From an archaeon (GTDB taxonomy: Archaea; Thermoproteota; Nitrososphaeria; Nitrososphaerales; Gagatemarchaeaceae), in assembly GCA_021819035.1 (NCBI GenBank), contig JAKASL010000001.1:1-64000 (forward strand): a stretch of DNA of 64,000 nucleotides, read 5' to 3'. Positions 1-64,000 of the stretch are shown here, piece after piece. A program made the translations under genes and the position numbers. The notes beneath the pieces are model-generated. The model made no database searches and was not told where the DNA came from. It saw only the letters and a list, made by a program, of their open reading frames with translations. Within the stretch, counting starts at the first letter, position 1, and each line of letters opens with the position of its first letter.

Positions 1-163
1 GCCTGACTATCCACTCCACCTTCACGGGGTCCAGCTTCATGTAGACCCGATAGCGTCTTCCCTTGCTCCATACCCACCTAGCCCCTGCACTCTTGGCTAG
101 GGGGTGAACTAATTTCAGGATAACAGACGGACGGCAGCAATAGAAAACGCAATCAGAAACCTA
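1..163 (-). CDS. Partial open frame at left edge, unrecognised
   Basis: Reading the minus strand, one frame stays open from about base 163 to the window edge. Its composition looks like protein: many Arg/Lys, Trp and Val, including the stretch WVWSKGRRYRVYMKLDPVK. The only ATG in frame is at 38-40, giving a start of MKLDPVKVEW. The style is faintly like the DNA-binding start of a transposase or integrase, but I cannot name the family. The gene is cut by the window edge and may itself be a remnant, because no good start exists before base 40. Confidence 0.3.
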
Positions 164-172
164 GAGCGCCTG

Positions 173-724
173 ATGGTCTACAACGACGTCATCTGCTGCA
201 GCAACGGCCACAGGTACAACATACTCGACCCCCTCCACAACTTTGTGTCCGTCGGAGTGGCCTACAACAGCACCTACGTCTTCTTCGACGAAGAGTTTCA
301 GAACGAGTACCTCAACCTGAGCCTCAAGGTCACAAGTGCTTCCTCCGCGAGTCCATACCAAGTCACAATGCTTGGTAATCCTATTTCAGGAACGCCGGTC
401 CCGACAGCAATCTACGTGGCGTTCGACACCATGCCCGCCCCTGAAACCCGGACCCAGCTCGACAGTGGACCCCGTGAATACGGACCTGGTGCTCTGTTGG
501 GCGGCGTTCTCCCTCCGACGGGGTTGTTTGGGGGCTGCGGCCAGTTCGCAACCGGAATCACTCAATGCGCCAGCAGATGGGCATTCAATCCAACTACCCT
601 TTACATCGCATTCTCCTTGAGTCAGTTCGTCAAGGAGGACGGGCCGGGGGTCTATACCATCTATCTGGTCACAGGCCCGAGCACCGACACGGCCATAACC
701 ACCATATCTGTCTTCGTGCCTTAG
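173..724 (+). CDS. Hypothetical protein, possibly missing its N-terminus
   Basis: A 183-residue protein from the ATG at 173. I do not recognise the family. It is rich in Ser, Thr, Gly and aromatic residues, has no membrane segment after the start, and resembles the outer part of an archaeal secreted or pilin-like protein. The same frame is open back to base 113 and reads like a helix (AAIENAIRNLERL), yet holds no ATG, GTG or TTG, and a stop lies at 110-112. The true N-terminus, perhaps a signal segment, may have been lost by a frameshift near the G-run at 101-104. It converges on the HIT gene with a 4-base overlap. Confidence 0.5.
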   Translation: MVYNDVICCSNGHRYNILDPLHNFVSVGVAYNSTYVFFDEEFQNEYLNLSLKVTSASSASPYQVTMLGNPISGTPVPTAIYVAFDTMPAPETRTQLDSGPREYGPGALLGGVLPPTGLFGGCGQFATGITQCASRWAFNPTTLYIAFSLSQFVKEDGPGVYTIYLVTGPSTDTAITTISVFVP

Positions 725-1206
725 GCCTGACCCATCTTCGCCCTGATAATCTTGGCTGTTTCATCCATCTCTGGTTTGGAGAGCCTCTTTCTGTCTCCGA
801 ATCTGCCTTTGTCTTCCATCTTCACAGGAATGACATGCACATGAACATGGGCGACCACCTGATTGGCAGCCTCGCCGTTGTTCTGGACGAATCTGAACCC
901 GTCAGCCCCTGCTGCTGAGACTACTGCCCTGGACACTTTGGACGCGACTCGAAAGAGGCCCGCGACGTCCGTTTCTTTCATGTCCCAGATGGTCTCTCCG
1001 TGCTCCTTCGGACAGACCAAAGTGTGGCCCCTCGAGAAGGGGAAGGTGTCCAAGAATGCGACGTACTTTTCGTCTTCGTACACTATGTTCGAAGGGGCCG
1101 TCTTCGACACAATCTGGCAGAATATACAGTCCCCAGCCCCCTTGAGGGGAGAACCGCGTCCTATCCGTCGGTATGGGCCCGCCACTTGCCCGTTGGTTCT
1201 CACCAT
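721..1206 (-). CDS. HIT family nucleotide hydrolase
   Basis: Histidine-triad protein of 161 residues. A zinc-binding CIFC pair is at about 27-30 and the triad H-V-H-V-H-V at 120-125. HIT enzymes cleave nucleoside phosphoramidates or dinucleoside polyphosphates in the cytoplasm, using the middle triad His as nucleophile. The ATG at 1204-1206 is kept because a TATA-like box (CGTATTAAGG in gene sense, about 1228-1237) lies some 25 bases upstream, as expected for a leaderless mRNA. About 25 residues precede the usual CIFC start, so an internal start cannot be excluded. The family call is firm, the exact substrate is not known. Confidence 0.88.
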   Translation of the reverse strand: MVRTNGQVAGPYRRIGRGSPLKGAGDCIFCQIVSKTAPSNIVYEDEKYVAFLDTFPFSRGHTLVCPKEHGETIWDMKETDVAGLFRVASKVSRAVVSAAGADGFRFVQNNGEAANQVVAHVHVHVIPVKMEDKGRFGDRKRLSKPEMDETAKIIRAKMGQA

Positions 1207-1261
1207 CGTTCCCCTCTTCCCAGCCGTCCTTAATACGTGCTCAGGGTAGACTCCCAGACGA

Positions 1262-1417
1262 TTGCCATGCGAGAGATGCCATGTCGGGGAGCTGACAGAT
1301 TATGAACGCAGAATAGAAGGCGAGGAAAAGGTCACTATCAGAGGCGTGCGGTGTAGTCTGTGCGGTTACATGGAGCTGGCAGACGACGAGGCGATTTGGA
1401 CTCCGGTCGAGCTCTAG
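1262..1417 (+). CDS. Small zinc-ribbon protein (51 aa), TTG start
   Basis: Short frame from TTG at 1262. Two Cys pairs, C-E-R-C near the start and C-S-L-C about 27 residues later, suit one zinc site; the rest is acidic. The same TATA-like element that serves the divergent HIT gene (CCTTAATACG, about 1229-1238) lies 25 bases before the TTG. A stop a few codons upstream prevents a longer N-terminus. The product is probably a rubredoxin-like or ribbon adaptor of unknown role. It ends 2 bases before the convergent HExxH gene. Confidence 0.5.
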   Translation: MPCERCHVGELTDYERRIEGEEKVTIRGVRCSLCGYMELADDEAIWTPVEL

Positions 1418-1419
1418 GT

Positions 1420-1767
1420 CTACTCCAGAGCGGTCCGTTGGTATGCGGATATGAACTCGAGCGCGAATTTGTCTGCCTGTTTTTCAGTTCCACGATGCTT
1501 TCCGCTCACTGACCTCAGGTGGTGATAGAACTCATGAACCATCACGAAGGGGTTGTAGAGGAACTCACGGCGCGCAGCGAGTATCTCCTTTCTCCTCTGC
1601 GAGTAGACGGCGGCGACGCCCTTGGTCTTCCCTTCGACCACCCCTATCCCTAGCTTGGGTTCTGAAACTTTGTACCACTTCGAAAGGACTTTGATGGCCT
1701 CCTCGGGTTTGGAGTCAAAGATCAAGGCGACCACATATGCCTGCATCTGTTCTTGCGAGAGCTCCAT
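1420..1767 (-). CDS. HExxH metallopeptidase-like protein
   Basis: A 115-residue protein with HEFYH at 78-82 followed by T-E-K-Q-A-D-x-F-A at 94-102, the arrangement of a gluzincin-type zinc peptidase of the ImmA/IrrE or SprT sort: two His and a downstream Glu. The ATG at 1765-1767 is preferred to the one at 1839 because a TATA-like CTTAAG sits at about 1794-1799, some 27 bases upstream, and the extra residues look non-coding. It may cleave a regulator or process a protein. There is no partner gene next door. Confidence 0.6.
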   Translation of the reverse strand: MELSQEQMQAYVVALIFDSKPEEAIKVLSKWYKVSEPKLGIGVVEGKTKGVAAVYSQRRKEILAARREFLYNPFVMVHEFYHHLRSVSGKHRGTEKQADKFALEFISAYQRTALE

Positions 1768-1793
1768 TGGAAACTCAGGTGCTCCAGCCCCAC

Positions 1794-1799
1794 TTAAGC
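1794..1799 (-). promoter_or_regulatory. TATA-like box of the HExxH gene
   Basis: CTTAAG preceded by GC-rich sequence, 27 bases from the chosen ATG. This supports a leaderless transcript and the short start. Confidence 0.4.
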
Positions 1800-2109
1800 A
1801 ATTGAGCCTGTCGTTGCCAGTTGAGCCGTTGGTCAGCAATCATTGATTCCTCCGTTCAACTGGCAATCGGGCCGGAAGGAGGTACATGAACAGGCGAAGG
1901 CATATAAAACTCGACGGTCCGAAAGGAACCAGGTTCAGGGGACCCCCCTCTCTCTTTTCCATCGGCTGAGCGTCACCAGGCTCATGCGCGGCTAGGTGCA
2001 GAGTGGCTTCTGCCTCAGCGAATCATGTCTCTGGCTGATGACTTGTCGAGCATGTGATTCACGCGGAGAACTGAGAGGTTTAATCACTAAGCGCACCAGA
2101 GAGATAGGT

Positions 2110-2778
2110 TTGCCGAGGACCAACGCAATTCTCTCATGGAGCGGGGGAAAGGACAGCTCGCTGGCTTTGCAGGAGGCGTCGGAGTCTCCGGACCTCGAGG
2201 TCGTATCTCTCCTGACCACTCTGACGAGAGACTTCAACAGGGTCAGCATGCACGGAGTGAGGAGGACTTTATTGCATATCCAAGCGAGGAATTTGCGGCT
2301 CCCACTCGACGAAGTCTGGATCGGGAAGGGGGCCTCGAATGACGAGTATTCCTCGGCGATGCGCGAGGCCATGCTCAAGCACCGTGCTCGCGGTGTGCGC
2401 TGCGTCGTCTTCGGCGACATATTCCTTGAAGATATACGCCGATTTCGGGAGGACGAGCTTTCGAAGATGGCAATGGAAGGGGTGTTCCCTCTGTGGATGA
2501 AGGACACGACGAGGCTGGCCACCCGGTTCGTCAAGGATGGGTTCAAGGCGGTAGTGTGCACAGTAGATCCGAAGGCGCTTAACGAGAGCTATTGCGGCAG
2601 AGAGTTCGATGAATCGTTCATCTCTGACCTCCCACCTTCGGTGGACCCGTGTGGAGAGAACGGGGAGTTCCATACCTTCGTGTACGATGGGCCGATGTTC
2701 GAGAAGGAGGTTCCGATTCGGAAGGGCGAAATCGTACTCAGGGACGGGTTCTACTTCGCAGACATTCTTCCAAGGTGA
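2110..2778 (+). CDS. Dph6-like ATP pyrophosphatase (diphthine-ammonia ligase family)
   Basis: About 222 residues. The PP-loop S-G-G-K-D-S-S is at 11-17, and the C-terminal part holds the G-E-N-G-E-F-H-T-F signature of the DUF71/Dph6 family, which amidates diphthine on elongation factor 2 using ATP and ammonium. TTG at 2110 is chosen because the SGGKDS motif then falls at the usual place and a TATA-like TTTAAT lies at about 2078-2083, 27 bases upstream. The frame extends to an ATG at 1996, but that part reads as non-coding. The family is clear. The diphthamide role is by family, and other DUF71 members have unknown substrates. Confidence 0.85.
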   Translation: MPRTNAILSWSGGKDSSLALQEASESPDLEVVSLLTTLTRDFNRVSMHGVRRTLLHIQARNLRLPLDEVWIGKGASNDEYSSAMREAMLKHRARGVRCVVFGDIFLEDIRRFREDELSKMAMEGVFPLWMKDTTRLATRFVKDGFKAVVCTVDPKALNESYCGREFDESFISDLPPSVDPCGENGEFHTFVYDGPMFEKEVPIRKGEIVLRDGFYFADILPR

Positions 2779-3215
2779 CTACAGCAGCGAGAGGGAGTCG
2801 ATAGGCTGCGTCGTTGCCGCGATAGACCAAAGCGAAAGCCATTCCGTTGATCACACGAATCTGGTCGGCTGGGACTAGGCCACCCTCCAAGAACCTGTCT
2901 GGTTGGTAACGAGGGCAAATCAGAATTCATCCCGTGTATTCGACACGCCCCTCACTCATGTCACATGGTGTTCTCCACACTGGACACCACGAGCACGACA
3001 GCAACAAAGACAGGCATGCCTTTGAGCTTGACGTTGGAGAGAATAGAGGGCGAAATTGGAGCCGATTTCAAGAACCACGAAAGTGGCAACCGAAGCGGTG
3101 TCCCGTGCTCCACGGTTGGACATATCATCCAACCAGTCAGGGTTAAGAGCGTTGGTCCTCGAAAACCAGATAGCGAAGAACAGATTATAGAGAGCTAAAG
3201 GCAGAGTACCGTACG
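2779..3215. other. Intergenic stretch, no gene supported
   Basis: About 440 bases. A 77-codon frame (2965-3198) starts with a Thr/Ser-rich run unlike its neighbours and has no homolog I recognise. The right end carries ATTATAGAG at about 3183-3191, the likely TATA box of the DUF4443 gene (28 bases before its ATG). Confidence 0.4.
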
Positions 3216-3836
3216 ATGGCTGCCGTCTCGACGCTGCTCGAGCTCGTAGAGAGAAGAGGCCAGGGGCCTTCGCCCGGTTTCAGCAGGGAGCACGCCCTGC
3301 TGGCTTTCCTGACCATCGGTGCTTCCGGGGAGATTGGAAGGCAGGCACTAGCGAGAAGTTTGAACCTAGGTGAGGGGTCGATGCGGACAGTCCTCAGAAA
3401 GTTCACCCACGCCGGCTACGTGCAGACAGACACCCTAGGGTGTCATCTCACGCCTTCTGGCAGACGACTGCATGCTTCTATCCTGAGAAGCATCCCGAAG
3501 ATGGCGGCAATCAAAGACTCTCAGGTCGAGCTCGGGAAGTCCCAGGTTGCTATCCTGGTGCGGCCTATAACCAATATGGCCGCCAACGGTCTAGTCCAGC
3601 GTGACTCTGCGGTCAAAGTAGGAGCCACCGGAGCCGCCACCTATTTGATCAAGGAAGGGAAGTTTGCCATCCCAGGAAGCTCGCCTGATTGCGAGAAAGA
3701 CTTTCCCGGATCTATCTGGCGCGCCCTAAGGTCTGAACTGTCGCCAAAAGACGGGGACGTGGTGATTCTTTGCGGCGCGGCCGATGAGACCACGGCCAAG
3801 ATGGGTGCCCTCTCAGCGGCTTTCACGCTTCTGTGA
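3216..3836 (+). CDS. DUF4443 winged-helix regulator
   Basis: A 206-residue protein. Residues 1-95 form a winged helix-turn-helix (helices around EIGRQALARSLNLGEGSMRTVLR, then a wing ending in T-P-S-G). The rest is an alpha/beta domain typical of the archaeal DUF4443 family, with S-V-K-V-G-A-T-G-A and a Gly-rich end. The role is probably DNA binding controlled by a ligand, which is not known. The ATG is 28 bases after a TATA-like box, so leaderless. It converges on the SufT-like gene with 3 bases between. Confidence 0.72.
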   Translation: MAAVSTLLELVERRGQGPSPGFSREHALLAFLTIGASGEIGRQALARSLNLGEGSMRTVLRKFTHAGYVQTDTLGCHLTPSGRRLHASILRSIPKMAAIKDSQVELGKSQVAILVRPITNMAANGLVQRDSAVKVGATGAATYLIKEGKFAIPGSSPDCEKDFPGSIWRALRSELSPKDGDVVILCGAADETTAKMGALSAAFTLL

Positions 3837-3839
3837 CTA

Positions 3840-4178
3840 TTATTTGGTCGCCTGCTCAGCAGGAGCATCCTGAGAGCCTGATTGTTTGTTCACCTGTCGA
3901 TTTATGGCGTCCGCGAAGTAATGTCCGGTCACAATCACTTTCACAGACTTCACGCCCTTAACCTGAGCAAGGTTGTCCTTCAGGTCTTGAGATATCTTCA
4001 GCGCGAAAACAGGAGGGCAGAACTGCGTGGTTGCATGATACTCGACGTCTACGTTCCCGTCTTTGACGTCTAGCTTGTCGATAAGGTTCATCTCCACGAT
4101 CGGCATCCCTATCTCGGGATCCACTATCTTCGAGACCTGTTTCTGAACCTCCCTCACGTCCACCTCTTCTGACGACAT
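3840..4178 (-). CDS. MIP18/SufT-like (DUF59) protein
   Basis: About 112 residues from the ATG at 4176-4178. The DUF59 core has V-D-P-E-I-G-M-P-I-V near 18-27 and a central F-C-P-P motif, whose Cys is the conserved residue of PaaD/SufT/MIP18 proteins. These help insert or assemble iron-sulfur clusters. The longer frame from 4229 begins with unlikely residues, and the box CTTTTTTTAG about 30 bases before 4178 fits a promoter there. The tail is Gln/Ala/Ser-rich and probably disordered. It is divergent from the methyltransferase gene. Confidence 0.8.
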   Translation of the reverse strand: MSSEEVDVREVQKQVSKIVDPEIGMPIVEMNLIDKLDVKDGNVDVEYHATTQFCPPVFALKISQDLKDNLAQVKGVKSVKVIVTGHYFADAINRQVNKQSGSQDAPAEQATK

Positions 4179-4258
4179 AGAACCACTGAAAAGCGCCCCT
4201 TCCGCTAAAAAAAGCTTGTCCCGGGACAAGCTCAGGCAGGTTTACAACCGACCACCGC

Positions 4259-4840
4259 ATGTGTCATCCCACGAAGCCAGAAGACGTACTCGCATCAATA
4301 GAGGCTGCCGCCCCCCACAAAGGATGGCCAATCATCGGACCCAAGAGGGGGATCATATTGGATGAGGTTGTGGGGAGACACAAGCCATCGTCGATACTCG
4401 AAGTCGGGACCAACGTAGGCTACAGCGCCATAAGGATGGCGCGGCACCTGAAGGCAGGCCAGCGACTCACATGCGTCGAGGTCAGCGGGGACATGGCACT
4501 GGCAGCCAGAGTGAACTTCGAGAAGGCCGGACTTTCGGACCTGATTGAAGTAATCGTAGGGGACGCACTGTCTGTGCTTCCTACGCTCACAACCCGTTTC
4601 GATATGGTCTTTCTAGATGCGGCGAAAGACGATTATCTGGACTACCTGAGGTCAGTCGAGAAGCTCATTCATGCCGGGAGCGTGGTAGTGGCGGACAACG
4701 TGAAGTCCTTCTACCCCGTGGTCAAACCATATCTCGACTATGTACGCAACTCGGGGAGGTACGCGAGCTCCTACAGAGATGCTCCGTCGAACTGGGGGAC
4801 GGACGAGGGGGACGCTGTCGAAGTGAGCGTCAGGCTCTGA
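4259..4840 (+). CDS. O-methyltransferase family SAM enzyme
   Basis: A 193-residue class I methyltransferase. Motif I is L-E-V-G-T-N-V-G-Y-S-A at 47-57, an acidic residue C-V-E-V ends strand 2, and D-M-V-F-L-D-A-A-K-D-D-Y follows at about 114-125. The pattern matches the catechol-O-methyltransferase-like family (including tRNA-modifying TrmR), with a metal-binding D-A-x-K-x-x-Y. The substrate cannot be read from sequence. It overlaps the convergent LLM gene by 11 bases, and GGTTTACAAC about 20 bases before the ATG may be its TATA box. Confidence 0.8.
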   Translation: MCHPTKPEDVLASIEAAAPHKGWPIIGPKRGIILDEVVGRHKPSSILEVGTNVGYSAIRMARHLKAGQRLTCVEVSGDMALAARVNFEKAGLSDLIEVIVGDALSVLPTLTTRFDMVFLDAAKDDYLDYLRSVEKLIHAGSVVVADNVKSFYPVVKPYLDYVRNSGRYASSYRDAPSNWGTDEGDAVEVSVRL

Positions 4841-5837
4841 ACCCCTCCACCAGATTCTGCCACACGGGGCTTCCGTCGAATGGTAGGTACACTCGCACTC
4901 TGTCCAAGAGTCCTTGGTACTTGTTCTCAATCTCCCCGCCAACCTCTTTCCAAGTCCCTCCTACTACGAACTCTTCTAGCATCGCGTCATCCACCTCAGA
5001 TGCCATCCTGCGCCACTCCCCCTTTGTAGATAGTGCATGCAGCCGTTCAGCCACGTCCTCCCAATGATGAAGCTCCATCACCCTCCTATACGTACGGGTC
5101 GAGGCGTAGAACGCTATCTGTTCCCTGTATGCTTCTTTGACCGCAGAGATCTCATGTTCATTGTCTCCCACGGCAGCGAACACCGACGCGACCACTTGCA
5201 CCTCTGACCTGCTCCTCCCGGACCTCGCTGCGCCCTTTGACAGCGCAGGCTCTATGACTTCACGGAGGTATCTGAGCGTGTGGAGAGGGTGGACATGGAG
5301 GCCATCTGCAACGCCCCCTGCCAACATGCACATCGCCTCGTTGACTCCGGCAATCAGGATTGGAATTGAAGGGTGCCCGATCGGACTCGGCGTGAAGAAG
5401 GGGGTCATGAGGTCAAGCGTGTAGAATCGTCCCCTGAAGTCCAACTTTGAGCCCTCCTGCCAGCTCTTCCATACAGACCTCAGTGCCGACACATATTCCC
5501 TCATTTTCGGAGCCGGCGGCTCCCATTTCATCCCGAATCTCCGCTCGATATGACCCTTGACCTGGCTCCCCAAACCCAGCATGAATCTGCCCCTGGAAAC
5601 GCTCTGAATGTCCCAGGAGGTATATGCCATCGTCGTGGGGCTTCTGGTGAACGCTAGTGCTATCGACGTCCCCAGCCCCACGCGCTTAGTGGCAGCAGCA
5701 GCCAGAGCTAGCTGCACGAATGGGTCGTGCTTCGTCTCGTTCGCCCAGAAGGCGTCGAAGCCGTACTCCTCCGCCTTCTTCGCGAGCCCGCCTGCCTCAC
5801 TCGGCTCGCCCAACGCCACCTCTGCGTCTATTTTCAA
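4830..5837 (-). CDS. LLM-class F420-dependent oxidoreductase
   Basis: A 335-residue luciferase-like TIM-barrel protein. The start AEEYGFDAFWANETKHDPF and the G-L-G-T-S-I-A-L-A-F-T-R-S-P run are typical of the coenzyme F420-dependent branch, which resembles methylene-tetrahydromethanopterin reductase. Such enzymes move hydride between F420 and a small substrate. The start codon is TTG at 5835-5837; a TATA-like GCTTTAAGAA lies some 25-35 bases upstream, shared back to back with the DMT gene. The substrate is unknown. It shows that the host probably makes F420. Confidence 0.82.
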   Translation of the reverse strand: MKIDAEVALGEPSEAGGLAKKAEEYGFDAFWANETKHDPFVQLALAAAATKRVGLGTSIALAFTRSPTTMAYTSWDIQSVSRGRFMLGLGSQVKGHIERRFGMKWEPPAPKMREYVSALRSVWKSWQEGSKLDFRGRFYTLDLMTPFFTPSPIGHPSIPILIAGVNEAMCMLAGGVADGLHVHPLHTLRYLREVIEPALSKGAARSGRSRSEVQVVASVFAAVGDNEHEISAVKEAYREQIAFYASTRTYRRVMELHHWEDVAERLHALSTKGEWRRMASEVDDAMLEEFVVGGTWKEVGGEIENKYQGLLDRVRVYLPFDGSPVWQNLVEGFRA

Positions 5838-5859
5838 CCGAAGGCACCGCCGTACGCGT

Positions 5860-5875
5860 GCTTCTTAAAGCCGGA
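5860..5875. promoter_or_regulatory. Bidirectional TATA-like element
   Basis: TTCTTAAAGC reads as a TATA-like box in both directions. It lies about 30 bases before the TTG start of the exporter gene (5899) and a similar distance before the TTG of the LLM gene (5837). Confidence 0.4.
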
Positions 5876-5898
5876 CCAGCGGGGACAGGCTCAATCCC

Positions 5899-6786
5899 TT
5901 GCCGAATCTTTCGGTCATCGCCGGCTTGACAACAGCGCTGTGCTGGGGGACTGGGGACTATCTGTCCAGGAGCCAGTCGGAGAGGATGGGGTACTACAAG
6001 ACTCTCATATATTCAATGATGGTTACCTTCCTAGTTCTCGTCGCCCTCACTCCGGTTGTCAGCCCCGAGCTTAGCGCTCCGCTCATACCATTGGCTGTCC
6101 TCCTCGTCGCAGGGGTCTTGAATTTTGTCGCCTTCAATTTCCTCTACCAGGCCTTCCACAGAGGAGTCGTCTCAGTCGTCGCGCCGGTTGCATACACATA
6201 TCCTGCTATCACTACGCTCCTCTCCATCTTCATTTTAGGCACTGTTCTGCAGTCTGCCGAGATTCTCGCAATCGCAGGGATTATCATCGGCGTGGTCCTT
6301 ACGTCAACAAGATTTTCCGAGATAAAGCGGTCCACCATTGGCAAGGGCTCCGCAGGTCTTACCGCTGGGTTCATTCCTGCCGCCGCCGCTTCGCTCTTCT
6401 TCGGGTTCGTCTATGTAGGGGTCGGATACGCCGCGCCGTTGGTGAGCCTGGTAATCCCAGTCATGATTCTCCGGATAGTGGGAATTGCGATGGGGTTAGC
6501 GCTGGCTCCGGCCCTCAAGCAGAGCGCCAGGCCTACCAAGGGGGTCTTCTCGAATGGGATTATCACCATGGGTATCTTGGAGGCCGTGGGCTTCCTTTCC
6601 TTGACCTATGGTATCTCTGTCCCTGGAGGATCTCTCCCAGTCGTAACGGCGATATCTGGCATGGGAGGAGCTGTGGCCGCGGGCTATGGGCTAGTCCTGC
6701 TGAAGGAGCGGCTCGAGCCGAATCAGATAATCGGAGTGGTCATGTCCCTCTTGGGCGTATTCGCCTTGTTGTACCTGGGGGCCTAG
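5899..6786 (+). CDS. DMT/EamA-type membrane transporter
   Basis: A 295-residue protein with about ten hydrophobic segments in two repeats, as in the drug/metabolite transporter (EamA) superfamily. The first helix contains T-T-A-L-C-W-G-T-G-D-Y, a usual EamA opening, and a second-half signature P-V-V-T-A-I-S-G-M-G-G-A lies near the end. It sits in the cytoplasmic membrane and likely exports small metabolites, substrate unknown. The start is TTG, supported by the box 30 bases upstream. The small gene that follows starts 3 bases after its stop, so the two are probably co-transcribed. Confidence 0.8.
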   Translation: MPNLSVIAGLTTALCWGTGDYLSRSQSERMGYYKTLIYSMMVTFLVLVALTPVVSPELSAPLIPLAVLLVAGVLNFVAFNFLYQAFHRGVVSVVAPVAYTYPAITTLLSIFILGTVLQSAEILAIAGIIIGVVLTSTRFSEIKRSTIGKGSAGLTAGFIPAAAASLFFGFVYVGVGYAAPLVSLVIPVMILRIVGIAMGLALAPALKQSARPTKGVFSNGIITMGILEAVGFLSLTYGISVPGGSLPVVTAISGMGGAVAAGYGLVLLKERLEPNQIIGVVMSLLGVFALLYLGA

Positions 6787-6789
6787 GCG

Positions 6790-7110
6790 GTGGATTACTT
6801 CACCGCGGTCCAAGAAGGAAGAAGCAGGGTCAATCGGGCGCTCGCGGTGCTTCAAAACACAGCCGGCCCGTCATATCCGATGCTTATCCTGAAGCTCGGT
6901 GTCGCAGAGTGGACCCCCGTAGGAGATGAGATGCTGTACAAGGTGGTCCCTGGGAGGAACTCTACAGCCGCCCTGGTGATTTGCGACGCCGAAGGCAATT
7001 CTAAAGCGATGAGCGCCTGGCTGCGCGCAGAGAAGGCGGACGAGATTTCCCAGAGATTGGATGCAGAAGGGATTCCCGTCTTTCTTGGAGATGTCAAACT
7101 CCCAATCTGA
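6790..7110 (+). CDS. Hypothetical 106-aa protein
   Basis: Begins with GTG three bases after the exporter stop. It is a mixed alpha/beta protein of ordinary composition with no membrane segment and no motif I recognise; it ends V-F-L-G-D-V-K-L-P-I. Close spacing suggests co-transcription with the exporter, which gives no firm function. Confidence 0.6.
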   Translation: MDYFTAVQEGRSRVNRALAVLQNTAGPSYPMLILKLGVAEWTPVGDEMLYKVVPGRNSTAALVICDAEGNSKAMSAWLRAEKADEISQRLDAEGIPVFLGDVKLPI

Positions 7111-7244
7111 GCATCCTATTTATTAACCAGTCTGGAGTCGGAACACCTTGCGCCTGGCCTGTGCCGCCCCTAGGCTTCGAAGAGGCTTTCTGTTTTGAAG
7201 CTCGGGTCGAGCAGGTTGGACGCAGAAAAATTGGGGGTGAACGA

Positions 7245-7421
7245 ATGGCAAGATGTTCGGTCTGCAAGGGTCACGCAGTGGCGTCGTGCGCAGAATGCGA
7301 AGCCTTAGTGTGTATGTCGCATTCCACTACAATCTTCGACGAAGGGAGCAGGGCTATGAAGACTTACTGCGGCAACTGTACGGCTAAGCGGATGCCTGTG
7401 TGGGTAGCACGGCGAAGGTAG
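7245..7421 (+). CDS. Small zinc-binding protein (58 aa), B-box-like
   Basis: Starts at ATG 7245, right after a Shine-Dalgarno-like GGGGTGA. It has three Cys pairs, C-S-V-C, C-A-E-C and C-G-N-C, plus C-M-S-H, enough for two zinc sites in the cross-brace style of B-box or HIT-type fingers. A longer upstream frame is open but lacks such features. TATTTATTAAC at about 7111-7121 could be the TATA box of a leadered transcript. The role is unknown, perhaps protein-protein contact. Confidence 0.65.
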   Translation: MARCSVCKGHAVASCAECEALVCMSHSTTIFDEGSRAMKTYCGNCTAKRMPVWVARRR

Positions 7422-7549
7422 AGGTAGGAAACGCCCTTGAGTGGGCATAACCTACTTTGAAGTCTAGATGCGCTCTATTCTATAGGCCCAACTACATTCC
7501 TGAGGGTTCGAGACTGCGCTGACTGCAACTGGGTTGTTCAAAAGATAGG

Positions 7550-7975
7550 CTAGAGCGCGTCCATCGCGGCCATGTCTTCGTCAACGTATTCTCGAACTGT
7601 CCCTTGGCGGGTCCCTTCGCGAAGAGGCCTAGCCTTCCCAGCTCCAAGCTCGCGGAGTATTTCACTTTAGTTCCGTCAGCGACCTGCTTGAGGGCCATGG
7701 TCACCTTGCTCCCCTTGCCGTCTTCCTCCAGAGTATCAACATGGAGGGTCTGGGTGGCTTCGTCAAAGGTCAACGTGTTGATTGAGCTGATCTTCTTGCC
7801 CATCATGGCAGCATGCTGTTCGATCCTGATAACTCCACCCCCCGTTGCCAAGGACTTCCGCCTCTTTCACGAAGTTGGTGTGCACTTTAGGTAGGTTCTC
7901 AGGGTGCATGTAAAACTCTATGGCTTTTGAAATAGGCGCCTTCGTCTTCCCCACCTTTTCCCAACCTGTGGGCAT
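7550..7975 (-). pseudogene. SRPBCC (polyketide cyclase-like) gene with two frameshifts
   Basis: The N-terminal part (from ATG 7973-7975) reads W-E-K-V-G-K-T-K-A-P-I-S-K-A-I-E-F, a START/SRPBCC fold opening. It leaves frame at a run of six G near 7839-7844 and continues in the frame ending near 7600 (GKKISSINTLTFDEATQTL and onward). That frame is lost at a GGG near 7600, and the sensible end V-R-E-Y-V-D-E-D-M-A-A-M-D-A-L-stop lies in a third frame with its stop at 7550-7552. One extra G at each spot would restore about 140 residues. It is either a pseudogene or a product of homopolymer sequencing errors. Confidence 0.7.
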
Positions 7976-8052
7976 GGCGTGGATGTTGATGGTGGGATTA
8001 CTCAGGTGTGCCCCGACTGAGACGCCATAGCCTCGGGCACCAGAGCGGGTGT

Positions 8053-9666
8053 TCAGTCGTATATCTGTACCACCGCATTGACGTACCCGGTGGCACCGTT
8101 GGGGAATGTTCCCTCTTTATTGGAAGTCTGCACCTTCCCAGCCGCATCGACGGCCCTTGCCAAGATCGAATACTCTCCTGCTGACTGCAGCTTCCACTCG
8201 TACGCCCAGAGCGCCCAAGTGAGGTTGGAAATCGGTGGTTTGACCTGGGCTTCTTCCCACGTCTTGCCATTGTCAAAGCTCACTTCTACGGTGGAAATCC
8301 CCCTGTCTCCCGCGAACGCATATCCAGACAGGATTATCGTGCCTCCATACTTTGAAAGGCTCGCCTGGTCTGGGGCGAGTGGGACTATGAAAGCCTGGGT
8401 GTGCACCCTGGCTGTGTTTGTCCACCCTCTGGTCTGCCAGTATCCATCATAGACAACCCCAACTACCGAGATTTTGTTAATCCACTTCGCGCTCATCATG
8501 CCATACAGCCCTGGAATCAATCCTCTGAGAGGGTAGCCGTGCCTAACTGGAAGGTCTTGGCCGTTCATACCGTAGGCGACCATGCTGTCGGGCATCAGAG
8601 CCTTTGCCAAGGGGATTCCGACGCTATATCCATCTACTGAGTAGAAGACGACATACACCGCTCCTGGGCTCGTGCCCCCTGCGTCCGCCAGCAGATCAGA
8701 GAGCTTAACCCCAGTCCATTTCGCGTTACCTATGAGATCCCCGTTCAGCACGTTGCTCACGCATTCGAGCGTGGTATACTGGCTCGCCTGCGGAAGGGAA
8801 CTGAGTTCCTGCAGCATGTAAGACTTCGGGGTTCCCACGAGTCCGTCCACCGTCAGAGCCCATGCAGAGACGTCCACGGCGGGGTCTATGACATCTATGG
8901 CTACCCTGTAGAAGCCACTGTCAGTCGTCACCTCAGAGTCTACTAGGGAAGCGAGTCTCGGGTCTCTGAAGATAGAGGGCGCCTCTTGAAGGTTAACAGG
9001 CTGGCTCGTCCCTGTTGGTTGCGCACTGGAGGCGAAGAGCTGGTCCAGGCCCATGAGCCCAGCAATCCCCGCGATGACCGCGAACACCATTATGGTCCCC
9101 TTTTCAATGAACTCCCTCCTCCCCTTATCTTCGATGCCTGACCCTCCAAGCAGCCCTTGCCTAGTCACCTGCGGCCGATACACCGACGAGAGCACGAGGG
9201 CGAACACCGCCTGGACCAGTAGCAGCCCAAGGGGGAAGACCCAGATTGCGTTCGAAGGGGCGTAAGGAGAGACAGTCCCGAAGATGGCATCTCCGGCCGC
9301 GGGGAAAAGGAGAAGGCCGAAGACCATCCAAGGGATGAGGCTGAGCACCAACAACCCCTCGAACCTCTTCAGTGCTCCGAAAACCCTCTCCGCAAGGAGA
9401 AGGTCGAAGAGAACGACAACCAGGCCGTAGACAACGGCCGCGATCAGTGTGGCAATCACAAGTCCAATCTGCCCAGCTAGGTCTCCGAAACGTTGAACCA
9501 TCGGCTCCTCAATCGACGCAGGAACCACCCTGAGGAATGCGGCCAGGGCTGACTCAGGAGGGAAAGGGGCGACCCCACCCAGCCTGAGGAGGAAGTTGAA
9601 GCAGAGCCCTCCCAGGCCGGCCAACGTCCCTATCAGTAGCAGGGAGGAGGCGCGTCTCAGGCTCAA
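8053..9666 (-). CDS. Membrane-anchored sulfite oxidase-type molybdopterin oxidoreductase
   Basis: A 537-residue protein. Residues 1-205 hold about five membrane helices. The rest is a sulfite-oxidase fold: the pterin domain contains T-L-E-C-V-S-N (the Cys is the usual molybdenum ligand) and R-H-G-Y-P-L-R-G-L-I-P-G-L-Y-G, followed by the Ig-like dimer domain with S-F-D-N-G-K-T-W. It probably oxidises or reduces a small sulfur or other oxyanion on the outer face. Archaeal homologs have no assigned substrate. The membrane domain has no visible haem ligand pattern. It stands alone, with the frameshifted SRPBCC gene downstream. Confidence 0.85.
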   Translation of the reverse strand: MSLRRASSLLLIGTLAGLGGLCFNFLLRLGGVAPFPPESALAAFLRVVPASIEEPMVQRFGDLAGQIGLVIATLIAAVVYGLVVVLFDLLLAERVFGALKRFEGLLVLSLIPWMVFGLLLFPAAGDAIFGTVSPYAPSNAIWVFPLGLLLVQAVFALVLSSVYRPQVTRQGLLGGSGIEDKGRREFIEKGTIMVFAVIAGIAGLMGLDQLFASSAQPTGTSQPVNLQEAPSIFRDPRLASLVDSEVTTDSGFYRVAIDVIDPAVDVSAWALTVDGLVGTPKSYMLQELSSLPQASQYTTLECVSNVLNGDLIGNAKWTGVKLSDLLADAGGTSPGAVYVVFYSVDGYSVGIPLAKALMPDSMVAYGMNGQDLPVRHGYPLRGLIPGLYGMMSAKWINKISVVGVVYDGYWQTRGWTNTARVHTQAFIVPLAPDQASLSKYGGTIILSGYAFAGDRGISTVEVSFDNGKTWEEAQVKPPISNLTWALWAYEWKLQSAGEYSILARAVDAAGKVQTSNKEGTFPNGATGYVNAVVQIYD

Positions 9667-9889
9667 CGGAGATTAGGCCCCCCCAATAGAAGCTTGGCGT
9701 AAGCCTGCCTCATCGCTTCATACCTGCGGGTCCCCGCCGGGGTTGCCCAATGACAAGGTGGACGCGAGGCTCCGAGCTCCGGCGGATTGCTCCAACTACG
9801 ACCGAATGCTTCGAGTGGAGGACCTCGGTGGGTGGATACTCAAGGCCATCGCGAGGGGCGGGGAACGACGCTGGATAGGCCGAGCCTCT
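9667..9889. other. GC-rich gap with no supported gene
   Basis: 220 bases between two minus-strand genes. Short frames exist on both strands, but none carries a motif or promoter I trust. Confidence 0.35.
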
Positions 9890-10126
9890 TCACTTCGTCT
9901 GCGCCGGGGGAGTGGCCCCGCCTGCCTTCCCCCTCGACGCCAGCACGAATCCGAGGGCAGCCATCAGTACACCGACCAGAGCTATGATTGAACCTGCATA
10001 AATCCAGAATGACACACCGGTCATGGATGAGCCCCCAATCATTCCATCCCCCTGAAGCGCGAACACCGTCCCGAGGAGTAGTAGGATGATGCCGAAGACA
10101 CCCAGACCTAGGAATGAACCCCGCAA
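9890..10126 (-). CDS. Small two-helix membrane protein
   Basis: 78 residues with two hydrophobic segments (about 5-24 and 40-65) and a short polar tail rich in Gly, Ala, Pro and Lys. The start is TTG at 10124-10126, preceded by a Shine-Dalgarno-like AGAGGAG five bases upstream and a TATA-like CTATTTAAGC near 10153-10162. The family is not recognised; it is probably an inner-membrane protein of unknown role. Confidence 0.65.
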   Translation of the reverse strand: MRGSFLGLGVFGIILLLLGTVFALQGDGMIGGSSMTGVSFWIYAGSIIALVGVLMAALGFVLASRGKAGGATPPAQTK

Positions 10127-10171
10127 CGCTCCTCTGAAAGAGGTCTACGTGGCTTAAATAGTTTCTACTGC

Positions 10172-10873
10172 TTATTCCACTGTGAAGTAAAGCCGTCTGT
10201 TGCTCTTACCCTTGTTCTCGGTCTTCTCTCCAACGACCCTCCCTATCTCTCTGGTGTTCTTCACATGGACTCCACCGTCAGCTTGGATGTCCACATCTCC
10301 TATCTGGACGATTCTTAGCATTTCCAACGAAGGCGGCATCGCGTTGGCTAGCTTGACGAATCCCTGGTTGGCCAGGGCATCCTCCCTCTTCATGAAGAAC
10401 GATTTGACCTCAAGTCCACGCTCCGCCGCCTCATTCACCTTGTCGATGTAGTAGGACATCTTCTCCTTGTCAAAGTTCTCCAGATTGAAGTCGACCCGCG
10501 AGCCGTCCGGGCTAATCTGGTTCCCTGTGATGAGCGCGCCTGTCTCTCGGTTGACCACCGAACTGAGTATGTGGGCGGTTGTATGCATCCTCATGATTCG
10601 GAGGCGCCTCTCCCAGTCCAGGACTCCGTGGATTCGGTCCCCGGGGGCCACCCCGGACGCCGTGTCCAGGACATGGAATATCTCCTCGCCTTCCTTCACT
10701 ACTTCGACCACCCTCGACCCCCCAAGAGTCCCGGTATCAGACACCAGTCCTCCTCCCCGGGGGTTGAACGCGGTCTGGTCCAGCACAACCCTGTTCCCGT
10801 CTGCGGCCACAACTTCTGCATCGAATTCTCTCACGTAGGCGTCGTCCCAGAAAATCCGCCTTGTCAACCCCAT
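10172..10873 (-). CDS. alaX: AlaX-type alanyl-tRNA editing protein
   Basis: A 233-residue stand-alone editing domain that hydrolyses Ser-tRNA(Ala) or Gly-tRNA(Ala). The zinc motif H-T-T-A-H is at 97-101, and the N-terminal segment F-N-P-R-G-G-G-L matches the AlaX core. In the second zinc motif, normally C-G-G-x-H, the Cys position is Asp (D-G-G-V-H, Asp199/His203). The end N-R-R-L-Y-F-T-V-E is complete. It lies upstream on the same strand as the small membrane gene, 45 bases away. Confidence 0.85.
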   Translation of the reverse strand: MGLTRRIFWDDAYVREFDAEVVAADGNRVVLDQTAFNPRGGGLVSDTGTLGGSRVVEVVKEGEEIFHVLDTASGVAPGDRIHGVLDWERRLRIMRMHTTAHILSSVVNRETGALITGNQISPDGSRVDFNLENFDKEKMSYYIDKVNEAAERGLEVKSFFMKREDALANQGFVKLANAMPPSLEMLRIVQIGDVDIQADGGVHVKNTREIGRVVGEKTENKGKSNRRLYFTVE

Positions 10874-10911
10874 CCTCCTCCACCGCTCCCGGATTTAACA
10901 TTCTACGGGCA

Positions 10912-12228
10912 TCAATACGCGCTGATTTTCGTCTGAGTCAGTTCCCTCGAAATCAGTACGCTCTCCCTCTTCCATCCAGCCTTTGAAATCCGCATTTTCG
11001 ACAGGGCGGAGTCCATCGCATCCGCGAACGTGTCGTACTTCTGGAACTGCTGCCTGAAGAGAGTCCGTATGCTCTCTCTAACGTTCCATACCCCCAGCGG
11101 CATGATAAACCCTGGGTACGTCTCCCGCAGGACGATGGCCGCCGCCTGCCGCCTCTCCCTCTCCAGCGCTTCCCCCACGGCCAGCCTGGTGGAGTAGTAG
11201 CAGCCTCCCACTCGGGCGTACTTCGTCCTCCCGAAATGCTCTTCATAGTCGCCTATCATGTACGGCTCACTAGTGTACTGGTTCCACGTGGTGTTTGGGA
11301 ACCAGGCTTCAATCCATTCGAATCTCCAGGGCTCTGGCATCAGCATGGCGACGTACTGGTTGTCGTAGACCGCGAAGTCGTACACCCGGTACTCGTCGAT
11401 GGTCGGGTACCGCTTTAGCTTCTCGACGAGCTCGAGGCTGATGGAGTCGTCGACCGCCGTGATGCTCCATCGGGTGGGCACAATCCTCCTCCGCCCACCG
11501 ACACCGAACATGCCCAGAGAGAACGCCTTCTGAATCTTGGTGACCAGCACCCCCTTCCTGTACAGCTCACTTATTGCACTGGCCGCTCCCAGGTCTCTAT
11601 CGTAGTACGCTGTCTGTATCCTCCTGTCTACAGATGGGTTGTCAATCCTGAACTTGTCGAGGGGGCCAGAAGGCCCGTAGGGCTGCGTATCTTCGTTCAG
11701 GGTCAAAATCCGCCTCGGCGCCTTCGTGAGTTTCAGCTCTGTGTCCACTGGTTTCGCTGCCATCGCAAGCTCCTGCAGGGAAGAGAGGATTCGCCCAGGA
11801 TCGCGTGCGTCCTCGACGCTCGCCTTGGAGTTCCCCCTGACCAGGGAGCACCTATAGTCGACTATCTGGTCGATCGGTCTGCCCAGCCACTCCTCCGGCG
11901 TGTCCAGGATGGAAGTGTCTCCAAAACTTGGTGGGACCATGGGACCTATGGACACCTTTGGGTATCCGAGCCTCCCAACAAACACCCCGGGAGGGGAGGA
12001 TCCTGCGATTTCATTCGTCGACATAGACGGGCTCAGTTTCGCCATCGCCTGGGCTTTCACTATGATGGGACACCTCGGCTTGCCGCACAGGAGCTTGGCC
12101 CCTCGACACGCCAGACACATCCAGGCTGGAGGGCTCTCCACCACCTCGATGGACCTGGCCATCTCCTCCTCGAGCCCGGTGACCGAGACGGCCATCACGT
12201 TAGAGAGCCAGGTGATACGCCAGGGCAC
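10912..12228 (-). CDS. nreA: NreA-like archaeal DNA repair protein
   Basis: A 438-residue protein of the archaeal Nre family. The N-terminal zinc motif C-L-A-C-R-G-x3-C-G-K-P-R-C-P is near residue 38, followed by the long conserved domain with G-R-L-G-Y-P-K-V-x-I-G-P, and the tail after R-E-S-V-L-I-S-R ends in a possible PCNA-binding element. Nre proteins act in repair of mitomycin-type damage with PCNA. The GTG at 12226-12228 is 25 bases after TTTAAG, supporting a leaderless start. Internal ATGs at codons 12 and 23 are alternatives. It is immediately downstream of rad50 (52 bases), in a repair cluster. Confidence 0.85.
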   Translation of the reverse strand: MPWRITWLSNVMAVSVTGLEEEMARSIEVVESPPAWMCLACRGAKLLCGKPRCPIIVKAQAMAKLSPSMSTNEIAGSSPPGVFVGRLGYPKVSIGPMVPPSFGDTSILDTPEEWLGRPIDQIVDYRCSLVRGNSKASVEDARDPGRILSSLQELAMAAKPVDTELKLTKAPRRILTLNEDTQPYGPSGPLDKFRIDNPSVDRRIQTAYYDRDLGAASAISELYRKGVLVTKIQKAFSLGMFGVGGRRRIVPTRWSITAVDDSISLELVEKLKRYPTIDEYRVYDFAVYDNQYVAMLMPEPWRFEWIEAWFPNTTWNQYTSEPYMIGDYEEHFGRTKYARVGGCYYSTRLAVGEALERERRQAAAIVLRETYPGFIMPLGVWNVRESIRTLFRQQFQKYDTFADAMDSALSKMRISKAGWKRESVLISRELTQTKISAY

Positions 12229-12280
12229 AGTTTGACCAGGGATATTCTCTTCTTAAACTCGGTGCAGTCTCAGTGGACGG

Positions 12281-14305
12281 CTATGAGACCCTGACCGCTG
12301 ACTCGCTTCCGGCCTTTTCCACTATGAAGATCTGGTCGGCAAGGCTCTCGAGTTCCTTGTCATGCGACACGATTATGGTCTGTGGGCAACCCACATCGTC
12401 GAGGACCTCTCTCACCATCCCCAGTTGCTCCTTGCTGAAACCGTCAGTTGGCTCATCAAGTATCAAGAGGTTGGGCTTCATTCCGACCGATACTCTCTGG
12501 GCAAGAACGTTCAACGCGAGGCGATAGGCGAACGCAACGCTTGTCCTCTCACCCCCACTCAGGTATCTCACATCCTGTTCGTACCCCCCCTGGGTAACCA
12601 CCGGAGTGAAGCCTTCATCCACGCCGACCTCCTTGTCCGGGTCGTTCACTAGAATGCCAAACCACCTCTTGAACAACGAATCGAACTCCTGGTTGATGGT
12701 GGCCAGTACAGACTTCTCGATGACCCTGACGGTGGGGACGAAGTAGTCCTCCAGCCAAATCTCATGCTCTCTGAGCCTCTTGCTTTTGTTGGACGCTTCT
12801 TCTTTGGCGATTATCTCTATGGCGATCTCCGTCTGCCTCTTTTGGACCGACTCGAGGAGACCCCTTGTCCTGGCAAGCCTCTCTCTACTTGCCCTCAGAG
12901 TCTCCTCCGCTCTAGCCAGCCTCTTGTCGGTCTCCCCCTTCTCTTTCGCCAGTCCGTTCAGCTCATCCAGCTGCTTCCCGAGCTGCTGGAGGGCGTTATT
13001 TGCGAACGCTGCCCTCTTCTCGAACTTGCGTTTCGACTGTTCCTTCTTCTCGATTTCGGCTTTCAGCTTCGACCTTTCGGCCCGCTGCCGGGCCGCTTCT
13101 TTTACCGCATCCTTGTACGATTCCCCAAGCTCGATCTTCACCTTCAGAGATTCGACCTCTTCATCGAGAGAAGCCAGCGCCTCGACCAGGTGGTTCCTCT
13201 CAGCATCCTTCCTCTCTCTTTTGCTCTCGAAGTCGTGCGCCTCCGCCGCCCGATCGCATACTGGACAGACGCCGTTTTTGATTATGGACTCGTAATCCAC
13301 GAGCTTGGCCTCGGTGGCAGCTTTGAGCTCGATGAGCTTCTTCGCCTTCGCCTCGAGGGCTCTCTCTCGCCGCTTCAGTTCGGCAAGGGAATCGATCGGG
13401 GAGGGTCGCTCGATATCGGCCCGGGCCATAGCGGCTTCCAAGTCTCTGAGGCTCCCGTTCAGCGCGGCGATTTCGTCGCCTAACTCGTTCGCGTCCTTCG
13501 TGGCATCCGCCATGAGCCGCTCGTAGTATTCCGTCTCCGCCTTGATGCTCTGAAGGCTGACTTCGCGTTTCTGCAAATCTTCCTTCTCTGCCTTCAGGAG
13601 GCGTACCTGCTCTTCCTCAGCTGTCTCAGCGTCCTCCAGCCTGGTCAGCTCGGTCTTGTGCTTTTCCTCATCTGCCTGAAGCTTCTGCACATCCGAGCGA
13701 AGTTCCTCCATGCCGGTGGCGATGCCATCTTGTTTCTGCGCTTCTCCTCTGATGCTCCTCACGGCTTCATCCGCGTTGGTTGCGGCGATTTTGTAGTCCT
13801 CGACCCTGAATGCCCGTCTTAGTATCTGGAGCCTCTGTTCCGGGACGAGCGCCAATATGCTCTTCATTTCCTCCTGGGGGGTGTAGACCGCGTAACGATA
13901 GATCCAGCTCTGGGCCTTGGGGTCAGGGGCCTCGTTGAACTCCAATGCCTCGAGCACTTTCTCCTTCAGTTCGCTTGGCGACAACAGGAGTGCCTCGCTA
14001 GGGGTTTTCAGTTCCCCATCGGTCTGCTGGATTCTCCCTCCCTTCCTCTGGAGTTTCCTCGTGACCTGGTATTCCGACCCGTTGACCTCGAAGGTCATCC
14101 TCACTTCACCACTGTCCGTCCCTATCTTCAGGAGCGAACTACCAGAATCCGATCCCAAGCCGAAAAGGGCAAACTCGATTCCTATCAAGACGCTGGATTT
14201 TCCCGAGCCTATGTCGCCTTCCAACAAAGTCTTGCCGAGCGGGAACTTGACCAGCGAGTGGGTGTGGCTCCTGATGTTCGTGAGCTCAAGCTCTTTGACT
14301 ATCAC
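12281..14305 (-). CDS. rad50: DNA double-strand break repair ATPase Rad50
   Basis: A 674-residue SMC-like ATPase. Walker A G-D-I-G-S-G-K-S is at 30-37, long coiled coils follow, a C-P-V-C zinc hook sits near the middle (about 345), the signature Y-L-S-G-G-E-R-T is around 590, and Walker B L-L-I-L-D-E-P-T near 620. It partners Mre11 to tether and process DNA ends. The start overlaps the mre11 stop by 4 bases (ATGA-type coupling). It is shorter than most Rad50s (850-900 residues), so the coiled arms are short. Confidence 0.95.
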   Translation of the reverse strand: MIVKELELTNIRSHTHSLVKFPLGKTLLEGDIGSGKSSVLIGIEFALFGLGSDSGSSLLKIGTDSGEVRMTFEVNGSEYQVTRKLQRKGGRIQQTDGELKTPSEALLLSPSELKEKVLEALEFNEAPDPKAQSWIYRYAVYTPQEEMKSILALVPEQRLQILRRAFRVEDYKIAATNADEAVRSIRGEAQKQDGIATGMEELRSDVQKLQADEEKHKTELTRLEDAETAEEEQVRLLKAEKEDLQKREVSLQSIKAETEYYERLMADATKDANELGDEIAALNGSLRDLEAAMARADIERPSPIDSLAELKRRERALEAKAKKLIELKAATEAKLVDYESIIKNGVCPVCDRAAEAHDFESKRERKDAERNHLVEALASLDEEVESLKVKIELGESYKDAVKEAARQRAERSKLKAEIEKKEQSKRKFEKRAAFANNALQQLGKQLDELNGLAKEKGETDKRLARAEETLRASRERLARTRGLLESVQKRQTEIAIEIIAKEEASNKSKRLREHEIWLEDYFVPTVRVIEKSVLATINQEFDSLFKRWFGILVNDPDKEVGVDEGFTPVVTQGGYEQDVRYLSGGERTSVAFAYRLALNVLAQRVSVGMKPNLLILDEPTDGFSKEQLGMVREVLDDVGCPQTIIVSHDKELESLADQIFIVEKAGSESAVRVS

Positions 14306-15555
14306 GTCGACTCTTTCTTCTCCAGCGCATGCGTCCCGTCTCTTACCATCCTCGTCGTGTAGTCTTTCTTTGTCTCTCCAAGCTTGGGTGGCTGCCTCCA
14401 GAGCCTGAGGAGTTCGACCGCAACTTCCGCGCCCCGCTCCCCCTTCAAGTGCTCTTCAGTCACCTCGACCTTCGCAACCTCGCCTTCGAACAGTTTCCTC
14501 TCGATGGAAGAGGGCTCTTCTCCGGAGAAGATAGGGTCTGTGGTCTCCTTAGACTTCAACCCGTTCCTGTTAAGGTAGACATGGATGGCACCTCGCTCGA
14601 AAAGACTAGAGCGCAGGCTAGCCAATCCCAACTCAGAGGCTTTCCCTCCAGCAATCTCACCGAACGCCTTGATGACCACGAGCTTGCCCGCTACGTCTAC
14701 TGTCGTGAAGTCATCCTTGATCATAGACCCTGCATCGGGGGCGTTTCGCCCTGTCAGGTCATACTCCCTGAAGACGCCTTCGAACGAATTCATTGGTATG
14801 AACGTCTTGTTCCTGACGCGTTCGTCGAACTCGACGATGTAGAATCCGCGTTTCTCACCTTTTGCCGTGGCTTCGAGGTCATGCCCGTAGCCGGTGAACA
14901 ACGGGCCGGGGAATACGACATTCTCCATCCCCGCTAGACTGTATTCACCTCTTTCATGGATGTGCCCCCCTGCATAATAGTCGAATCCTTTCGGGAACAT
15001 GGACGCGTCCACCGTTTCCATAGAGCCGAGGTGGCTTGGTTTCAGCTCGGTCAGTCCGCTGTGGAACACGAATATTTTGAACCCACGCTCTCCCTCCAAC
15101 GCCGCTCTGTCAAGCGCCTGAAAGTACGTGCTCTCGAGGCCTATCTTCCGCGCCGAGATGCCGGCTATCTTCGCTCCTGTTCTCTCGTCGACAGTGACCC
15201 CCAGTCTGAGGCTGTCTCCGTCGAAGGTTGGTTTGAACACATTGGTGAGTACTCCAGCGGTGTTGAGGATGTCAATGACAGAAGTCCCGTTGGGGGTATA
15301 GTCGTGGCTCCCATAGATGGCATAGATAGGAACTCCATGTCGCCGTACCTCGACCATGCTCCTTAACGCGGTGTCTACGACCCGCAAGTCTGGGATGCCC
15401 ACATGGAACAGGTCGCCAGACACGAGGACGAAGTCCACGCCGAGTTCAACGCATTTCTTCATCGTCGCGTCGAAGGTCTCCAGCTCGAGCCTCTGCAGGC
15501 TAGGTTCTCTGTGAGCTCCGAGGTGAGCGTCTGCCAGGTGGGCGAACTTGTGCAA
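14302..15555 (-). CDS. mre11: DNA double-strand break repair nuclease Mre11
   Basis: A manganese-dependent phosphoesterase with D-A-H-L-G, G-D-L-F-H, G-S-H-D-Y, an H-S-G motif and G-H-I-H-E, the full calcineurin-like set. It cuts DNA ends together with Rad50. The frame runs up to an ATG at 15576, but I favour TTG at 15553-15555 (protein start L-H-K-F-A-H-L-A-D-A-H-L-G), because Mre11 usually starts just before F-A-H-x-A-D and because GCGCTTAAAC at about 15577-15586 places a TATA box 25 bases upstream. A G-S-H-D motif instead of the usual G-N-H-D is a small oddity. Confidence 0.93.
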   Translation of the reverse strand: MHKFAHLADAHLGAHREPSLQRLELETFDATMKKCVELGVDFVLVSGDLFHVGIPDLRVVDTALRSMVEVRRHGVPIYAIYGSHDYTPNGTSVIDILNTAGVLTNVFKPTFDGDSLRLGVTVDERTGAKIAGISARKIGLESTYFQALDRAALEGERGFKIFVFHSGLTELKPSHLGSMETVDASMFPKGFDYYAGGHIHERGEYSLAGMENVVFPGPLFTGYGHDLEATAKGEKRGFYIVEFDERVRNKTFIPMNSFEGVFREYDLTGRNAPDAGSMIKDDFTTVDVAGKLVVIKAFGEIAGGKASELGLASLRSSLFERGAIHVYLNRNGLKSKETTDPIFSGEEPSSIERKLFEGEVAKVEVTEEHLKGERGAEVAVELLRLWRQPPKLGETKKDYTTRMVRDGTHALEKKEST

Positions 15556-15575
15556 CCCACGACCATGGGCCGACA

Positions 15576-15995
15576 TCAGTTTAAGCGCTTTTTGGAGTCA
15601 GGGAAGCTTGAGCCTGAACTCACAGTCGTTGTCTCCTGTCGCTCGGAACTTGGCCTCTTCGCAGTTCGGTTTGAAGCAGATCCCCGGCCTGCAGCGACTG
15701 GTCGCCAAAGTTCTTGACCAGTCGATTCTCTCCTGGGGACGCTGAATTCAATCCTGCAATCTAGTTCGGCGACCATCTCCCATTTCGCCTCCCTGGGCGA
15801 GTCAGACGGCATTACGTAAACCTCTGCGGGCCCGGTCCTTCCGGTGTTCCTATAGGAGTCGGTTCGCTCCACGATGTCTTCTGAGACTCGCTGATTCGGA
15901 AAGAAGCAGGTAGGTGGATGATCGCTTAGTCTACATGCTTTCTCTGAGTCGCATTCATCCTGGCCACTCCCGTTAAGCGACTCGCCAGTCCGCAT
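15576..15995 (-). CDS. Uncertain frame upstream of mre11, probably broken
   Basis: A 139-codon frame with a convincing middle section (ERTDSYRNTGRTGPAEVYV, then E-M-V-A-E-L-D-C-R-I-E-F) and an N-terminal Cys cluster (C, C and C within 22 residues). Its last third reads poorly. A neighbouring frame over 15596-15720 gives C-F-K-P-N-C-E-E-A-K-F-R-A-T-G-D-N-D-C-E-F-R and a stop just before mre11, as if the real protein continued there after a frameshift near 15700. I do not recognise the family. It is a possible zinc-binding partner gene or a pseudogene. Confidence 0.35.
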   Translation of the reverse strand: MRTGESLNGSGQDECDSEKACRLSDHPPTCFFPNQRVSEDIVERTDSYRNTGRTGPAEVYVMPSDSPREAKWEMVAELDCRIEFSVPRRESTGQELWRPVAAGRGSASNRTAKRPSSERQETTTVSSGSSFPDSKKRLN

Positions 15996-16348
15996 CCCAC
16001 ATCTTCTGCTTTAGCGAGAGACGCTTTGACTGTTGCTTCTTGAACCTCTGCTCCTATCTGCATTGTTCTACCATGAGCTGGTCGCGTCCCTGGCCCCACT
16101 TATTGGTCCAGCAACAGCGTCGAGGTCCCCTCGCAGACGTTCATGATTTTGTCGCGAATAGAACGGCCAGAAGGAAGCTTCACAGGCCGTCGGTCGTCCT
16201 TTCAGGCACTCACACTTCAGGCGGCGGTCGGGATTCCTCCGTCCGAACACACGCCTTGCTCGTGGCGCTCGATTCTGGCTTGACTGTTAGGGGCGCGCGA
16301 ACCTCAGAAGGATTTAATTGTTGAACAGTTCCCACAGAGGAAGACGAC
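15996..16348. other. Gap of 350 bases, promoter at right end
   Basis: No frame of quality. GGATTTAATTG at about 16308-16318 is the likely TATA box of the following regulator gene. Confidence 0.4.
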
Positions 16349-16693
16349 ATGTCTGACATGATTGGCCAAGAAGCGATAGTGCGGAGGCTGATGATGCTCG
16401 AGAAGCGCATCAGTGACCTCGAAGTGTCTTTGAAGCTAGGCGCAGACGCATTTTCAGGCTCACCAACGGCCGGAGCACCTGGTTACTGGTTCGACGATCT
16501 CCCCACATCGCTCACCAGGACTTTACGAGCCATGCATGCGCTCGGAGAGGGAGACGCCACTGCAGTAAGCAAGAAGACAGGGAAGAGCAGGAGTGTAGCG
16601 ACAATCTACCTCAATCAGCTCGTGAGGCTAGGCGCCTTAACCCGTGCCAGGGCCGGGAAGAAAGTGCTGTTCAGGATAGACAGATTCTGTTAG
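16349..16693 (+). CDS. Small winged-helix regulator with coiled-coil start
   Basis: 114 residues. Residues 5-30 form an amphipathic helix likely to dimerise (M-M-L-E-K-R-I-S-D-L-E-V). Residues 50-112 form a winged helix with L-T-R-T-L-R-A-M-H-A-L, then S-V-A-T-I-Y-L-N-Q-L-V-R-L-G-A-L as recognition helix and a basic wing. It resembles the many small TrmB/ArsR-like factors of Thaumarchaeota. It probably binds DNA; targets are unknown. The ATG is 31-38 bases after a TATA-like element. Confidence 0.7.
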   Translation: MSDMIGQEAIVRRLMMLEKRISDLEVSLKLGADAFSGSPTAGAPGYWFDDLPTSLTRTLRAMHALGEGDATAVSKKTGKSRSVATIYLNQLVRLGALTRARAGKKVLFRIDRFC

Positions 16694-17446
16694 CCTCTTG
16701 CTCGGACGCCGATGCGTATGACTCCCGCATCAGATTACCCATTCCATAGATTGTCTTCCTTACAATATGCGGTCTCCGTGATTCCCTTTGCATTGACCCT
16801 GCGACTTGGCCTTCGTCAGCGTGGTTCAGCCAAGTAGCTCCTTGCTACGGTGCCCACCTCCTCAGATCGATTCATGGGGTCCTATCTGTTCGATATCAAT
16901 AGACTGACGTGTTCCTGACGCGGGAGCCTCTGGACCAGCCTGAGCAGACCCCGACTGACCACGAACTCATCCTGTCACCGCATTTTTACCATAACGAGCG
17001 AATCAATGACCACTCTCTTCGCATGGGCGCGCTCTATCTTGTCGGGAGTACCCTTCGCAACAACACTGAATGGTTTCCTCACCCTTGAAAGCGTTTAGGC
17101 GACGGGTGATCAGCTCCGATTCAGTTGCGACAATCGGCTACGTATCGACGACTCCCCTCTTTCCGTTGGATGGAGCCAAAGCTCCATAAATCCTTGAATC
17201 TCTTCCCTCACCAGAAGTGAGACGGTCAGATCCGGCCGGCCCCATCGAATTCACCGGTTCAGTCTCTTTCGCCTCTGCTATTTCAATTCCAATTCTTAGT
17301 CTCTGCCCCCAGACTCTTTACTTCGTACCGCATTTGACGTCAAAAGCCAAGTGTCAAAAGCCCAGTCCCTGCCGGAGTCTCGCAAGCGCATTCGAAAGCA
17401 GACTTCAACAGTGATGCTCCACCTGAGGCTGCCAACAGATTCGACA
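16694..17446. other. 750-base gene-poor gap
   Basis: No RNA gene or clear protein gene. One short minus-strand frame from GTG at 17080-17082 to a stop at 16975-16977 (35 codons, with T-P-D-K-I-E-R-A-H-A-K-R-V-V-I-D-S-L) has protein-like composition and may be the end of a decayed gene. Confidence 0.35.
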
Positions 17447-18724
17447 TCAGTATCTGGCTGTCCTAAGCTCACGGAACGCAAGATAGCCCATGGCCGAGGC
17501 CGACAGGGCGATGAATCCAAAGGCAACGAACAGGTCACCAATTGAGAAGACAGTGGCTGCGTCTCCAGAGATTACCGCGGACAGAGGTTGAGCTACGCTC
17601 AGCAGGGCAACGATGACCGTTATCACCCTGCCGAACACTTCTTGAGGTATCTTCGCCTGGTAAAGCGCCTGCAGGGGGACGTTCAGGACTGACAGAACGA
17701 ACCCGAAGATGAAGAAGAGCGTAACCGAAACGAGTTGCTCGATTGACAAACCAAGGAGGACGAGCAGCGCACCCATGGCGAACACTCCAACGAACTGAAG
17801 TCTCCCCACGTACTCTCTAACGCTTCGCAGCTTTCCGACGAAGTACGCCCCCGAAAACAGCCCCAGCGAATATGCGGCGAGAATGAACCCGTAGGTCGAC
17901 GCGTTGCCGCTTACCCAGAACCTGGCATAGGGCGCCAGAAGAGCAAACGCGCCGCCCAGTGCAAAGTTGACCACCGCCGCGAGGATTGCCAGCTCAATCA
18001 ACAGCCTGGAAGAGACGAAGTACCGCAGTCCCTCTCTGAGGTCGGCTCCAAAGCTCCCCTTGGGTGGAAGCGCATTCAAGCCGGTGTCTCTCGATACTTC
18101 ACCGAGATGCTTAGGTATGAACATGAACATTAAAGCCGCAAAGAAGAAGGTTACGCTGTCGTATGTGATTGGGAGGACGACCCCCACCAACGCAACAATC
18201 AGACCTCCGAACGCATAGGATGCGAACTGATTGAACGAAGCGGTGAGCGAGAAGAGGCTGTTGGCCGCAGTGAGGTTGCCCCTGTCCTCCACCAGCCTCG
18301 GGATTGTAGCCCTTGTAGCAGCATAGAAGAATCGGCTAAACGAATAGAGGGCAAAGATCAAGACGAGCAGCACTCCAAAGGGGAGTTCGTCGATGACATA
18401 GAGAAACGAAATCGTGGCCACGACCGCCCCTTGGACGACATTGCTCACCACCATCGCGATCTGCCGGTTGAACCGGTCGACATACACCCCGGCAATCGGA
18501 GCGACGATTACGGTCGGCAGATAGATTACTGCCTGCGTTATGCCTACGAGAAAGACCGAGCCCGTGGTTGTTAGCACCAACCAAAGCAATGCGACATCGA
18601 ATATTGCGTCTCCCGAAACCGACACTACCTGCCCGAACCACAAGGAGAAGAAAGAACGGTTTGAGAGTATCTTGAGGTAACTGGGCCGGTTCCCAATTCC
18701 GCTTTCCTCACCTGCAGGTGTCAA
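17447..18724 (-). CDS. MFS exporter, EntS/macrolide-efflux type
   Basis: A 425-residue integral membrane protein with about 12 helices. It opens S-F-F-S-L-W-F-G-Q-V-V-S-V-S-G-D and has the loop 2-3 motif G-V-Y-V-D-R-F-N-R, as in the MFS_3 group (enterobactin or macrolide exporters). It is likely a proton-driven drug or metabolite exporter. The start ATG at 18722-18724 is followed by a short polar tail before helix 1. It has no partner genes nearby. Confidence 0.85.
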   Translation of the reverse strand: MTPAGEESGIGNRPSYLKILSNRSFFSLWFGQVVSVSGDAIFDVALLWLVLTTTGSVFLVGITQAVIYLPTVIVAPIAGVYVDRFNRQIAMVVSNVVQGAVVATISFLYVIDELPFGVLLVLIFALYSFSRFFYAATRATIPRLVEDRGNLTAANSLFSLTASFNQFASYAFGGLIVALVGVVLPITYDSVTFFFAALMFMFIPKHLGEVSRDTGLNALPPKGSFGADLREGLRYFVSSRLLIELAILAAVVNFALGGAFALLAPYARFWVSGNASTYGFILAAYSLGLFSGAYFVGKLRSVREYVGRLQFVGVFAMGALLVLLGLSIEQLVSVTLFFIFGFVLSVLNVPLQALYQAKIPQEVFGRVITVIVALLSVAQPLSAVISGDAATVFSIGDLFVAFGFIALSASAMGYLAFRELRTARY

Positions 18725-18922
18725 GCTTGTACTCTCGATGCTCTTGGGCCCGTCAGACTCGTACCATGAGTGTGCCGGTCACCAATCCATATCCCTGTTG
18801 TTGTCGCTGAGTAAGAGAGCCCGAATCAGACGCAAAGTCTTCGATTGACCACGATTTCCGCGGATTAAAGAGAACAAGACAGGTATCAGGCTGGGCTTGA
18901 AGAGGTGAAAGCGCTTTCGGTG
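18725..18922. other. Upstream region of the MFS gene
   Basis: No gene seen. It is the left part of a 1.65-kb stretch with little protein coding that also holds RNase P RNA. Confidence 0.3.
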
Positions 18923-19033
18923 TTAATGCCGCTTCCTCTTCCTACGAAGCAGCCGCACCCGGCGCGCTCGAACTCTTGGAGGCTGGACCTCGTCCCAAGT
19001 GACACAGAGATTGATTCCGATTTTCTTCTCCAT
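18923..19033 (-). CDS. Possible 36-aa very basic protein
   Basis: ATG at 19031-19033 preceded by GAGGTGC, a fair Shine-Dalgarno, nine bases upstream. It reads M-E-K-K-I-G-I-N-L-C-V-T-W-D-E-V and ends in a run of Arg, Lys and a final His. The composition recalls a small ribosome- or RNA-binding protein. No family is recognised and its reality is unproven. Confidence 0.3.
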   Translation of the reverse strand: MEKKIGINLCVTWDEVQPPRVRARRVRLLRRKRKRH

Positions 19034-19129
19034 TTTATCCAGCACCTCTTGAATTCAATTGGTATCTATCGGCTCTTTCACCCAAGATAGAGCCATGATA
19101 TACGTGCCCAAACCATCCATGGGGTCTGG

Positions 19130-19429
19130 TCAAACGGCCCCCGTGAGGCTCCCGAAGTCTCGAATCAACTCCTCTGAAGGAAAGGGCTTCCTGACCTGGC
19201 TGTATGAGGTCAGAACTGCGACGTGGATGTGTCCACTGTCGGCGTGGCGGGGGAGCGGCCCCCAGATCTTGGCGGGGAGCCCCATCCCCTCGTTCGTGCG
19301 GACCTCCCTCATGCTTACCTCATCACGGACTTCCTGGTCCTGAACTCCGGGTAGCGTTGCTTCCTCCCCAGCCGGCCGAAGTAGGTCTCCTAGCCCGGGT
19401 CGTATGACACGCACCCCACCATGACCCAC
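19130..19429 (-). CDS. Possible 99-aa protein behind a good ribosome site
   Basis: GTG start at 19427-19429 lying within or just after GGAGGTG. A TATA-like GTATTTATCC at about 19465-19474 would start a transcript near 19442. The second half (P-A-K-I-W-G-P-L-P-R-H onward) looks like protein. The first part is better in another frame, where an internal ATG reads toward Y-F-G-R-L-G-R-K-Q-R-Y-P-E-F-R. So this is either a frameshifted gene or a chance frame. Confidence 0.3.
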   Translation of the reverse strand: MGHGGVRVIRPGLGDLLRPAGEEATLPGVQDQEVRDEVSMREVRTNEGMGLPAKIWGPLPRHADSGHIHVAVLTSYSQVRKPFPSEELIRDFGSLTGAV

Positions 19430-19614
19430 CTCCGCGGCTAGAGAACCTCACTTTGGTCTCAGTGGCGGATAAATACATCAGGCACGTTATGTATGGCATG
19501 CCCCGGATCAATCCCCATGAAGCGCACCTGGAGGGAGAAAACACCAGGTGCAGCGTCTCATCGGGGGTTCTAATCGGCAACCCCGGGGAGGTTTCCCCCA
19601 CCCGGGGTTACGTT

Positions 19615-19910
19615 CGACTCGTGCCGGCCGTAGTCCTCCTTCTGTTCTAGACGGGATTCCGCTCAGCGGCCTACCCTGGCCTGTCGCAGGCACTTCATCG
19701 GCCACGTTTGGCCTTGCTCCGCACGGGTCAGCCGTTTCATCCCGCGTCCCACCGACCTCAAGGTCGCCCTATCACTGCTCGAGGTGGGGCGGGTCTCGTT
19801 TCTGTTCTGGAGCCGACCGTCTCCGATCGCGCCTCTTGGCGCCATGCGTCCTGCAGCGAGGGAGGAACTTCCCCAGGAGATCCCCGTGGCCCGTCCACCG
19901 GCTCGCGTCG
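19615..19910 (-). ncRNA. rnpB: RNase P RNA
   Basis: The minus strand shows the archaeal RNase P core: the P4-side GGGGAAGTTCCTCCC near the 5' end (around 19862-19876), the conserved ACAGAAACGAGACC block near 19796-19809, and a 3' AGAACAGAAGGAGGAC region. The 5' CGACGCGAGCCGG (19898-19910) can pair with 3' CCGGCACGAGTCG (19615-19627), closing helix P1 and setting the ends, for about 296 bases. GGTTAACTGG about 25 bases before the 5' end can serve as TATA box. The RNA is the catalytic part of the enzyme that trims tRNA 5' leaders. Ends are good to a few bases. Confidence 0.85.
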
Positions 19911-20245
19911 GTCATGCATCATGGACCACATCCAGTTAACCATTACTGAAAGGCGAAATGTGGTTCAGTATGGACAGCGGCCGCGCCGTATTGCTCAACT
20001 GGAAGGAGTCCGCCCATGAGGTCGCCCAATCCGGCGCCGAGCGCACGGCCTGGAATGGGATATATCTCGGCACGGCGAGAGAGGGTGTCAACCCGAATCC
20101 GCCCCTTCACGCGGTTCATTGCAGGAGGACGCCTATACAAGTTCATGGAACCAACCTCTCCCGCGGAGCACTAGCTTAGGAGAGACGGCACCTACACAAC
20201 CCACTCTCTGGTGAATGACCATAATACCCGAGCGGGCAGCTCTCC
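19911..20245. other. Gap between RNase P RNA and a short frame
   Basis: Contains the RNase P promoter at its left end. A minus frame of 67 codons (19943-20146) exists, but it overlaps that promoter and lacks recognisable features. CATAATACCC at about 20218-20227 may be the TATA box of the next short frame. Confidence 0.35.
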
Positions 20246-20359
20246 ATGACCGGAAAGACAAGGGCCGTCACGCTGAGACGTGGGGAGTTGATTGAAGGGC
20301 GTCCCTACGCCCCTGACGACCACGCGCTCTTGGGCTCCTGGTGGAAGGTGCTCGCATGA
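20246..20359 (+). CDS. Possible leaderless 37-aa protein
   Basis: ATG 20246 to TGA 20357-20359, reading M-T-G-K-T-R-A-V-T-L-R-R-G-E-L-I-E-G-R-P and ending W-W-K-V-L-A. A TATA-like CATAATACCC sits about 25 bases before the ATG, the spacing used by leaderless genes in this window. The family is not recognised. It converges on tsr3. Confidence 0.4.
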   Translation: MTGKTRAVTLRRGELIEGRPYAPDDHALLGSWWKVLA

Positions 20360-20381
20360 ACCACTACCATGGTGGCGTGCG

Positions 20382-20915
20382 TCAATGCTCGTGCTGGAGC
20401 GAGTCGGGAGCGAACAGATGAGGAAAATACTCTCTCTCAGCCTGCCGCACTTTCCCTTCCGTTCTCGCCCGGCGATAGGCCTCTAGAGGTTCATGGTTGA
20501 GAGTGAGGAAGGTCGGACCCCACTTGTATAAGCTGAGATATCTCTCTGCCTCTTCGACTTCGCCGAGTATGTACATCGTAGCCGAGACCGCCTCCAAAGA
20601 GCTGAGCACCCCTGCTCTTGAGTAGTTGGTGGGGTTAGCCGCCAATAGGACAGGGAGCCTCCTATGCTTCCCCCCCAGCTTCCTGAAGAACACTTCTTGC
20701 GCCTGGTTCCACGAAGCGTCGACGACGAGGACTGCCTTCGCCCCCTTGTCTGGCGGAGAGAGGATTCTGTGCGCCCATGGATTCAGGACTACCACCTTGT
20801 CAGAGGCATGGAACTTCCTGTTCACTCCCTTTGCCAGGTCCATGTTGACCATCTTCCTGGCGGTGCACTTGGTTGGGTCATCCTGTCCCATCTCGAGGGC
20901 GAAAACTCCTAGCAT
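20382..20915 (-). CDS. tsr3: Tsr3: rRNA aminocarboxypropyltransferase
   Basis: 177 residues. The start has M-G-Q-D-D-P-T-K-C-T-A-R-K-M, the middle V-V-D-A-S-W-N-Q-A and L-L-A-A-N-P-T-N-Y-S-R, and the end Y-K-W-G-P-T-F-L-T-L-N, all typical of Tsr3 (RLI-like N-terminus plus DUF367). It transfers the aminocarboxypropyl group of SAM to a pseudouridine of small-subunit rRNA (the step that completes m1acp3psi). CACCTTAAGTG at about 20943-20953 is a likely TATA box some 30 bases upstream. Confidence 0.9.
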   Translation of the reverse strand: MLGVFALEMGQDDPTKCTARKMVNMDLAKGVNRKFHASDKVVVLNPWAHRILSPPDKGAKAVLVVDASWNQAQEVFFRKLGGKHRRLPVLLAANPTNYSRAGVLSSLEAVSATMYILGEVEEAERYLSLYKWGPTFLTLNHEPLEAYRRARTEGKVRQAEREYFPHLFAPDSLQHEH

Positions 20916-21199
20916 GCGAACTCAATTCGCGGCTTGCTCGGGGTCACTTAAGGTGGTGTCGGTTCTGCCGATGAGGCTGGCCCGGATGACACACACGGTT
21001 CTGGCCGCTTAGTCTGAGCGACCACAAGACGCGACGGGCTCGGTTCGAAAGGAGGGTTAAACTGCCAGAAGACCTCCTGCGCGCCACAGCCTCGGTCATG
21101 CAACCCTTCGCGGCTTGGCCGCCGCGCTAGAACTCGGCGAAGCTGGCGCAAGGATTAATACTCGTCGTAAACATGGCATTGGTGACAGGGGGCTATTAG
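20916..21199. other. GC-rich gap, no gene seen
   Basis: About 280 bases. GGATTAATACTCG at 21152-21164 is a fair promoter element for the following Lrp-domain gene. No complete box C/D or H/ACA RNA could be assembled. Confidence 0.35.
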
Positions 21200-21205
21200 G
21201 TGGCA

Positions 21206-21439
21206 ATGCCACAGGCGTTCGTGCTCGTCAATGCTGACCTCGGCGCTGAAGAGGATCTTCTGAAGAAGCTGAGAGAGATTCCCAACGTCAAGGAGGTCTA
21301 CGTAGTCTATGGCGTCTATGATATCGTGGCAAGGGTGGAAGCCGACACCATGGAGAAAGTCAAGGAGACTATCACTTGGAATATCAGGCGCCTCGACAAG
21401 GTGAGGAGCACCCTCACCATGATTGTGGTCGACGCGTAG
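21206..21439 (+). CDS. Stand-alone Lrp/AsnC ligand-binding (RAM) domain
   Basis: 77-79 residues matching only the effector half of Lrp/AsnC regulators, a beta-alpha-beta fold with L-R-E-I-P-N-V-K-E-V-Y-V-V-Y-G-x-Y-D-I. There is no helix-turn-helix. Such small proteins form rings that bind amino acids and may modify full-length Lrp proteins. The frame can start at GTG 21200 or ATG 21206; the ATG is chosen since residues before it add nothing. It stands 42 bases upstream of tiaS. Confidence 0.8.
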   Translation: MPQAFVLVNADLGAEEDLLKKLREIPNVKEVYVVYGVYDIVARVEADTMEKVKETITWNIRRLDKVRSTLTMIVVDA

Positions 21440-21481
21440 TTCATCCCATTCTTAAAACGACCTGCTGCAGCATCTCTCCCC

Positions 21482-22669
21482 ATGCGCTTCCTCGTAGGGA
21501 TTGACGATACAGATTCTTCTCTGGGCTACTGCACAACCTACCTCGCCTACCGCATCGCTTCTGACCTCGCCCCGGAAATCAGGGTTTGCGCCTACCCTCG
21601 CCTAGTCCGGCTCAACCCAAACATCCCGTTCAAGACGCGAGGGAACGCAGCCGTGTGCTTGATGCTTGAAGGAGACAGCGTGGACACTGTCTTCCAGTCT
21701 GTCTCGGAGAAGGTCAAGGAACTGTCAGACGTCAGTGGTGGAGCGAACTCAGGGGTGGTCTTCCTTGAAGACCCTACCAGAGCAGAGGGTTTCAAAGACC
21801 TATATCAAGACGCGCTTGCCGCCGTGGTCAGTCCTCACAGGGTCCGAAAGCTCATCAAGGCACTCGGGGGGAGGACAATCGAGCTCGGGAACGGTATGGG
21901 TGTCGTCGGGGCGGCCGCATCCCTGGGCTTTGACTGCCGCTCAGATCACACCTACGAGCTGATAGGTTACAGGAGGAGGGAGTACTGGGGGAACAGGCGT
22001 TTCGTAGACAGTACTTCGGTCAAGGAGATGGACGCAAGGCTGTTCCCTCACACCTTCAACAGTTACGACTATCAGAAGAGGAAGGTCTTGGTCGCCCCCC
22101 ATGGGCCTGACCCGGTATTCGTCGGAATCAGGGGAGATTCTCCGTCGAGCGTAATCAAGGGCTTTGGCATGCTGAGATATGGCGAACCGCTGGATGGGTA
22201 CATGGTGTACCTGTCCAACCAGTACACCGATGCCCACGTCCAGAGGGAGCTGGATTGGAAAGTCTACTCGTCGGGCTGGGTCGACGGGACCGTAGACCAG
22301 GTGAGGGTGGGAGAAGGCGGACACGTCTACATCACAATCATCGCCGGGGGACGAAAGCGGGCGGTAGCTGCCTACGAACCCACAGGAGACCTCAGACGTT
22401 CGGCCAAGCTGCTGACCAAGGGCGACACTGTTCGCGCATTCGGAGGAGTTAGGAGGGCCACGGTCCGCCACTCGAAAATCCTCAACCTAGAGAAACTGGA
22501 GGTGAAACACGTCCAGCGCGGGCTGGAAGCGGGGACATACGCACCGTCCCCGCGGGCCAACAGGCATCTGACCAAGCCTCTTATCAGGTACGGCCGCGAG
22601 GTCTATGAGGAAGCGAAGCCGGTCGACGGCTGGCTCGAACCTGCTATGCAGCAGAGAGTCCGCGCCTGA
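21482..22669 (+). CDS. tiaS: tRNA(Ile2) 2-agmatinylcytidine synthetase TiaS
   Basis: 395 residues. It starts with V-G-I-D-D-T-D-S, the signature of the TiaS kinase-like domain, followed by P-R-L-V-R-L-N-P-N-I-P-F-K-T-R-G-N and V-S-P-H-R. The second half has an OB-fold. The C-terminal zinc ribbon of longer family members is not obvious here. TiaS joins agmatine to C34 of tRNA-Ile(CAU) using ATP so that it reads AUA; it is essential in archaea. TATA-like TTCTTAAAACG lies about 25-35 bases upstream. It overlaps the convergent PLP-enzyme gene by 26 bases. Confidence 0.93.
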   Translation: MRFLVGIDDTDSSLGYCTTYLAYRIASDLAPEIRVCAYPRLVRLNPNIPFKTRGNAAVCLMLEGDSVDTVFQSVSEKVKELSDVSGGANSGVVFLEDPTRAEGFKDLYQDALAAVVSPHRVRKLIKALGGRTIELGNGMGVVGAAASLGFDCRSDHTYELIGYRRREYWGNRRFVDSTSVKEMDARLFPHTFNSYDYQKRKVLVAPHGPDPVFVGIRGDSPSSVIKGFGMLRYGEPLDGYMVYLSNQYTDAHVQRELDWKVYSSGWVDGTVDQVRVGEGGHVYITIIAGGRKRAVAAYEPTGDLRRSAKLLTKGDTVRAFGGVRRATVRHSKILNLEKLEVKHVQRGLEAGTYAPSPRANRHLTKPLIRYGREVYEEAKPVDGWLEPAMQQRVRA

Positions 22670-23828
22670 AGTCTTCTATGAGGTCATCCACATCCTCTAT
22701 CCCTACCGAGACCCTCACAAGCGTTTCAGGGATACCTGCCTTCTCCCTATCTTCCGCCGACATCTGAGTGTGGGTCATGTTGTAGGGTTGTGACACCAGC
22801 GTCTCGACCCCGCCTAAACTCGCGGCCAGCGTCGCGACCTTCACATTCTCAGTGAATCTCATGGCGTTCCTCGCGGTCCCCTTGATCTCGAAGCTGAGCA
22901 TCCCTCCGAACCCCCGCATCTGCTTCCTTGCGAGCTCGTGCTGGGGATGAGTCTTGAGGCCGGGGTAGTGAACCGCTGTCACCTTCTTATGCGAAGACAG
23001 AAATTCAGCCAGGGCCATAGCGTTGGCATTCTGCTGTCTCACCCTGATCGCCATCGTCTTCATCCCGCGTAAGACGAGCCAGGCAGGAAGGGGGTCGAGT
23101 GTCCCGCCCAACTCCCTCCTCGTCATCTTAATTTTCCGTATCCTCTCCTCGCTGGCCATCGCCGCCCCTGCTATCAGGTCAGCATGTCCGTTGAGGTACT
23201 TGGTCGCGCTGTGCAGGACGACATCAGCCCCGAGATCCAGGGGGTTCTGGTTGACAGGCGACGCGAAGGTGTTGTCCACCATGAGCAGCGCTCCGTTGGC
23301 GTGGGCGAGCTTGGCCACCTTCCCTATGTCGACCAACTTCAGGGTCGGGTTAGTTGGGCTCTCGACGTAGACTACGCGTGTGTTCTGTCGCAATCCGCTC
23401 TCCAAGGCAGCAGTGTCGCCGGTGTCTACTAGGTCCGTACCGAATCCGAGCCCCGGGAGCATGTCATGGAGCAAGCCGAAAGTTCCTCCATAGAGGTCTC
23501 GTATCGCCAGGACGTGCGACCCTCTCTTCAGGAAAGCGAAGACTGCGGTGGATATCGCTGCCATGCCTGACGAGAACGCGGCCCCTGCTTCTGCATGCTC
23601 GAAGGCCCCGAACTTCTTTTCGAGCCTGACAACCGTAGGGTTGTCCCATCTGGAGTAGGTGTAGCCCTTCTCGCCGAATCCTGCCACTGCCAACGGGACG
23701 TCTGCAGCCCTGGTGAACCCGAAGGTCGAGGTCTCATATATGGGAGCGATCAGCGAGCCGGTCTCCTCGTCGAAGGGCTCTGCTTCATGGACGGACCTCG
23801 TCGAGTCACCGGGCAAGTAAGTGTCCAA
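22644..23828 (-). CDS. Cystathionine gamma-synthase/lyase family PLP enzyme
   Basis: 394 residues of the Cys/Met metabolism PLP family. The cofactor lysine is Lys210 in S-A-T-K-Y-L-N-G-H. Y57/R60 in Y-T-Y-S-R-W-D-N-P and the D-N-T-F-A-S-P loop at 185-191 are in place. It forms or splits cystathionine, or releases methanethiol from methionine; sequence alone does not decide between synthase, gamma-lyase and methionine gamma-lyase. No other transsulfuration gene is in the window. Confidence 0.88.
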   Translation of the reverse strand: MDTYLPGDSTRSVHEAEPFDEETGSLIAPIYETSTFGFTRAADVPLAVAGFGEKGYTYSRWDNPTVVRLEKKFGAFEHAEAGAAFSSGMAAISTAVFAFLKRGSHVLAIRDLYGGTFGLLHDMLPGLGFGTDLVDTGDTAALESGLRQNTRVVYVESPTNPTLKLVDIGKVAKLAHANGALLMVDNTFASPVNQNPLDLGADVVLHSATKYLNGHADLIAGAAMASEERIRKIKMTRRELGGTLDPLPAWLVLRGMKTMAIRVRQQNANAMALAEFLSSHKKVTAVHYPGLKTHPQHELARKQMRGFGGMLSFEIKGTARNAMRFTENVKVATLAASLGGVETLVSQPYNMTHTQMSAEDREKAGIPETLVRVSVGIEDVDDLIEDFRRGLSAA

Positions 23829-23887
23829 AAGGCTCTCTAATGGCGCCTAAATACATGGCGGGCGCAGCACCCACTGACTCGGGCAGG

Positions 23888-24373
23888 CTAACGGTTGTAG
23901 AAGTATTGCATCTCGGGAGGCTCTATGTCTTTCTGCCAGAGCAGGGCGATGAGCTCTCCCATATGGTAAAGCTGTTCGGTGAACGACTGGAACAGGGCCT
24001 CCTCGACCGAAAGGTCGAAAGAAGCGCCCGACGAGAGTAGGACGAAGTCCACGCGCCTCCGTAACTCGTCCTCGCCTGCGCCGTCCAAGTACGCTTTCGT
24101 CCTCCCTTCCACGTCTTCGAGATGACTCTTGATCATCTGGATGCTAGTGTATTCATCGGCCTTCTTTCTCTTGTACTCTCTTGACTTCCCATGGATGACC
24201 CAGTTCACAATCCAGTCCTCGTTGTCTATCATGTGGATCAGTATGTTCCTCATGCTATAGAAGCTGGCCTCGCGGTTCTTGGTCACTTCATCCCACGACA
24301 GCGATTCGAGTTTCTCCAGGAACCGCCTCCTAACCGAGGACGAGTAGCGGCATAGCTCCCTTATGTCGAACAT
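23888..24373 (-). CDS. DinB-like four-helix-bundle metal protein
   Basis: 161 residues. A His in L-I-H-M-I-D-N-E-D-W near 46 and a second set at Q-L-Y-H-M-G-E-L-I near 136 suit the three-His metal site of the DinB/YfiT family. These proteins often act as thiol-dependent transferases; others have no known role. The gene is 37 bases from the next minus-strand gene upstream. The ATG start falls directly before the first helix. Confidence 0.78.
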   Translation of the reverse strand: MFDIRELCRYSSSVRRRFLEKLESLSWDEVTKNREASFYSMRNILIHMIDNEDWIVNWVIHGKSREYKRKKADEYTSIQMIKSHLEDVEGRTKAYLDGAGEDELRRRVDFVLLSSGASFDLSVEEALFQSFTEQLYHMGELIALLWQKDIEPPEMQYFYNR

Positions 24374-24410
24374 GGCACAATCAAGCGATTGGTGCTACGC
24401 GATATATTCC

Positions 24411-24878
24411 CTAAGACGTCCTGCATCTGTCGCAGAGTCTTTCGCCGTCCTTTAGCGGCTGAACGAAGAACGAGTCTCCGTTGGCGCAGAAGAAGAGAGC
24501 CATCCTGTCAGGGTCTTCGCTCTTTGTCCTGCGATAGTTCTGTGTCCAGTACATCTCTTTTAGAACAACGTTGTTGCTCTTTCTCGCGAGCCCAAGGTCC
24601 CAGGCATAGCGGCTCGCTACCCTGACATCCCCTGCCTCGACTTCCTGCGTCCCTCGGGCGGCCCCGCGCACATACCCCAAGAAGCGGTCTGTGTCGAGTT
24701 CGTTTCCGTACATGATTATCCTCGAGACATACCTCCCTGGGCAGACGTGCAACCCGACTGAGCCGCCCTCTGCGTATTCGATAGCCGCCTGGCCGCCACA
24801 GTGTTGGCACTTCGCCGTGGTCGCCAGGAGCGAGCGCGCTATCTCAGTCACATTATCCTGCAGGCGCATCACCTTCAA
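24411..24878 (-). CDS. Hypothetical protein with Cys pairs
   Basis: 155 residues. C-Q-H-C near 24-27 and C-D-R-C at the very end suggest a zinc site formed by both termini. The middle contains Y-V-R-G-A-A-R-G. I do not recognise a family. The start overlaps the thioredoxin-like gene by 26 bases, so the two are translationally coupled and probably work on related redox or metal tasks. Confidence 0.6.
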   Translation of the reverse strand: MKVMRLQDNVTEIARSLLATTAKCQHCGGQAAIEYAEGGSVGLHVCPGRYVSRIIMYGNELDTDRFLGYVRGAARGTQEVEAGDVRVASRYAWDLGLARKSNNVVLKEMYWTQNYRRTKSEDPDRMALFFCANGDSFFVQPLKDGERLCDRCRTS

Positions 24879-25194
24879 AGTAGGGGCTCTTCAGCAGGTT
24901 CTCGACCCCACGTTTGGTGAGTTCCACTCCTTCGGAATAGCCACTCAGGACGTGACGTAACGTCCCGTCTTCCATCTCCAAGAACACCTGGGGTATCAAA
25001 TAGTCTTCGGCCCAGTCACCGTAGCCCCTCACAAGTTCGTCCGCTTTCTTCACTTGCTCAGGATTGTCAATGTCGTAGTCGTAGAAGCCAACCCCAAGCT
25101 CGGTGGCCTTCGCCTTCATCGGCTCTACCGTGGTCGGGTGACAATGCGGGCACCACGTTGCATGCACCACATGAATTGCCTTTATCCCCTTCAA
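24853..25194 (-). CDS. Thioredoxin/glutaredoxin-like protein (CPHC)
   Basis: About 113 residues from TTG at 25192-25194 (start K-G-I-K-A-I-H-V-V-H-A-T-W-C-P-H-C). The C-P-H-C redox pair, the acidic D-Y-D-I-D-N-P loop and Y-L-I-P-Q-V-F-L with its cis-Pro make a thioredoxin fold. The frame is open to ATG 25272, but a TATA-like TTTTATAAC near 25232-25240 lies inside that extension, so the shorter start is favoured. It is a likely disulfide reductase or isomerase of the cytoplasm. Confidence 0.78.
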   Translation of the reverse strand: MKGIKAIHVVHATWCPHCHPTTVEPMKAKATELGVGFYDYDIDNPEQVKKADELVRGYGDWAEDYLIPQVFLEMEDGTLRHVLSGYSEGVELTKRGVENLLKSPYFEGDAPAG

Positions 25195-25949
25195 AACGCG
25201 CCCCCCGTTCGTCTTGAAGTCAGGGCCAGTTATAAAACTCGCCCCGTCAGCTGGCGCCACCAGTCGAAGCACGAATCAGTCATAGGTGAGGCTCCGAGGG
25301 TGTGACTCACGCCAGCCTCCGCCCGGAGTCGTGCATCCCGGAGCGGTAGCGAGGAGAGCGATCTATCCGTTCAAATCTCCACACAAAGTTCTCGAGCACG
25401 GCTACGAGCATGCGCTTCTTCCAGCTGATCAGCCAGGAGGATTGACCTACCATCCTGAGGTGTGATTGACGCCACACTCGCGGGCCTCTTGTTCGTCCTC
25501 TACTCGCACTGACTTGTCAGATTTAGGCCAATTCGTGGAAGTTCTCGCCCGCCATCGAGAGCGCCTTGCCGCTGTCCATTCTGTTTGCGTCAAATAGCCA
25601 GATGCACCAGCGGTCGTCAAAGAGACCCGCTCAACGTCACAGCTACCCGATCGGGTTCATTAGACGGAAAGCGACGGCTTCTGCAATCTGCCTCTGAATG
25701 CATGTCTCCGAAGGCGTACCTGTGGTGGACGTGAGAATGGGGATTGCGATTCAACCCCCAACTCTTAGCGCTAGTACCCAAACCTCTCTGTAATCTTGAT
25801 TCGACTTTGCATGCGATTCTGACCTCCAGTATCTTCGTGGCAGGATACCGGTTTCTATAGTATCTATGTGCTCTATGAGAGCATATGTATTCTATTTGCG
25901 AGTGATATTTGTAGCTCTCCATAGCAGCGTAGTATCAAGGAAAAGTGCA
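25195..25949. other. About 750-base gap with a repeated motif
   Basis: No gene is supported here. Two near-identical motifs, GAGGGTGTGACTCACGCCA (25296-25314) and GAGGTGTGATTGACGCCA (25457-25474), lie about 160 bases apart. The right end holds the promoter of the MFS carrier (GATATTTGT near 25904-25912). Confidence 0.4.
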
Positions 25950-27446
25950 ATGGCTGCCATGGTAAGCGACGAGCTCCCGATTTCAAACGATTCCGGCTCC
26001 AGGCGTGGAGCTTTCGTAGACACGGGCAGAAGTGCCCTGCTCGACACGATAAACAACGCAAAGACTAGCGGCTTTCATTTCAGGACTTGGGTTCTATCGG
26101 GGTTGGGCTTCTTTACTGACGCTTACGACTTGTTCGTGATAGGTGTCGTCTTGAGCCTGTTGCCTCTTGCAGGCTGGAGCCCGCTTTCACCCACTAGCAC
26201 CGCGCTGCTCGGCTCTACCGCCCTCCTTTCTGCTGTTATTGGAGCCTTGACGTTCGGCAGGGCGCTCGACTACATGGGGCGAAAAGCTGTTTATGGGTTA
26301 GAGCTGATAATCCTTGTCGCCGGTGCCCTAGGAAGCGCGTTCTTGACGCCAGTGAACGGCGTCTACATACTGATGGCTTGGAGGTTTCTCCTTGGGATAG
26401 GAATTGGAGGTGATTACGCCACAAGCTCGACTATCATGGCAGAGTACTCCAACACCAAGAGGAGAGGAATGCTTGTAGGAATGGTCTTTTCGATGCAGAG
26501 CCTCGGACTGCTCGCAGGGCCGCTCGTCACGTTGGGGCTTCTTTTCAGTGGAGTCAGTCCTGCTCTTGCCTGGAAGCTTCTGTTCGCCTTTGGGGCCATT
26601 CCAGCAGCTGCTGTAATCTACGGCAGGAGAAGGATGCCGGAGCCTCCGAAATTCACGATTGGGGTCAAGGGTAACTTGGACAAGGCGTCGTCTGATCTTT
26701 CGAAGTATACCGACTTGAACATAGGCGCCAATGGAAACGGTGGACGAACAAAGACAGTCGTGAAAGCGGAATGGTATAAACTGTTCACTGACAAGAGGCT
26801 CCTACTCCTCGTAATCGGGACTGCGGGAAGTTGGTTCCTGATGGACTGGGCGCTATATGGCAACTCGATAATGTCTAGCTCGATGCTTTCTTTCCTAATC
26901 CCGTCAAGCATCAAAGGAATCCATAGGATAATTCTCTCGACCGAGTACTCCGCGCTAATCTTCGGTGTTGCCGCTCTGCCTGGCTACTGGTTGGCGACCT
27001 TCGTCACGGACAGGATTGGAAGGAAGCCTATACAACTTTCGGGATTCGCGATGATGGCTCTCACGTTCGGAGCGCTCGGCATATTTCACCAGCTGACCAC
27101 TGCAGCATACGTGGTGGACTTCCTTCTCATATACGGGTTGAGCTACTTCTTCATAGAGTTCGGTCCGAATGTCACGACGTTCATCTATCCGCCAGAGGTA
27201 TTCCCAGTGTCAGTCAGAGGTTTTGGAAGCGGCACTGCAGCAGCAGGAGGAAAGACAGGGGCATTTATTGGAACAGTTGCAAATGTCTTCATAGTCGCGT
27301 CCTTAGGGCTCGGGCCGCTCTTCATCGTGCTGGCACTCCTCTCAACAGTCGGTCTCTTTCTGACACTGTTTGCTCTCCCCGAGCCAAAGCGCAGAGACAT
27401 TGAAGTGGTCTCTGGCGAGGAGCGATTCCTGGTCAAGGCGGAGTGA
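25950..27446 (+). CDS. MFS transporter, phosphate (PHS)/sugar type
   Basis: About 498 residues from ATG 25950. Twelve membrane helices with F-T-D-A-Y-D-L-F in helix 1, G-R-A-L-D-Y-M-G-R-K loop 2-3, G-I-G-I-G-G-D-Y in helix 4 and a second half with D-R-I-G-R-K-P. The GGDYP-like and FxTDAYDLF features match proton-phosphate symporters. A polar central loop of about 60 residues separates the halves. Upstream in-frame ATGs exist (25866), but the region before 25950 reads as non-coding. By eye the gene is less GC-rich than its neighbours, hinting at transfer. Confidence 0.85.
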   Translation: MAAMVSDELPISNDSGSRRGAFVDTGRSALLDTINNAKTSGFHFRTWVLSGLGFFTDAYDLFVIGVVLSLLPLAGWSPLSPTSTALLGSTALLSAVIGALTFGRALDYMGRKAVYGLELIILVAGALGSAFLTPVNGVYILMAWRFLLGIGIGGDYATSSTIMAEYSNTKRRGMLVGMVFSMQSLGLLAGPLVTLGLLFSGVSPALAWKLLFAFGAIPAAAVIYGRRRMPEPPKFTIGVKGNLDKASSDLSKYTDLNIGANGNGGRTKTVVKAEWYKLFTDKRLLLLVIGTAGSWFLMDWALYGNSIMSSSMLSFLIPSSIKGIHRIILSTEYSALIFGVAALPGYWLATFVTDRIGRKPIQLSGFAMMALTFGALGIFHQLTTAAYVVDFLLIYGLSYFFIEFGPNVTTFIYPPEVFPVSVRGFGSGTAAAGGKTGAFIGTVANVFIVASLGLGPLFIVLALLSTVGLFLTLFALPEPKRRDIEVVSGEERFLVKAE

Positions 27447-27861
27447 CGCCGGCCCCGTTGCTCTCCTGCTCCAAGCAATATGTCGGAACATGGTGGTCGG
27501 TGTCCCTAGAAAGAATGCGGTTGGCTGTAGTAGGCTAAGATTCGCGCGGGAAGAAGAGCGGTGGCTTACTCAGCAAGGTATCATCTTTGTGCACCGGCGA
27601 TGTTGTGTCCATAAAATGCGGATGGTTGTTTGAGACTCCTGAAATGATAGGATGGACCTACTGCTAGACACTCCCAGCGACTCCAATGGGTTGGTAGGTC
27701 TCGCCACGAGCGAGGGTCCAGCCAGCAGCTTCATCCTTTCTACAGGTTGGATGAGAATTGCGGCGTCAAGTCTCTTTAACATGATTCTCAGGGACATGAG
27801 GCTTCAGATTAGACGAAAGGTCGCTGTTCCGTCGCTGGATGACTAACCTGCAGTAAGAAGG
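27447..27861. other. Gap of 400 bases between carrier gene and tRNA
   Basis: Only a 64-codon plus frame (27652-27846) is seen, with no motif and weak ribosome site. Nothing else recognised. Confidence 0.3.
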
Positions 27862-27978
27862 TAGCGAGGGGAGGATTTGAACGCACGGTCGGGTTTTTGC
27901 CCGATCTCCGCTCTGCGGGTTATGAGCCCGCCGGGATGATCCTTACCCCCACGGGGGGTCTGGCTTCCCCACCTCGCT
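27862..27978 (-). tRNA. Initiator tRNA-Met(CAU) with two introns
   Basis: Acceptor AGCGAGG (27972-27978) pairs with CCTCGCT (27863-27869), discriminator A. The G-C-rich anticodon stem GCGGG/CCCGC with loop CTCATAA and the A1-U72 pair identify the initiator. Two insertions break the cloverleaf: about 18 bases in the D-loop (near 27942-27959, able to form a CCCCC/GGGGG hairpin) and 23 bases in the T-stem between GGAG and G (27883-27905, with a CGGG/CCCG hairpin). Removing both gives a standard tRNA of 76 bases. The TATA box CATATAAG lies upstream. CCA is not encoded. Confidence 0.9.
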
Positions 27979-28061
27979 TCGATGGGCTCGGATAAGTTGG
28001 CTCTTATATGCTTCGGGGGTCTCCTCATCCTAGCCATCTAGGACCTTTGACGCTCCTGACG

Positions 28062-28172
28062 TCATCGCCGAGTAATCTGCATGCATGCAGCCCGCTGGTA
28101 TCTGCAACAGGTGCAGCTGGAGCAGCTTTCGTAGTCTTTGTGCCTGCAGATCTTGCAGACGCAGGAAGCCAT
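28062..28172 (-). CDS. Cys-rich 36-aa protein
   Basis: ATG at 28170-28172, stop at 28062-28064. Eight Cys in 36 residues (M-A-S-C-V-C-K-I-C-R-H-K-D-Y-E-S-C and on), arranged as C-x-C-x2-C, C-x2-C-x-C-C and a late C, followed by a basic end. It follows the HD gene by 21 bases on the same strand, so it is likely the last gene of the trm56-tfe-HD operon. It is probably a small zinc protein. Function unknown. Confidence 0.6.
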   Translation of the reverse strand: MASCVCKICRHKDYESCSSCTCCRYQRAACMQITRR

Positions 28173-28193
28173 GGCTAGGTCGCTTGGTCGTCG

Positions 28194-28736
28194 TTATTTC
28201 ACATTATCGAAGACGACTTTTTCAGGGTCTTCCCCCAGCTCTTCTCGGAGCCTCTCCCTAAGGCGTAGGAGGCGCCCCACTTCATGCTTCTTGATCGTGA
28301 ACCTGCGCACCTCCTCTTCGAAGGGCCGAATCTTGTCTCCGTCGACCATCTTATCTGCGAAGCAGACTATCCTTTCTTCCAGAGTCCGTGGTATGTAATC
28401 CAAATCTGGCAACTCGAGCGACTTCGCCTCTTCGGGAGAGATCCCAGCACCTACATGCTTCTGGATTATCTCAGCGACCTTCTTCCCGGCCCCCTCCCTC
28501 TCTGCGATCACTGCACCTTCCACGCCATGCCTGACAGTCTGGACTCTGGACCTCCCTACGTCGTGGAGCATGGCCGCGACACCCACCGCTTTGTCGTCTA
28601 TCTCGTATCCATGTCTCCTGAACTCTTCTGCCAGCGCCAACGCGACCTTGGTCACAGTCCTGCAGTGTGAGACGATCCTTTCGTCGCTGCCATACTTTCG
28701 ATGGAGCGCCTCTGCCTCCCCTTCAGAACCGATCAC
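28194..28736 (-). CDS. HD-domain metal phosphohydrolase
   Basis: 180 residues. The HD motif A-M-L-H-D-V-G-R near 56-63 is preceded by V-S-H-C-R-T-V, with H-G-V-E-G-A and a later Asp completing the metal site, as in the archaeal TIGR00295 group. It presumably hydrolyses a nucleotide or cyclic nucleotide. The start overlaps the tfe stop by 4 bases, so it is made from the same mRNA as trm56 and tfe. The substrate is not known. Confidence 0.82.
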   Translation of the reverse strand: MIGSEGEAEALHRKYGSDERIVSHCRTVTKVALALAEEFRRHGYEIDDKAVGVAAMLHDVGRSRVQTVRHGVEGAVIAEREGAGKKVAEIIQKHVGAGISPEEAKSLELPDLDYIPRTLEERIVCFADKMVDGDKIRPFEEEVRRFTIKKHEVGRLLRLRERLREELGEDPEKVVFDNVK

Positions 28737-29242
28737 TTAGCGAGTTCCTCTTCCAGTTGCTTGATTTTCCAATTCAGGGCGTCCTTCAGCTCTGCATTGT
28801 CAAGGCGGTTCAGGGACTTGCCGCAGACCGGGCACTTGAAGAAGTTCTCCATCGCGTCCTCGAATGTCCTAGTCAGGCACGTGGGGGTTCCGCAGTGGTA
28901 GAACTCGTGCATCTCTTCATATTCAAGGCGCTGCCTCAGCCTGTTCAGGACCTTCTTGCGCTGCGTCTGGATGAACCCATCCGTCTGGTCTCGCTGGGCC
29001 TTCCACCTGTAGACGAACCAGCCTCTCTTGGGGTCCCTGACCCTAACTCCGGTTATGAGGCTCCGACCAAACAGATCGTAGAGGGCCTTCCTGACTGTCT
29101 TGATCTTGAGTCCCGTGGCGGAGGCAATCTCTTCGTCAGTAGCGTTCTCATTGTTTAAAAGCGCCCTTGCTACCCTGACATAGTCCGGTCCGCCTATGAG
29201 TCCGGCGACCTTCACAAACGTGTCTTCGTATTCAATCTTCAA
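28733..29242 (-). CDS. tfe: Transcription factor E (TFE alpha)
   Basis: 169 residues. The N-terminal winged helix has A-T-G-L-K-I-K-T-V-R-K-A-L-Y-D-L, a coiled linker follows (T-Q-R-K-K-V-L-N-R-L-R-Q), then a zinc ribbon with C-G-T-P-T-C and C-P-V-C-G, and a final coiled helix. TFE joins the TBP-TFB-polymerase complex and helps open the promoter. It overlaps trm56 by 4 bases upstream and the HD gene by 4 bases downstream. Confidence 0.93.
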   Translation of the reverse strand: MKIEYEDTFVKVAGLIGGPDYVRVARALLNNENATDEEIASATGLKIKTVRKALYDLFGRSLITGVRVRDPKRGWFVYRWKAQRDQTDGFIQTQRKKVLNRLRQRLEYEEMHEFYHCGTPTCLTRTFEDAMENFFKCPVCGKSLNRLDNAELKDALNWKIKQLEEELAK

Positions 29243-29763
29243 TTTTCTACAACTCTCTTGCCCCGGACCGAAGGCAAGATTCTAAGCCTACTTTGGCTGA
29301 ACGTCCTCTTAAGCTCTTCTCCGCCCTGGACCTCGTGGAGCATTATGGCAAGGGCTGCCACCTCCGAGTGAGGCTGAGAGGTGACCGCGACGTTGAAATC
29401 CGCTTCATGATAGACCTTTCCGGGAACCTTCGGTCCTCCTACGACGATAAGGCCCTTCTCTAGGTTGCGAAGGTCTTGAATCACATCCTGGATAGGCATC
29501 CCGTACATGGTAAGGTGGATTACACTCCTTCCTTCCTTCTTTGCCTCTCTTATCACCCCCCTCCATGGCGCGCCTAGCACGGCGCGGAAGTCCCCGCCCC
29601 AGGTCTTGTTCACCTCTTCGAGCGTAGCCATGACGTCATTCTCGGCGTCTTCGAGATAGATGCACTCGGCCCCCAACGCCCGGGAGACCAGGCAGAGGTG
29701 TGTGAGCGTCCTTTCGTCCCTCACGTATCTCTGCCCTAGCCTAAGCACCTTGATGCTCTTCAC
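29239..29763 (-). CDS. trm56: tRNA (cytidine-56-2'-O)-methyltransferase Trm56
   Basis: 174 residues of the archaeal SPOUT family. The start has V-L-R-L-G-Q-R-Y-V-R-D-E-R-T-L-T-H, then D-A-E-N-D, and the SAM knot V-V-G-G-P-K-V-P with A-V-T-S-Q-P-H-S-E-V-A-A-L-A. It methylates C56 in the T-loop of tRNAs. First gene of a tightly overlapping operon with tfe and the HD gene. Confidence 0.93.
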   Translation of the reverse strand: MKSIKVLRLGQRYVRDERTLTHLCLVSRALGAECIYLEDAENDVMATLEEVNKTWGGDFRAVLGAPWRGVIREAKKEGRSVIHLTMYGMPIQDVIQDLRNLEKGLIVVGGPKVPGKVYHEADFNVAVTSQPHSEVAALAIMLHEVQGGEELKRTFSQSRLRILPSVRGKRVVEN

Positions 29764-29861
29764 CCTGCCTCCTCTCGTCCTCCCTCTTCAGCCCCGGTAG
29801 ATGAACAGTGGCATCGGGCCATGACGCAGCTTTATCGCCCTCAAAGTGGCGCCTCTCGGCG

Positions 29862-30329
29862 ATGGACACTATACCGGACCGCAGGCAAGTTGCCCTGATG
29901 ATAGACTACCTGTTCGGGAAAGGCGTGAGCAGGGCTCTTCCGAGAGGCGTCTACAAGCTCTTTCGGTCCAGGAGATCCGGAAGGGTCAGGCAGATCAATC
30001 TCGACGGGAAGCTCTTCGCCGTCGTAAAACCGAACGGGGCCATCGCCCTCTCCATCTTCGGAGCCCAAACCCTTTCCCGGAGCCCCAGGTTCAAGGACAA
30101 CTGTGTGCAGGTGTCCGACGACGTTGCCCAGTTTGTACGAGGCGGGAGGTCTGTTTTCTGCAAGTTTGTCACTTGGTCGGGGAAGAAAATCTATCCCAAG
30201 AGCGAGGTGGCAATCGTGGACGGGAGGTGGAAAATTCTGGGTGTGGGAATGGCCATGCTCAATGGGGCGCACATGAAACAATTTAAGTCTGGGACCGCAG
30301 TGAAGGTCAGATCAGGCATAGCGGCATGA
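29862..30329 (+). CDS. PUA-domain RNA-binding protein
   Basis: About 155 residues from ATG 29862, chosen because a TATA-like CTTTATCG lies some 30 bases upstream (29830-29837) and the earlier residues look non-coding. The N-terminal half has R-Q-V-A-L-M-I-D-Y-L-F-G-K-G. The C-terminal half is a PUA domain (P-K-S-E-V-A-I-V-D, then I-L-G-V-G-M-A-M-L-N-G-x-x-M), as in archaeosine transglycosylase-related or ribosome-biogenesis proteins. It overlaps the NAC gene by 4 bases, tying it to translation. Confidence 0.8.
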   Translation: MDTIPDRRQVALMIDYLFGKGVSRALPRGVYKLFRSRRSGRVRQINLDGKLFAVVKPNGAIALSIFGAQTLSRSPRFKDNCVQVSDDVAQFVRGGRSVFCKFVTWSGKKIYPKSEVAIVDGRWKILGVGMAMLNGAHMKQFKSGTAVKVRSGIAA

Positions 30330-30658
30330 AAATGGACAACAGGAACGCGAGAAGGATGATGGACCGCCTTGGGATAAACATGAAGGAGATCCCCAACGTC
30401 CAGGAGGTCGTGATTAAGACGCCCGAAATAGAGATGCACATCACCAACGCGTCAGTCTCAGAAGTCAACGCCCAGGGGCAGAGGATGTTCCAGGTCGTGG
30501 GAGAAGTCGAGGAGGTGGAAGTGGAGCGGAAGACATTCAGCGAAGAGGACATCCTCCTTGTGCGGCAACAGACCGGGGCCCCCCGGGAGAAAGTTGTGGC
30601 GGCCCTCGAACAGTCTGACGGCGAGGTTGCCCGCGCAATCCTGAAGCTCACATCCTGA
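30326..30658 (+). CDS. nac: Nascent polypeptide-associated complex protein
   Basis: 110 residues. A short charged start, a NAC domain (V-Q-E-V-V-I-K-T-P, then M-F-Q-V-V-G-E-V-E) and a C-terminal UBA domain (T-G-A-P-R-E-K-V-V-A-A-L-E). It forms a homodimer on the ribosome near the exit tunnel and shields new chains. It is translated together with the PUA gene through a 4-base overlap. Confidence 0.93.
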   Translation: MKMDNRNARRMMDRLGINMKEIPNVQEVVIKTPEIEMHITNASVSEVNAQGQRMFQVVGEVEEVEVERKTFSEEDILLVRQQTGAPREKVVAALEQSDGEVARAILKLTS

Positions 30659-30799
30659 CCAAACCAACGAGTTCGACTGCTGCCGGAGGCCCAAAGATCT
30701 TCTTCAGGGGGCTCGCCCCCTCGCTATTCCTTCCCTTGGGCGCAGTTTCAGCGCGGCACTTCGCGAGAAAGTGCATCCATTGGAGGGCCAATTAGGCGG

Positions 30800-31720
30800 T
30801 CAGGATTGCACCGTCGAGCGCCTGAGCGCTTCGACTTCAGCTTTGCGGGGGAGGGCTGGGATGACTTCCTCTTTGGTGACCGTGAGGGCCCCCGCGGCGT
30901 TGGCGAGCCGGACCGCCTCTTCCATGCCCTCTCCTTCTGAAAGCGCCATTGCGAGGGCCCCATTGAACGCGTCACCTGCCCCCGTCTCGTCCACCGCTTT
31001 CACGCGAGGGGCAGGTACGGCGTATGACCCACTTTCGGTGGCCACGTACGCCCCTCTTTCACCGAGTGTGACGATCACCGTCCGGGGTCCCCTCTTCAGT
31101 ATGGCTGCCGAACCGCCTTCGAGGCTGTCGGTTCCTGCAAGCAGCCGGAACTCTTGTTCGTTGGGTGTGATAACATCCACCTGCGACAGGTCGAGTTCTG
31201 ATGCAGGTACCGCAGGAGCCGGGTTCAGAATCACCAATGCTCCCTCTTCCCTACCGACCTTGGCCGCTGCCGTGGCTGTCTCGACTGAAATCTCAAGCTG
31301 AGTAAGCACCACCCCACAGCCAGCGATGGCCCCCCTGGACTCTGTGATGTCAGCCGGGGAGAGGTCGAGGTTAGCCCCTGGGGCAATGGTGATGACGTTA
31401 GCGCCGGTGCCTTCGCTAACGACTATCAGCGCGGTGCCAGTGTGCTTCGCGACCCGCCTGACCCGTTCTGATGCGATTCCCTCTGACTTCCACAGCAGGA
31501 AGGCCTCGTCTCCACTTCCGTCCCTTCCCACACAGCCTATGAATCGCACTTCACCGTTCAGCCGTCGGGCGGCGACGGCCTGGTTAGACCCCTTCCCTCC
31601 AGGCCCTTTGGAGTAGCCTGTGCCCATGACAGTCTCGCCCGGTCTGGGGAGGCGTAGCACCCGTATCGTCTCGCTGGCATTGTAACTCCCGATGACGGTG
31701 ATGGGCCTCATTTGTGCCAT
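30800..31720 (-). CDS. Ribokinase-like PfkB sugar kinase
   Basis: 306 residues. G-G-K-G-S-N-Q-A-V-A-A at 41-51 and the ATP/anion-hole motif D-E-T-G-A-G-D-A-F-N-G-A near 252-263, with Asp as base. The spacing matches ribokinase more than fructokinase, with N-E-Q-E-F in the expected place. It phosphorylates ribose or a nucleoside using ATP. It lies 84 bases downstream of nrdJ on the same strand; co-transcription is possible, linking ribose and deoxynucleotide supply. Confidence 0.85.
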   Translation of the reverse strand: MAQMRPITVIGSYNASETIRVLRLPRPGETVMGTGYSKGPGGKGSNQAVAARRLNGEVRFIGCVGRDGSGDEAFLLWKSEGIASERVRRVAKHTGTALIVVSEGTGANVITIAPGANLDLSPADITESRGAIAGCGVVLTQLEISVETATAAAKVGREEGALVILNPAPAVPASELDLSQVDVITPNEQEFRLLAGTDSLEGGSAAILKRGPRTVIVTLGERGAYVATESGSYAVPAPRVKAVDETGAGDAFNGALAMALSEGEGMEEAVRLANAAGALTVTKEEVIPALPRKAEVEALRRSTVQS

Positions 31721-31804
31721 CGCCTTCCGTGCCCAATGGTCACGAGTCGAACGCCCCAGACCTGGATACGAAGCGAGGGCCGGACGACGCTCCGCCCTGG
31801 CCTC

Positions 31805-34138
31805 CTACTCGCACTTCGAGTAGCCGCACGTATTACAGTGGTAGCACCCGTTCTCGAACACCAGAGTGTTCTCATGGCAGTCAGGACAGGTGCCTGTCCC
31901 TCCCTTGGACGCCTGTTTCCCCTTGGCTTCATCCACGAAGCCTGATTCCTTGACCACGCGGTTGAGGGTCAAGAGTTCCAGGGCTTTCGCGATGGCGTCC
32001 GGGATGGACTGCAGCTGGGTCCCCTCGTCCCAAGACACGTACTTCCCCTTGATCCCTTTCAGGGTGGAGATGACGTTCTTGATGTCCCCTCCATGCTGGA
32101 GGTACAGGCTGATCAGCCTGCCGAGCGCGGCTGCGTCTGCGTTCTCATCAGCCCCGGACTTCCCCAGCGTAACGAAGACCTCCTTGATCGCACCTCCGAC
32201 GAGGTTCGCTGTAAGGTAGATGCTCCCCTGGGGAAGTTTGAGTTTGAGGGTCCTCCCCTCCATCACCTTGGGTCGCTCGAAGGCTGCGGCAGGCTTCGGA
32301 GCCTCGGATTTCTTGGCGGCCTTCTCGGTCTCAAGGATTCCTTCTCTGCTCCCTTCTCTGTAGACTGTGATGCCCTTGCATCCCATACGCCATGCGAGCA
32401 GGTAGATCTTCTCGACCTCCTCAGGCGTTATCTCCTCCGGGAGGTTCACTGTGCTGGATATGGCGGTGTCGATATGTTTCTGAATCGTCGCCTGCATCTT
32501 CACCCTCATCTCCGGTTTAATCTGGTGGGCGGTGACGAAGTAGTTGGGGAGTTGGCCCTCGTCTCTTGTTCCCGTTGCTGCCATGTATTCCTTCACGAGA
32601 AGATGGAAGACTTTGAACTCCCCTTCACTCAGCGACTTGCTCCTCCGCGTGTAGTAGAGCGCGAAGACAGGCTCGACGCCGCTGCTGGTCCCAGCGAGGA
32701 TCGATCCGGAACCCACAGGCGGGATTGTGGTGACGGCGGCATTCCTGATCCCCTGGGCCTTGATCTTTTCCTTCACCTTCTCCTCAAGTCTTGAGATGAA
32801 CGGCTGGGCCAGGTGTTTGTCGGCATCGAATGCAGGGAAGCTCCCTTTCTCCTTCGCAAGTTCGGACGAGTAGTCATAGATCACATTCTTGATCCTCTCG
32901 AACAAATGGTCTACGAACCCGATCGTCGAATCCTCGTCGTATTTCAGCCCTAGCTTGATGAGCATGTCCCCTAGACCAGTAATCCCCATTCCGATTCTCC
33001 TGCTCCACAGGGATGCCTCTTTCTGCTGCGGGAGGGGGTGCCTCTCCGCATTGTAGTCAAGGACGTTGTCCAAGAACCTGACGCCGTATTGGGCGGCTCT
33101 GGTGAGCTGGTCCCAGTCGATGCTCGCTCGCTCGGTAAACGGGTCCTTCACGAAGGCGCTCAGGTTTACCGAGCCCAGGCAGCAGCACCCATAGCTTTCG
33201 AGAGTCTGCTCGCTGCAAGGGTTGACTCCCTGTACCTCCATGCCGTTGTATTCAGTGGTTGACTCGCGCTTGATGGCGTCCCAGAAGAGTACCCCGGGTT
33301 CCGCAGACTGCCAGGCTCCATTGACGAGAGACTTCCAAATCTCCCTGGCCCTCACCATGCGGTTCACTTCGACCTTCTCATTCTTGAAGTGGAGCAGGAA
33401 GTCTCCGTCGGTCTCAACAGCTTTCATGAAGTCATCGGTGATCTTTACCGATATGTTGGCATAGTTGACCTTCTTGAGATCCCGTTTTACGCCGATGAAG
33501 TCAATCACGTCAGGATGGTCTACCCTAATAGTGATCATGAGGGCCCCCCGCCTCCCTGCCTGGCCGATAGTCCCGGTCGTAGTCGAGAGGAGCTCCATGA
33601 ACGAAACCGAACCAGAGCTGTAGATGGCGGAGTTATTCACCGGTGCACCCCTTGGCCTCAGGACCGAGATGTCCGTCCCAACTCCCCCGCCGAAGCTGTA
33701 CGTCCGAGCGGCTTCCTTGCACCAGTCGAATATGGACTCAATCGAGTCTTCTTTGATTTTGAAGAAGTAACAATTCAGAAGCGTGGACTTCCTCGCCTGC
33801 CCCGCGCCGAACAGGACCCGTCCTCCTGGGACAAACCGATAGTTCTCAAGAAGCCAGTAGAACTTGTTGGCCCATTCTCTTCTCTTCTCCTCGTCCTTCT
33901 CGGGGGAAGCGAGCTCCTTTGCGACCCGGCGCCACATGTCCGTCGGGACGCTCTCAATCTGCCGCCCTGCCGCGTCTCTCAGCGCGTACTTCTCATAGAA
34001 GACCCGGGCGCGCAGCTCGTCTCCTCCGAACGCCGCCAGAGTCTCCACTGGGATTCTGACTTCTCCTCTCGTAGCCTCTCCCAAGTCCGGAGAGTCGTGT
34101 GGTTGTTCAACTATCGACGTCATAACCTTAGCCTTCAC
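31805..34138 (-). CDS. nrdJ: Adenosylcobalamin-dependent ribonucleotide reductase (class II)
   Basis: 777 residues. Motifs include N-C-Y-F-F near 126, S-F-G-G-G-V-G-T-D, G-V-N-P-C-S-E-Q-T-L and P-P-V-G-S-G-S, followed by a C-terminal zinc ribbon with C-P-D-C and C-Y-H-C-N-T-C. Class II enzymes reduce ribonucleotides with a B12-generated thiyl radical and need no oxygen. There is no ATP-cone at the N-terminus of this protein, which makes the separate ATP-cone protein next door interesting. The start is GTG at 34136-34138, about 20-25 bases after TTATATAT, so leaderless. Confidence 0.95.
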   Translation of the reverse strand: MKAKVMTSIVEQPHDSPDLGEATRGEVRIPVETLAAFGGDELRARVFYEKYALRDAAGRQIESVPTDMWRRVAKELASPEKDEEKRREWANKFYWLLENYRFVPGGRVLFGAGQARKSTLLNCYFFKIKEDSIESIFDWCKEAARTYSFGGGVGTDISVLRPRGAPVNNSAIYSSGSVSFMELLSTTTGTIGQAGRRGALMITIRVDHPDVIDFIGVKRDLKKVNYANISVKITDDFMKAVETDGDFLLHFKNEKVEVNRMVRAREIWKSLVNGAWQSAEPGVLFWDAIKRESTTEYNGMEVQGVNPCSEQTLESYGCCCLGSVNLSAFVKDPFTERASIDWDQLTRAAQYGVRFLDNVLDYNAERHPLPQQKEASLWSRRIGMGITGLGDMLIKLGLKYDEDSTIGFVDHLFERIKNVIYDYSSELAKEKGSFPAFDADKHLAQPFISRLEEKVKEKIKAQGIRNAAVTTIPPVGSGSILAGTSSGVEPVFALYYTRRSKSLSEGEFKVFHLLVKEYMAATGTRDEGQLPNYFVTAHQIKPEMRVKMQATIQKHIDTAISSTVNLPEEITPEEVEKIYLLAWRMGCKGITVYREGSREGILETEKAAKKSEAPKPAAAFERPKVMEGRTLKLKLPQGSIYLTANLVGGAIKEVFVTLGKSGADENADAAALGRLISLYLQHGGDIKNVISTLKGIKGKYVSWDEGTQLQSIPDAIAKALELLTLNRVVKESGFVDEAKGKQASKGGTGTCPDCHENTLVFENGCYHCNTCGYSKCE

Positions 34139-34159
34139 CCCGGTGCTTGTGATATATAA

Positions 34160-34198
34160 TTCCGAGTAGGCTTATCCGGAGTTAACCATCTCACCGGA
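34160..34198 (-). promoter_or_regulatory. Candidate operator upstream of nrdJ
   Basis: Directly behind the nrdJ TATA box (34149-34158). In gene sense it reads TCCGGTGAGATGG then TTAACTCCGGA: two TCCGG copies, the second inside the palindrome TCCGGA, plus the palindrome GTTAAC. The position suits a regulator such as the adjacent winged-helix protein. No binding evidence exists. Confidence 0.35.
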
Positions 34199-34271
34199 GC
34201 CCGCGCTTTTCTCCGCGACATGAGACGTTCAGCTGTGAAATGATATTGACAAAGGAGCTCCAGCCAGATGT

Positions 34272-36359
34272 CTAGCCGGCGGTTGAATACTGAGACGTCG
34301 CCACAGACTTGCACCTAGGGCACCTGGCCGCGCTCTGTGGCAACTTCGCTCCGCAGTTTCTGCAGACAGAGATGGTCCTGTCCACCTTGAAGTAGGCAAG
34401 CTTGGGCGTCGCGTTAAGAATGAGGTTGTATATTCCCCTGACCTCGTCGGCAGACCCGTCCAGGGTGACAGAAATCCCTCCGCGTAACCCTGCGGAGAGT
34501 TTCGCCATGTAGTCCATCTTCTCCGGGTTCTCTAGGTCGCCCAGAAGGAGCCTGGGTGCCTGAGTGTATGCCCCTCTCATGAGGGGTTGGAGGTTTGCCT
34601 TCCCGTATTTCTCAGAATCAAGGTTTGCGAGCCTGAGCGCGCCGTCCAGGTCTAACATCGCCATGCCTAGCCTGTCAATCTTGGTCGACTTGTCGTCAGC
34701 CACTTGGGTGGCCGTGCCCGCTATCTTGTCGGCAAGCTCGTAACGGGAGGCCGTAGTCGGGTCCCTTATCAGGCTGGCAAGGGTCTCTTCGAGGCCGACC
34801 AGGTTCATGATGAGAGGCATAGTGTCTGAAGTCACGGCGTCAGAACCAGACGCCAAGGACGGAAGCAGGCCCCTCTTCAATGCCCTCTCAATCAGCCTCC
34901 TCCTCGTTGATAGCGCATCCGCTGCTACCCCGATAAGGAGGGCTAACTTCGCCCTAAAGTAAGTCTCGTCCTGGTTGGAGTCGTAGGCTAGCCTGGGGAG
35001 GTTCAGGCTAAGACCATGGAGGACGCTTATGTTGTCCGCCTGGGACTCCTGAGCGAGGACGTTGGCGTTGAGCCCGAGGAAGCTCCTCCGCTGATCTGAG
35101 GAGAAGAATGCAATTCTCCCGCCGTTGAATATAATCGATGCTGCGTCCTTCAATGTCTTGGTCTCATCCACTCTGTTGGGCTTCGCCAGGAGGAGTCGGA
35201 CGTCAGGCCTGGGCGTCTCCTCGACGTAGCTTCTATAGGCGCCGAGGGCGGCGTCCAGTGTCTTGTCCAAGACTTCTCGGCCGACGTCGTCATGCTTGTA
35301 TGGGTTGAGATCGATCGTGATTGCCGGCCCGGTCGCTCCAGCTACGGGCGAGCCGATGACCTCATAGAACCTAAGGAACAAAGACTCAAGTTCCCTCTTC
35401 CCCTTTGACCTGCAGTATGGGCCGATATATTGGAGGAAGTTGCGTAAGGTCACCTCGTCAGAGACCTCCCTAGTAAGCATGGACGTCATGTTGAGGACTA
35501 TATTCAACGCCCTTTCGGCGTTCTCAGGGCTCGGTATCATCGAGGTGTTGAGTATCTTCCCCTTTGGGTTGAGCCCTGCGGATCTTACTGAGAGCAGATC
35601 GACGAACACAGTGTCAGGGGAGAGCCCCCACGAGCCCGCGTTGGTGATGTGGATCTCGCCCGAGAGGTGGGCGTCTGCAACGTCCCTTGGCAGCTGCTCC
35701 AAGAGGAGGTACTCAGAGAACACCTGTTTCCCGGTCTGGTGAATCAGCGACTCGACGTTCCCCCCCTCGTCCCCAGCCCTTCCCAAAAGCTGAGTGACGT
35801 CGTATATTGGCATGCCCAATCTGGTGAGCTTGTGCCTGTATTCTTCCATGCTGTGCTCCACAAGGAGCGCATTGACTATCTCGCGTATGAGTGGGGCGGT
35901 CAGGTACTGGGTTTGAAATTTGTACAGTCTGGATTCGGTTTCGCTAGTGATCTTCTGAGCCAGCTCCACGGGCATCCCTGCCTCCTTCACCAGAGACTGG
36001 AGTATCTTGTTGGCGTTGAACTCCTCCATCGTCTGATGCGAAGTCCGCACATACAGCTTCCCGCTCTCCACGAGGGACTGCTCTTCTATCTGCCTGGTCA
36101 GATTTAGCACAAGCCGACCGAGGTTGGTGACCGTGTATTTCCTCTCCTGCCTGTTGAGCTGAATGAGGAGCTGTTTCACGAGTTTACGGAGGTGGTAGGC
36201 GAATTTCCCAGATTCCTTCTTAGACTTGAAACCAGCCAGGGTCTTCAGGGCGCTGTAGGTCAGAGGACCTTTGATGTTCAGTATCCTCAATATTTCGAGT
36301 CGCTGCGGAGACGCAATCACACTGTAGATTGTCTTGACCCTGCGAGGAGCTGCCTGCAA
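34272..36359 (-). CDS. Winged-helix + ATP-cone + inactive NrdD-like fusion, putative dNTP-sensing regulator
   Basis: 695 residues in four parts: an ArsR-like winged helix (about 1-95), an ATP-cone (about 102-192, starting K-L-Y-V-R-T-S), an NrdD-like body (about 205-660) and a zinc ribbon (Cys666/669/680/683). Anaerobic reductases carry the glycyl-radical loop after this ribbon, but here the chain stops 12 residues beyond the last Cys. The body has one Cys (316), so the thiyl pair also seems absent. I infer a transcription factor that reads ATP/dATP and controls nrdJ, which follows after 133 bases on the same strand. The TTG start is 25 bases after GTTAAATAC. The family name is certain only by domains. 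Confidence 0.82.
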   Translation of the reverse strand: MQAAPRRVKTIYSVIASPQRLEILRILNIKGPLTYSALKTLAGFKSKKESGKFAYHLRKLVKQLLIQLNRQERKYTVTNLGRLVLNLTRQIEEQSLVESGKLYVRTSHQTMEEFNANKILQSLVKEAGMPVELAQKITSETESRLYKFQTQYLTAPLIREIVNALLVEHSMEEYRHKLTRLGMPIYDVTQLLGRAGDEGGNVESLIHQTGKQVFSEYLLLEQLPRDVADAHLSGEIHITNAGSWGLSPDTVFVDLLSVRSAGLNPKGKILNTSMIPSPENAERALNIVLNMTSMLTREVSDEVTLRNFLQYIGPYCRSKGKRELESLFLRFYEVIGSPVAGATGPAITIDLNPYKHDDVGREVLDKTLDAALGAYRSYVEETPRPDVRLLLAKPNRVDETKTLKDAASIIFNGGRIAFFSSDQRRSFLGLNANVLAQESQADNISVLHGLSLNLPRLAYDSNQDETYFRAKLALLIGVAADALSTRRRLIERALKRGLLPSLASGSDAVTSDTMPLIMNLVGLEETLASLIRDPTTASRYELADKIAGTATQVADDKSTKIDRLGMAMLDLDGALRLANLDSEKYGKANLQPLMRGAYTQAPRLLLGDLENPEKMDYMAKLSAGLRGGISVTLDGSADEVRGIYNLILNATPKLAYFKVDRTISVCRNCGAKLPQSAARCPRCKSVATSQYSTAG

Positions 36360-36505
36360 CCCGACCTGGCGTCGAGGTCAAAAGTATTTAACGCTATGAC
36401 GACCCGATTTTATCATCGGTGCGGAAGCTGGGTCGAGCAGATCCGGTTCGCTGCCACCATAGCATGGCGAGAGCGTTTCAGCGGCCTGCCAACAGTGGTA
36501 AGGGC

Positions 36506-36721
36506 ATGGACGTGACTGAAGTAATGGTGAAGGTCTCTGTCAAAGACTTGCAGAGAGCACGTCGATGGCACGAACAGCTTCTGGGAGAGATACAGGCGCT
36601 CGAGCCGCCCATGACAAGCTTGGAGTCACTGGACCCAACAGCGTCACCCTCCAGGTTCTTCGATGACTACCAGAGGGCATTGGACCTTGCCCGTTCGGCC
36701 ACCGGAAACGCCGACGACTAA
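36506..36721 (+). CDS. Hypothetical 71-aa protein
   Basis: From ATG 36506. A charged amphipathic helix (V-K-D-L-Q-R-A-R-R-W-H-E-Q-L-L) is followed by a Pro/Ser-rich bend and a second short helix. No family is recognised. The frame runs further back to 36419, but the residues there look non-coding. It is the first gene of an accessory stretch. Confidence 0.4.
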   Translation: MDVTEVMVKVSVKDLQRARRWHEQLLGEIQALEPPMTSLESLDPTASPSRFFDDYQRALDLARSATGNADD

Positions 36722-37570
36722 TCTGGAACGGCTACGCGATTCATGAGAAGGACGAAGCCGTCGCACTATTTTTACTTCGAGCTCTTTCAGAACCTCGTCC
36801 ACAAACTCCGCAACCCTCCTTTGCGATAGTCTCAAAAATCATCTTCGTCATCATGAGCTTGACTCTCGGGCTCTCTTCGGCGTAGTAGTTCCATCATCGT
36901 TCTTCCCTCGCCTCTAGGTCATCTCTCGATCAAGGCGACAGATTGTCGGTGGAGACGAACGAAAAGTGTCAGTGGCGATAGTCATGCAAACCGTGTGATT
37001 CTGCCTAATCACGGCAAGAAGCCCATTTTGAGCTTGTTTAATATGGAGTCGGTCAGGCTCACATCAATTCTGTAATCAAGATTGGACATGGACCGAAGAG
37101 TCAAGGTCTCGGACCGGAAAAACCCGCCCTAAGCTGACAAGAGAAAGTTCGACATCGAGCCTTGACTATTACAGCGCGAACTTGGTGGGACTGCCCCCGA
37201 ATGGGTCCGAAACGAATCAAATGTCGCGAGATTGGCGGATCCCCCCGGCCCCTATCAGACTAGCGTATAGCCGAAGGTCGCCAGATAGGGGGGAGAGAAA
37301 CCACACGGGTCTGGAGTGGCTGTGCTGGCGGAGGGCTCAATTCTTTGCTGTGTTGTCTCAACGCTGATTACAGTGTTTCGCCAATCAGGCCGCAATCGGG
37401 TGCAAGAGCGGTCTTAGGTCCTCATTATTCTTCTACCCGCTCGACGTTTTTTGACCGGGCCTTGCCCGCCGGGAGACTTCGCTGCACGAACCTTCGCAGC
37501 TGTCATTCTGCCCCCTCTACTCTTTTTTGCCAGTTCGAACTCACCTCCTGGTCTCTCTTTTCCGGAATCA
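36722..37570. other. 850-base gap with decayed coding traces
   Basis: On the minus strand, two frames over 36750-36890 give fragments that would join into one helix-rich protein end (M-M-T-K-M-I-F-E-T-I-A-K, then R-V-A-E-F-V-D-E-V-L-K-E-L-E-V), as if a gene had been frameshifted. The rest (36900-37570) shows no gene I can support. Confidence 0.35.
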
Positions 37571-37738
37571 CTACGTTGCTTTCCCTGTGACTACGTTTCT
37601 CCCAGTGAAGAACCTGTACAGTACCACGATGACCGCGACAATCAGGAGTAGGTTGATTAGCTCTCCGCCTATGCCGCCGATGAACCCGAACAGCCACAGA
37701 ACAACTAGGACTATGGCTACGGCCCAGAACAGGTCTAC
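37571..37738 (-). CDS. Lmo0937/DUF5670-like small membrane protein lacking a start codon
   Basis: The frame reads V-D-L-F-W-A-V-A-I-V-L-V-V-L-W-L-F-G-F, a Gly turn, then a second hydrophobic helix and R-F-F-T-G-R: the two-helix pattern of the tiny DUF5670 proteins. It ends at 37571-37573. The first codon where family members begin is GTA (37736-37738), preceded by ACC-ACG and an in-frame stop, so no usual start exists. Either it uses a rare start (GTA, CTG) or it was damaged. The surface-protein gene ends just upstream on the same strand. Confidence 0.55.
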   Translation of the reverse strand, partial: VDLFWAVAIVLVVLWLFGFIGGIGGELINLLLIVAVIVVLYRFFTGRNVVTGKAT

Positions 37739-37748
37739 CGTGGTCTAT

Positions 37749-38525
37749 CTACCACCTGGCGTCGAAACTGTACGATTGTTCGTTTGCGTTGAGATTCAGG
37801 GTTCCCGCCGGCGAAAAGCCGGTCTTGGTTCCAGGGACCGCGGTCCAGCATACGTTTGCCTGATATGTTTCACGGTTGGGCAGCTGAATCGAGTATTGGC
37901 CATTGGTGACAACGGCAGAGAACTTCTGACCTGTCGCGCCTGTCGTGAACTCGACGCTCGTTGGATAGATGTCCGCCTTGTTTATGGGCGAAAACTTGCC
38001 CGAGACCGTGACTGTTGGATATACCTCTTTCAGTGTCTTCACTGTGATTGTTCCGAACTTCTCCATCAGTACGGACCTATCTCCATCTCGCACTTCTACC
38101 AGAGCGTCGTTGTCCACGTTGACAGTCTCTGGAATCCGGAAAGCGAGCACTCCATCTCGTGGTAGTGCCAGCTCGGTTCTTGCGACGCCAGTCGGATCAA
38201 GAGCACTGAGTTGCTTTCCATCATAGAAGGTCCTGCATCTCGTCACGTACATGTTTCCACTGACCATTATCGCGAAGTTACTGGGAAATGGCGAACTGAC
38301 TCTTTCCTTGAGTGTCTCTAGGTAGACTTCTGGTTGCAGCTTGTCCAAGACGATGATCATCACTCGATTGCCCACCTCTACATCCACCTGGTCTCGAACG
38401 GGGGCTACAACGAACTTCCCTGCCCCCGTCAGTCTCTCAACTGCGCCTTCAACGACAAGAACGCCTTCAACCACCACCACGCCTTCAACCACCACCACGC
38501 CTTCAACCACCACCACCACCTGCAA
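37749..38525 (-). CDS. Secreted-type protein with carboxypeptidase-regulatory-like domain, start uncertain
   Basis: The last 220 residues are good protein: two beta-sandwich-like parts, the second with Y-P-T-V-T-V-S-G-K-F-S-P-I and N-G-Q-Y-S-I-Q-L-P-N as in CarboxypepD_reg domains. The first 27 residues are the reverse reading of an 18-base repeat (V-V-V-V-E-G units) and are probably not genuine, so the true start is unclear. No signal peptide is visible. It is head-to-head with, and antisense over 185 bases to, the Thr-rich surface gene. Confidence 0.5.
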   Translation of the reverse strand: MQVVVVVEGVVVVEGVVVVEGVLVVEGAVERLTGAGKFVVAPVRDQVDVEVGNRVMIIVLDKLQPEVYLETLKERVSSPFPSNFAIMVSGNMYVTRCRTFYDGKQLSALDPTGVARTELALPRDGVLAFRIPETVNVDNDALVEVRDGDRSVLMEKFGTITVKTLKEVYPTVTVSGKFSPINKADIYPTSVEFTTGATGQKFSAVVTNGQYSIQLPNRETYQANVCWTAVPGTKTGFSPAGTLNLNANEQSYSFDARW

Positions 38526-39447
38526 CAGCGGACTATACAGCGGCTACTACACGAATTCCACCACCAACCAGGTTGTCTACTTCTACGACCTTCCCCACTC
38601 AGTCGCGCTTAACTTGGTGGACAACAATGGGCCAGCAGGCATTTGGGAGTCATGTGTGCCACCGCCTACTACCACTACCACTACCACCTCGGCTCAATCC
38701 TGCGTCTATCTGACCGTCGTGACTGAGCTTTCGAACGGCACGACAGTGAACGCCTCCACTGACATCTGGAACAACCAGTCGCAAAGCCAGCCCATAACAA
38801 CTTGCGTCCCTTCCAACACCGTCGAGACGGTCGGAGTGTTCGACAGCGGCAACTACATGTTCAGCCACTGGCTCGATACAGGGTCGGCGCTGAGGTTCAG
38901 GACGTTCTCGATTTCATCCAACACGACGTTTGTAGCAATCTACAAGGACATCAACGTGCCCACTCCATCAACCGACTCTGTCATCAAGGTCAATACGATC
39001 CTCAATGGGTCAGGCGCTCCTGTGGTCGGACTCTACTCTACCCTTTGGGTGGGCAACGTTCTGAATCAAAGTTGCTTCTCTCCATGCTCGTTCACAGTCG
39101 GCAACGGACAGTCCTATGTGGTAGCAGTCGCGGACTTCGGGAGCTACGCCTTCAGCCACTGGACAGATGGTTCGACCGGCAGGTTCCACACGGTGGTTGT
39201 GAGTAACTCCTCCTCGACCATCCCATTGACGGCCGTATACACAGGAACTGGCGTGGTGGCGGCAACCGCGGGACGGTTGTCTCAGGAGCTGGCCATCCAG
39301 GTCCTCCCTCCGTCGATGGCCCACCATAGCACCCCAGTGGCGCTCGTTGAGTTTGGGGTGGCCTTCGTGGCCGTTGCAATCCTCGCTCTGGCCGCCTTCA
39401 CGACGCTGTCCATCCGTAGGCCTCGGAATCAGCAACCAACCCGGTGA
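38341..39447 (+). CDS. Thr-rich surface protein with C-terminal membrane anchor, 5' end altered
   Basis: Two Thr/Pro linkers (from the 18-base repeat, and a poly-Thr tract near residue 110) separate beta-rich modules with a repeated Y-x-F-S-H-W-x-D-G/T-G motif, typical of archaeal outer-surface beta repeats. It ends with a membrane helix after V-E-F-G and a basic tail R-R-P-R. The first 45 residues are antisense to the neighbouring gene and contain no signal peptide, so the natural N-terminus seems lost or misread. The VEFG-helix-RR end recalls PEFG-type sorting signals. Confidence 0.55.
   Translation: MSKTMIITRLPTSTSTWSRTGATTNFPAPVSLSTAPSTTRTPSTTTTPSTTTTPSTTTTTCNSGLYSGYYTNSTTNQVVYFYDLPHSVALNLVDNNGPAGIWESCVPPPTTTTTTTSAQSCVYLTVVTELSNGTTVNASTDIWNNQSQSQPITTCVPSNTVETVGVFDSGNYMFSHWLDTGSALRFRTFSISSNTTFVAIYKDINVPTPSTDSVIKVNTILNGSGAPVVGLYSTLWVGNVLNQSCFSPCSFTVGNGQSYVVAVADFGSYAFSHWTDGSTGRFHTVVVSNSSSTIPLTAVYTGTGVVAATAGRLSQELAIQVLPPSMAHHSTPVALVEFGVAFVAVAILALAAFTTLSIRRPRNQQPTR
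38443..38520. repeat. 18-base tandem repeat (T-P-S-T-T-T coding)
   Basis: Three exact copies of ACGCCTTCAACCACCACC (38461-38514), a degenerate copy before them (38443-38460) and a partial ACCACC after. In the plus frame each unit encodes T-P-S-T-T-T; in the minus frame V-V-V-V-E-G. Both flanking genes run through it. Confidence 0.9.
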
Positions 39448-39857
39448 TCCATGTGGTAGCAACCGCGCCAGACGACATAAATGACGTACTCGGCCCCAAC
39501 GAAAAGGTCGAGCTGTACATCAAGGAGAAAATCTATGCTCCCCAGGTCAACATCGATTCGTTGATTCTCACCAACGAAAGAATAATCCTGAGACACCCGC
39601 ACGCGCTCAGGCTTAAGAAAGACTACAGGGACTACGGCTACTCAGACATCGTAAGTGTACAGTTGAAGAAGGGACTAACCAGATCAACAATCAAACTCAC
39701 CCTGAAACACGATGAAAGACCTCTAGAGTTGGGCAAATTGCCAAACTCCATTGCGGGAAAGGGATACCGTATCATCAGGGAAAACATAGGCAAGTCAAAC
39801 GCGTCAGTTCCAACCGAACAATCCAAGGTTCCCGAAATCCCGGCTGTTCTCAAGTAA
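39444..39857 (+). CDS. Bacterial-type PH-domain protein
   Basis: 137 residues. The N-terminal part L-G-P-N-E-K-V-E-L-Y-I-K-E-K, S-L-I-L-T-N-E-R-I-I-L-R-H-P and Y-G-Y-S-D-I-V-S-V is the YdbT/bPH-like split-PH fold. The tail is polar. Start overlap of 4 bases with the surface-protein gene indicates co-expression. Likely a cytoplasmic or membrane-associated binding module; the ligand is unknown. Confidence 0.72.
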   Translation: MIHVVATAPDDINDVLGPNEKVELYIKEKIYAPQVNIDSLILTNERIILRHPHALRLKKDYRDYGYSDIVSVQLKKGLTRSTIKLTLKHDERPLELGKLPNSIAGKGYRIIRENIGKSNASVPTEQSKVPEIPAVLK

Positions 39858-40097
39858 TCTGATCCCTCTCGGATCGTTTGTCCCTTCGTTTCTCGAGATC
39901 GAGGCCTGCACACCAATGCTGGCAAAGACACGTGCGAAGCCGAAGCCGGGGGGTCTGCTCATGAATGCCGCTGGCCTTCTGGCGCCTTTCACCCAAACCC
40001 TCCGAGTTTCCATATGGACTAAGGGCGTCAGGACAGGAAACTTTGTCCCAGTCGAGTTCTCAGCTAAGCCTTTAGGTATAGACAGGTATGAGCTACG

Positions 40098-40409
40098 ATG
40101 ACAGCAAAAACGCCAAGGCGAAGGCAAACAGCACATACGGGAGCGCGACACGTACCGGCGCGCAAAACGAGAATCGAAGCGGATTATGAACTCCCGGGGA
40201 GCCATGAGATGAAAGCGAAAGCGATGGAGACAGCGCTTAGTCTGAAGCGGGGTGCGAAGAGGGTCATCAACTCCCAGGATGTGAAGGAGAAGGGAGTCGA
40301 CCTAATGAAAAGCACCAAAGAGCTCGTGGGCGCGATATACAGTGCTACGCGTGGGAATGACTCCAGAACTCGACTTGGGCAGGGAAAGCAAGACGGCAAA
40401 TCCAAATAG
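40098..40409 (+). CDS. Hypothetical basic protein, frame uncertain
   Basis: A 103-codon frame: a very basic start, then a sound helical C-terminal half (K-G-V-D-L-M-K-S-T-K-E-L-V-G-A-I-Y). A competing frame from ATG 40087 reads M-S-Y-D-D-S-K-N-A-K-A-K-A-N-S-T-Y and stops after 33 codons. The natural protein might use that start and shift. No family recognised. Confidence 0.4.
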   Translation: MTAKTPRRRQTAHTGARHVPARKTRIEADYELPGSHEMKAKAMETALSLKRGAKRVINSQDVKEKGVDLMKSTKELVGAIYSATRGNDSRTRLGQGKQDGKSK

Positions 40410-40428
40410 AGAGAAAGGGGTTCTACAT

Positions 40429-40572
40429 TTGCCCAAAGCGAACCAACTACGCGAAATCGAAGATTTCGAGTTCACAAAACAAGTAAAGGTAACCTACGGG
40501 AAGCTTTGTCCGATATGTAACTCAAGGATTGATAGCACCGGGCTCTGCGGTTGCGGCGCCGGCGGGGCCTAG
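40429..40572 (+). CDS. Small zinc-ribbon protein (about 47 aa)
   Basis: TTG at 40429 with purine-rich GAAAGGGG about ten bases upstream. The protein ends with C-P-I-C-N-S-R-I-D-S-T-G-L-C-G-C-G, a compact zinc knuckle. The frame is open further back (to 40342), overlapping the previous gene. Function unknown. It overlaps the convergent small membrane gene by 51 bases, so one of the two may not be real. Confidence 0.45.
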   Translation: MPKANQLREIEDFEFTKQVKVTYGKLCPICNSRIDSTGLCGCGAGGA

Positions 40573-40731
40573 CCTGGAACGAACAAACTGTAACGACGGA
40601 GTCGTACTCTCAGCCCACGCGGGCAGGGTGAGGCAAGAGAGAACTGCGAATCCCCAGGCGACCCCAACCGTTGCGATCAACATACCACCGCACAGCGACT
40701 TCAAGAGGAAGGCAGCTACATCTTTGTACAC
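40522..40731 (-). CDS. Possible small membrane protein, GTG start
   Basis: From GTG at 40729-40731 the frame gives one hydrophobic helix (M-L-I-A-T-V-G-V-A-W-G-F-A-V-L-S-C-L) after a short polar start. CATATATGG at about 40761-40769 is a strong TATA box about 35 bases upstream, which speaks for a transcript here. Residues after the helix are Pro/Ala-rich. Confidence 0.4.
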   Translation of the reverse strand: MYKDVAAFLLKSLCGGMLIATVGVAWGFAVLSCLTLPAWAESTTPSLQFVRSRLGPAGAATAEPGAINP

Positions 40732-40904
40732 GACAGCGTAGGCGTAACGCACTGGCTTCCCCATATATGCAGGAGCTGCGATGACTAAACAGACAAGCCA
40801 CTTCGAAGAGGAGGTTGAGTCTTGGGAGGGCTTCCCTTGGGCGCTTTTGAAGGGAGATAAGCGGAGTACACAAAACGGCCGCTGACTCTGAACTCAAACT
40901 GAGA

Positions 40905-41012
40905 TGGGGTCGCCCGGATTTGAACCGGGGATCTCAAGCGGACTCGGCCCTTCGGTGACGGCTGGAAGGGCACCCAAGGCTTGAAGCCTAGACCAGACTA
41001 GCCGACGACCCC
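40905..41012 (-). tRNA. tRNA-Pro(UGG) with canonical intron
   Basis: Acceptor GGGGTCG (41006-41012) pairs with CGACCCC (40906-40912), discriminator A at 40905. T-arm CCCGG-TTCAAAT-CCGGG. Anticodon stem CAAGC/GCTTG with loop C-T-T-G-G-G + C, anticodon UGG (40974-40976). A 32-base intron (40941-40972) sits between positions 37 and 38, the usual archaeal place, with a CCCTT/AAGGG stem. The mature RNA is 76 bases; CCA is not encoded. Confidence 0.9.
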
Positions 41013-41040
41013 TACGTTACTCGGTCCAACTCAGAGATAG

Positions 41041-41649
41041 TTATGGGTTCTGGGGTGAAGACGGCTTCCCTCTCGACACAAAGCGGTTCCCCCACTCGAA
41101 GAACCTCCATCTGTTAGACCGCCCGGCAGACACCCCTACCCTAGTGCTAGTCGAAATCTCTCTCGCTTTGCGCCCACATTCTAAGTAGAGCCTCTCGGAT
41201 GTCACGAGGTCTTCTTCGTCTAACCTGTTGTCTATGCCCAGGGCCTTGGTCAGGTTGCCTGGCCCTGAGGCGAGCTTGACGAAGGGGGCTCCCTCCCGGT
41301 TCTTCGACATGACATTGACTCCTTCGCATGGCTCGATTGCCCTTAGCAGAACCGCCCCGGGTGTCCCCCTTGGTTCTGTGGTGACATTCAGGCAGTAGTG
41401 TAGGCCCATCGTGAAGTAGATGTAAGCATGTCCCGGCGGACCGAACATGACACGGTTTCGCGGAGTCATCCCCTTGTGAGCGTGGCTCGCAGGGTCTTTC
41501 GGGCCCCTGTACGCTTCTGTCTCGACGATGGTTCCAGACAACCTCTCCCCTCCTATCACCCGGACGATGCGGCATCCAATCAAGTCCCTTGCCACTGTTG
41601 GGGTATACCTGTTGTAGAACTCCCGCGGCACGCGGCCAAGCAAAATCAT
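41041..41649 (-). CDS. 3-methyladenine DNA glycosylase (AAG/MPG family)
   Basis: 202 residues. V-E-T-E-A-Y-R-G-P with the catalytic Glu near 43-51, D-P-A-S-H-A, R-N-R-V-M-F-G-P-P-G-H-A-Y-I-Y and G-P-G-N-L-T-K-A-L-G-I match the AAG family. It removes alkylated and deaminated purines from DNA. A decayed EndoQ-like gene, another repair function for deaminated bases, lies just upstream on the opposite strand. tRNA-Pro follows 28 bases downstream. Confidence 0.93.
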   Translation of the reverse strand: MILLGRVPREFYNRYTPTVARDLIGCRIVRVIGGERLSGTIVETEAYRGPKDPASHAHKGMTPRNRVMFGPPGHAYIYFTMGLHYCLNVTTEPRGTPGAVLLRAIEPCEGVNVMSKNREGAPFVKLASGPGNLTKALGIDNRLDEEDLVTSERLYLECGRKAREISTSTRVGVSAGRSNRWRFFEWGNRFVSRGKPSSPQNP

Positions 41650-41704
41650 CCGATTGGACTCGCAAGGCCCATTTAATTAAACAGCCAGTCAGCCCTCCAC
41701 CCCA

Positions 41705-42402
41705 ATGAATGTCTTGGTTGACCTACCGTTCCACTAGCTGTTCGCGATGGCCGCCGGCAGAGACATAGAGCCGGAGCGCCTTGCCCAGGATGGCAAGACC
41801 AAAGGTCTCAGCCTCCCGGGATTGGTGACCTTCACCCCACCTGATTCGAGCCGGTGCCTAAACTTCAGCAGGTCTCAGGACCCGACCTTTTTCAATGCTT
41901 AAGAGATGGCTTTGCTTTTGGGAGGTGTCTTACCATCTACCGCAAGGGTAGGTGAAGGAGGAGTGTGCATCATCTTCTGCACGCACCAGATTTTGACAAT
42001 CCCACAGGTTGAGGGCTTTCTTTCCAGACTCGTAGAACTCTCTTCCGAGAATCGGCGCGTACTCACCGGCATCGACCCGCCTTCTCTTGGAGGGTCCCAA
42101 GGGGTCTCGAGGTCGATTTTGGTGATTCCTGTCCACGCGTGGACCATGCGGCCCAGTGTGTTCGGGGCGAAACTTGTTTGTGTTCCATCGAAGACTCCTA
42201 TAAATGGCCTCGAGAATACCCGCGATGGAGATTGGACCCACTAGCGACCCGCAAACGAACTGAAGGACTTCTGTTGTTGACCGCGTCGCCCCGCTATGTT
42301 GCCCCATCTAAGGTCGTCAGCGTCGTGATCGCATCGCGAGAGGGGAAGGTAAAGGTGATACCTGGCTACGACGGCGTGTATGTGGTTCCAGAGCTGGAAT
42401 AA
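41705..42402 (+). pseudogene. Decayed EndoQ-like (PHP) endonuclease gene
   Basis: From ATG 41705 the frame reads M-N-V-L-V-D-L-P-F-H, then a stop (41735-41737), then A-G-R-D-I-E-P-E-R-L-A-Q-D-G-K-T-K-G-L, which matches the start of PHP-family endonuclease Q (M-x-V-x-A-D-L-H-x-H-S... R-D). Another frame (41906 on) gives I-L-V-I-P-V-H-A-W-T-M-R-P-S-V-F-G-A-K; a third continues S-I-E-D-S-Y-K-W-P-R-E-Y and ends G-Y-D-G-V-Y-V-V-P-E-L-E. At about 700 bases it lacks much of the normal 400-residue gene. Stop, frameshifts and deletions mark a clear pseudogene. Confidence 0.75.
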
Positions 42403-43265
42403 CCAGCAATGCCTTTCCTTCCCATCTTGGAATAGACCGTGAGCGCTGCAAGGTAGAATCCAAGAAATATCGCGTATCCTATCCAGTTGTGGACCTCCCA
42501 GAATGCCGAGGCCCCATCGACGTAACCCACCCACATCAGGAGCAGTATCCTGAGCGAGTTAAGCAATGTCAATATCGCTACCCCCGCGACCGCTACGACA
42601 GCCGTCGACCGAATGTCCTTCTTCATGTCCAAGTGCATGAGACCAAGCAGACCGACGAAGGTGGTAATCGAAATGATACTCGAGCATCCTGGTGCAACGA
42701 AGCCGTTGACTACGTCGCCTGTCCTGGAAAACAGCTCGAACTGGGTGCCCTGCCAAGCCACCGGCAGTCGGGCTAGGCCGACGAACCTTGAAGCCATGAC
42801 CGATGATGCGTAGGCCAGCGGCTCACCGAAAGCCCACTGGAGCGCAAACGGCGCACCTACCCCGACAGTATAGATGGCGGCATAGGGGAGCAGGAATCCC
42901 TTCGTCAGAGGGTTAATGACCAGCGAAGCGGCATACATGGTGAAGATGACTGAAATGCCAGCTGTCTCCACCGTCTTGCCTGTGTAAGGCTCAGACAGCC
43001 ACAGCGCCACCAAGATACCTGCGCCGAGAGCCCGTATCCAGAGCTCGGACGCCAGCCCACCTTCGGCATCAAGGAGGCCGCGTAGCTCCTTCCACTTCAG
43101 TGCGAAGATGAGGGTCAACAGGGCAGCGAAGGGGACGGCTGGGAAGACGCTGCCGAACGTGTCCCCCAGTGACTGGCCCAGAAGACTAAGGAAGCTCGGC
43201 GCGGTGGCTAGTGATAGGGCTGCTCCTGCTCCGACCCAAACGGCGAACCTGACTGCAGCTTTCAA
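42366..43265 (-). CDS. Archaeosortase/exosortase-family transpeptidase
   Basis: 299 residues with about eight membrane helices. The catalytic triad of the family is visible: Cys194 in A-P-G-C-S-S-I, Arg239 in N-S-L-R-I, His259 in V-H-N-W-I-G-Y. Archaeosortases cut C-terminal sorting signals and link surface proteins to lipid. Its probable substrate, with a PEF signal, is the next gene upstream, only 16 bases away on the same strand. The 3' end overlaps the end of the EndoQ pseudogene by 37 bases. Confidence 0.9.
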   Translation of the reverse strand: MKAAVRFAVWVGAGAALSLATAPSFLSLLGQSLGDTFGSVFPAVPFAALLTLIFALKWKELRGLLDAEGGLASELWIRALGAGILVALWLSEPYTGKTVETAGISVIFTMYAASLVINPLTKGFLLPYAAIYTVGVGAPFALQWAFGEPLAYASSVMASRFVGLARLPVAWQGTQFELFSRTGDVVNGFVAPGCSSIISITTFVGLLGLMHLDMKKDIRSTAVVAVAGVAILTLLNSLRILLLMWVGYVDGASAFWEVHNWIGYAIFLGFYLAALTVYSKMGRKGIAGYSSSGTTYTPS

Positions 43266-43281
43266 TGGCTGGCCACATTCA

Positions 43282-43968
43282 CTATGGATGCAGGCGCATC
43301 CCCGATGGGGTCCTTTTCATCATTAGGTAGGCCGAGACTATCACGAAGACGGTGATGCCTACCATCGCAGCCTGGAACGGGAACTCAGGTATCCCACTGC
43401 TGCCCTTGGTGGAACTGGAAACCGGAATTGTGGTGCTGGAAACCGAGGTTGTGGAGTTGAGGACCGAGTTGGTTGAACTGGAAGATGTCGTGGTGGCAGT
43501 CGTGGTGCTCTGGTTGCCCGTTGTGCTCGCGCCGCTAGATGTGCTCGAACTGGTAGATGTGACCACGGACGGCGCGTATTCGAAAGTGGCTGTGGCGTTT
43601 ACCTGTGGAGGATATGCTCCCCAGGTTGCGTTCACAGTGTATGTCCCGGCAACCCATGCTGAAGTCCCGCCTGCGACGAAGGTGTAGTTGTAGAGACCAG
43701 TGGCGACACCAACTGGTGCTTCTCCCGGAGCAACTATGGTGCCGTGCGGGTTGATTATCTCTAAGAAGACTGCAGTGTTCGGGCCTGGGGGTGGCGCCAC
43801 CTTGCCTGCTACATGAATTGCCTGTCCGCTCACATACGAAGACCTGTCCGTTGAGACAGTTAGTGTGTATGACGTCTGGGCAACTGCGCCCTGGGCAGCC
43901 AAGGAGATGGCCAAGACAAGCAGCAGAGCCGATGCTGCGTAGTCCCTATGTGTCACGACTGGGTTCAA
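43282..43968 (-). CDS. PEF-type sorted surface protein
   Basis: 228 residues. A signal peptide (about 1-31, ending A-V-A-Q), a beta-sandwich domain (32-132) like MG2/Ig surface modules, a Ser/Thr-rich linker (134-191) suited to glycosylation, then P-E-F-P-F-Q at 194-199, a membrane helix and K-R. That tripartite end is the PEF-CTERM signal recognised by archaeosortases. The start is TTG at 43966-43968, about 20 bases after GATTATATAC. It is in one unit with the archaeosortase gene and is very likely its substrate. Confidence 0.88.
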   Translation of the reverse strand: MNPVVTHRDYAASALLLVLAISLAAQGAVAQTSYTLTVSTDRSSYVSGQAIHVAGKVAPPPGPNTAVFLEIINPHGTIVAPGEAPVGVATGLYNYTFVAGGTSAWVAGTYTVNATWGAYPPQVNATATFEYAPSVVTSTSSSTSSGASTTGNQSTTTATTTSSSSTNSVLNSTTSVSSTTIPVSSSTKGSSGIPEFPFQAAMVGITVFVIVSAYLMMKRTPSGMRLHP

Positions 43969-44026
43969 TCGCCATCTCTGTATATAATCCTAACAGCTTG
44001 ACGACCAATTCAGAAGTTGGTGTGTG

Positions 44027-44157
44027 TGGGGGTAGTCGGATTTGAACCGACGGTCTACAGGTTTCTTAGGCAGCTCCAATGTCAAGTCATCCACGTTTCC
44101 GTGTCAGCCATTGGTGTCACTGGAGCCTGTCGCCCTGCCTGGCTGGGCTATACCCCC
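44027..44157 (-). tRNA. tRNA-Trp(CCA) with 57-base canonical intron
   Basis: Acceptor GGGGGTA (44151-44157) pairs with TACCCCC (44028-44034), discriminator A at 44027. Anticodon stem ACAGG/CCTGT, loop C-T-C-C-A-G + A, anticodon CCA (44121-44123). The 57-base intron lies at 44063-44119 between positions 37 and 38, giving a 74-base mature tRNA. The intron holds CTGA, GGATGAC and CTAA motifs that resemble parts of a box C/D guide, as in the tRNA-Trp introns of Euryarchaeota; this is only suggestive. An upstream CTCTAAAGG may be the promoter. Confidence 0.9.
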
Positions 44158-44204
44158 AACACGGCCTCCAGGCCGACCATCAGCTGCCTTTAGAGTTTCC
44201 CAGG

Positions 44205-44483
44205 TCACCCGGCGAGGTTCCATGGCTTCCCCCCATGGACCACGCTCTCCGGCAGCCTTGAGCCCCACCTCTCGAGGAAACCAATATCCTCCTTCCTGTT
44301 CCTCAGGCTGTCTGGGAGCATCACCGGAATCTCGTCAACTATGGGGTAGTATCTCCCGCACTGAGAGCAAAGGAGGACACCGTCGACCACTACGTCCGTC
44401 TCTCTGACGTTGAACTCAATCATCTCCAAAGGGTAGTGCTTGTCTATGGGGCAGGCGAGTATGTCCAGGAGCTTCCTCTGCAT
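44205..44483 (-). CDS. Trm112-like zinc protein
   Basis: 92 residues. M-Q-R-K-L-L-D-I-L-A-C-P-I-D-K opens the protein, C-S-Q-C-G-R-Y-Y-P-I-V-D-E-I-P-V-M-L-P closes the zinc fold: the Trm112/UPF0434 pattern. In archaea and eukaryotes Trm112 is a small partner that activates several methyltransferases for tRNA, rRNA and release factor. The C-terminal 25 residues form a helix. It stands alone between tRNA-Trp and the DUF1512 gene. Confidence 0.85.
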   Translation of the reverse strand: MQRKLLDILACPIDKHYPLEMIEFNVRETDVVVDGVLLCSQCGRYYPIVDEIPVMLPDSLRNRKEDIGFLERWGSRLPESVVHGGKPWNLAG

Positions 44484-44764
44484 GCTTATGGACGCTTGAA
44501 GTCCTGTAAAAAACTCTTGGTGAGCCGGGAAACGTTAATCTACCTCTGGAGGGCCCCTCCGCCTCAGCCGGCCATAGCGCGTGGGTCCGACCCAGACTCG
44601 TTCCGATCCTGGCAGTCAAACCGCGCGTCGCCCCGGTGCTACTGACTTCCGAAAGGAGTCGGGAAGCCGAGGTGCCGGCGCCTTCTCCTAAAACGCCTGC
44701 TTACACCGAAGGCATCCCACAGAACATTTAAGTCCGGGTTTACGACGTCGAATCAGATAATCTC

Positions 44765-45889
44765 ATGTCTATACTTGAGGGTGGAATCCTCCAGGTGTTC
44801 GCAGGGATCAACACCTCAGACCTTGTCACCGTCGTGTGGATTGGCTTCTTCGCCCTTACCTTCCTTTACCAGACCAGGATACAATCATACATGGCTCTTA
44901 GCGAAATCAGCAGGGGCCTCAACAAGCTCAAGGTAATGAAGGACAAGGCAAGAAAGGACGCCATAGACTACCTTGTCAACGTCGGTAAGGCGCCAGGCGA
45001 CCCCTCCCAGAGGGTAGACCAATTCCTCGACTACGTCGCAATCATGCCCGTAGACATGGATCCAGCTGGCATCGTGGGGAAGGTTGACCACATCGTAACG
45101 ACCAACAACGACAGGGTAAGAGCGGAAGTCGGCGCCTTGCTCAAACAGAACAACCCAGTCACAGTGTCCATCAGCGAGAACCTGCTAGAGGTAGCCACAT
45201 CGCTAAACCAGATCCACAAAATCGTCCGCCACTACTATCTCCTTGGAAAGAAGACTAATTCGTACTTCACTCTCGTACAGTTACAGATGCTCATGCCGAT
45301 GATAATCCAGGAGGCGGACGCCCTCCTAAACGCCGTCGACTCCTTCAAGCTGGGGCAGCCAGTCGGAGACGGGATTGGCCCTATCGTGGTTTCCAGGTTC
45401 ATGGCCGGGAAAGAGAAGCGCGTCATAGCCAAAGACACCGTGATGACCATCACGGAGTACAAGGGTCGAAAACTCTACGTCCTGAAGGCTGATGGGCCGA
45501 TGGCCTACGTGGGGCAGCCCGGCGTAGCCATCCAAAAGATCGTCGGGGAGATGGGCGTCAAACCCAGTGCCATCGTGATGATCGATGCGGCGCTGAAGCT
45601 CGAGGGGGAGAAGACAGGGGAGATAGCTGAGGGTGTCGGCGCCGCGATTGGGGGAATCGGCGTCGAGAAGTTCCAGATAGAGGAGGCTGCAACCAGAGTC
45701 AAGGTCCCGCTCTATGCCATACTAGTGAAGCAGAGCATCCTCGAAGCGATTACAGTGATGAGAAAGGAGATTGCAGAGGCTGCGGACAAGGTCACGCAGG
45801 TCCTGAACAGGGTCATCGAAGAGAAGACGAAGGAAGGAGACGACGTAGTGGTGGCCGGAATAGGTAACACACTGGGTGTAGCGCAATGA
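44765..45889 (+). CDS. DUF1512 family protein
   Basis: 374 residues. An N-terminal membrane helix (about 20-38, V-T-V-V-W-I-G-F-F-A-L-T-F-L) precedes a large conserved domain ending G-D-D-V-V-V-A-G-I-G-N-T. It matches the archaeal DUF1512 family, which has no known function. The soluble part, with its G-V-G-A-A-I-G-G-I-G-V-E-K-F region, presumably faces the cytoplasm. AACATTTAAGTC near 44724-44735 is a likely TATA box. The next gene overlaps by 4 bases. Confidence 0.82.
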   Translation: MSILEGGILQVFAGINTSDLVTVVWIGFFALTFLYQTRIQSYMALSEISRGLNKLKVMKDKARKDAIDYLVNVGKAPGDPSQRVDQFLDYVAIMPVDMDPAGIVGKVDHIVTTNNDRVRAEVGALLKQNNPVTVSISENLLEVATSLNQIHKIVRHYYLLGKKTNSYFTLVQLQMLMPMIIQEADALLNAVDSFKLGQPVGDGIGPIVVSRFMAGKEKRVIAKDTVMTITEYKGRKLYVLKADGPMAYVGQPGVAIQKIVGEMGVKPSAIVMIDAALKLEGEKTGEIAEGVGAAIGGIGVEKFQIEEAATRVKVPLYAILVKQSILEAITVMRKEIAEAADKVTQVLNRVIEEKTKEGDDVVVAGIGNTLGVAQ

Positions 45890-46089
45890 TGAGCTCTGTC
45901 CCAGGCCCAGACAAAAAGTCGAAACTGCTCGTCTACACAATCGAGGAGTGCCCCGTCTGTGGGCAAAAGACAAAGCGGGCGTTTGCCGTTGGGGACTACG
46001 TGACGAAGGAGGCTGCGAAGTGCTCGAAGTGCGGGAACCCTACACGGATAGGCCTGGTTTACGCCGAAAGCATGAAGCAGTCAGGTTAG
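45886..46089 (+). CDS. Small zinc-ribbon protein coupled to DUF1512
   Basis: 67 residues: C-P-V-C-G and C-S-K-C-G-N about 24 residues apart form one zinc ribbon. The start overlaps the DUF1512 stop by 4 bases, so the two are coupled and probably partners. It overlaps the convergent MetAP gene by 9 bases. No function known. Confidence 0.75.
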   Translation: MMSSVPGPDKKSKLLVYTIEECPVCGQKTKRAFAVGDYVTKEAAKCSKCGNPTRIGLVYAESMKQSG

Positions 46090-46983
46090 GACCACGAGGC
46101 CGTCCTCGTCGAGGGCCATCGTGTGCTCGAACTGCGCCACCGGGCTGCCTGAAGCCTCCACCAATGTTGGATACGCCCTTGCGATTTTCTTGGCCACCAG
46201 CCTATCGACCAAATCGGAGACCTTCCTTGCGCCTAACTCTGCGGCGTACCACCGCGGGGTGAACGGGAGGGTCTTGCGCTCATCCCATACCATGTCGGCG
46301 AACGAGTCCACCTCGGGAGTCCCGGTCTTCTTCCTCGCTACAATGGAGAATATGGTCCTCGATGAACCGTCGACTACATAGCCCGCCGCAGTCCCGAGCG
46401 TGAGGAACGGCTCGATGGCGAAAACTTCACCTTTCCTCAGCGTCTGCATACCAGGCATATACAGATTGGGTATGCTCTTCCCGGCGTGTACTATGTATCT
46501 GTCCACAGTATGCCCGGTGAGGTTCTCAATGGTCTTGAACCCAAAGCGCGCCGCTTCCCGGTGAATCTCTCTCCCAATCTCGCCCGCCCTCGGGTCCTTC
46601 CTTGCAGCGGCTATCGCCGCCTCTAGAGACCTCTCTGTCGCTTCGAGGAGGAGGTTGTAGTCCGGGTTGTATGTGACGCTCACCGAAGTGTCGGTGATAT
46701 ACCCGTCTACATGGACACCGAAGTCAACCTTCACGAGATCGTCTTCGCGAAAGACCGAATCGACGCCGTCCTGAGGAGCGTAGTGAGCAGTCACCTCGTT
46801 GACCCCGATTCCGGTGGGGAATGCCAGTTTACCTCCGCGTGACTCTACCTCTCTCTTTACCAGGTCAGAAATCGCGAGGTACGCGACGCCAGGCTTGACC
46901 GCCGACCTCACGACCGACTTCACTTCGCTGGTGATCTTACCAGATTTCCGATATCCTTCAGGAAGCAGTCCCAACTCTCTCAC
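46081..46983 (-). CDS. map: Methionine aminopeptidase, type II
   Basis: 300 residues. The metal ligands are visible in V-D-F-G-V-H-V-D-G-Y-I-T-D-T (two Asp), N-L-T-G-H (His), I-E-P-F (Glu) and Q-F-E-H-T (Glu). The roughly 60-residue insert after E-N-L-T-G-H is the type II form of Archaea and Eukarya. It removes the initiator Met. The GTG start (46981-46983) follows CTGCATAAAGG by about 20-25 bases, so leaderless. Confidence 0.95.
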   Translation of the reverse strand: MRELGLLPEGYRKSGKITSEVKSVVRSAVKPGVAYLAISDLVKREVESRGGKLAFPTGIGVNEVTAHYAPQDGVDSVFREDDLVKVDFGVHVDGYITDTSVSVTYNPDYNLLLEATERSLEAAIAAARKDPRAGEIGREIHREAARFGFKTIENLTGHTVDRYIVHAGKSIPNLYMPGMQTLRKGEVFAIEPFLTLGTAAGYVVDGSSRTIFSIVARKKTGTPEVDSFADMVWDERKTLPFTPRWYAAELGARKVSDLVDRLVAKKIARAYPTLVEASGSPVAQFEHTMALDEDGLVVLT

Positions 46984-47056
46984 AAATCCTTTATGCAGTT
47001 ACTGAGTCAGTGGGTGCGCACGTGGTATTTCAATTGATTTACAGGGTGTCTCCCCA

Positions 47057-47557
47057 GTGAGATACAAGACCGTAGCGACGGGGGGAACGTTCGACCACAT
47101 CCACAGAGGCCACATCGCGCTCCTCTCCAAGAGCTTCGAGGTCGGGGACCGCGTGGTGATAGGCGTCACTTCTGACGAGTTCGCGCTGAAGGAAGGCAAG
47201 AACCCTGATCAGAGCTACGAAAAGCGCACCGTAGCCTTGAGCGCACTCATCGAGAAGAGATATCCCGGCAGAGACTACATCGTCGCCAAACTCGACGACT
47301 ACTTCGGTCCGGGCATCGCATCTCCCGAGGTAGAGGCGATAGTGGTGACCCAGGAGACAGCAAAGCGTGTCCCTATAGCCAACAGGCTCAGGAAGGCCAA
47401 CGGCTACCCTCCGCTAGAGGTCGTCGTCGTGGATTACGTCCTTGCTGACGACTCGAAGCCTATCTCTTCTACCAGAATAAGGCTAGGAGAGATAGACGCC
47501 GAAGGGAGGCTCACAAGACGGTCGGGGTTCAAGGGGAGAAATCCTCCTCCCGAGTAG
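47057..47557 (+). CDS. coaD: Phosphopantetheine adenylyltransferase, archaeal type
   Basis: 166 residues. G-G-T-F-D-H-I-H-R-G-H at 10-20 is the nucleotidyltransferase HxGH motif, and I-S-S-T-R-I-R-L-G-E-I near the end closes the ATP site. It transfers AMP to phosphopantetheine in CoA synthesis. The start is GTG 47057. It lies 30 bases before trpS on the same strand. Confidence 0.9.
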   Translation: MRYKTVATGGTFDHIHRGHIALLSKSFEVGDRVVIGVTSDEFALKEGKNPDQSYEKRTVALSALIEKRYPGRDYIVAKLDDYFGPGIASPEVEAIVVTQETAKRVPIANRLRKANGYPPLEVVVVDYVLADDSKPISSTRIRLGEIDAEGRLTRRSGFKGRNPPPE

Positions 47558-47587
47558 TTAAATCAGAACGCCTGCAGGCGAGTCAGT

Positions 47588-48718
47588 GTGGAGAAGGACA
47601 GGCTCGATCCGTGGGGGACGACCGTGGTCAAGGACTACGGCCGTTTGCAGTCTGAGTTCGGTATCGAAGCGCTCGCCCCCCTTGTTCCTCGTTTCAAGGC
47701 TCCGAGCCATCACATAAGCCGGGGGATTGACTTCGGACAGAGAGACCTGGCCAGGGTCCTCGACGCAATAGACAGCCGCAAGCCTTACGCTGTGATGAGC
47801 GGCATCAAGCCTGACGGGGTCTTCCACCTGGGAAACAAGTTGACTGCCGACGACATGGTCTACTTCCAGTCCCTCTCTAAGAAAGGGGTCGTCTACTACT
47901 CCATCGCCGACGTGGAAGCTTACACAGACAACGGCCTTTCGTTCAACGAATCATCCAAGACGGCGGTAAGAAACGTGGCCGACATCCTCGCCCTGGGGCT
48001 CGATCCCGACCGTGCCGTCGTGTACAAGCAGAGCGAAGAGATGAGAGTGATGAGGATGTCGACAATCTTCTCACGTGCAGTAACCAACAACATGATGAAG
48101 GCGATTTACGGAGAACGACAGCTAGGACTCTACATCTCCGCGCTCATACAGGCAGGGGACATCCTCATGCCACAGCTCCCGGAGTTTGGTGGGCCGAAGC
48201 CGGTCCTGGTCCCAGTGGGGGCCGACCAAGACCCACACATCAGGTTATCCAGGGATCTTGCCAACCGCTATCATTCAGAGTTCGGGTTCATACCTCCGTC
48301 TGCCATCTACCATCGGCTTGAACTGGCGCTCACGGGAGGACAGAAGATGTCAAAGCGGGACCCTGAGTCTGGCTTCGCTCTGGACGACACGTCAGCTGAC
48401 GCGTCGAAGAGGATCAGGTCAGCCTACACCGGAGGGAGGGACACCGTGGAAGAGCAGCGCAGATTCGGAGGTAGACCTGACATCTGCCCCATCTACGACC
48501 TCTATCGTTTCCACTTCGCCAAGGACGACGAGCACGTCCAGAGGGTGAACTACGAGTGTACGAAGGGGATACGCCTTTGCGGCGAATGCAAACAGGAAGT
48601 CATAGGAACTGTAAAGACGTTCTTGGAAGAGCACCACAGGAAACGTGATGCATTGATGAAAGATGCGGCCGAGCTCCTGGCTAAGAACAGAGCCTACCTC
48701 TCGTCAGGGGGAAAGTAA
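47588..48718 (+). CDS. trpS: Tryptophanyl-tRNA synthetase
   Basis: 376 residues of class I. The HIGH element appears as F-H-L-G-N near 77, the KMSKS loop as K-M-S-K-R-D near 256. The helix ending D-Q-D-P-H-I-R-L-S-R-D is typical of the archaeal/eukaryal form. The start is GTG 47588, about 22-28 bases after AGTTAAATC, so leaderless. It begins the unit trpS-pheS-pheT. Its substrate tRNA-Trp lies 3.4 kb to the left. Confidence 0.95.
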   Translation: MEKDRLDPWGTTVVKDYGRLQSEFGIEALAPLVPRFKAPSHHISRGIDFGQRDLARVLDAIDSRKPYAVMSGIKPDGVFHLGNKLTADDMVYFQSLSKKGVVYYSIADVEAYTDNGLSFNESSKTAVRNVADILALGLDPDRAVVYKQSEEMRVMRMSTIFSRAVTNNMMKAIYGERQLGLYISALIQAGDILMPQLPEFGGPKPVLVPVGADQDPHIRLSRDLANRYHSEFGFIPPSAIYHRLELALTGGQKMSKRDPESGFALDDTSADASKRIRSAYTGGRDTVEEQRRFGGRPDICPIYDLYRFHFAKDDEHVQRVNYECTKGIRLCGECKQEVIGTVKTFLEEHHRKRDALMKDAAELLAKNRAYLSSGGK

Positions 48719-48725
48719 ACCAGAA

Positions 48726-50207
48726 ATGTCGAGCGCACTCCATCCGCTCGAACGCAAGATTCTCTCGGCGCTCGCCCCGCTGGGGTCGGCCCCCTTCGAG
48801 GCGCTGGTCGCGGCCGCTTCGTTGAACGAGGACCAGGTCAGGCGAGCCCTCCAGTGGCTCGCATCGAAAGGGCTTGTCTCCATAGGCAGCTCAGTTGAGA
48901 GCAGGCTAGAGCTAGTCAGGGAGCCACCTGAGCTGGACCTGGTACGCCAAGTTAGCCAGGCGCCCGCGCCGCTCACAGTAGGAGGGCTGAGGGGCAAGTT
49001 CGAGTCCCCCGACGAGTTCTCCGCCGCCTTTGGGAGGGCGAGGGGCTCTGGCTGGATAAGGGTAGAAGAGGGACCGGCACAGGTCGTACGGGTTGCCGAC
49101 GCAGCTGGGATAGAGTCTCTCCGCTCTGTCGTACAGTCGATTGCCTCCGGCAAAGCAGAGGATGATATGACCAGCGAAGATGCGGGTATCATCTCAGACC
49201 TGCTGAAACGGGGGTTGGTCAGACGCGTCGAGACTCGCACGACCACCGTCGCCATCACTGACAAAGGCAGAAGCTCTTCCTCACTGGCGGCGGCCGCAGG
49301 TCTCATCGACAGGCTCACTCCGGATATCCTGGCTTCCGGGACCTGGAGGGACAGAAAACTACGCCCCATCGACGTCGAAGCGAAAGCCCCGAGCTTCTTC
49401 CCCGGAAGGCGCCACCCTGTCCGAGATTTCATCCGAGAAGTGCGGGAGGTGTATCTCTCTATGGGCTTCATCGAACTCCAGGGCGACAGCGTCCACCCTG
49501 CCTTCTGGAACTTCGATGCACTGTTCATCCCCCAGAATCACCCCGGACGGGAGATGCAGGACACCTTCTATCTGGACGGGCTGTCGGACACAGCGCTCAA
49601 ACGTTCCGGTGTAGTGGCGAAGGTGGCCTCGGTCCACGAAGATGGTTGGAAGACTGGGAGCAGGGGGTGGGGATATCGCTGGCGCATAGAGGAGGCCAGG
49701 CGGCTGGTACTCAGGACTCACAACACCGTCCTCTCTGTGAAGGCGCTGTCTGAGACAGGGGAACGGGAAACCAGGGTCTTCGCGGTATCGAAGGTCTACA
49801 GGAATGAAAACCTCGATTATAAGCATCTGGCAGAATTCTACCAGATGGACGGGATAATGGTAGGCGCGGGCCTCAACGTCAGGCACCTCATGGGGTTCCT
49901 CACCGAGTTCTACAAGAAGCTAGGGATGGCTGGCGTAAAACTGTGGCCAACCTACTTCCCCTACACGGAACCTTCCTTGCAGGTAGTCGGTTACTCAAAG
50001 GCGTTCAAGAGCTGGATAGAGCTTGGCGGGTCAGGGGTGTTCAGACCAGAGGTCACGCAACCGCTCGGCGTCAGAGTCCCTGTCCTTGCCTGGGGCCCCG
50101 GTATCGAGAGGTTGATGCTGATGCGGTTTGGCCTGGAGGACATGCGCGCGTTGTACGGCTCAGACTTATCCTGGCTCAGGAACAGGGGAGAGCTTGCCGG
50201 TAGTTAG
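48726..50207 (+). CDS. pheS: Phenylalanyl-tRNA synthetase alpha subunit
   Basis: About 493 residues from ATG 48726; the frame extends back to 48663 inside trpS, but the ATG follows GGGGGAAAG, a ribosome site. The N-terminus has winged-helix repeats typical of archaeal PheS. The class II core has H-P-V-R-D-F-I-R-E, F-W-N-F-D-A-L-F and the C-terminal motif 3 with W-G-P-G-I-E-R-L. It pairs with PheT to charge tRNA-Phe. Confidence 0.95.
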   Translation: MSSALHPLERKILSALAPLGSAPFEALVAAASLNEDQVRRALQWLASKGLVSIGSSVESRLELVREPPELDLVRQVSQAPAPLTVGGLRGKFESPDEFSAAFGRARGSGWIRVEEGPAQVVRVADAAGIESLRSVVQSIASGKAEDDMTSEDAGIISDLLKRGLVRRVETRTTTVAITDKGRSSSSLAAAAGLIDRLTPDILASGTWRDRKLRPIDVEAKAPSFFPGRRHPVRDFIREVREVYLSMGFIELQGDSVHPAFWNFDALFIPQNHPGREMQDTFYLDGLSDTALKRSGVVAKVASVHEDGWKTGSRGWGYRWRIEEARRLVLRTHNTVLSVKALSETGERETRVFAVSKVYRNENLDYKHLAEFYQMDGIMVGAGLNVRHLMGFLTEFYKKLGMAGVKLWPTYFPYTEPSLQVVGYSKAFKSWIELGGSGVFRPEVTQPLGVRVPVLAWGPGIERLMLMRFGLEDMRALYGSDLSWLRNRGELAGS

Positions 50208-51828
50208 ACTCGAGCTCTCGCGCTTCGCCGAGATGGTCGGGGCTGGTAAGGAGAAGATACTTGACCGGCTCCCCTACATCGGCCTCGACATAGAGGGTAC
50301 AGATAGCAGGTCAGTTCGCGTAGAGTATAGTCCCAACAGGCCCGACCTCGGAACAGACTATGGAATCGCGCGCGCCCTCAGAGGGCTTCTCGGGAAAGAG
50401 ACAGGGCTCCCGGAATTCCAGACCAAACCCACGGGAGTCGCCGTGACTGTGGACCGCAGGCTCGCCAAAGTCAGGCCTTACATAGCCTGCTGCGTGGCGA
50501 CCGGGCTCGACCTCGACGACGAAGATGTTAGACAGATAATCTCGCTCCAGGAGGACCTGCACAATGGTTTGGGACGCAAGCGGAAGGCAGTCGCAGTCGG
50601 CCTCCATGACCTCGACCGAATCTCCCCTCCGTTGTCCTACAGGGCGGTCCCATCCACCTTCGAGTTCATACCGTTGGATGGGGAGAAGCCATCATCCATC
50701 CGTTCCATCCTGTCTGACTCTTACGAGGGAAGGACCTATGGCCATGTCTTCAACAGAAGCAAGGTCTTCCCTGTCATCTCGGACTCAAAGGGGACGGTCC
50801 TCTCGTTCCCTCCGATAATCAACGGGAACGCCACCAAGGTCACGACTAGGACTAGGCGGATGTTCGTCGACGTCACGAGCACCAGCCAGAAGGATGGGGA
50901 CGACGTGCTTGCCATCTTGGCTACCACCCTTTCTGAGGCGGGGGGGAAGCTGGGGACGGTCGCAATAAAATACCCAAACAAAGCTAGGGTCACACCTGAC
51001 CTCGCACCAACCGCGCTTCCTTTCGACCTCGACCTTGTGAGGTCGGTTATCGGACTCGACCTCTCACGGAGGGAGATGCTTGCTTGCCTAGCAAGGAGTC
51101 GGATGGGCGTCAGGGGGAACATGGTCTTGGGTCCCAGGTATAGGATTGACCTTTTGCATCCGGTGGACGTCGCCGAGGAAGTCGCCTTGGGCTACGGGAT
51201 AGAACGCATCAAGCCCGTGTACCCGCCGAGCAATACTCCTGGGGCGCTCAACGAGTTCGAGAAGTTCCTCGACTCTGCGTCGACGGTGATGGCAGGAGCT
51301 GGGATGATAGAGATGATGACCTACGAGCTGACTGACAGAGGGTCCCTCTACGACTCCTTCGAGCGGTCGTCTTCTGAGAAGGTGACGGTCCAGAACCCGA
51401 AGAGCCTCGACCACTCGATGCTCAGGGATGCCCTCCTCCCGTCCTTGCTGGCGGCTCTGTCAGGAAACGTGAAGTCTGACTATCCACAGCGTGTCTTCGA
51501 GATTGGCAGGGTTTACACCCGTGCACTCGACGGCGTCAAGGAATTCTGGCACCTGGGCTGCCTCGTCGCCCACTCACAGGCTTCCTACACCGAGGCGAAA
51601 ATGTACCTAGAAGCGGCTTGCAGACTCCTGGCTGGGCTTGAGGTAGTAACCAAGGCGGCTGAGCACTGGGCGTTCTCACCCGGTCGCTGCGCGTCCGTCA
51701 CCGCGAAAGAGGAGGGGCTGGGATACATAGGCGAGCTGAGGCCTGGCACCATCGACGCCTTCGGGGTGGGAGTCCCTGTGTCGGGATTCGAAATTGACCT
51801 CTCGAAACTCTACGAACTGCTAAAATAG
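50194..51828 (+). CDS. pheT: Phenylalanyl-tRNA synthetase beta subunit
   Basis: About 544 residues from TTG 50194, inside the last codons of pheS (14-base overlap), giving the normal start P-V-V-R-L-E-L-S-R-F. It shows the B3/4 and B5 domains and a degenerate class II core (F-E-I-G-R-V-Y, then G-Y-I-G-E-L-R-P). The frame opens at 50128, but that part is the pheS tail. It edits Tyr-tRNA(Phe) and supports PheS. Confidence 0.94.
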   Translation: MPVVRLELSRFAEMVGAGKEKILDRLPYIGLDIEGTDSRSVRVEYSPNRPDLGTDYGIARALRGLLGKETGLPEFQTKPTGVAVTVDRRLAKVRPYIACCVATGLDLDDEDVRQIISLQEDLHNGLGRKRKAVAVGLHDLDRISPPLSYRAVPSTFEFIPLDGEKPSSIRSILSDSYEGRTYGHVFNRSKVFPVISDSKGTVLSFPPIINGNATKVTTRTRRMFVDVTSTSQKDGDDVLAILATTLSEAGGKLGTVAIKYPNKARVTPDLAPTALPFDLDLVRSVIGLDLSRREMLACLARSRMGVRGNMVLGPRYRIDLLHPVDVAEEVALGYGIERIKPVYPPSNTPGALNEFEKFLDSASTVMAGAGMIEMMTYELTDRGSLYDSFERSSSEKVTVQNPKSLDHSMLRDALLPSLLAALSGNVKSDYPQRVFEIGRVYTRALDGVKEFWHLGCLVAHSQASYTEAKMYLEAACRLLAGLEVVTKAAEHWAFSPGRCASVTAKEEGLGYIGELRPGTIDAFGVGVPVSGFEIDLSKLYELLK

Positions 51829-52038
51829 AACGACACCGCCTCCGCGGCAGACGGCTTTCGTTCTAAAGCGCGCCAAACGGCCACCTGCGAAGGCGGAAAC
51901 GCTTTGATGAGCGGATGGTTTACCCAGGCGTGCGACAGACGGAGGCCGTTTGCCCGTTGAAGAGGCTCGGTGACGTTCCCCGCTTAAAGCTGGGACATGA
52001 TCCGAGCTCGTCAGAGACGGGCAACATTCCATAACGAG

Positions 52039-52551
52039 GTGAAATGCGGCCTGCACAAAAGGCACGAAAGAATCTACGGTGACTTTGAGCGGTTTCTGTC
52101 CTGCTTCGTCAGCGACCTCAACGACAAGTCCGAAGACGGGTGGTCAGTTCTTGTTGAAGGGAAGCGTGATTCCATCGCTCTGAGGACGCTAGGCTACAAG
52201 GGGCGAATCCTGACGGTCTCAGTTCTAGGTAAGAGTGGTTCCGCTGCCCTTGGCGGGGTGGAAAAGATGGTCATCCTCACAGATATGGACAGAGAAGGCG
52301 CGCTACTCGCGTCGAAATACTCCAGGTCCCTCATCCATGAAGGGTTCGTGACGTCGCTTGGCGAACGAAGTAAGCTCAGGCTAGCGTCTCGGGGGGTTTT
52401 CCTCCAGATTGAGAACTTGGGGAAGTTCGCGAAAGTAGAGGCTAGCAGCCTGGAGCCCGACGGGCCTCCTGGCGTGGCAGAGGGCTTGCATAGACCAGTC
52501 ACTCCTAATCTTCGAAGACGGGTCGGGAAGGACGTCCGCCCCTCCCAATGA
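52039..52551 (+). CDS. Toprim-domain protein, RNase M5/DnaG-related
   Basis: About 170 residues from GTG 52039 (the frame opens at ATG 51997, but GCTTAAAGC at 51981-51989 would place the mRNA start after that ATG). The Toprim signature is complete: L-V-E-G-K-R-D near 40, then I-L-T-D-M-D-R-E-G near 80. It resembles small archaeal Toprim proteins with nuclease or RNA-processing roles. A basic tail follows. dnaG, another Toprim gene, starts about 110 bases downstream. Confidence 0.75.
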   Translation: MKCGLHKRHERIYGDFERFLSCFVSDLNDKSEDGWSVLVEGKRDSIALRTLGYKGRILTVSVLGKSGSAALGGVEKMVILTDMDREGALLASKYSRSLIHEGFVTSLGERSKLRLASRGVFLQIENLGKFAKVEASSLEPDGPPGVAEGLHRPVTPNLRRRVGKDVRPSQ

Positions 52552-52658
52552 GAGCAGAAAAACACGAAGTTTATATCCCCGATAAATTCGGTGGGAACCA
52601 ATTAACGATTAACACCGTTAAGGACGAGTGAACCAGAGATTGGTCGGAGAGAAAGAAA

Positions 52659-53831
52659 TTGCCAGATTCGGGTATAGTAAAGTATCTAGTCAGACTGAGG
52701 TTTGAAGTAGACGGGGTCGTTGAAAGGGCCGACGTGATCGGGGCGATTTTCGGCCAGACCGAGGGTCTCTTCGGCCCTGAGATGAACCTGAACGAGCTTC
52801 AGAAGAGCTGGAAGGTCGGTAGGATAGAGATCAACCTGGAGTCGAAGAACGACCGGACAAGGGGAGAGGTGATCATACCGATGTCAACTGATATCGGCAC
52901 AGCAGCACTGATCGCCGCGGCTGTCGAGAGCGTGGACAAGGTCGGTCCATGCAGCGCGCACTTCAGCGTGGGCAACATCGAAGACGTGAGGGCGGTCAAG
53001 CGCAAGCAGATAGTCGACAGGGCGAAGCTGATTGTAAGGGACTGGAGCTCAAAGACTTCCAGCGAAGGCGAGAACCTTCTCAAGGACGTCACGGAGTCTA
53101 CCAGGAGGGCCAAAGTAATCAGCTACGGGATAGAGAATATTCCGGCAGGCCCAGGCGTGCACTCATCTGACTTGGTCTACCTGGTCGAGGGGCGGGCCGA
53201 CGTAGTGCTCTTCCTGAGGGCAGGTATCGAAAACGTGGTCGCGCTCGAAGGGACCAGCATCCCGGATTCGATAATAGAACTCGGCAAGAAGAAGAGACTG
53301 ATAGCAGTCCTGGATGGTGACAGGGGCGGGGAGCTCATCGAGAAGGAGCTAAATCAAGTGATGCATGTCGAGAAGATAATCCACGCGCCCCAGGGGAAGG
53401 AGGTAGAGGACCTCACTCCGATAGACGTGATCAACTTGCTGAAGGCAGAGAGGGTCGACGCGGCCCAGTTAGTCTCGAGGAGGCAGAAGGCCGCCGAGAG
53501 CGTACCTCCCCCTCAGCATGAGGAAGCGGACGAACCTGTGGTTGTGAAGACCAGGGAACTCTTTCCGGCCCTCAATGGCACGCTGGAGGCGATACTGCTC
53601 GACCAGGGGCTCCAGGAAGTCGGGAGGTTTCCTATCAGCGAGCTGGTGCAGAAGATGGAAGGGACCAACGGCGCCCAGTATCTCATCTTCGACGGGATAG
53701 TGACCCAGCGGCTTGTCGAATCCGCGGCGAGGGTCGGCGTCAAAGGCATCATCGGGCACCGCACGGGCGAGCTCGGACAGATCCCAGAAGACGTCAGGAT
53801 AGGGACTTTCAGGGACCTGGGGCTCGAGTAG
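52659..53831 (+). CDS. dnaG: Archaeal DnaG-type primase
   Basis: 390 residues. N-terminal archaeal DnaG domain (Y-L-V-R-L-R-F-E-V-D-G-V-V-E-R-A-D), then a Toprim domain with L-V-E-G-R-A-D and V-L-D-G-D-R-G-G, and a C-terminal archaeal extension. It synthesises RNA primers and also associates with the archaeal exosome. TTG start with GGAGAG eight bases upstream; TTTATATCC at about 52570-52578 implies a leader of some 60 bases, unusual here where most genes are leaderless. It is followed by pelota after 9 bases. Confidence 0.95.
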   Translation: MPDSGIVKYLVRLRFEVDGVVERADVIGAIFGQTEGLFGPEMNLNELQKSWKVGRIEINLESKNDRTRGEVIIPMSTDIGTAALIAAAVESVDKVGPCSAHFSVGNIEDVRAVKRKQIVDRAKLIVRDWSSKTSSEGENLLKDVTESTRRAKVISYGIENIPAGPGVHSSDLVYLVEGRADVVLFLRAGIENVVALEGTSIPDSIIELGKKKRLIAVLDGDRGGELIEKELNQVMHVEKIIHAPQGKEVEDLTPIDVINLLKAERVDAAQLVSRRQKAAESVPPPQHEEADEPVVVKTRELFPALNGTLEAILLDQGLQEVGRFPISELVQKMEGTNGAQYLIFDGIVTQRLVESAARVGVKGIIGHRTGELGQIPEDVRIGTFRDLGLE

Positions 53832-53840
53832 CCGGGTCAG

Positions 53841-54893
53841 TTGAAAGTCAACGACTTCAATCCCAAGCACGGCTACTGTTCTCTGACCATCGAGTCGTCA
53901 GAGGATCTCTGGACCCTACGGAGGCTCATCGCAAAAGGGGACGTAGTTGTCACCAGTGGATCGAGAGTGGTCAAAAGGGAAGAAGAGTACTCCAGGCCAG
54001 ACAAAGGAGAGCGGGTGAAAGTCACCCTGGCGCTGGTGGTAGACGAGGTGCACCTGGACAGCAGCATCGAACGGATTAGGGTGAGAGGGACCATCACCGA
54101 AGCCAGCGACGAGAGCGTGACGAAGGCGGGTTCACACTCGGTGACCTTGTCACCGGGGCACGCGCTGACGCTAAGGAAACACCGCTGGTCGCAGCTTGAC
54201 ATACGGTTGGTCCGTCCCGTCGAGCAGGACACTAGGTTCATCCTGGTGGCTGTCGACAGGCGCGAGGCCGGGATAGGCTTCCTAGCCGGCTCACACCTCT
54301 CTGTCGCCACGACCATCGAGTCTGGCCTCGGTGGGAAGATGGGCGAGGAGCGAAGTCCTCGCCCCTATCTCTCCAAGGTGGCTGGGACCATCTCCCAACT
54401 TTTCCAGCACGGAGACAGGATCGTCGTGGCCGGCCCCGGCAACTTCAAGAACTCAGTGGCGAACCAAATCAGAGAGGTTCTGAAGTCCGTGGAAGTGAAC
54501 GTGGTTGAAGGTCCCGACCTGACGGGGGGAGACGGGGTTCGGGCCATGATAAAGTCGCCACCCTTCCAAGCGCTTGCCGAGGGGTCAGTGGTCGTGGAAA
54601 TGCAGCGGCTGGTGGGGGAGATAGTGGCGAGGGTTTCCAGAGGTGACCCAAAAGTGGCCTATGCCCTGCCGCGGGTGGCCGAGGCCACATCAGCGGGAGC
54701 CGTGGAGTCGTGCGCGGTGTCAGACGACGTCTTCTCACGGGGAGTAGACGAGTCTCAGCTTGTCGGCATCCTAAACGAGATAGAGGAGAAGGGAGGGCGG
54801 GTTTTCCTGGTCGACTCTTCGATGGAGTTCGGCAAGCAAGTCTCTTCGTTCGGGGGCATCGCGGCTCTCCTCAGATATGCCCTCAGAGCTTGA
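53841..54893 (+). CDS. pelA: mRNA surveillance protein pelota (Dom34)
   Basis: 350 residues with the three Pelota domains: a Sm-like N-domain (N-P-K-H-G-Y-C-S-L-T-I-E-S-S-E-D-L-W), a middle domain with G-P-G-N-F-K and a C-terminal L7Ae-like domain. The start is TTG 53841. It enters stalled ribosomes with aEF1A and ABCE1. The close neighbour of dnaG suggests one transcript for RNA quality control. Confidence 0.94.
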   Translation: MKVNDFNPKHGYCSLTIESSEDLWTLRRLIAKGDVVVTSGSRVVKREEEYSRPDKGERVKVTLALVVDEVHLDSSIERIRVRGTITEASDESVTKAGSHSVTLSPGHALTLRKHRWSQLDIRLVRPVEQDTRFILVAVDRREAGIGFLAGSHLSVATTIESGLGGKMGEERSPRPYLSKVAGTISQLFQHGDRIVVAGPGNFKNSVANQIREVLKSVEVNVVEGPDLTGGDGVRAMIKSPPFQALAEGSVVVEMQRLVGEIVARVSRGDPKVAYALPRVAEATSAGAVESCAVSDDVFSRGVDESQLVGILNEIEEKGGRVFLVDSSMEFGKQVSSFGGIAALLRYALRA

Positions 54894-55149
54894 CTAACCA
54901 TGGGACCACAAACTCTGAGATGATGGCGAGCGCCAAGCCTCCTTTGATCAGATCCTTCCCGAGCCTCTGGGCGACATGCGAATAGTAGAGGAGGATACCG
55001 ACTATCAGGAGGGAGACGTAAACAATTCTCATCAGGTCTATTACTGTGGTGTCGACGATTGAAAGGAGAAAGGTCATCGACGACACGAACTGCTGGGCGA
55101 ACTGCTGAATCTGAGGCTCGACCCCGCCCAGGGGCTGCAGGCTCGACAT
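54883..55149 (-). CDS. Small membrane protein (about 88 aa)
   Basis: Two hydrophobic segments (about 38-56 and 69-86) after a polar start with P-Q-I-Q-Q-F-A-Q-Q-F. GTTAAATATGG at about 55167-55178 is a TATA box 20-25 bases before the ATG at 55147-55149 (a TTG lies directly before it). Membrane protein of unknown role, convergent with pelota by 11 bases. Confidence 0.65.
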   Translation of the reverse strand: MSSLQPLGGVEPQIQQFAQQFVSSMTFLLSIVDTTVIDLMRIVYVSLLIVGILLYYSHVAQRLGKDLIKGGLALAIISEFVVPWLVKL

Positions 55150-55228
55150 CAAATGACAGCCTGAGTTCCATATTTAACGCGCCCTCCGCACCTTCTCGCA
55201 AGGTGCCCTGAGCTCTCTCTGCGTGCCT

Positions 55229-56509
55229 TCAGCCGAACAAGTAGACGTAGAAGTATGGTCCCGCGATTATCGCGAGCAGGAAGATCAACATAGCCATCGT
55301 CGCACCCATGGTGATTCTCATGGTGCCAGCTTCGGACAGGCGGCCCCTTCCCAGCGCCTCGACCCCGACGCCGAACGCCTGGCCACCGTCGAGCGGAAAG
55401 ATTGGGAGCGAGTTAAAAATAGCGAGATTGAAGTTGAGGAAGAAAAGCCAATAGAGCACGTTGGCTATAGGGACCAAGGCGCTCCCTAGCGGAGAGACAT
55501 AGAACACCGAGTCCGAGTTCGAAAACGGCACCGCCTGCTGGCAGTTCCCGATCTCTAACGTTGGGATGCACCCGATGTATAGCAGAGGGTCTCCGAGGAC
55601 GTTGGTGTAGCTCGAGACGGCAGAACGGAGGTTCGCCTCTGAGACCGAGTCCACTCCGATGTAGGGGTAGCTAGCCAGTGTCTGGTTGGTTCTCGTGTCT
55701 ATAATCTTCATGCAGCAGACGAGCTTGATGTTGTCGATTTCTATGGTCTGGCCGTGTCGGTAGACTGTAAAATTGATCGTCTGACCTGCTGTCAGGTTCG
55801 TGCTCGGACCGAGTATCGCGTCGAGGTTGGTTATTGGCTTCCCGTCGACCGCTGTCACTATGTCCCCGGGATGCACCCCCTGGGCGTACGCCGGGGTCCC
55901 TTGGCCGACCGCTGTTATCGCGGCCCCATTGACTACTGGAGACATGGTGCTGACAACGCCAACGAGAAGGAGCAGGCAGAGCACTGCCAGCACCAGGTTG
56001 GTCCCCGCCCCTGCCGCTAAGACTCTGGCCGAGTGCCTCTTGGGAGCCTGCTTGATCGCCGATTCTTCGATGTCGACAAAAGCGCCGATTGGTATCACGA
56101 AGAAGAGCAGGATAAGCCCGGAGTTCTTCACCGGGATGCCGAGACTTCGAGCTATCACCCCATGGGCGCCTTCGTGGACAATCATGCCGATGACCAATGC
56201 AATCCATCCGTACAGGATGGGAATGTATGGGTTCAGCCCAGGTATCCCGAGGTTGACCAGGGGACCGAGGCTCACGATGCCTTGGGCTATCTGGGGACCC
56301 CTCGAAGAAATCAGCCCCCTAAATACGCTGATAAAAATGAAGAAGGCGACCCCCGCCGAGACGGGCATCAGATAGAGCAAAAGCCAGCTCATCGGCTTTG
56401 CGATGCGGCTGCGCCCCATCCAGTCCATCGCAGTGAGGAACCTCCTGGTCCTGAGCATCAGCACAACACCATAATGTAGCTCGAACCGCTTGAAGTTCTC
56501 CTGCCCCAT
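55229..56509 (-). CDS. Site-2 protease (M50) with PDZ domain
   Basis: 426 residues. H-E-G-A-H in helix (about 111-115) is the zinc motif, a PDZ domain with P-A-Y-A-Q-G-V-H-P-G-D-I-V lies in the middle, and N-S-L-P-I-F-P-L-D-G-G supplies the third ligand. About six membrane helices. These RseP-like proteases cleave membrane-anchored regulators or signal peptides. The start is ATG at 56507-56509, divergent from the thiolase gene. Confidence 0.92.
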   Translation of the reverse strand: MGQENFKRFELHYGVVLMLRTRRFLTAMDWMGRSRIAKPMSWLLLYLMPVSAGVAFFIFISVFRGLISSRGPQIAQGIVSLGPLVNLGIPGLNPYIPILYGWIALVIGMIVHEGAHGVIARSLGIPVKNSGLILLFFVIPIGAFVDIEESAIKQAPKRHSARVLAAGAGTNLVLAVLCLLLLVGVVSTMSPVVNGAAITAVGQGTPAYAQGVHPGDIVTAVDGKPITNLDAILGPSTNLTAGQTINFTVYRHGQTIEIDNIKLVCCMKIIDTRTNQTLASYPYIGVDSVSEANLRSAVSSYTNVLGDPLLYIGCIPTLEIGNCQQAVPFSNSDSVFYVSPLGSALVPIANVLYWLFFLNFNLAIFNSLPIFPLDGGQAFGVGVEALGRGRLSEAGTMRITMGATMAMLIFLLAIIAGPYFYVYLFG

Positions 56510-56581
56510 TTTGAGGGCACCGAGGGCGTTCTCGCTTTAAGCATTGATACCTTAAATCGACCCGGTCTCTGTTTCCGCCGA

Positions 56582-57538
56582 ATGGCCGGGTGCTCAATCT
56601 GCGGAGGGAAGCCGTTCTATACAAGGCGCTACTCCGGCGAGGTCCTCTGCGTCTCTTGCTTCGATGTCTCTGTTGTCGAGAAGACCCGCAGAACCATCTC
56701 GAAGTACAAGATGATAGGACCACGGGAGAAGGTGGCAGTCGCAGTCTCCGGGGGGAAAGACAGTCTTTCGTTACTCAAAGTGCTCGTCGGACTCTACGCT
56801 TCCAGAGGGAACAGCATTGTGGCGGTCTCTGTTGACGAAGGGGTTGCTGGATATAGAGACGAAGCGCTGTCCCACGCTCGTTCGCTCGCGAGCGAGCTTG
56901 GGGTCAAACACCTTGTCGTCTCCTACAAAGAGATGTTTGGGTTCTCTCTCGACGAGGCCCTGGATTGGAAGGAAGAGCGCGAAGCGTCTTCCTGTAGCTT
57001 CTGTGGAGTCTTCAGGCGCAGGGCAATAGACGAGGCGGCCCGGATGGCCGGGGCATCGGTCGTGGCGACGGCCCATAACCTCGACGACTTCGTTCAAACG
57101 TTCATGATGAACCTTATGCATGGAGACGTTACTAGACTCGGATGGCTCGACCCACGCCACACCGACGTCTCGTTCCCTTTGAGGAGAGTCAAGCCATTCA
57201 TGGAGCTCTATGAGGAAGAGGTAGCCCTCTACGCCCACCAGGCAGGGGTCCCCCTTCAAAGCGTGAGCTGTCCCTATATGCACGAGGGGCTCAGGAGCGA
57301 AGTCAGGGACTATCTCAACATCATGGAGGCGAACCACCCGGGCCTCAAGAACGTCCTCCTCCGCAGCAGCCTTGACGTGATTTCTCATTACGCAGTCAAC
57401 AGCGAGAAACACTCTGTCCCCTGCACGAAGTGCGGAAGGCCTTCGTCCAGCGGCCTTTGCAGCGTGTGCAGGATGAAGGCGACCGTGGAGGAACACGTTA
57501 AAAGCCGAGCTGAGCCTAGTGCCCTCGGCGGTGGGTAG
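56582..57538 (+). CDS. TtuA/NcsA-like tRNA thiolase
   Basis: 318 residues. Zinc fingers at both ends (C-S-I-C-G-G and C-V-S-C near the start; C-T-K-C-G and C-S-V-C near the end) flank a PP-loop domain with V-S-G-G-K-D-S-L at 54-61 and C-S-F-C-G-V, whose Cys bind the iron-sulfur cluster or thiol. The family (TIGR00269) makes 2-thiouridine at position 54 or 34 of tRNA; which position cannot be told here. The SRP RNA gene begins at or just within its stop codon. Confidence 0.9.
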   Translation: MAGCSICGGKPFYTRRYSGEVLCVSCFDVSVVEKTRRTISKYKMIGPREKVAVAVSGGKDSLSLLKVLVGLYASRGNSIVAVSVDEGVAGYRDEALSHARSLASELGVKHLVVSYKEMFGFSLDEALDWKEEREASSCSFCGVFRRRAIDEAARMAGASVVATAHNLDDFVQTFMMNLMHGDVTRLGWLDPRHTDVSFPLRRVKPFMELYEEEVALYAHQAGVPLQSVSCPYMHEGLRSEVRDYLNIMEANHPGLKNVLLRSSLDVISHYAVNSEKHSVPCTKCGRPSSSGLCSVCRMKATVEEHVKSRAEPSALGGG

Positions 57539-57850
57539 GGTCCGGGGGATAGCCGTCCTCGCTAAGCTGAAACCGGCTTTACGCAGCGGCCAGCAACCCT
57601 CGGGTAAAACCATCTTCCTCGTCACCCGCGTCGGGCTGGGGAGACGAACTCACGCCGGGGTGGGCGGTCATGAGGGGCAGCCCTCTCGAAGGAGAGGGTC
57701 TGACTCTTGATTGCCGAACCGGGCGAGGTCCGGGAGGGAGCAGCCCTATGGCGACGTGGCCACGCTGCCCCGTCTACGTGGGGGATTCCCGACTCGGCGA
57801 GAAGGGATCGGAGAGCGATGGTGAACTCCGAGGGAACCGCCGCCGCTCAC
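57525..57850 (+). ncRNA. Signal recognition particle (7S) RNA
   Basis: Helix 8, the SRP54 site, is visible as GGCGAGGTCCGGGAGGGAGCAGCCC (57722 on) with the GGAG-type asymmetric loop. About 200 bases upstream and 100 downstream form the long paired arms. The 5' GGCGGTGGG (57527-57535) and 3' CCGCCGCCGC ends can pair. A TATA-like GTTAAAA at 57497-57503 would start the RNA near 57525, inside the last codons of the thiolase gene, and a T6 run at 57851-57856 ends it. The RNA is the scaffold of archaeal SRP. Confidence 0.88.
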
Positions 57851-57860
57851 TTTTTTAACA
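57851..57860 (+). promoter_or_regulatory. T-run shared by SRP RNA end and tRNA-Ser promoter
   Basis: TTTTTTAACA. As a T-run it is placed to end SRP RNA transcription; as TTTTTTAA it is a TATA-like box 25-30 bases before the tRNA-Ser 5' end (57885). Confidence 0.5.
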
Positions 57861-57884
57861 CTCTGGATTCGCTGGTCACCTTGC

Positions 57885-58017
57885 GCAGGGGTAGCCTAGA
57901 GTCCTGGACGGGGAGCCTGGTAAGGCGCAGCCTGATGGGCGCAAGCTTGCTAAGCCTGTGTCTCTAACGGGACTCGTGGGTTCGAATCCCGGAAGGGCGG
58001 AATTCCCACCCCCTGCG
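57885..58017 (+). tRNA. tRNA-Ser(GCU) with three introns
   Basis: Acceptor GCAGGGG (57885-57891) pairs with CCCCTGC (58010-58016), discriminator G (58017), as for Ser. Three insertions must be removed to get a tRNA: 16 bases in the D-loop (57900-57915, with a GTC/GAC hairpin) to give GCCTAGCCTGGTAAGGC; 14 bases in the 5' anticodon stem (57931-57944) to give CAGGC-TTGCTAA-GCCTG, anticodon GCU; and about 17 bases in the T-arm (57988-58004) to give GTGGG-TTCGAAT-CCCAC. The long variable arm GTCTC-TAAC-GGGAC confirms Ser. Mature length 86. Intron edges may slide by a base or two. Confidence 0.85.
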
Positions 58018-58088
58018 CCTCACTCTGGAACTATGGCAATCAGTGGCTCCTGAGTATAAGTCTACGACTTTCGAAGCGCCCCGACGGG

Positions 58089-59366
58089 TCAGCCGAGGTC
58101 TTTGCCCGCATAGCGAACCTTAGACTCCAGCTCTTCTTCGATCCGAAGTAGCTCGTTGTACTTCGCCACCCTCTCGCCCCTTGCGGGGGCGCCCGTCTTG
58201 ATGAAGTCCGTCGCGAACGCCGTCGCGAGGTGCGCGATGAAAGAGTCTTCGGTGTCGCCCGACCGGTGCGAGACGATAGCAGTCCATCCTGCCTTGCGGG
58301 CGAGTCCGATGGCGTCCTCGGTCTCGGAAACGGTGCCTATCTGGTTAAGCTTGATCAGGACTGCATTGGTCGCCTTTTCCTCGATACCCAATTTCATCCT
58401 CGCCACGTTTGTCACGTAGATGTCGTCGCCGATCACCTTGGTCTTCCCCCCCAGCCTCTTGGTTATCGACGCGAACGCTTCGAACGCTTCTTCCTGGAAT
58501 GGGTCCTCAATCGTGAGGAGGGCGAACTCGTCCCTCAACCGCGCATAGTAGTCTTCCAGTGCGCCTTCGCTCATCGTTTTGCCGTCCATCTTATAGCTCC
58601 TGTCCTTCTCATCATAGAAGGTAGAAGACGCAGCGTCAACGCCTAACCTGACGTCCTCTTCGCCGTAGCCTGAAGCCGAAACCGCCTTCTTTATGGACAC
58701 AAGCGCATCGCGGGTCAGCCTAAGCGGCGGGGCGAACCCTCCTTCGTCGCCTACGTTGATGGCACTCCTCCCGTGCTCCGACAAGAGAATCGACTTCAGC
58801 GATTGGTAAACTTCAGATCCCATGCGGATTGCCTCGGCGCAAGACGACGCCCCTACGGGCTCGATGAGGAATTCCTGAATCGCCAGGTTGTTCCCCGCAT
58901 GTTCTCCTCCATTGATAACGTTCATCATCGGCACAGGGAGGGTGTACCGGTCTGACTTTCTGAGCTGGGCAAAGAGGCTAGCCATGTTTGAATTGGCTGC
59001 AGCCCTCGCCGAGGCCATGGAGACGGCGAGTATCGCGTTGGCTCCCAGTCTGCTCTTGTCTTGTGTGCCGTCCAAGGAAATCATCTTCTGGTCCAGGCCG
59101 CGCTGGTCATCCACTCTGAGGCCCAGGAGCCCGCGTCGGAGCACCCCGTTGACGTTGGCCACAGCCTTCATGACTCCCTTGCCATGGAACTCTTCGCCAC
59201 CATCCCTGAGCTCGAGTGCCTCGTGCTTCCCCTTAGAGGCCCCGGAGGGGACGCTGGCCCTCCCCATGGCTCTACTCGTTGTGACCTCTGCCTCCACGGT
59301 CGGATTTCCGCGCGAGTCCAGAACCTGTCTCGCTCTGATTTCTAAGATGGTTGTCCTGCTCGCCAT
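58089..59366 (-). CDS. eno: Enolase
   Basis: 425 residues. S-R-G-N-P-T-V-E near 19, metal Asp in G-V-D-A-A-S, E-D-P-F in the third strand and L-I-K-L-N-Q-I-G-T, S-H-R-S-G-D-T near the end. It interconverts 2-phosphoglycerate and phosphoenolpyruvate. There is no leader or partner gene; tRNA-Val lies 95 bases upstream on the other strand. Confidence 0.96.
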   Translation of the reverse strand: MASRTTILEIRARQVLDSRGNPTVEAEVTTSRAMGRASVPSGASKGKHEALELRDGGEEFHGKGVMKAVANVNGVLRRGLLGLRVDDQRGLDQKMISLDGTQDKSRLGANAILAVSMASARAAANSNMASLFAQLRKSDRYTLPVPMMNVINGGEHAGNNLAIQEFLIEPVGASSCAEAIRMGSEVYQSLKSILLSEHGRSAINVGDEGGFAPPLRLTRDALVSIKKAVSASGYGEEDVRLGVDAASSTFYDEKDRSYKMDGKTMSEGALEDYYARLRDEFALLTIEDPFQEEAFEAFASITKRLGGKTKVIGDDIYVTNVARMKLGIEEKATNAVLIKLNQIGTVSETEDAIGLARKAGWTAIVSHRSGDTEDSFIAHLATAFATDFIKTGAPARGERVAKYNELLRIEEELESKVRYAGKDLG

Positions 59367-59460
59367 GAGTCCTCCCCATAGGCGCCACCGAGGTGCGTTA
59401 AAACCTGCTCCCGATTTTGGTCTCCAAGGCTTATTACACGTCGAAATCCCGGTTGAAAAC

Positions 59461-59551
59461 GGGCCGGTCGTCTAGCCTGGTCAGGACGTCGCCCTTACAC
59501 GGCGAAACGCACAGCGCGCCATGGTCGGTGGTTCGAATCCGCCCCGGCCCA
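59461..59551 (+). tRNA. tRNA-Val(UAC) with variable-loop intron
   Basis: Acceptor GGGCCGG (59461-59467) pairs with CCGGCCC (59544-59550), discriminator A. Anticodon stem TCGCC/GGCGA with loop CTTACAC, anticodon UAC. T-arm GGTGG-TTCGAAT-CCGCC. Between the anticodon stem and T-stem there are 21 bases where 5 are expected: removing about 16 (59507-59522) leaves AGGTC, a normal archaeal variable loop. So a non-canonical intron sits at position 44/45. CCA is not encoded. Confidence 0.88.
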
Positions 59552-59618
59552 TCTCAGCGAATGCCACTGAAGCTACCCTCGAACGGTTATCTATCCTAGG
59601 GCTCCAGCCCCGCTAGAG

Positions 59619-60131
59619 ATGCCTAATTTCAGGTACATCAGCTGGTCTGAGTACGGCAACCTGGCCGAGGCACTAGCAGAGAAGGTCAGAGCCAACGGAA
59701 AACACTATGACCTCGTGGTGGGCATCGCTCGGGGAGGCATCCCGGTGGCTATGGTCGTGTCAGACCACCTGAACGTAAAGATAGATTTCGTGAACGTCAA
59801 GTCGTATAACAACATCGGCCAACGGACCGCTCCTCGGATCCTCTCCACCCTAGTGGAGGGGGTCGAGGGGAAGGACGTTCTGCTGGTAGACGACCTTGTG
59901 GACCAGGGAGACACCATCGTTTTCCTCAGGAAATACCTTGAAGATCAGCTACCCAGGTCTCTAGAGACCGCTGTGATGTTCAAGAAGCCCTGGAGCAGGG
60001 CGGAGCCCGACTACTTCTTGGAAGTCGTCAGCGAGTGGATAGTCTTCCCCTTTGAGCTGGGTGAGGTCGGCCGGCAGAGGACCGAAATGGAGGATAAGGG
60101 AAGTAGGGGCCAGCTGCCTAGAAAAGAGTAG
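59619..60131 (+). CDS. Purine-type phosphoribosyltransferase
   Basis: 170 residues. V-G-I-A-R-G-G-I-P near 34-42 and the PRPP loop V-L-L-V-D-D-L-V-D-Q-G-D-T near 87-99 place it in the type I PRTase family, of the xanthine/hypoxanthine kind. It would salvage a base with PRPP; the base cannot be told. It overlaps the convergent Nramp gene by 14 bases. The C-terminal tail is charged. Confidence 0.85.
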   Translation: MPNFRYISWSEYGNLAEALAEKVRANGKHYDLVVGIARGGIPVAMVVSDHLNVKIDFVNVKSYNNIGQRTAPRILSTLVEGVEGKDVLLVDDLVDQGDTIVFLRKYLEDQLPRSLETAVMFKKPWSRAEPDYFLEVVSEWIVFPFELGEVGRQRTEMEDKGSRGQLPRKE

Positions 60132-61539
60132 TCAGTAGCAGGCCGTTAAAGGAAAGTATGAGTGTTACTGTCACCAGGGCCAAGGCAACCGTGAACCTCT
60201 TGTTGACCAAATCTCCCATGAACTTCGTCTTCGATGTGTAGTATACCAGAGGAATCATAGGCAGCGGAATCATCAGGCTCAGAATCACCTGGCTGTAAAT
60301 CAGCAAGACCAGCGGGCTCAGTCCGAGTAGAATGGCTATCGTTGTGGGGAAAACGTTGACAGCTCTCGTGATGATTCTTCTCGCCCAAATGTTCACGCGC
60401 TTTCCAATCAAGCCCTCCATGATGACCTGCCCTGCTATGGTGCCAAGCGCGGATGAAGAAAGTCCAGATGCGAGCAGGGTCAAGGCGAAGAGGATGCCAA
60501 TGGCGGGCCCATAAATCTGGCTCATCCCTGCGACGAAAGTTTGCACCGTCAGGCTGGCATTCACTCCATTGCCGTGGTAGAGAGGAATGGCGACAAGGAG
60601 TATTCCAGCGTTCACCACCCCTGCTATCGTGAGGGCGATGATGGTTTCATTTCGATGGAGTCTGTTCGTTCTATGCATTTGCTCGGGGGTGTACGTGTGA
60701 CGTACCTCGGTCGCCGCAATCGGCATGTCCTTGATCGATGGCGCCTCCGTCCTTCCGCTGACTGGGGCACCAAGGAGGTCCATTTTGTTCTTCGAAAGCC
60801 AAGAGTGGACAAAGAGAGCGTGGGGCATCACAGTCGCCCCAATCATTCCTACCGCGATGAAAAGCGCTGTATTGCCTGGAGCAAGCGGGACCACTGAACC
60901 AAATGCGACCTGTGCGACGTCGAAGTGTCCTATGACAAGCAGGTCGTAAAATATACCTATCACAAGAACGCTGATGAGGACCGCGAAATACTGCTCGATC
61001 AGACGGAATCTCCTCGTCATCATGGTCAGCAGTATGATGACGTCGAGGGCGCCGAATATGGCGCAGTAAATAAGCGGGATGTGAAACAGTATGTTGAGCC
61101 CCAGCACTGTCCCCAGATATTCTGCCAGGTCAGTGGCTGCCGCTGCTGCCTCTGCCGCGAGCCAGTAGGGGATCACATACCGTTTCTTCCCGCCGAACGA
61201 CTGTCTCACTAACTCCGCCACATGATGGCCCGAGGCAATGCCGAGTTTACCTGAAAGGTATTGAAGCAGCATCGCCATTCCAGAAGCGAGCCAGCCTGCC
61301 CACAGGAGTGTGTACTTGTAGCCTGCCCCTGCCGCAAGGTCTGTGCCGTAGTTGCCAGGGTCCATGTATGCTATCGACACCATCAGCGCGGGACCGACCC
61401 ACAGAAGGAACTGCTTCAGCGATAGGAGAAGAGGACTCGATGGCCTCAGCTGCTGCCCTGAATTGTCCCCATCGTCCCCCTGAGGCATATTCATAGACGG
61501 GGTCGGAGTCCTTCTGAACGGCCACCTCATGTATGACAA
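60118..61539 (-). CDS. Nramp-type divalent metal transporter (MntH-like)
   Basis: 473 residues, about 11 membrane helices. Helix 1 has M-D-P-G-N-Y-G-T-D, the metal-binding D-P-G-N motif; helix 6 has M-P-H-A-L-F-V-H-S, the matching M-P-H. It brings in Mn2+ or Fe2+ with protons. The frame starts at TTG 61537-61539, with an ATG three codons on; the TATA box at 61556-61568 is some 25 bases upstream, so either is possible. Divergent from its likely regulator. Confidence 0.92.
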   Translation of the reverse strand: MSYMRWPFRRTPTPSMNMPQGDDGDNSGQQLRPSSPLLLSLKQFLLWVGPALMVSIAYMDPGNYGTDLAAGAGYKYTLLWAGWLASGMAMLLQYLSGKLGIASGHHVAELVRQSFGGKKRYVIPYWLAAEAAAAATDLAEYLGTVLGLNILFHIPLIYCAIFGALDVIILLTMMTRRFRLIEQYFAVLISVLVIGIFYDLLVIGHFDVAQVAFGSVVPLAPGNTALFIAVGMIGATVMPHALFVHSWLSKNKMDLLGAPVSGRTEAPSIKDMPIAATEVRHTYTPEQMHRTNRLHRNETIIALTIAGVVNAGILLVAIPLYHGNGVNASLTVQTFVAGMSQIYGPAIGILFALTLLASGLSSSALGTIAGQVIMEGLIGKRVNIWARRIITRAVNVFPTTIAILLGLSPLVLLIYSQVILSLMIPLPMIPLVYYTSKTKFMGDLVNKRFTVALALVTVTLILSFNGLLLTTLF

Positions 61540-61555
61540 GGTCGAATCTCCGCTG

Positions 61556-61568
61556 GTTGATATATAAA
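61556..61568 (-). promoter_or_regulatory. TATA box of the Nramp gene
   Basis: In gene sense AATTTATATATCA, a strong archaeal TATA box about 25 bases before the gene start. Confidence 0.6.
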
Positions 61569-61582
61569 TTAGACATGCCTAA
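61569..61582. promoter_or_regulatory. Palindromic MntR/DtxR-type operator
   Basis: TTAGACATGCCTAA, an inverted repeat (TTAG ... CTAA) with one imperfect pair, close to the TTAGG-type half-sites of DtxR/MDR1 proteins. It abuts the upstream edge of the Nramp TATA box, where bound protein would block TFB or TBP. The DtxR-family gene starts 95 bases away in the other direction. Confidence 0.55.
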
Positions 61583-61676
61583 CATCTCGAGGCGCCTCTC
61601 ACATTTGGTTGCCCGCCGAACTTGGCCGGCGGGGAACGCTTTTTATCCGAAGGCCATCCCCCTGAAGGGAGGAGTT

Positions 61677-62114
61677 TTGGCTACCATCGCGCAGTCCGGG
61701 AGGGACTTATCGAGGCTCGAGGACTATCTGGAGGCGATATACAACCTGCATGAGGAGAAGGGATACGTGAGCGCCTCCGACATCTCGGACCGGCTGGGCG
61801 TCAAACCGCCTACGGTCTCGAGCATGGTAGCCAACCTTGCCAAGAAGGGGTATCTAGAGCACGAGCGGTATCGAGGGATGCGGCTCACCCCCTCTGGTGA
61901 GAAGGTGGCCAGATCAGTCATCAAGCGGCACCAGGTCATTTCTGACCTCATCACCATGCTCGGGGTGGACCCCCAGACGGCTTATGTCGACACCGAAGGA
62001 ATCGAACACCATGTGCACCCGAGCACCCTACGACGGATGGAGAAGCTGGCCGAGTACTTCCATGAGAACCCACACGTCCTAGAGAAGATAATGGATTACC
62101 TTAACCGGGACTAG
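61677..62114 (+). CDS. DtxR/MntR-family metal-dependent repressor
   Basis: About 145 residues from TTG 61677, which has GGGAGGAG directly upstream and TTTTTATCC at about 61639-61647 as TATA box; the frame is open further back but adds nothing typical. Winged helix with Y-L-E-A-I-Y-N-L near 17 and S-D-I-S-D-R-L-G-V-K-P-P-T-V-S-S-M-V, then the dimer/metal domain with R-H-Q-V-I-S-D, D-T-E-G-I-E-H-H-V. It should repress metal uptake when Mn or Fe is plentiful; its likely target is the divergent Nramp gene. Confidence 0.9.
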   Translation: MATIAQSGRDLSRLEDYLEAIYNLHEEKGYVSASDISDRLGVKPPTVSSMVANLAKKGYLEHERYRGMRLTPSGEKVARSVIKRHQVISDLITMLGVDPQTAYVDTEGIEHHVHPSTLRRMEKLAEYFHENPHVLEKIMDYLNRD

Positions 62115-62121
62115 GCAACCT

Positions 62122-62676
62122 TCAGGCTCCCGTAAGCAGGGAGGTGAGAATCCCATGCGTCAGGCCCCAGACCGTGTAGTCCCCCACTTTCAGGGCGGGG
62201 AACTCCATCTGGTTCCCCTCAAACGTCATCATGAAGCTCGATCTGGCTCCCGGCGAGGCCAGGTCACCAAGGCCGACCCACCTGAATGAGGCGACCTCCT
62301 CGTTCGGCACCACGGTGACCTCCTTCTTGAGATGGAAGACCGTCGGGACCACGTCCATGGTCCCGGTGTGGGTCGTGGTGAGCCTCCCATAACCGAGGAA
62401 GTCTGAAGATGAAGTCAGGTCGAGCCCCACTTCCTCCATGGTCTCCCTGACCGCCGTGCCCCTGGCGGTCCTGTCTCCATCCTGCATCTTCCCGCCGGGG
62501 AAGGCGATCTGCCCCGACCACGGGTCCCCGCTCCTTTCTGCCCTCCTGATCAGGAGCACGCTCGGCGTTTCCCTGTCATTGATTATGATGGAGACCGCTG
62601 CCAGCCGCTGCCCCCTGGTGGCCGGCTCCTGGAGGACCAGGCTCCTCGATATCCTCGCCACCAACTCGCTGCCCAA
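62122..62676 (-). CDS. Nudix hydrolase, CoA pyrophosphatase-like
   Basis: About 184 residues from TTG 62674-62676. The Nudix box reads G-G-K-M-Q-D-G-D, then A-V-R-E-T-M-E-E-V-G-L-D, the form of the CoA-diphosphatase (NudL) group. The frame extends to 62754, but the TATA box ATATTTAAAA (about 62702-62711) lies inside that extension and 25-30 bases before the TTG. It cleaves CoA or another nucleoside diphosphate derivative. Divergent from trx, sharing the A/T-rich element. Confidence 0.82.
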   Translation of the reverse strand: MGSELVARISRSLVLQEPATRGQRLAAVSIIINDRETPSVLLIRRAERSGDPWSGQIAFPGGKMQDGDRTARGTAVRETMEEVGLDLTSSSDFLGYGRLTTTHTGTMDVVPTVFHLKKEVTVVPNEEVASFRWVGLGDLASPGARSSFMMTFEGNQMEFPALKVGDYTVWGLTHGILTSLLTGA

Positions 62677-62747
62677 GTCAAATCTTCTCGACGCTCCCCC
62701 AATTTTAAATATGCATCGAGCTTCGCGCAGCCGAGGCTGATGGCATA

Positions 62748-63095
62748 ATGTCACAGGAGCGCAACCAATCAGAAGCTGCGATGAAGCTTACCGAAGAGAA
62801 CTTCGACAGGGTCGTGTCAGGGCCGAAACCGGTTTTCGTCGACTACTGGGCGGTCTGGTGCGGCCCCTGCAGGATAATGGACCCAGTGGTGGACAGGCTC
62901 GCGAGGAAGTACTCCGACAAGGTCACTTTCGCGAAGGTGAACGTGGACGAGGAGATGGGAATCTCTTCCCGCTACCAGGTGTTCTCGATCCCGACCTTCA
63001 TGATCTTCAGGAACGGCCAGCCCATGGACGCGGTCATCGGGGCCGTCGGCGAATCATCCCTGGAGAAGCTCGTCATAAGCGCCATCGGCGGCTGA
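62748..63095 (+). CDS. trxA: Thioredoxin
   Basis: 115 residues. Active site W-C-G-P-C at 37-41, V-D-Y-W-A-V before it, V-N-V-D-E and S-I-P-T-F with the cis-Pro. A short N-terminal extension of about 12 residues precedes the fold. It reduces protein disulfides. The TTTTAAATATG element near 62702-62712 serves both this gene and the divergent Nudix gene. Confidence 0.93.
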   Translation: MSQERNQSEAAMKLTEENFDRVVSGPKPVFVDYWAVWCGPCRIMDPVVDRLARKYSDKVTFAKVNVDEEMGISSRYQVFSIPTFMIFRNGQPMDAVIGAVGESSLEKLVISAIGG

Positions 63096-63100
63096 CCGAG

Positions 63101-63859
63101 CTAGGTCACCCTCGTCCCGTCCGTGAGGAATATGTCCGCCCTCTCTAGGCTCAGCGACCTCGACGAGAGCACTGGCCCGAACTGGAAAGCCTTGCTCCGG
63201 TTGATGGGCTGACCCCCCACCAGCCTGTTGAACGGGGGCATCACAGTCAGCTTTCCCTTGCCCTTCAACTTCGACCTGTAGCCCGCCCCCTCCATCAGCT
63301 CGGCTACGTCGAATTCCGCGGTGACCCAGACAGACTCCCTCGTCCTCGACCCGAACGAGTCGCGCATCTCGTAGGTGAAGTGCGAGTGGCCGATTACCAG
63401 GTTCCTCGTCGCAATCGCTGCCTCCGACGGCCAGGCGTGGCCGTGCGCCACCCCGACCCTGTCCTTCCCCTCCCCCAGCACCGTCCCCTGCGACGGATCC
63501 AGCTTGACCCGGGGCGGGAGCACCGTCTTGATGTTGCCGTCGTGGTTTCCGGGGACCACCTCCACTGCCTCGAACAGGTCCAGCATGGTGTCGAAGAACC
63601 AGGGTATCACCCCCCAGTCTATGTCTTCCACCTTCCCGACCGTGTGCTTGACGTCCCCAAGCACGGCGAGCCGCTTCGCGCCGTAGGTCTCCGCTATTCG
63701 CTTCACCCGTTCCACCATCTTCACCGAATAGGCCGGGAGGCGGAACCCCTTCTTCGCCATCTCCTTCTCGAGCCCAAGATGCAGGTCTGAGACCAGAAGG
63801 GTCTTCGACTCGGCGGTCGAGAAGATGAGTGCCGCGTCGCCGGGGACTATCTTGAGCAA
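63101..63859 (-). CDS. Calcineurin-like metallophosphoesterase
   Basis: 252 residues. D-L-H-L-G near 25, G-D-V-K-H near 67, G-N-H-D-G near 103, G-H-A-W-P and G-H-S-H complete the two-metal site of the archaeal MJ0037/SbcD-like phosphoesterases, often found beside large helicases. It cleaves a phosphodiester; the substrate is unknown. It lies one base from the upstream gene's stop. Confidence 0.85.
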   Translation of the reverse strand: MLKIVPGDAALIFSTAESKTLLVSDLHLGLEKEMAKKGFRLPAYSVKMVERVKRIAETYGAKRLAVLGDVKHTVGKVEDIDWGVIPWFFDTMLDLFEAVEVVPGNHDGNIKTVLPPRVKLDPSQGTVLGEGKDRVGVAHGHAWPSEAAIATRNLVIGHSHFTYEMRDSFGSRTRESVWVTAEFDVAELMEGAGYRSKLKGKGKLTVMPPFNRLVGGQPINRSKAFQFGPVLSSRSLSLERADIFLTDGTRVT

Positions 63860-63860
63860 G

Positions 63861-64000
63861 CTAGGCGACGAGCGGGAGCACCTGGGCGTCGACGAAGCCC
63901 TTGAACTCGGACAGCTCCATCTTGCTGAAGCCGGTGAGTATGCAGTTCCTGGTCAGCCCGAACACGTAGCCGTAAGCCTTGCTCTTGAAGACTATGTACC
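63861..64000 (-). CDS. C-terminal end of an unidentified gene
   Basis: The minus strand is open from the right edge to the stop at 63861-63863, ending K-A-Y-G-Y-V-F-G-L-T-R-N-C-I-L-T-G-F and V-D-A-Q-V-L-P-L-V-A. About 46 codons are present. It directly precedes the phosphoesterase gene, so it belongs to the same unit. No family assigned from this fragment. Confidence 0.6.
   Translation of the reverse strand, partial: YIVFKSKAYGYVFGLTRNCILTGFSKMELSEFKGFVDAQVLPLVA

Follow-up and report, generated by a model that had tools for sequence, protein, structure and literature searches.

The sequence of an archaeal protein, here termed NrdX, and of the DNA that flanks its gene suggests that it acts as a switch for the adjacent ribonucleotide reductase (RNR) gene. 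NrdX is encoded in the window, that is, the whole stretch of 64,000 nucleotides of DNA that was analyzed, and is, judged from alignment, a pseudo-reductase, real and widely conserved, from which the catalytic residues have been lost. We consider it probable that this dead enzyme has been turned into a local transcription regulator, in which a winged helix would bind a palindromic DNA site and an ATP-cone would sense nucleotides, so as to control the adjacent RNR. The best reading is of an autoregulated, probably nucleotide-sensing protein that would be NrdR-like in action but of a different build; the binding to DNA, the ligand and the direction of control are all putative.

The features of the locus are collected in Table 1. 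The nrdX reading frame opens with a TTG codon and stops 12 residues past the last Cys, and the reading frame and Pfam matches bear out the four-part chain of 695 residues that was described in an earlier note on this DNA. The ATP-cone scored 29.9 bits against PF03477 (cut-off 25.8) and the body matched Pfam NRDD with an E value of 4.4e-26; the NCBIfam NrdD model, which requires 326 bits, gave 83.5, the HTH_20 score of 24.6 lies under the cut-off of 27, and the zinc-ribbon match around residues 666-683 scores under the curated Pfam cut-off. DUF7347, ATP-cone and NRDD were all found by Pfam in 27/27 members from the order of the window, and in 33, 32 and 32, respectively, of the 33 members from other orders. 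At E ≤ 0.001, HTH_20 was matched in 27/27 members from the order and HTH_5 in 21/33 from the others.

Table 1. Positions of genes, protein domains and candidate regulatory sites in the window
Feature	Position	Strand	Remarks
nrdX	34272..36359	-	winged helix, ATP-cone, dead NrdD body and zinc ribbon; 695 aa
Winged helix, residues 11-85	36105..36329	-	Pfam DUF7347; weaker HTH_20
GFKSKKESGKFAYHLRKL, residues 43-60, putative DNA-reading part	36180..36233	-	invariant in 27/27 rows
ATP-cone, residues 103-174	35838..36053	-	Pfam
NrdD-like body, about residues 213-660	34380..35723	-	profile match, alignment, structure comparison
Cys4 zinc ribbon, C666, C669, C680, C683	34311..34364	-	no glycyl-radical loop after it
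nrdJ, class II B12-dependent RNR without ATP-cone	31805..34123	-	ORF opens at GTG 34138; conserved start ATG 34123
Candidate operator GTCAAAAGTATTTAAC, nrdX promoter	36377..36392	+	exact; binding putative
Candidate operator GTCAATATCATTTCAC, between nrdX and nrdJ	34235..34250	-	one mismatch; binding putative
TATA-like box of nrdJ, TTATATA	34153..34159	-	by eye; about 75 bp downstream of the candidate operator

An AlphaFold2 model of NrdX was produced from a 27-row alignment (A1), with a mean pLDDT of 81.8 and a pTM of 0.69. The structure prediction that the earlier note had proposed thus yielded a model that matches NrdD structures: in a Foldseek comparison with the PDB, the first 36 rows were all class III RNRs (TM 0.43-0.57 by query length), including those of T. 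maritima, S. thermophilus and P. copri and the 1h78-1hk8 series. Alignment A1 was built from a protein search of genomes and is independent of the winged-helix pattern scan described below. Mean pairwise identity within the order was 0.79 for the winged helix, 0.72 for the ATP-cone and 0.25-0.40 for the body; the much better conservation of the winged helix and ATP-cone argues for a regulator.

To assess the catalytic residues, 41 NrdX sequences were aligned to four intact NrdDs that adjoin NrdX in other orders. Here, NrdX columns were equated by motif, rather than by structure, with Cys171, Cys416 and Gly711 of P. copri NrdD (PMC11226230). None of the 41 NrdX has Cys at column 387, that of the second Cys, or at column 613 in the radical-Cys loop, and 2/41 have it at column 614 of that loop, the alignment of which is loose. 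At the radical Gly column, Gly was observed in 3/41 sequences (L144, L149 and L163) and a gap in 13/41. In the NrdX of the window, Thr250 occupies the second-Cys column and Arg425/Ser426 the radical-Cys columns. A larger comparison involved 23 intact NrdDs, consisting of 19 of 30 fetched loci that passed a filter for length, NLPR and glycyl motif together with the former four (two rows are identical); Cys was found at the second-Cys column in 23/23 intact NrdDs versus 0/48 NrdX, and the radical-Cys column aligned too poorly for scoring. Alignment to the four intact NrdDs confirms that, as claimed in the earlier note, the radical Gly is gone and so are the catalytic Cys residues. Its count of a single Cys in the body also holds; this residue, C316, is not conserved.

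A decayed glycyl loop persists in several relatives from other orders (for example SRSSATYIPLDLW in L146) and in none of the order members shown. The glycyl motif of L154, a pattern match, was rejected, since the aligned C-terminus has no Gly at that column. No R-x-x-G-Y motif was detected in any frame between the nrdX stop and nrdJ, so that a frameshifted glycyl motif is absent from this interval, and the window's own assembly (88.2% complete) contains no match to a paired activase NrdG (TIGR02491); its single NRDD match is NrdX itself. That NrdX still works as an atypical class III reductase is scarcely credible. The NrdD fold and zinc ribbon are retained, with all four zinc Cys in 38/41 NrdX, and the three relatives with Gly at the radical column would be in keeping with activity, but within the order the body has neither a conserved Cys nor a glycyl loop. 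Given that catalytic Cys, radical Gly and NrdG are all missing, a working reductase was rejected.

In a quick IQ-TREE analysis, one branch splits the 48 NrdX from the 23 intact NrdDs with an SH-aLRT of 100. A single origin of NrdX is favored by this tree rather than proven, because it has no root and IQ-TREE flagged both long branches and unusual composition. Shortened forms of NrdX, in frames of 550-718 residues, occur in L151 (family f29), which at 550 residues is the shortest, and in L150, L152 and L164 (family f24), none of which has the zinc ribbon.

Relatives of NrdX were identified by protein search in 52/61 genomes (60 relatives in addition to the window's own). A pattern scan of named genome contigs returned 383 stretches, of which 342 encode a relative, and the best 80 were retained. 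The pattern was the winged-helix segment itself and, therefore, conservation of the winged helix was not counted on this set. Where a group is given, these relatives belong to the Nitrososphaerota/Thaumarchaeota, with Gagatemarchaeum, Nitrosotalea, Nitrosopumilus and Nitrososphaera among them; some others are labeled simply as archaeon and one as bacterium. Across the phylum, 255/299 genomes match NrdX at E ≤ 0.001, some of them through weak partial matches near 1e-4. Carriage by viruses was rejected, as none of the 91 pattern stretches from viral contigs codes for a relative. Among the matches listed from open PMC papers, no title or abstract describes the NrdX architecture.

The earlier note had suggested looking in archaeal genomes for this fusion next to nrdJ; with RNR genes of any type counted, the result within the order was uniform. 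An RNR reading frame comes next on the same strand at 74/74 named loci with enough DNA; these derive from the best 80 relatives, six of which, with <1 kb downstream, were set aside. Further genome sets of the order gave 46/46 (3 of 49 set aside) and 7/7, and the three sets overlap in genomes and are not additive. The partners comprise several class II types, among them NrdJ proteins with an ATP-cone of their own (L033, L041 and L047) and RNRs of the long PF08471 type (L037 and L039). This constancy of linkage across RNR types counts in favor of a regulator. In other orders, an RNR gene adjoins NrdX in 5/33 loci, as an intact nrdD in L136, L142, L143 and L160 and as nrdJ in L134; its absence from the remaining 28/33 loci counts against the regulator.

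In the window's own assembly, the nrdJ gene beside nrdX gives the sole match to a class I/II RNR barrel. The gap between the two genes had been put at 133 bases; a genus alignment places the conserved nrdJ start at ATG 34123 rather than GTG 34138, and the gap is therefore 148 bp. A PfkB-like (by appearance) sugar-kinase reading frame follows on the same strand about 85 bp past nrdJ (30800-31720, minus strand). Elsewhere, nrdD matches are split, in an intein-like manner, within frames of 888-2826 residues in G061, G065, G066, G072, G084, G096, G130 and G152.

The claim that the neighboring RNR has no ATP-cone of its own holds for the NrdJ of the window and does not hold generally, and the lending of an ATP-cone to a cone-less NrdJ was rejected as the general function of NrdX given that several neighbors carry their own. 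A related explanation, which we regard as unlikely, is that NrdX is mainly a protein-contact partner or inhibitor of the neighboring RNR, supplying it with an ATP-cone and dNTP sites, and that the winged helix serves only in autoregulation. The constant linkage and the cone-less NrdJ of the window are consistent with such a role, as is retention of the large NrdD body, since a simple repressor could do without it. However, the type of partner changes completely, often to one that has its own ATP-cone, and it is the winged helix, and no surface of the body, that is the best conserved part of NrdX.

A transcription regulator would require a site on the DNA, and inspection by eye revealed a palindromic candidate pattern, GTCAA-N6-TTRAC. 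The exact candidate operator in the nrdX promoter overlaps a TATA-like sequence, TTAAATA (36385-36391, minus strand). Given that the candidate site covers this box, repression of nrdX is suggested. The candidate site for nrdJ lies far enough above its TATA-like box (Table 1) that repression is not suggested by position alone, and this distance counts against the reading of NrdX as a regulator of the kind proposed. It is possible, if doubtful, that NrdX activates the RNR gene, with the operator above the TATA box recruiting TFB/TBP at low dNTPs and the site on its own TATA box conferring negative autoregulation. The placement of the two sites, one well above the nrdJ box and the other over that of nrdX, is consistent with activation; against it, a conserved block near GGTTAAC (34181-34187), noted by eye, may hold a second site nearer the nrdJ TATA box.

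Another exact GTCAA-N6-TTRAC is present at 27765-27780 of the window, between a transporter-like reading frame and a convergent one, and is probably due to chance. A wider regulon in the window's own genome was rejected: besides the exact site at nrdX, three are present, of which one lies between convergent genes and the others look like chance. Long inverted repeats around TCTCATTGACTC/GAGTCAATGAGA were seen by eye in the nrdX-RNR gap of L033, L083, L086 and L087. Those of L033 and L083 gave no Rfam match, and in the loci L033, L083, L037 and L040 the only structured RNA detected was a tRNA elsewhere in L033.

Among 70 non-redundant loci, the exact pattern was observed upstream of nrdX in 23 (0.03 in shuffled sequence) and between nrdX and the RNR gene in 12 (0.05 in shuffles), and with up to one mismatch in 37 (1.1) and 42 (2.4), respectively; these counts are partly in-sample, given that the motif was first spotted by eye in some of the same loci. 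In a hold-out set, a site within one mismatch was found in either region in 15/23 loci. Of 300 random stretches of 300 bases drawn from these loci, 26 also contain a site within one mismatch, and some of these may overlap real sites. The hold-out divides sharply: all 15 loci outside L104-L131, a Nitrosopumilus/Nitrosotalea-type group, have a site and 0/8 inside it do, a split that was chosen after weak scores in that group were known. Outside the group, the site is found upstream of nrdX in 10/15 loci (shuffles 0.12) and in the gap in 14/15 (shuffles 0.33); for L032, L036 and L038, 25 bases of the region preceding nrdX were known in advance. The enrichment in the hold-out supports the regulator for part of the order. 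The absence of the site from 8/8 held-out L104-L131 loci, despite the same helix in the order alignment, is evidence against it; the helix segment of L047 and L048, for instance, is the same as in the rest of the order.

Variants of the form GTCAA-N5-TTGAY and CTCAA-N6-TTACA were noted by eye in some gaps of the L104-L131 group. Upstream of nrdX, L047, L048, L107 and L113 have in common a stretch near TCACAARTCTTATTTA, also noted by eye, that is without GTCAA-N6-TTRAC and may be a promoter or a variant of the site. In other orders, where the winged-helix segment differs from that of the window's order, an exact site was found in 1/30 non-redundant loci (L143), with no further one within one mismatch, and the pattern was rejected as an operator there.

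In 20 genomes of the window's family, 49 distinct exact sites were found, 17 of them within 150 nt of nrdX and distributed over 15 genomes. An exact site stands beside nrdX in 16/20 genomes when that of G353, which adjoins the nrdX core, is included; G003, G013 and G016 have nrdX without an exact site, and nrdX was not located in G354. Counted by strand, the pattern gave 64 matches versus 51 for a reversed-pattern control. Given that the total is barely above this control, the signal lies in position rather than in number, and a wide regulon is not indicated. We judge it improbable that the main targets of NrdX lie elsewhere and that its linkage to RNR is inherited. Such an arrangement would fit the other-order loci without a neighboring RNR and the held-out L104-L131 loci in which the operator was not found, but the linkage within the order holds across several RNR types, and the nrdX locus in these 16 family genomes carries one of the few exact sites.

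The proposed local regulation of RNR by NrdX invites comparison with NrdR, the bacterial RNR repressor, which binds ATP/dATP as well as DNA in front of RNR genes; on the DNA side, NrdX has a candidate site. Both are ATP-cone proteins, and control of RNR transcription is proposed for NrdX. NrdX differs in that a winged helix comes first, followed by a whole NrdD body with a zinc ribbon of the NrdD kind at the C-terminus, and in its length. NrdR is a chain of 140-220 residues that opens with a DNA-binding zinc ribbon (PMC9110341) and continues with an ATP-cone, a build that NrdX does not share. NrdR (TIGR00244) had no match in the genome of the window; any match at all was obtained in 26 of 151 genomes, none in the window's order, and a match above the cut-off in 7/151, all from family f18. 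By hand-checked coordinates, NrdR adjoins nrdD in six of these genomes (G061, G121, G133, G145, G163 and G181), and the remaining one, G199, falls outside the nrdD matches listed. In other f18 genomes (G114, G127, G139, G157, G169 and G175), it is NrdX that is found no more than about 1 kb from nrdD, again by hand; those with NrdR also carry NrdX elsewhere. The positions suggest that NrdR and NrdX have been exchanged as the regulator at nrdD in this family.

With NrdD itself, NrdX has in common the fold, the order of ATP-cone and then body, and the C-terminal Cys4, and it differs in having lost the radical Gly and catalytic Cys and gained a winged helix. It resembles ArsR-like winged-helix regulators (DUF7347, HTH_5 and HTH_20) in its winged helix, which in the window scores below the HTH_20 cut-off, and in a putative palindromic site, but is unlike them in being joined to a dead reductase. 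A parallel is provided by NrtR, a Nudix-derived NAD regulator in which a dead metabolic enzyme is combined with a winged helix that senses a nucleotide of the pathway; enzyme, pathway and ligand all differ from those of NrdX.

The proposed mechanism is as follows. The winged helix of NrdX would bind GTCAA-N6-TTRAC both over the TATA box of nrdX and ahead of the neighboring RNR gene. As in NrdR and in the ATP-cone of NrdD, the ATP-cone, perhaps together with leftover pockets in the NrdD body, may read the ATP/dATP or dNTP state, and this state would alter the assembly of NrdX or its affinity for DNA. High dATP would then lower transcription of nrdX and RNR, the sign being putative. The control of nrdJ by an NrdR analogue, as envisaged in the earlier note, gains support, short of proof, from the linkage, the catalytic loss and the candidate site, which part of the order has at each of the two promoters. 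More tentatively, though still plausibly, NrdX may represent a phylum-wide set of RNR-derived transcription factors in which the ATP-cone reads overall ATP/dATP and the dead body, by way of former specificity or substrate pockets, the balance of dNTPs, together setting the amount of whichever RNR is in use.

PMC9110341 calls NrdR rare in archaea, and NrdR has no match in the order of the window. A conserved regulator beside the RNR gene in ammonia-oxidizing and related archaea would answer what controls RNR in these organisms, and the candidate operator and the RNR linkage make such a role for NrdX directly testable. If correct, NrdX would be to archaea what NrdR is to bacteria, and would show clearly how an essential enzyme can come to sense the pathway to which it belonged. 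Those members whose glycyl loop is decaying would then document the passage from an enzyme to a sensor of its own product.
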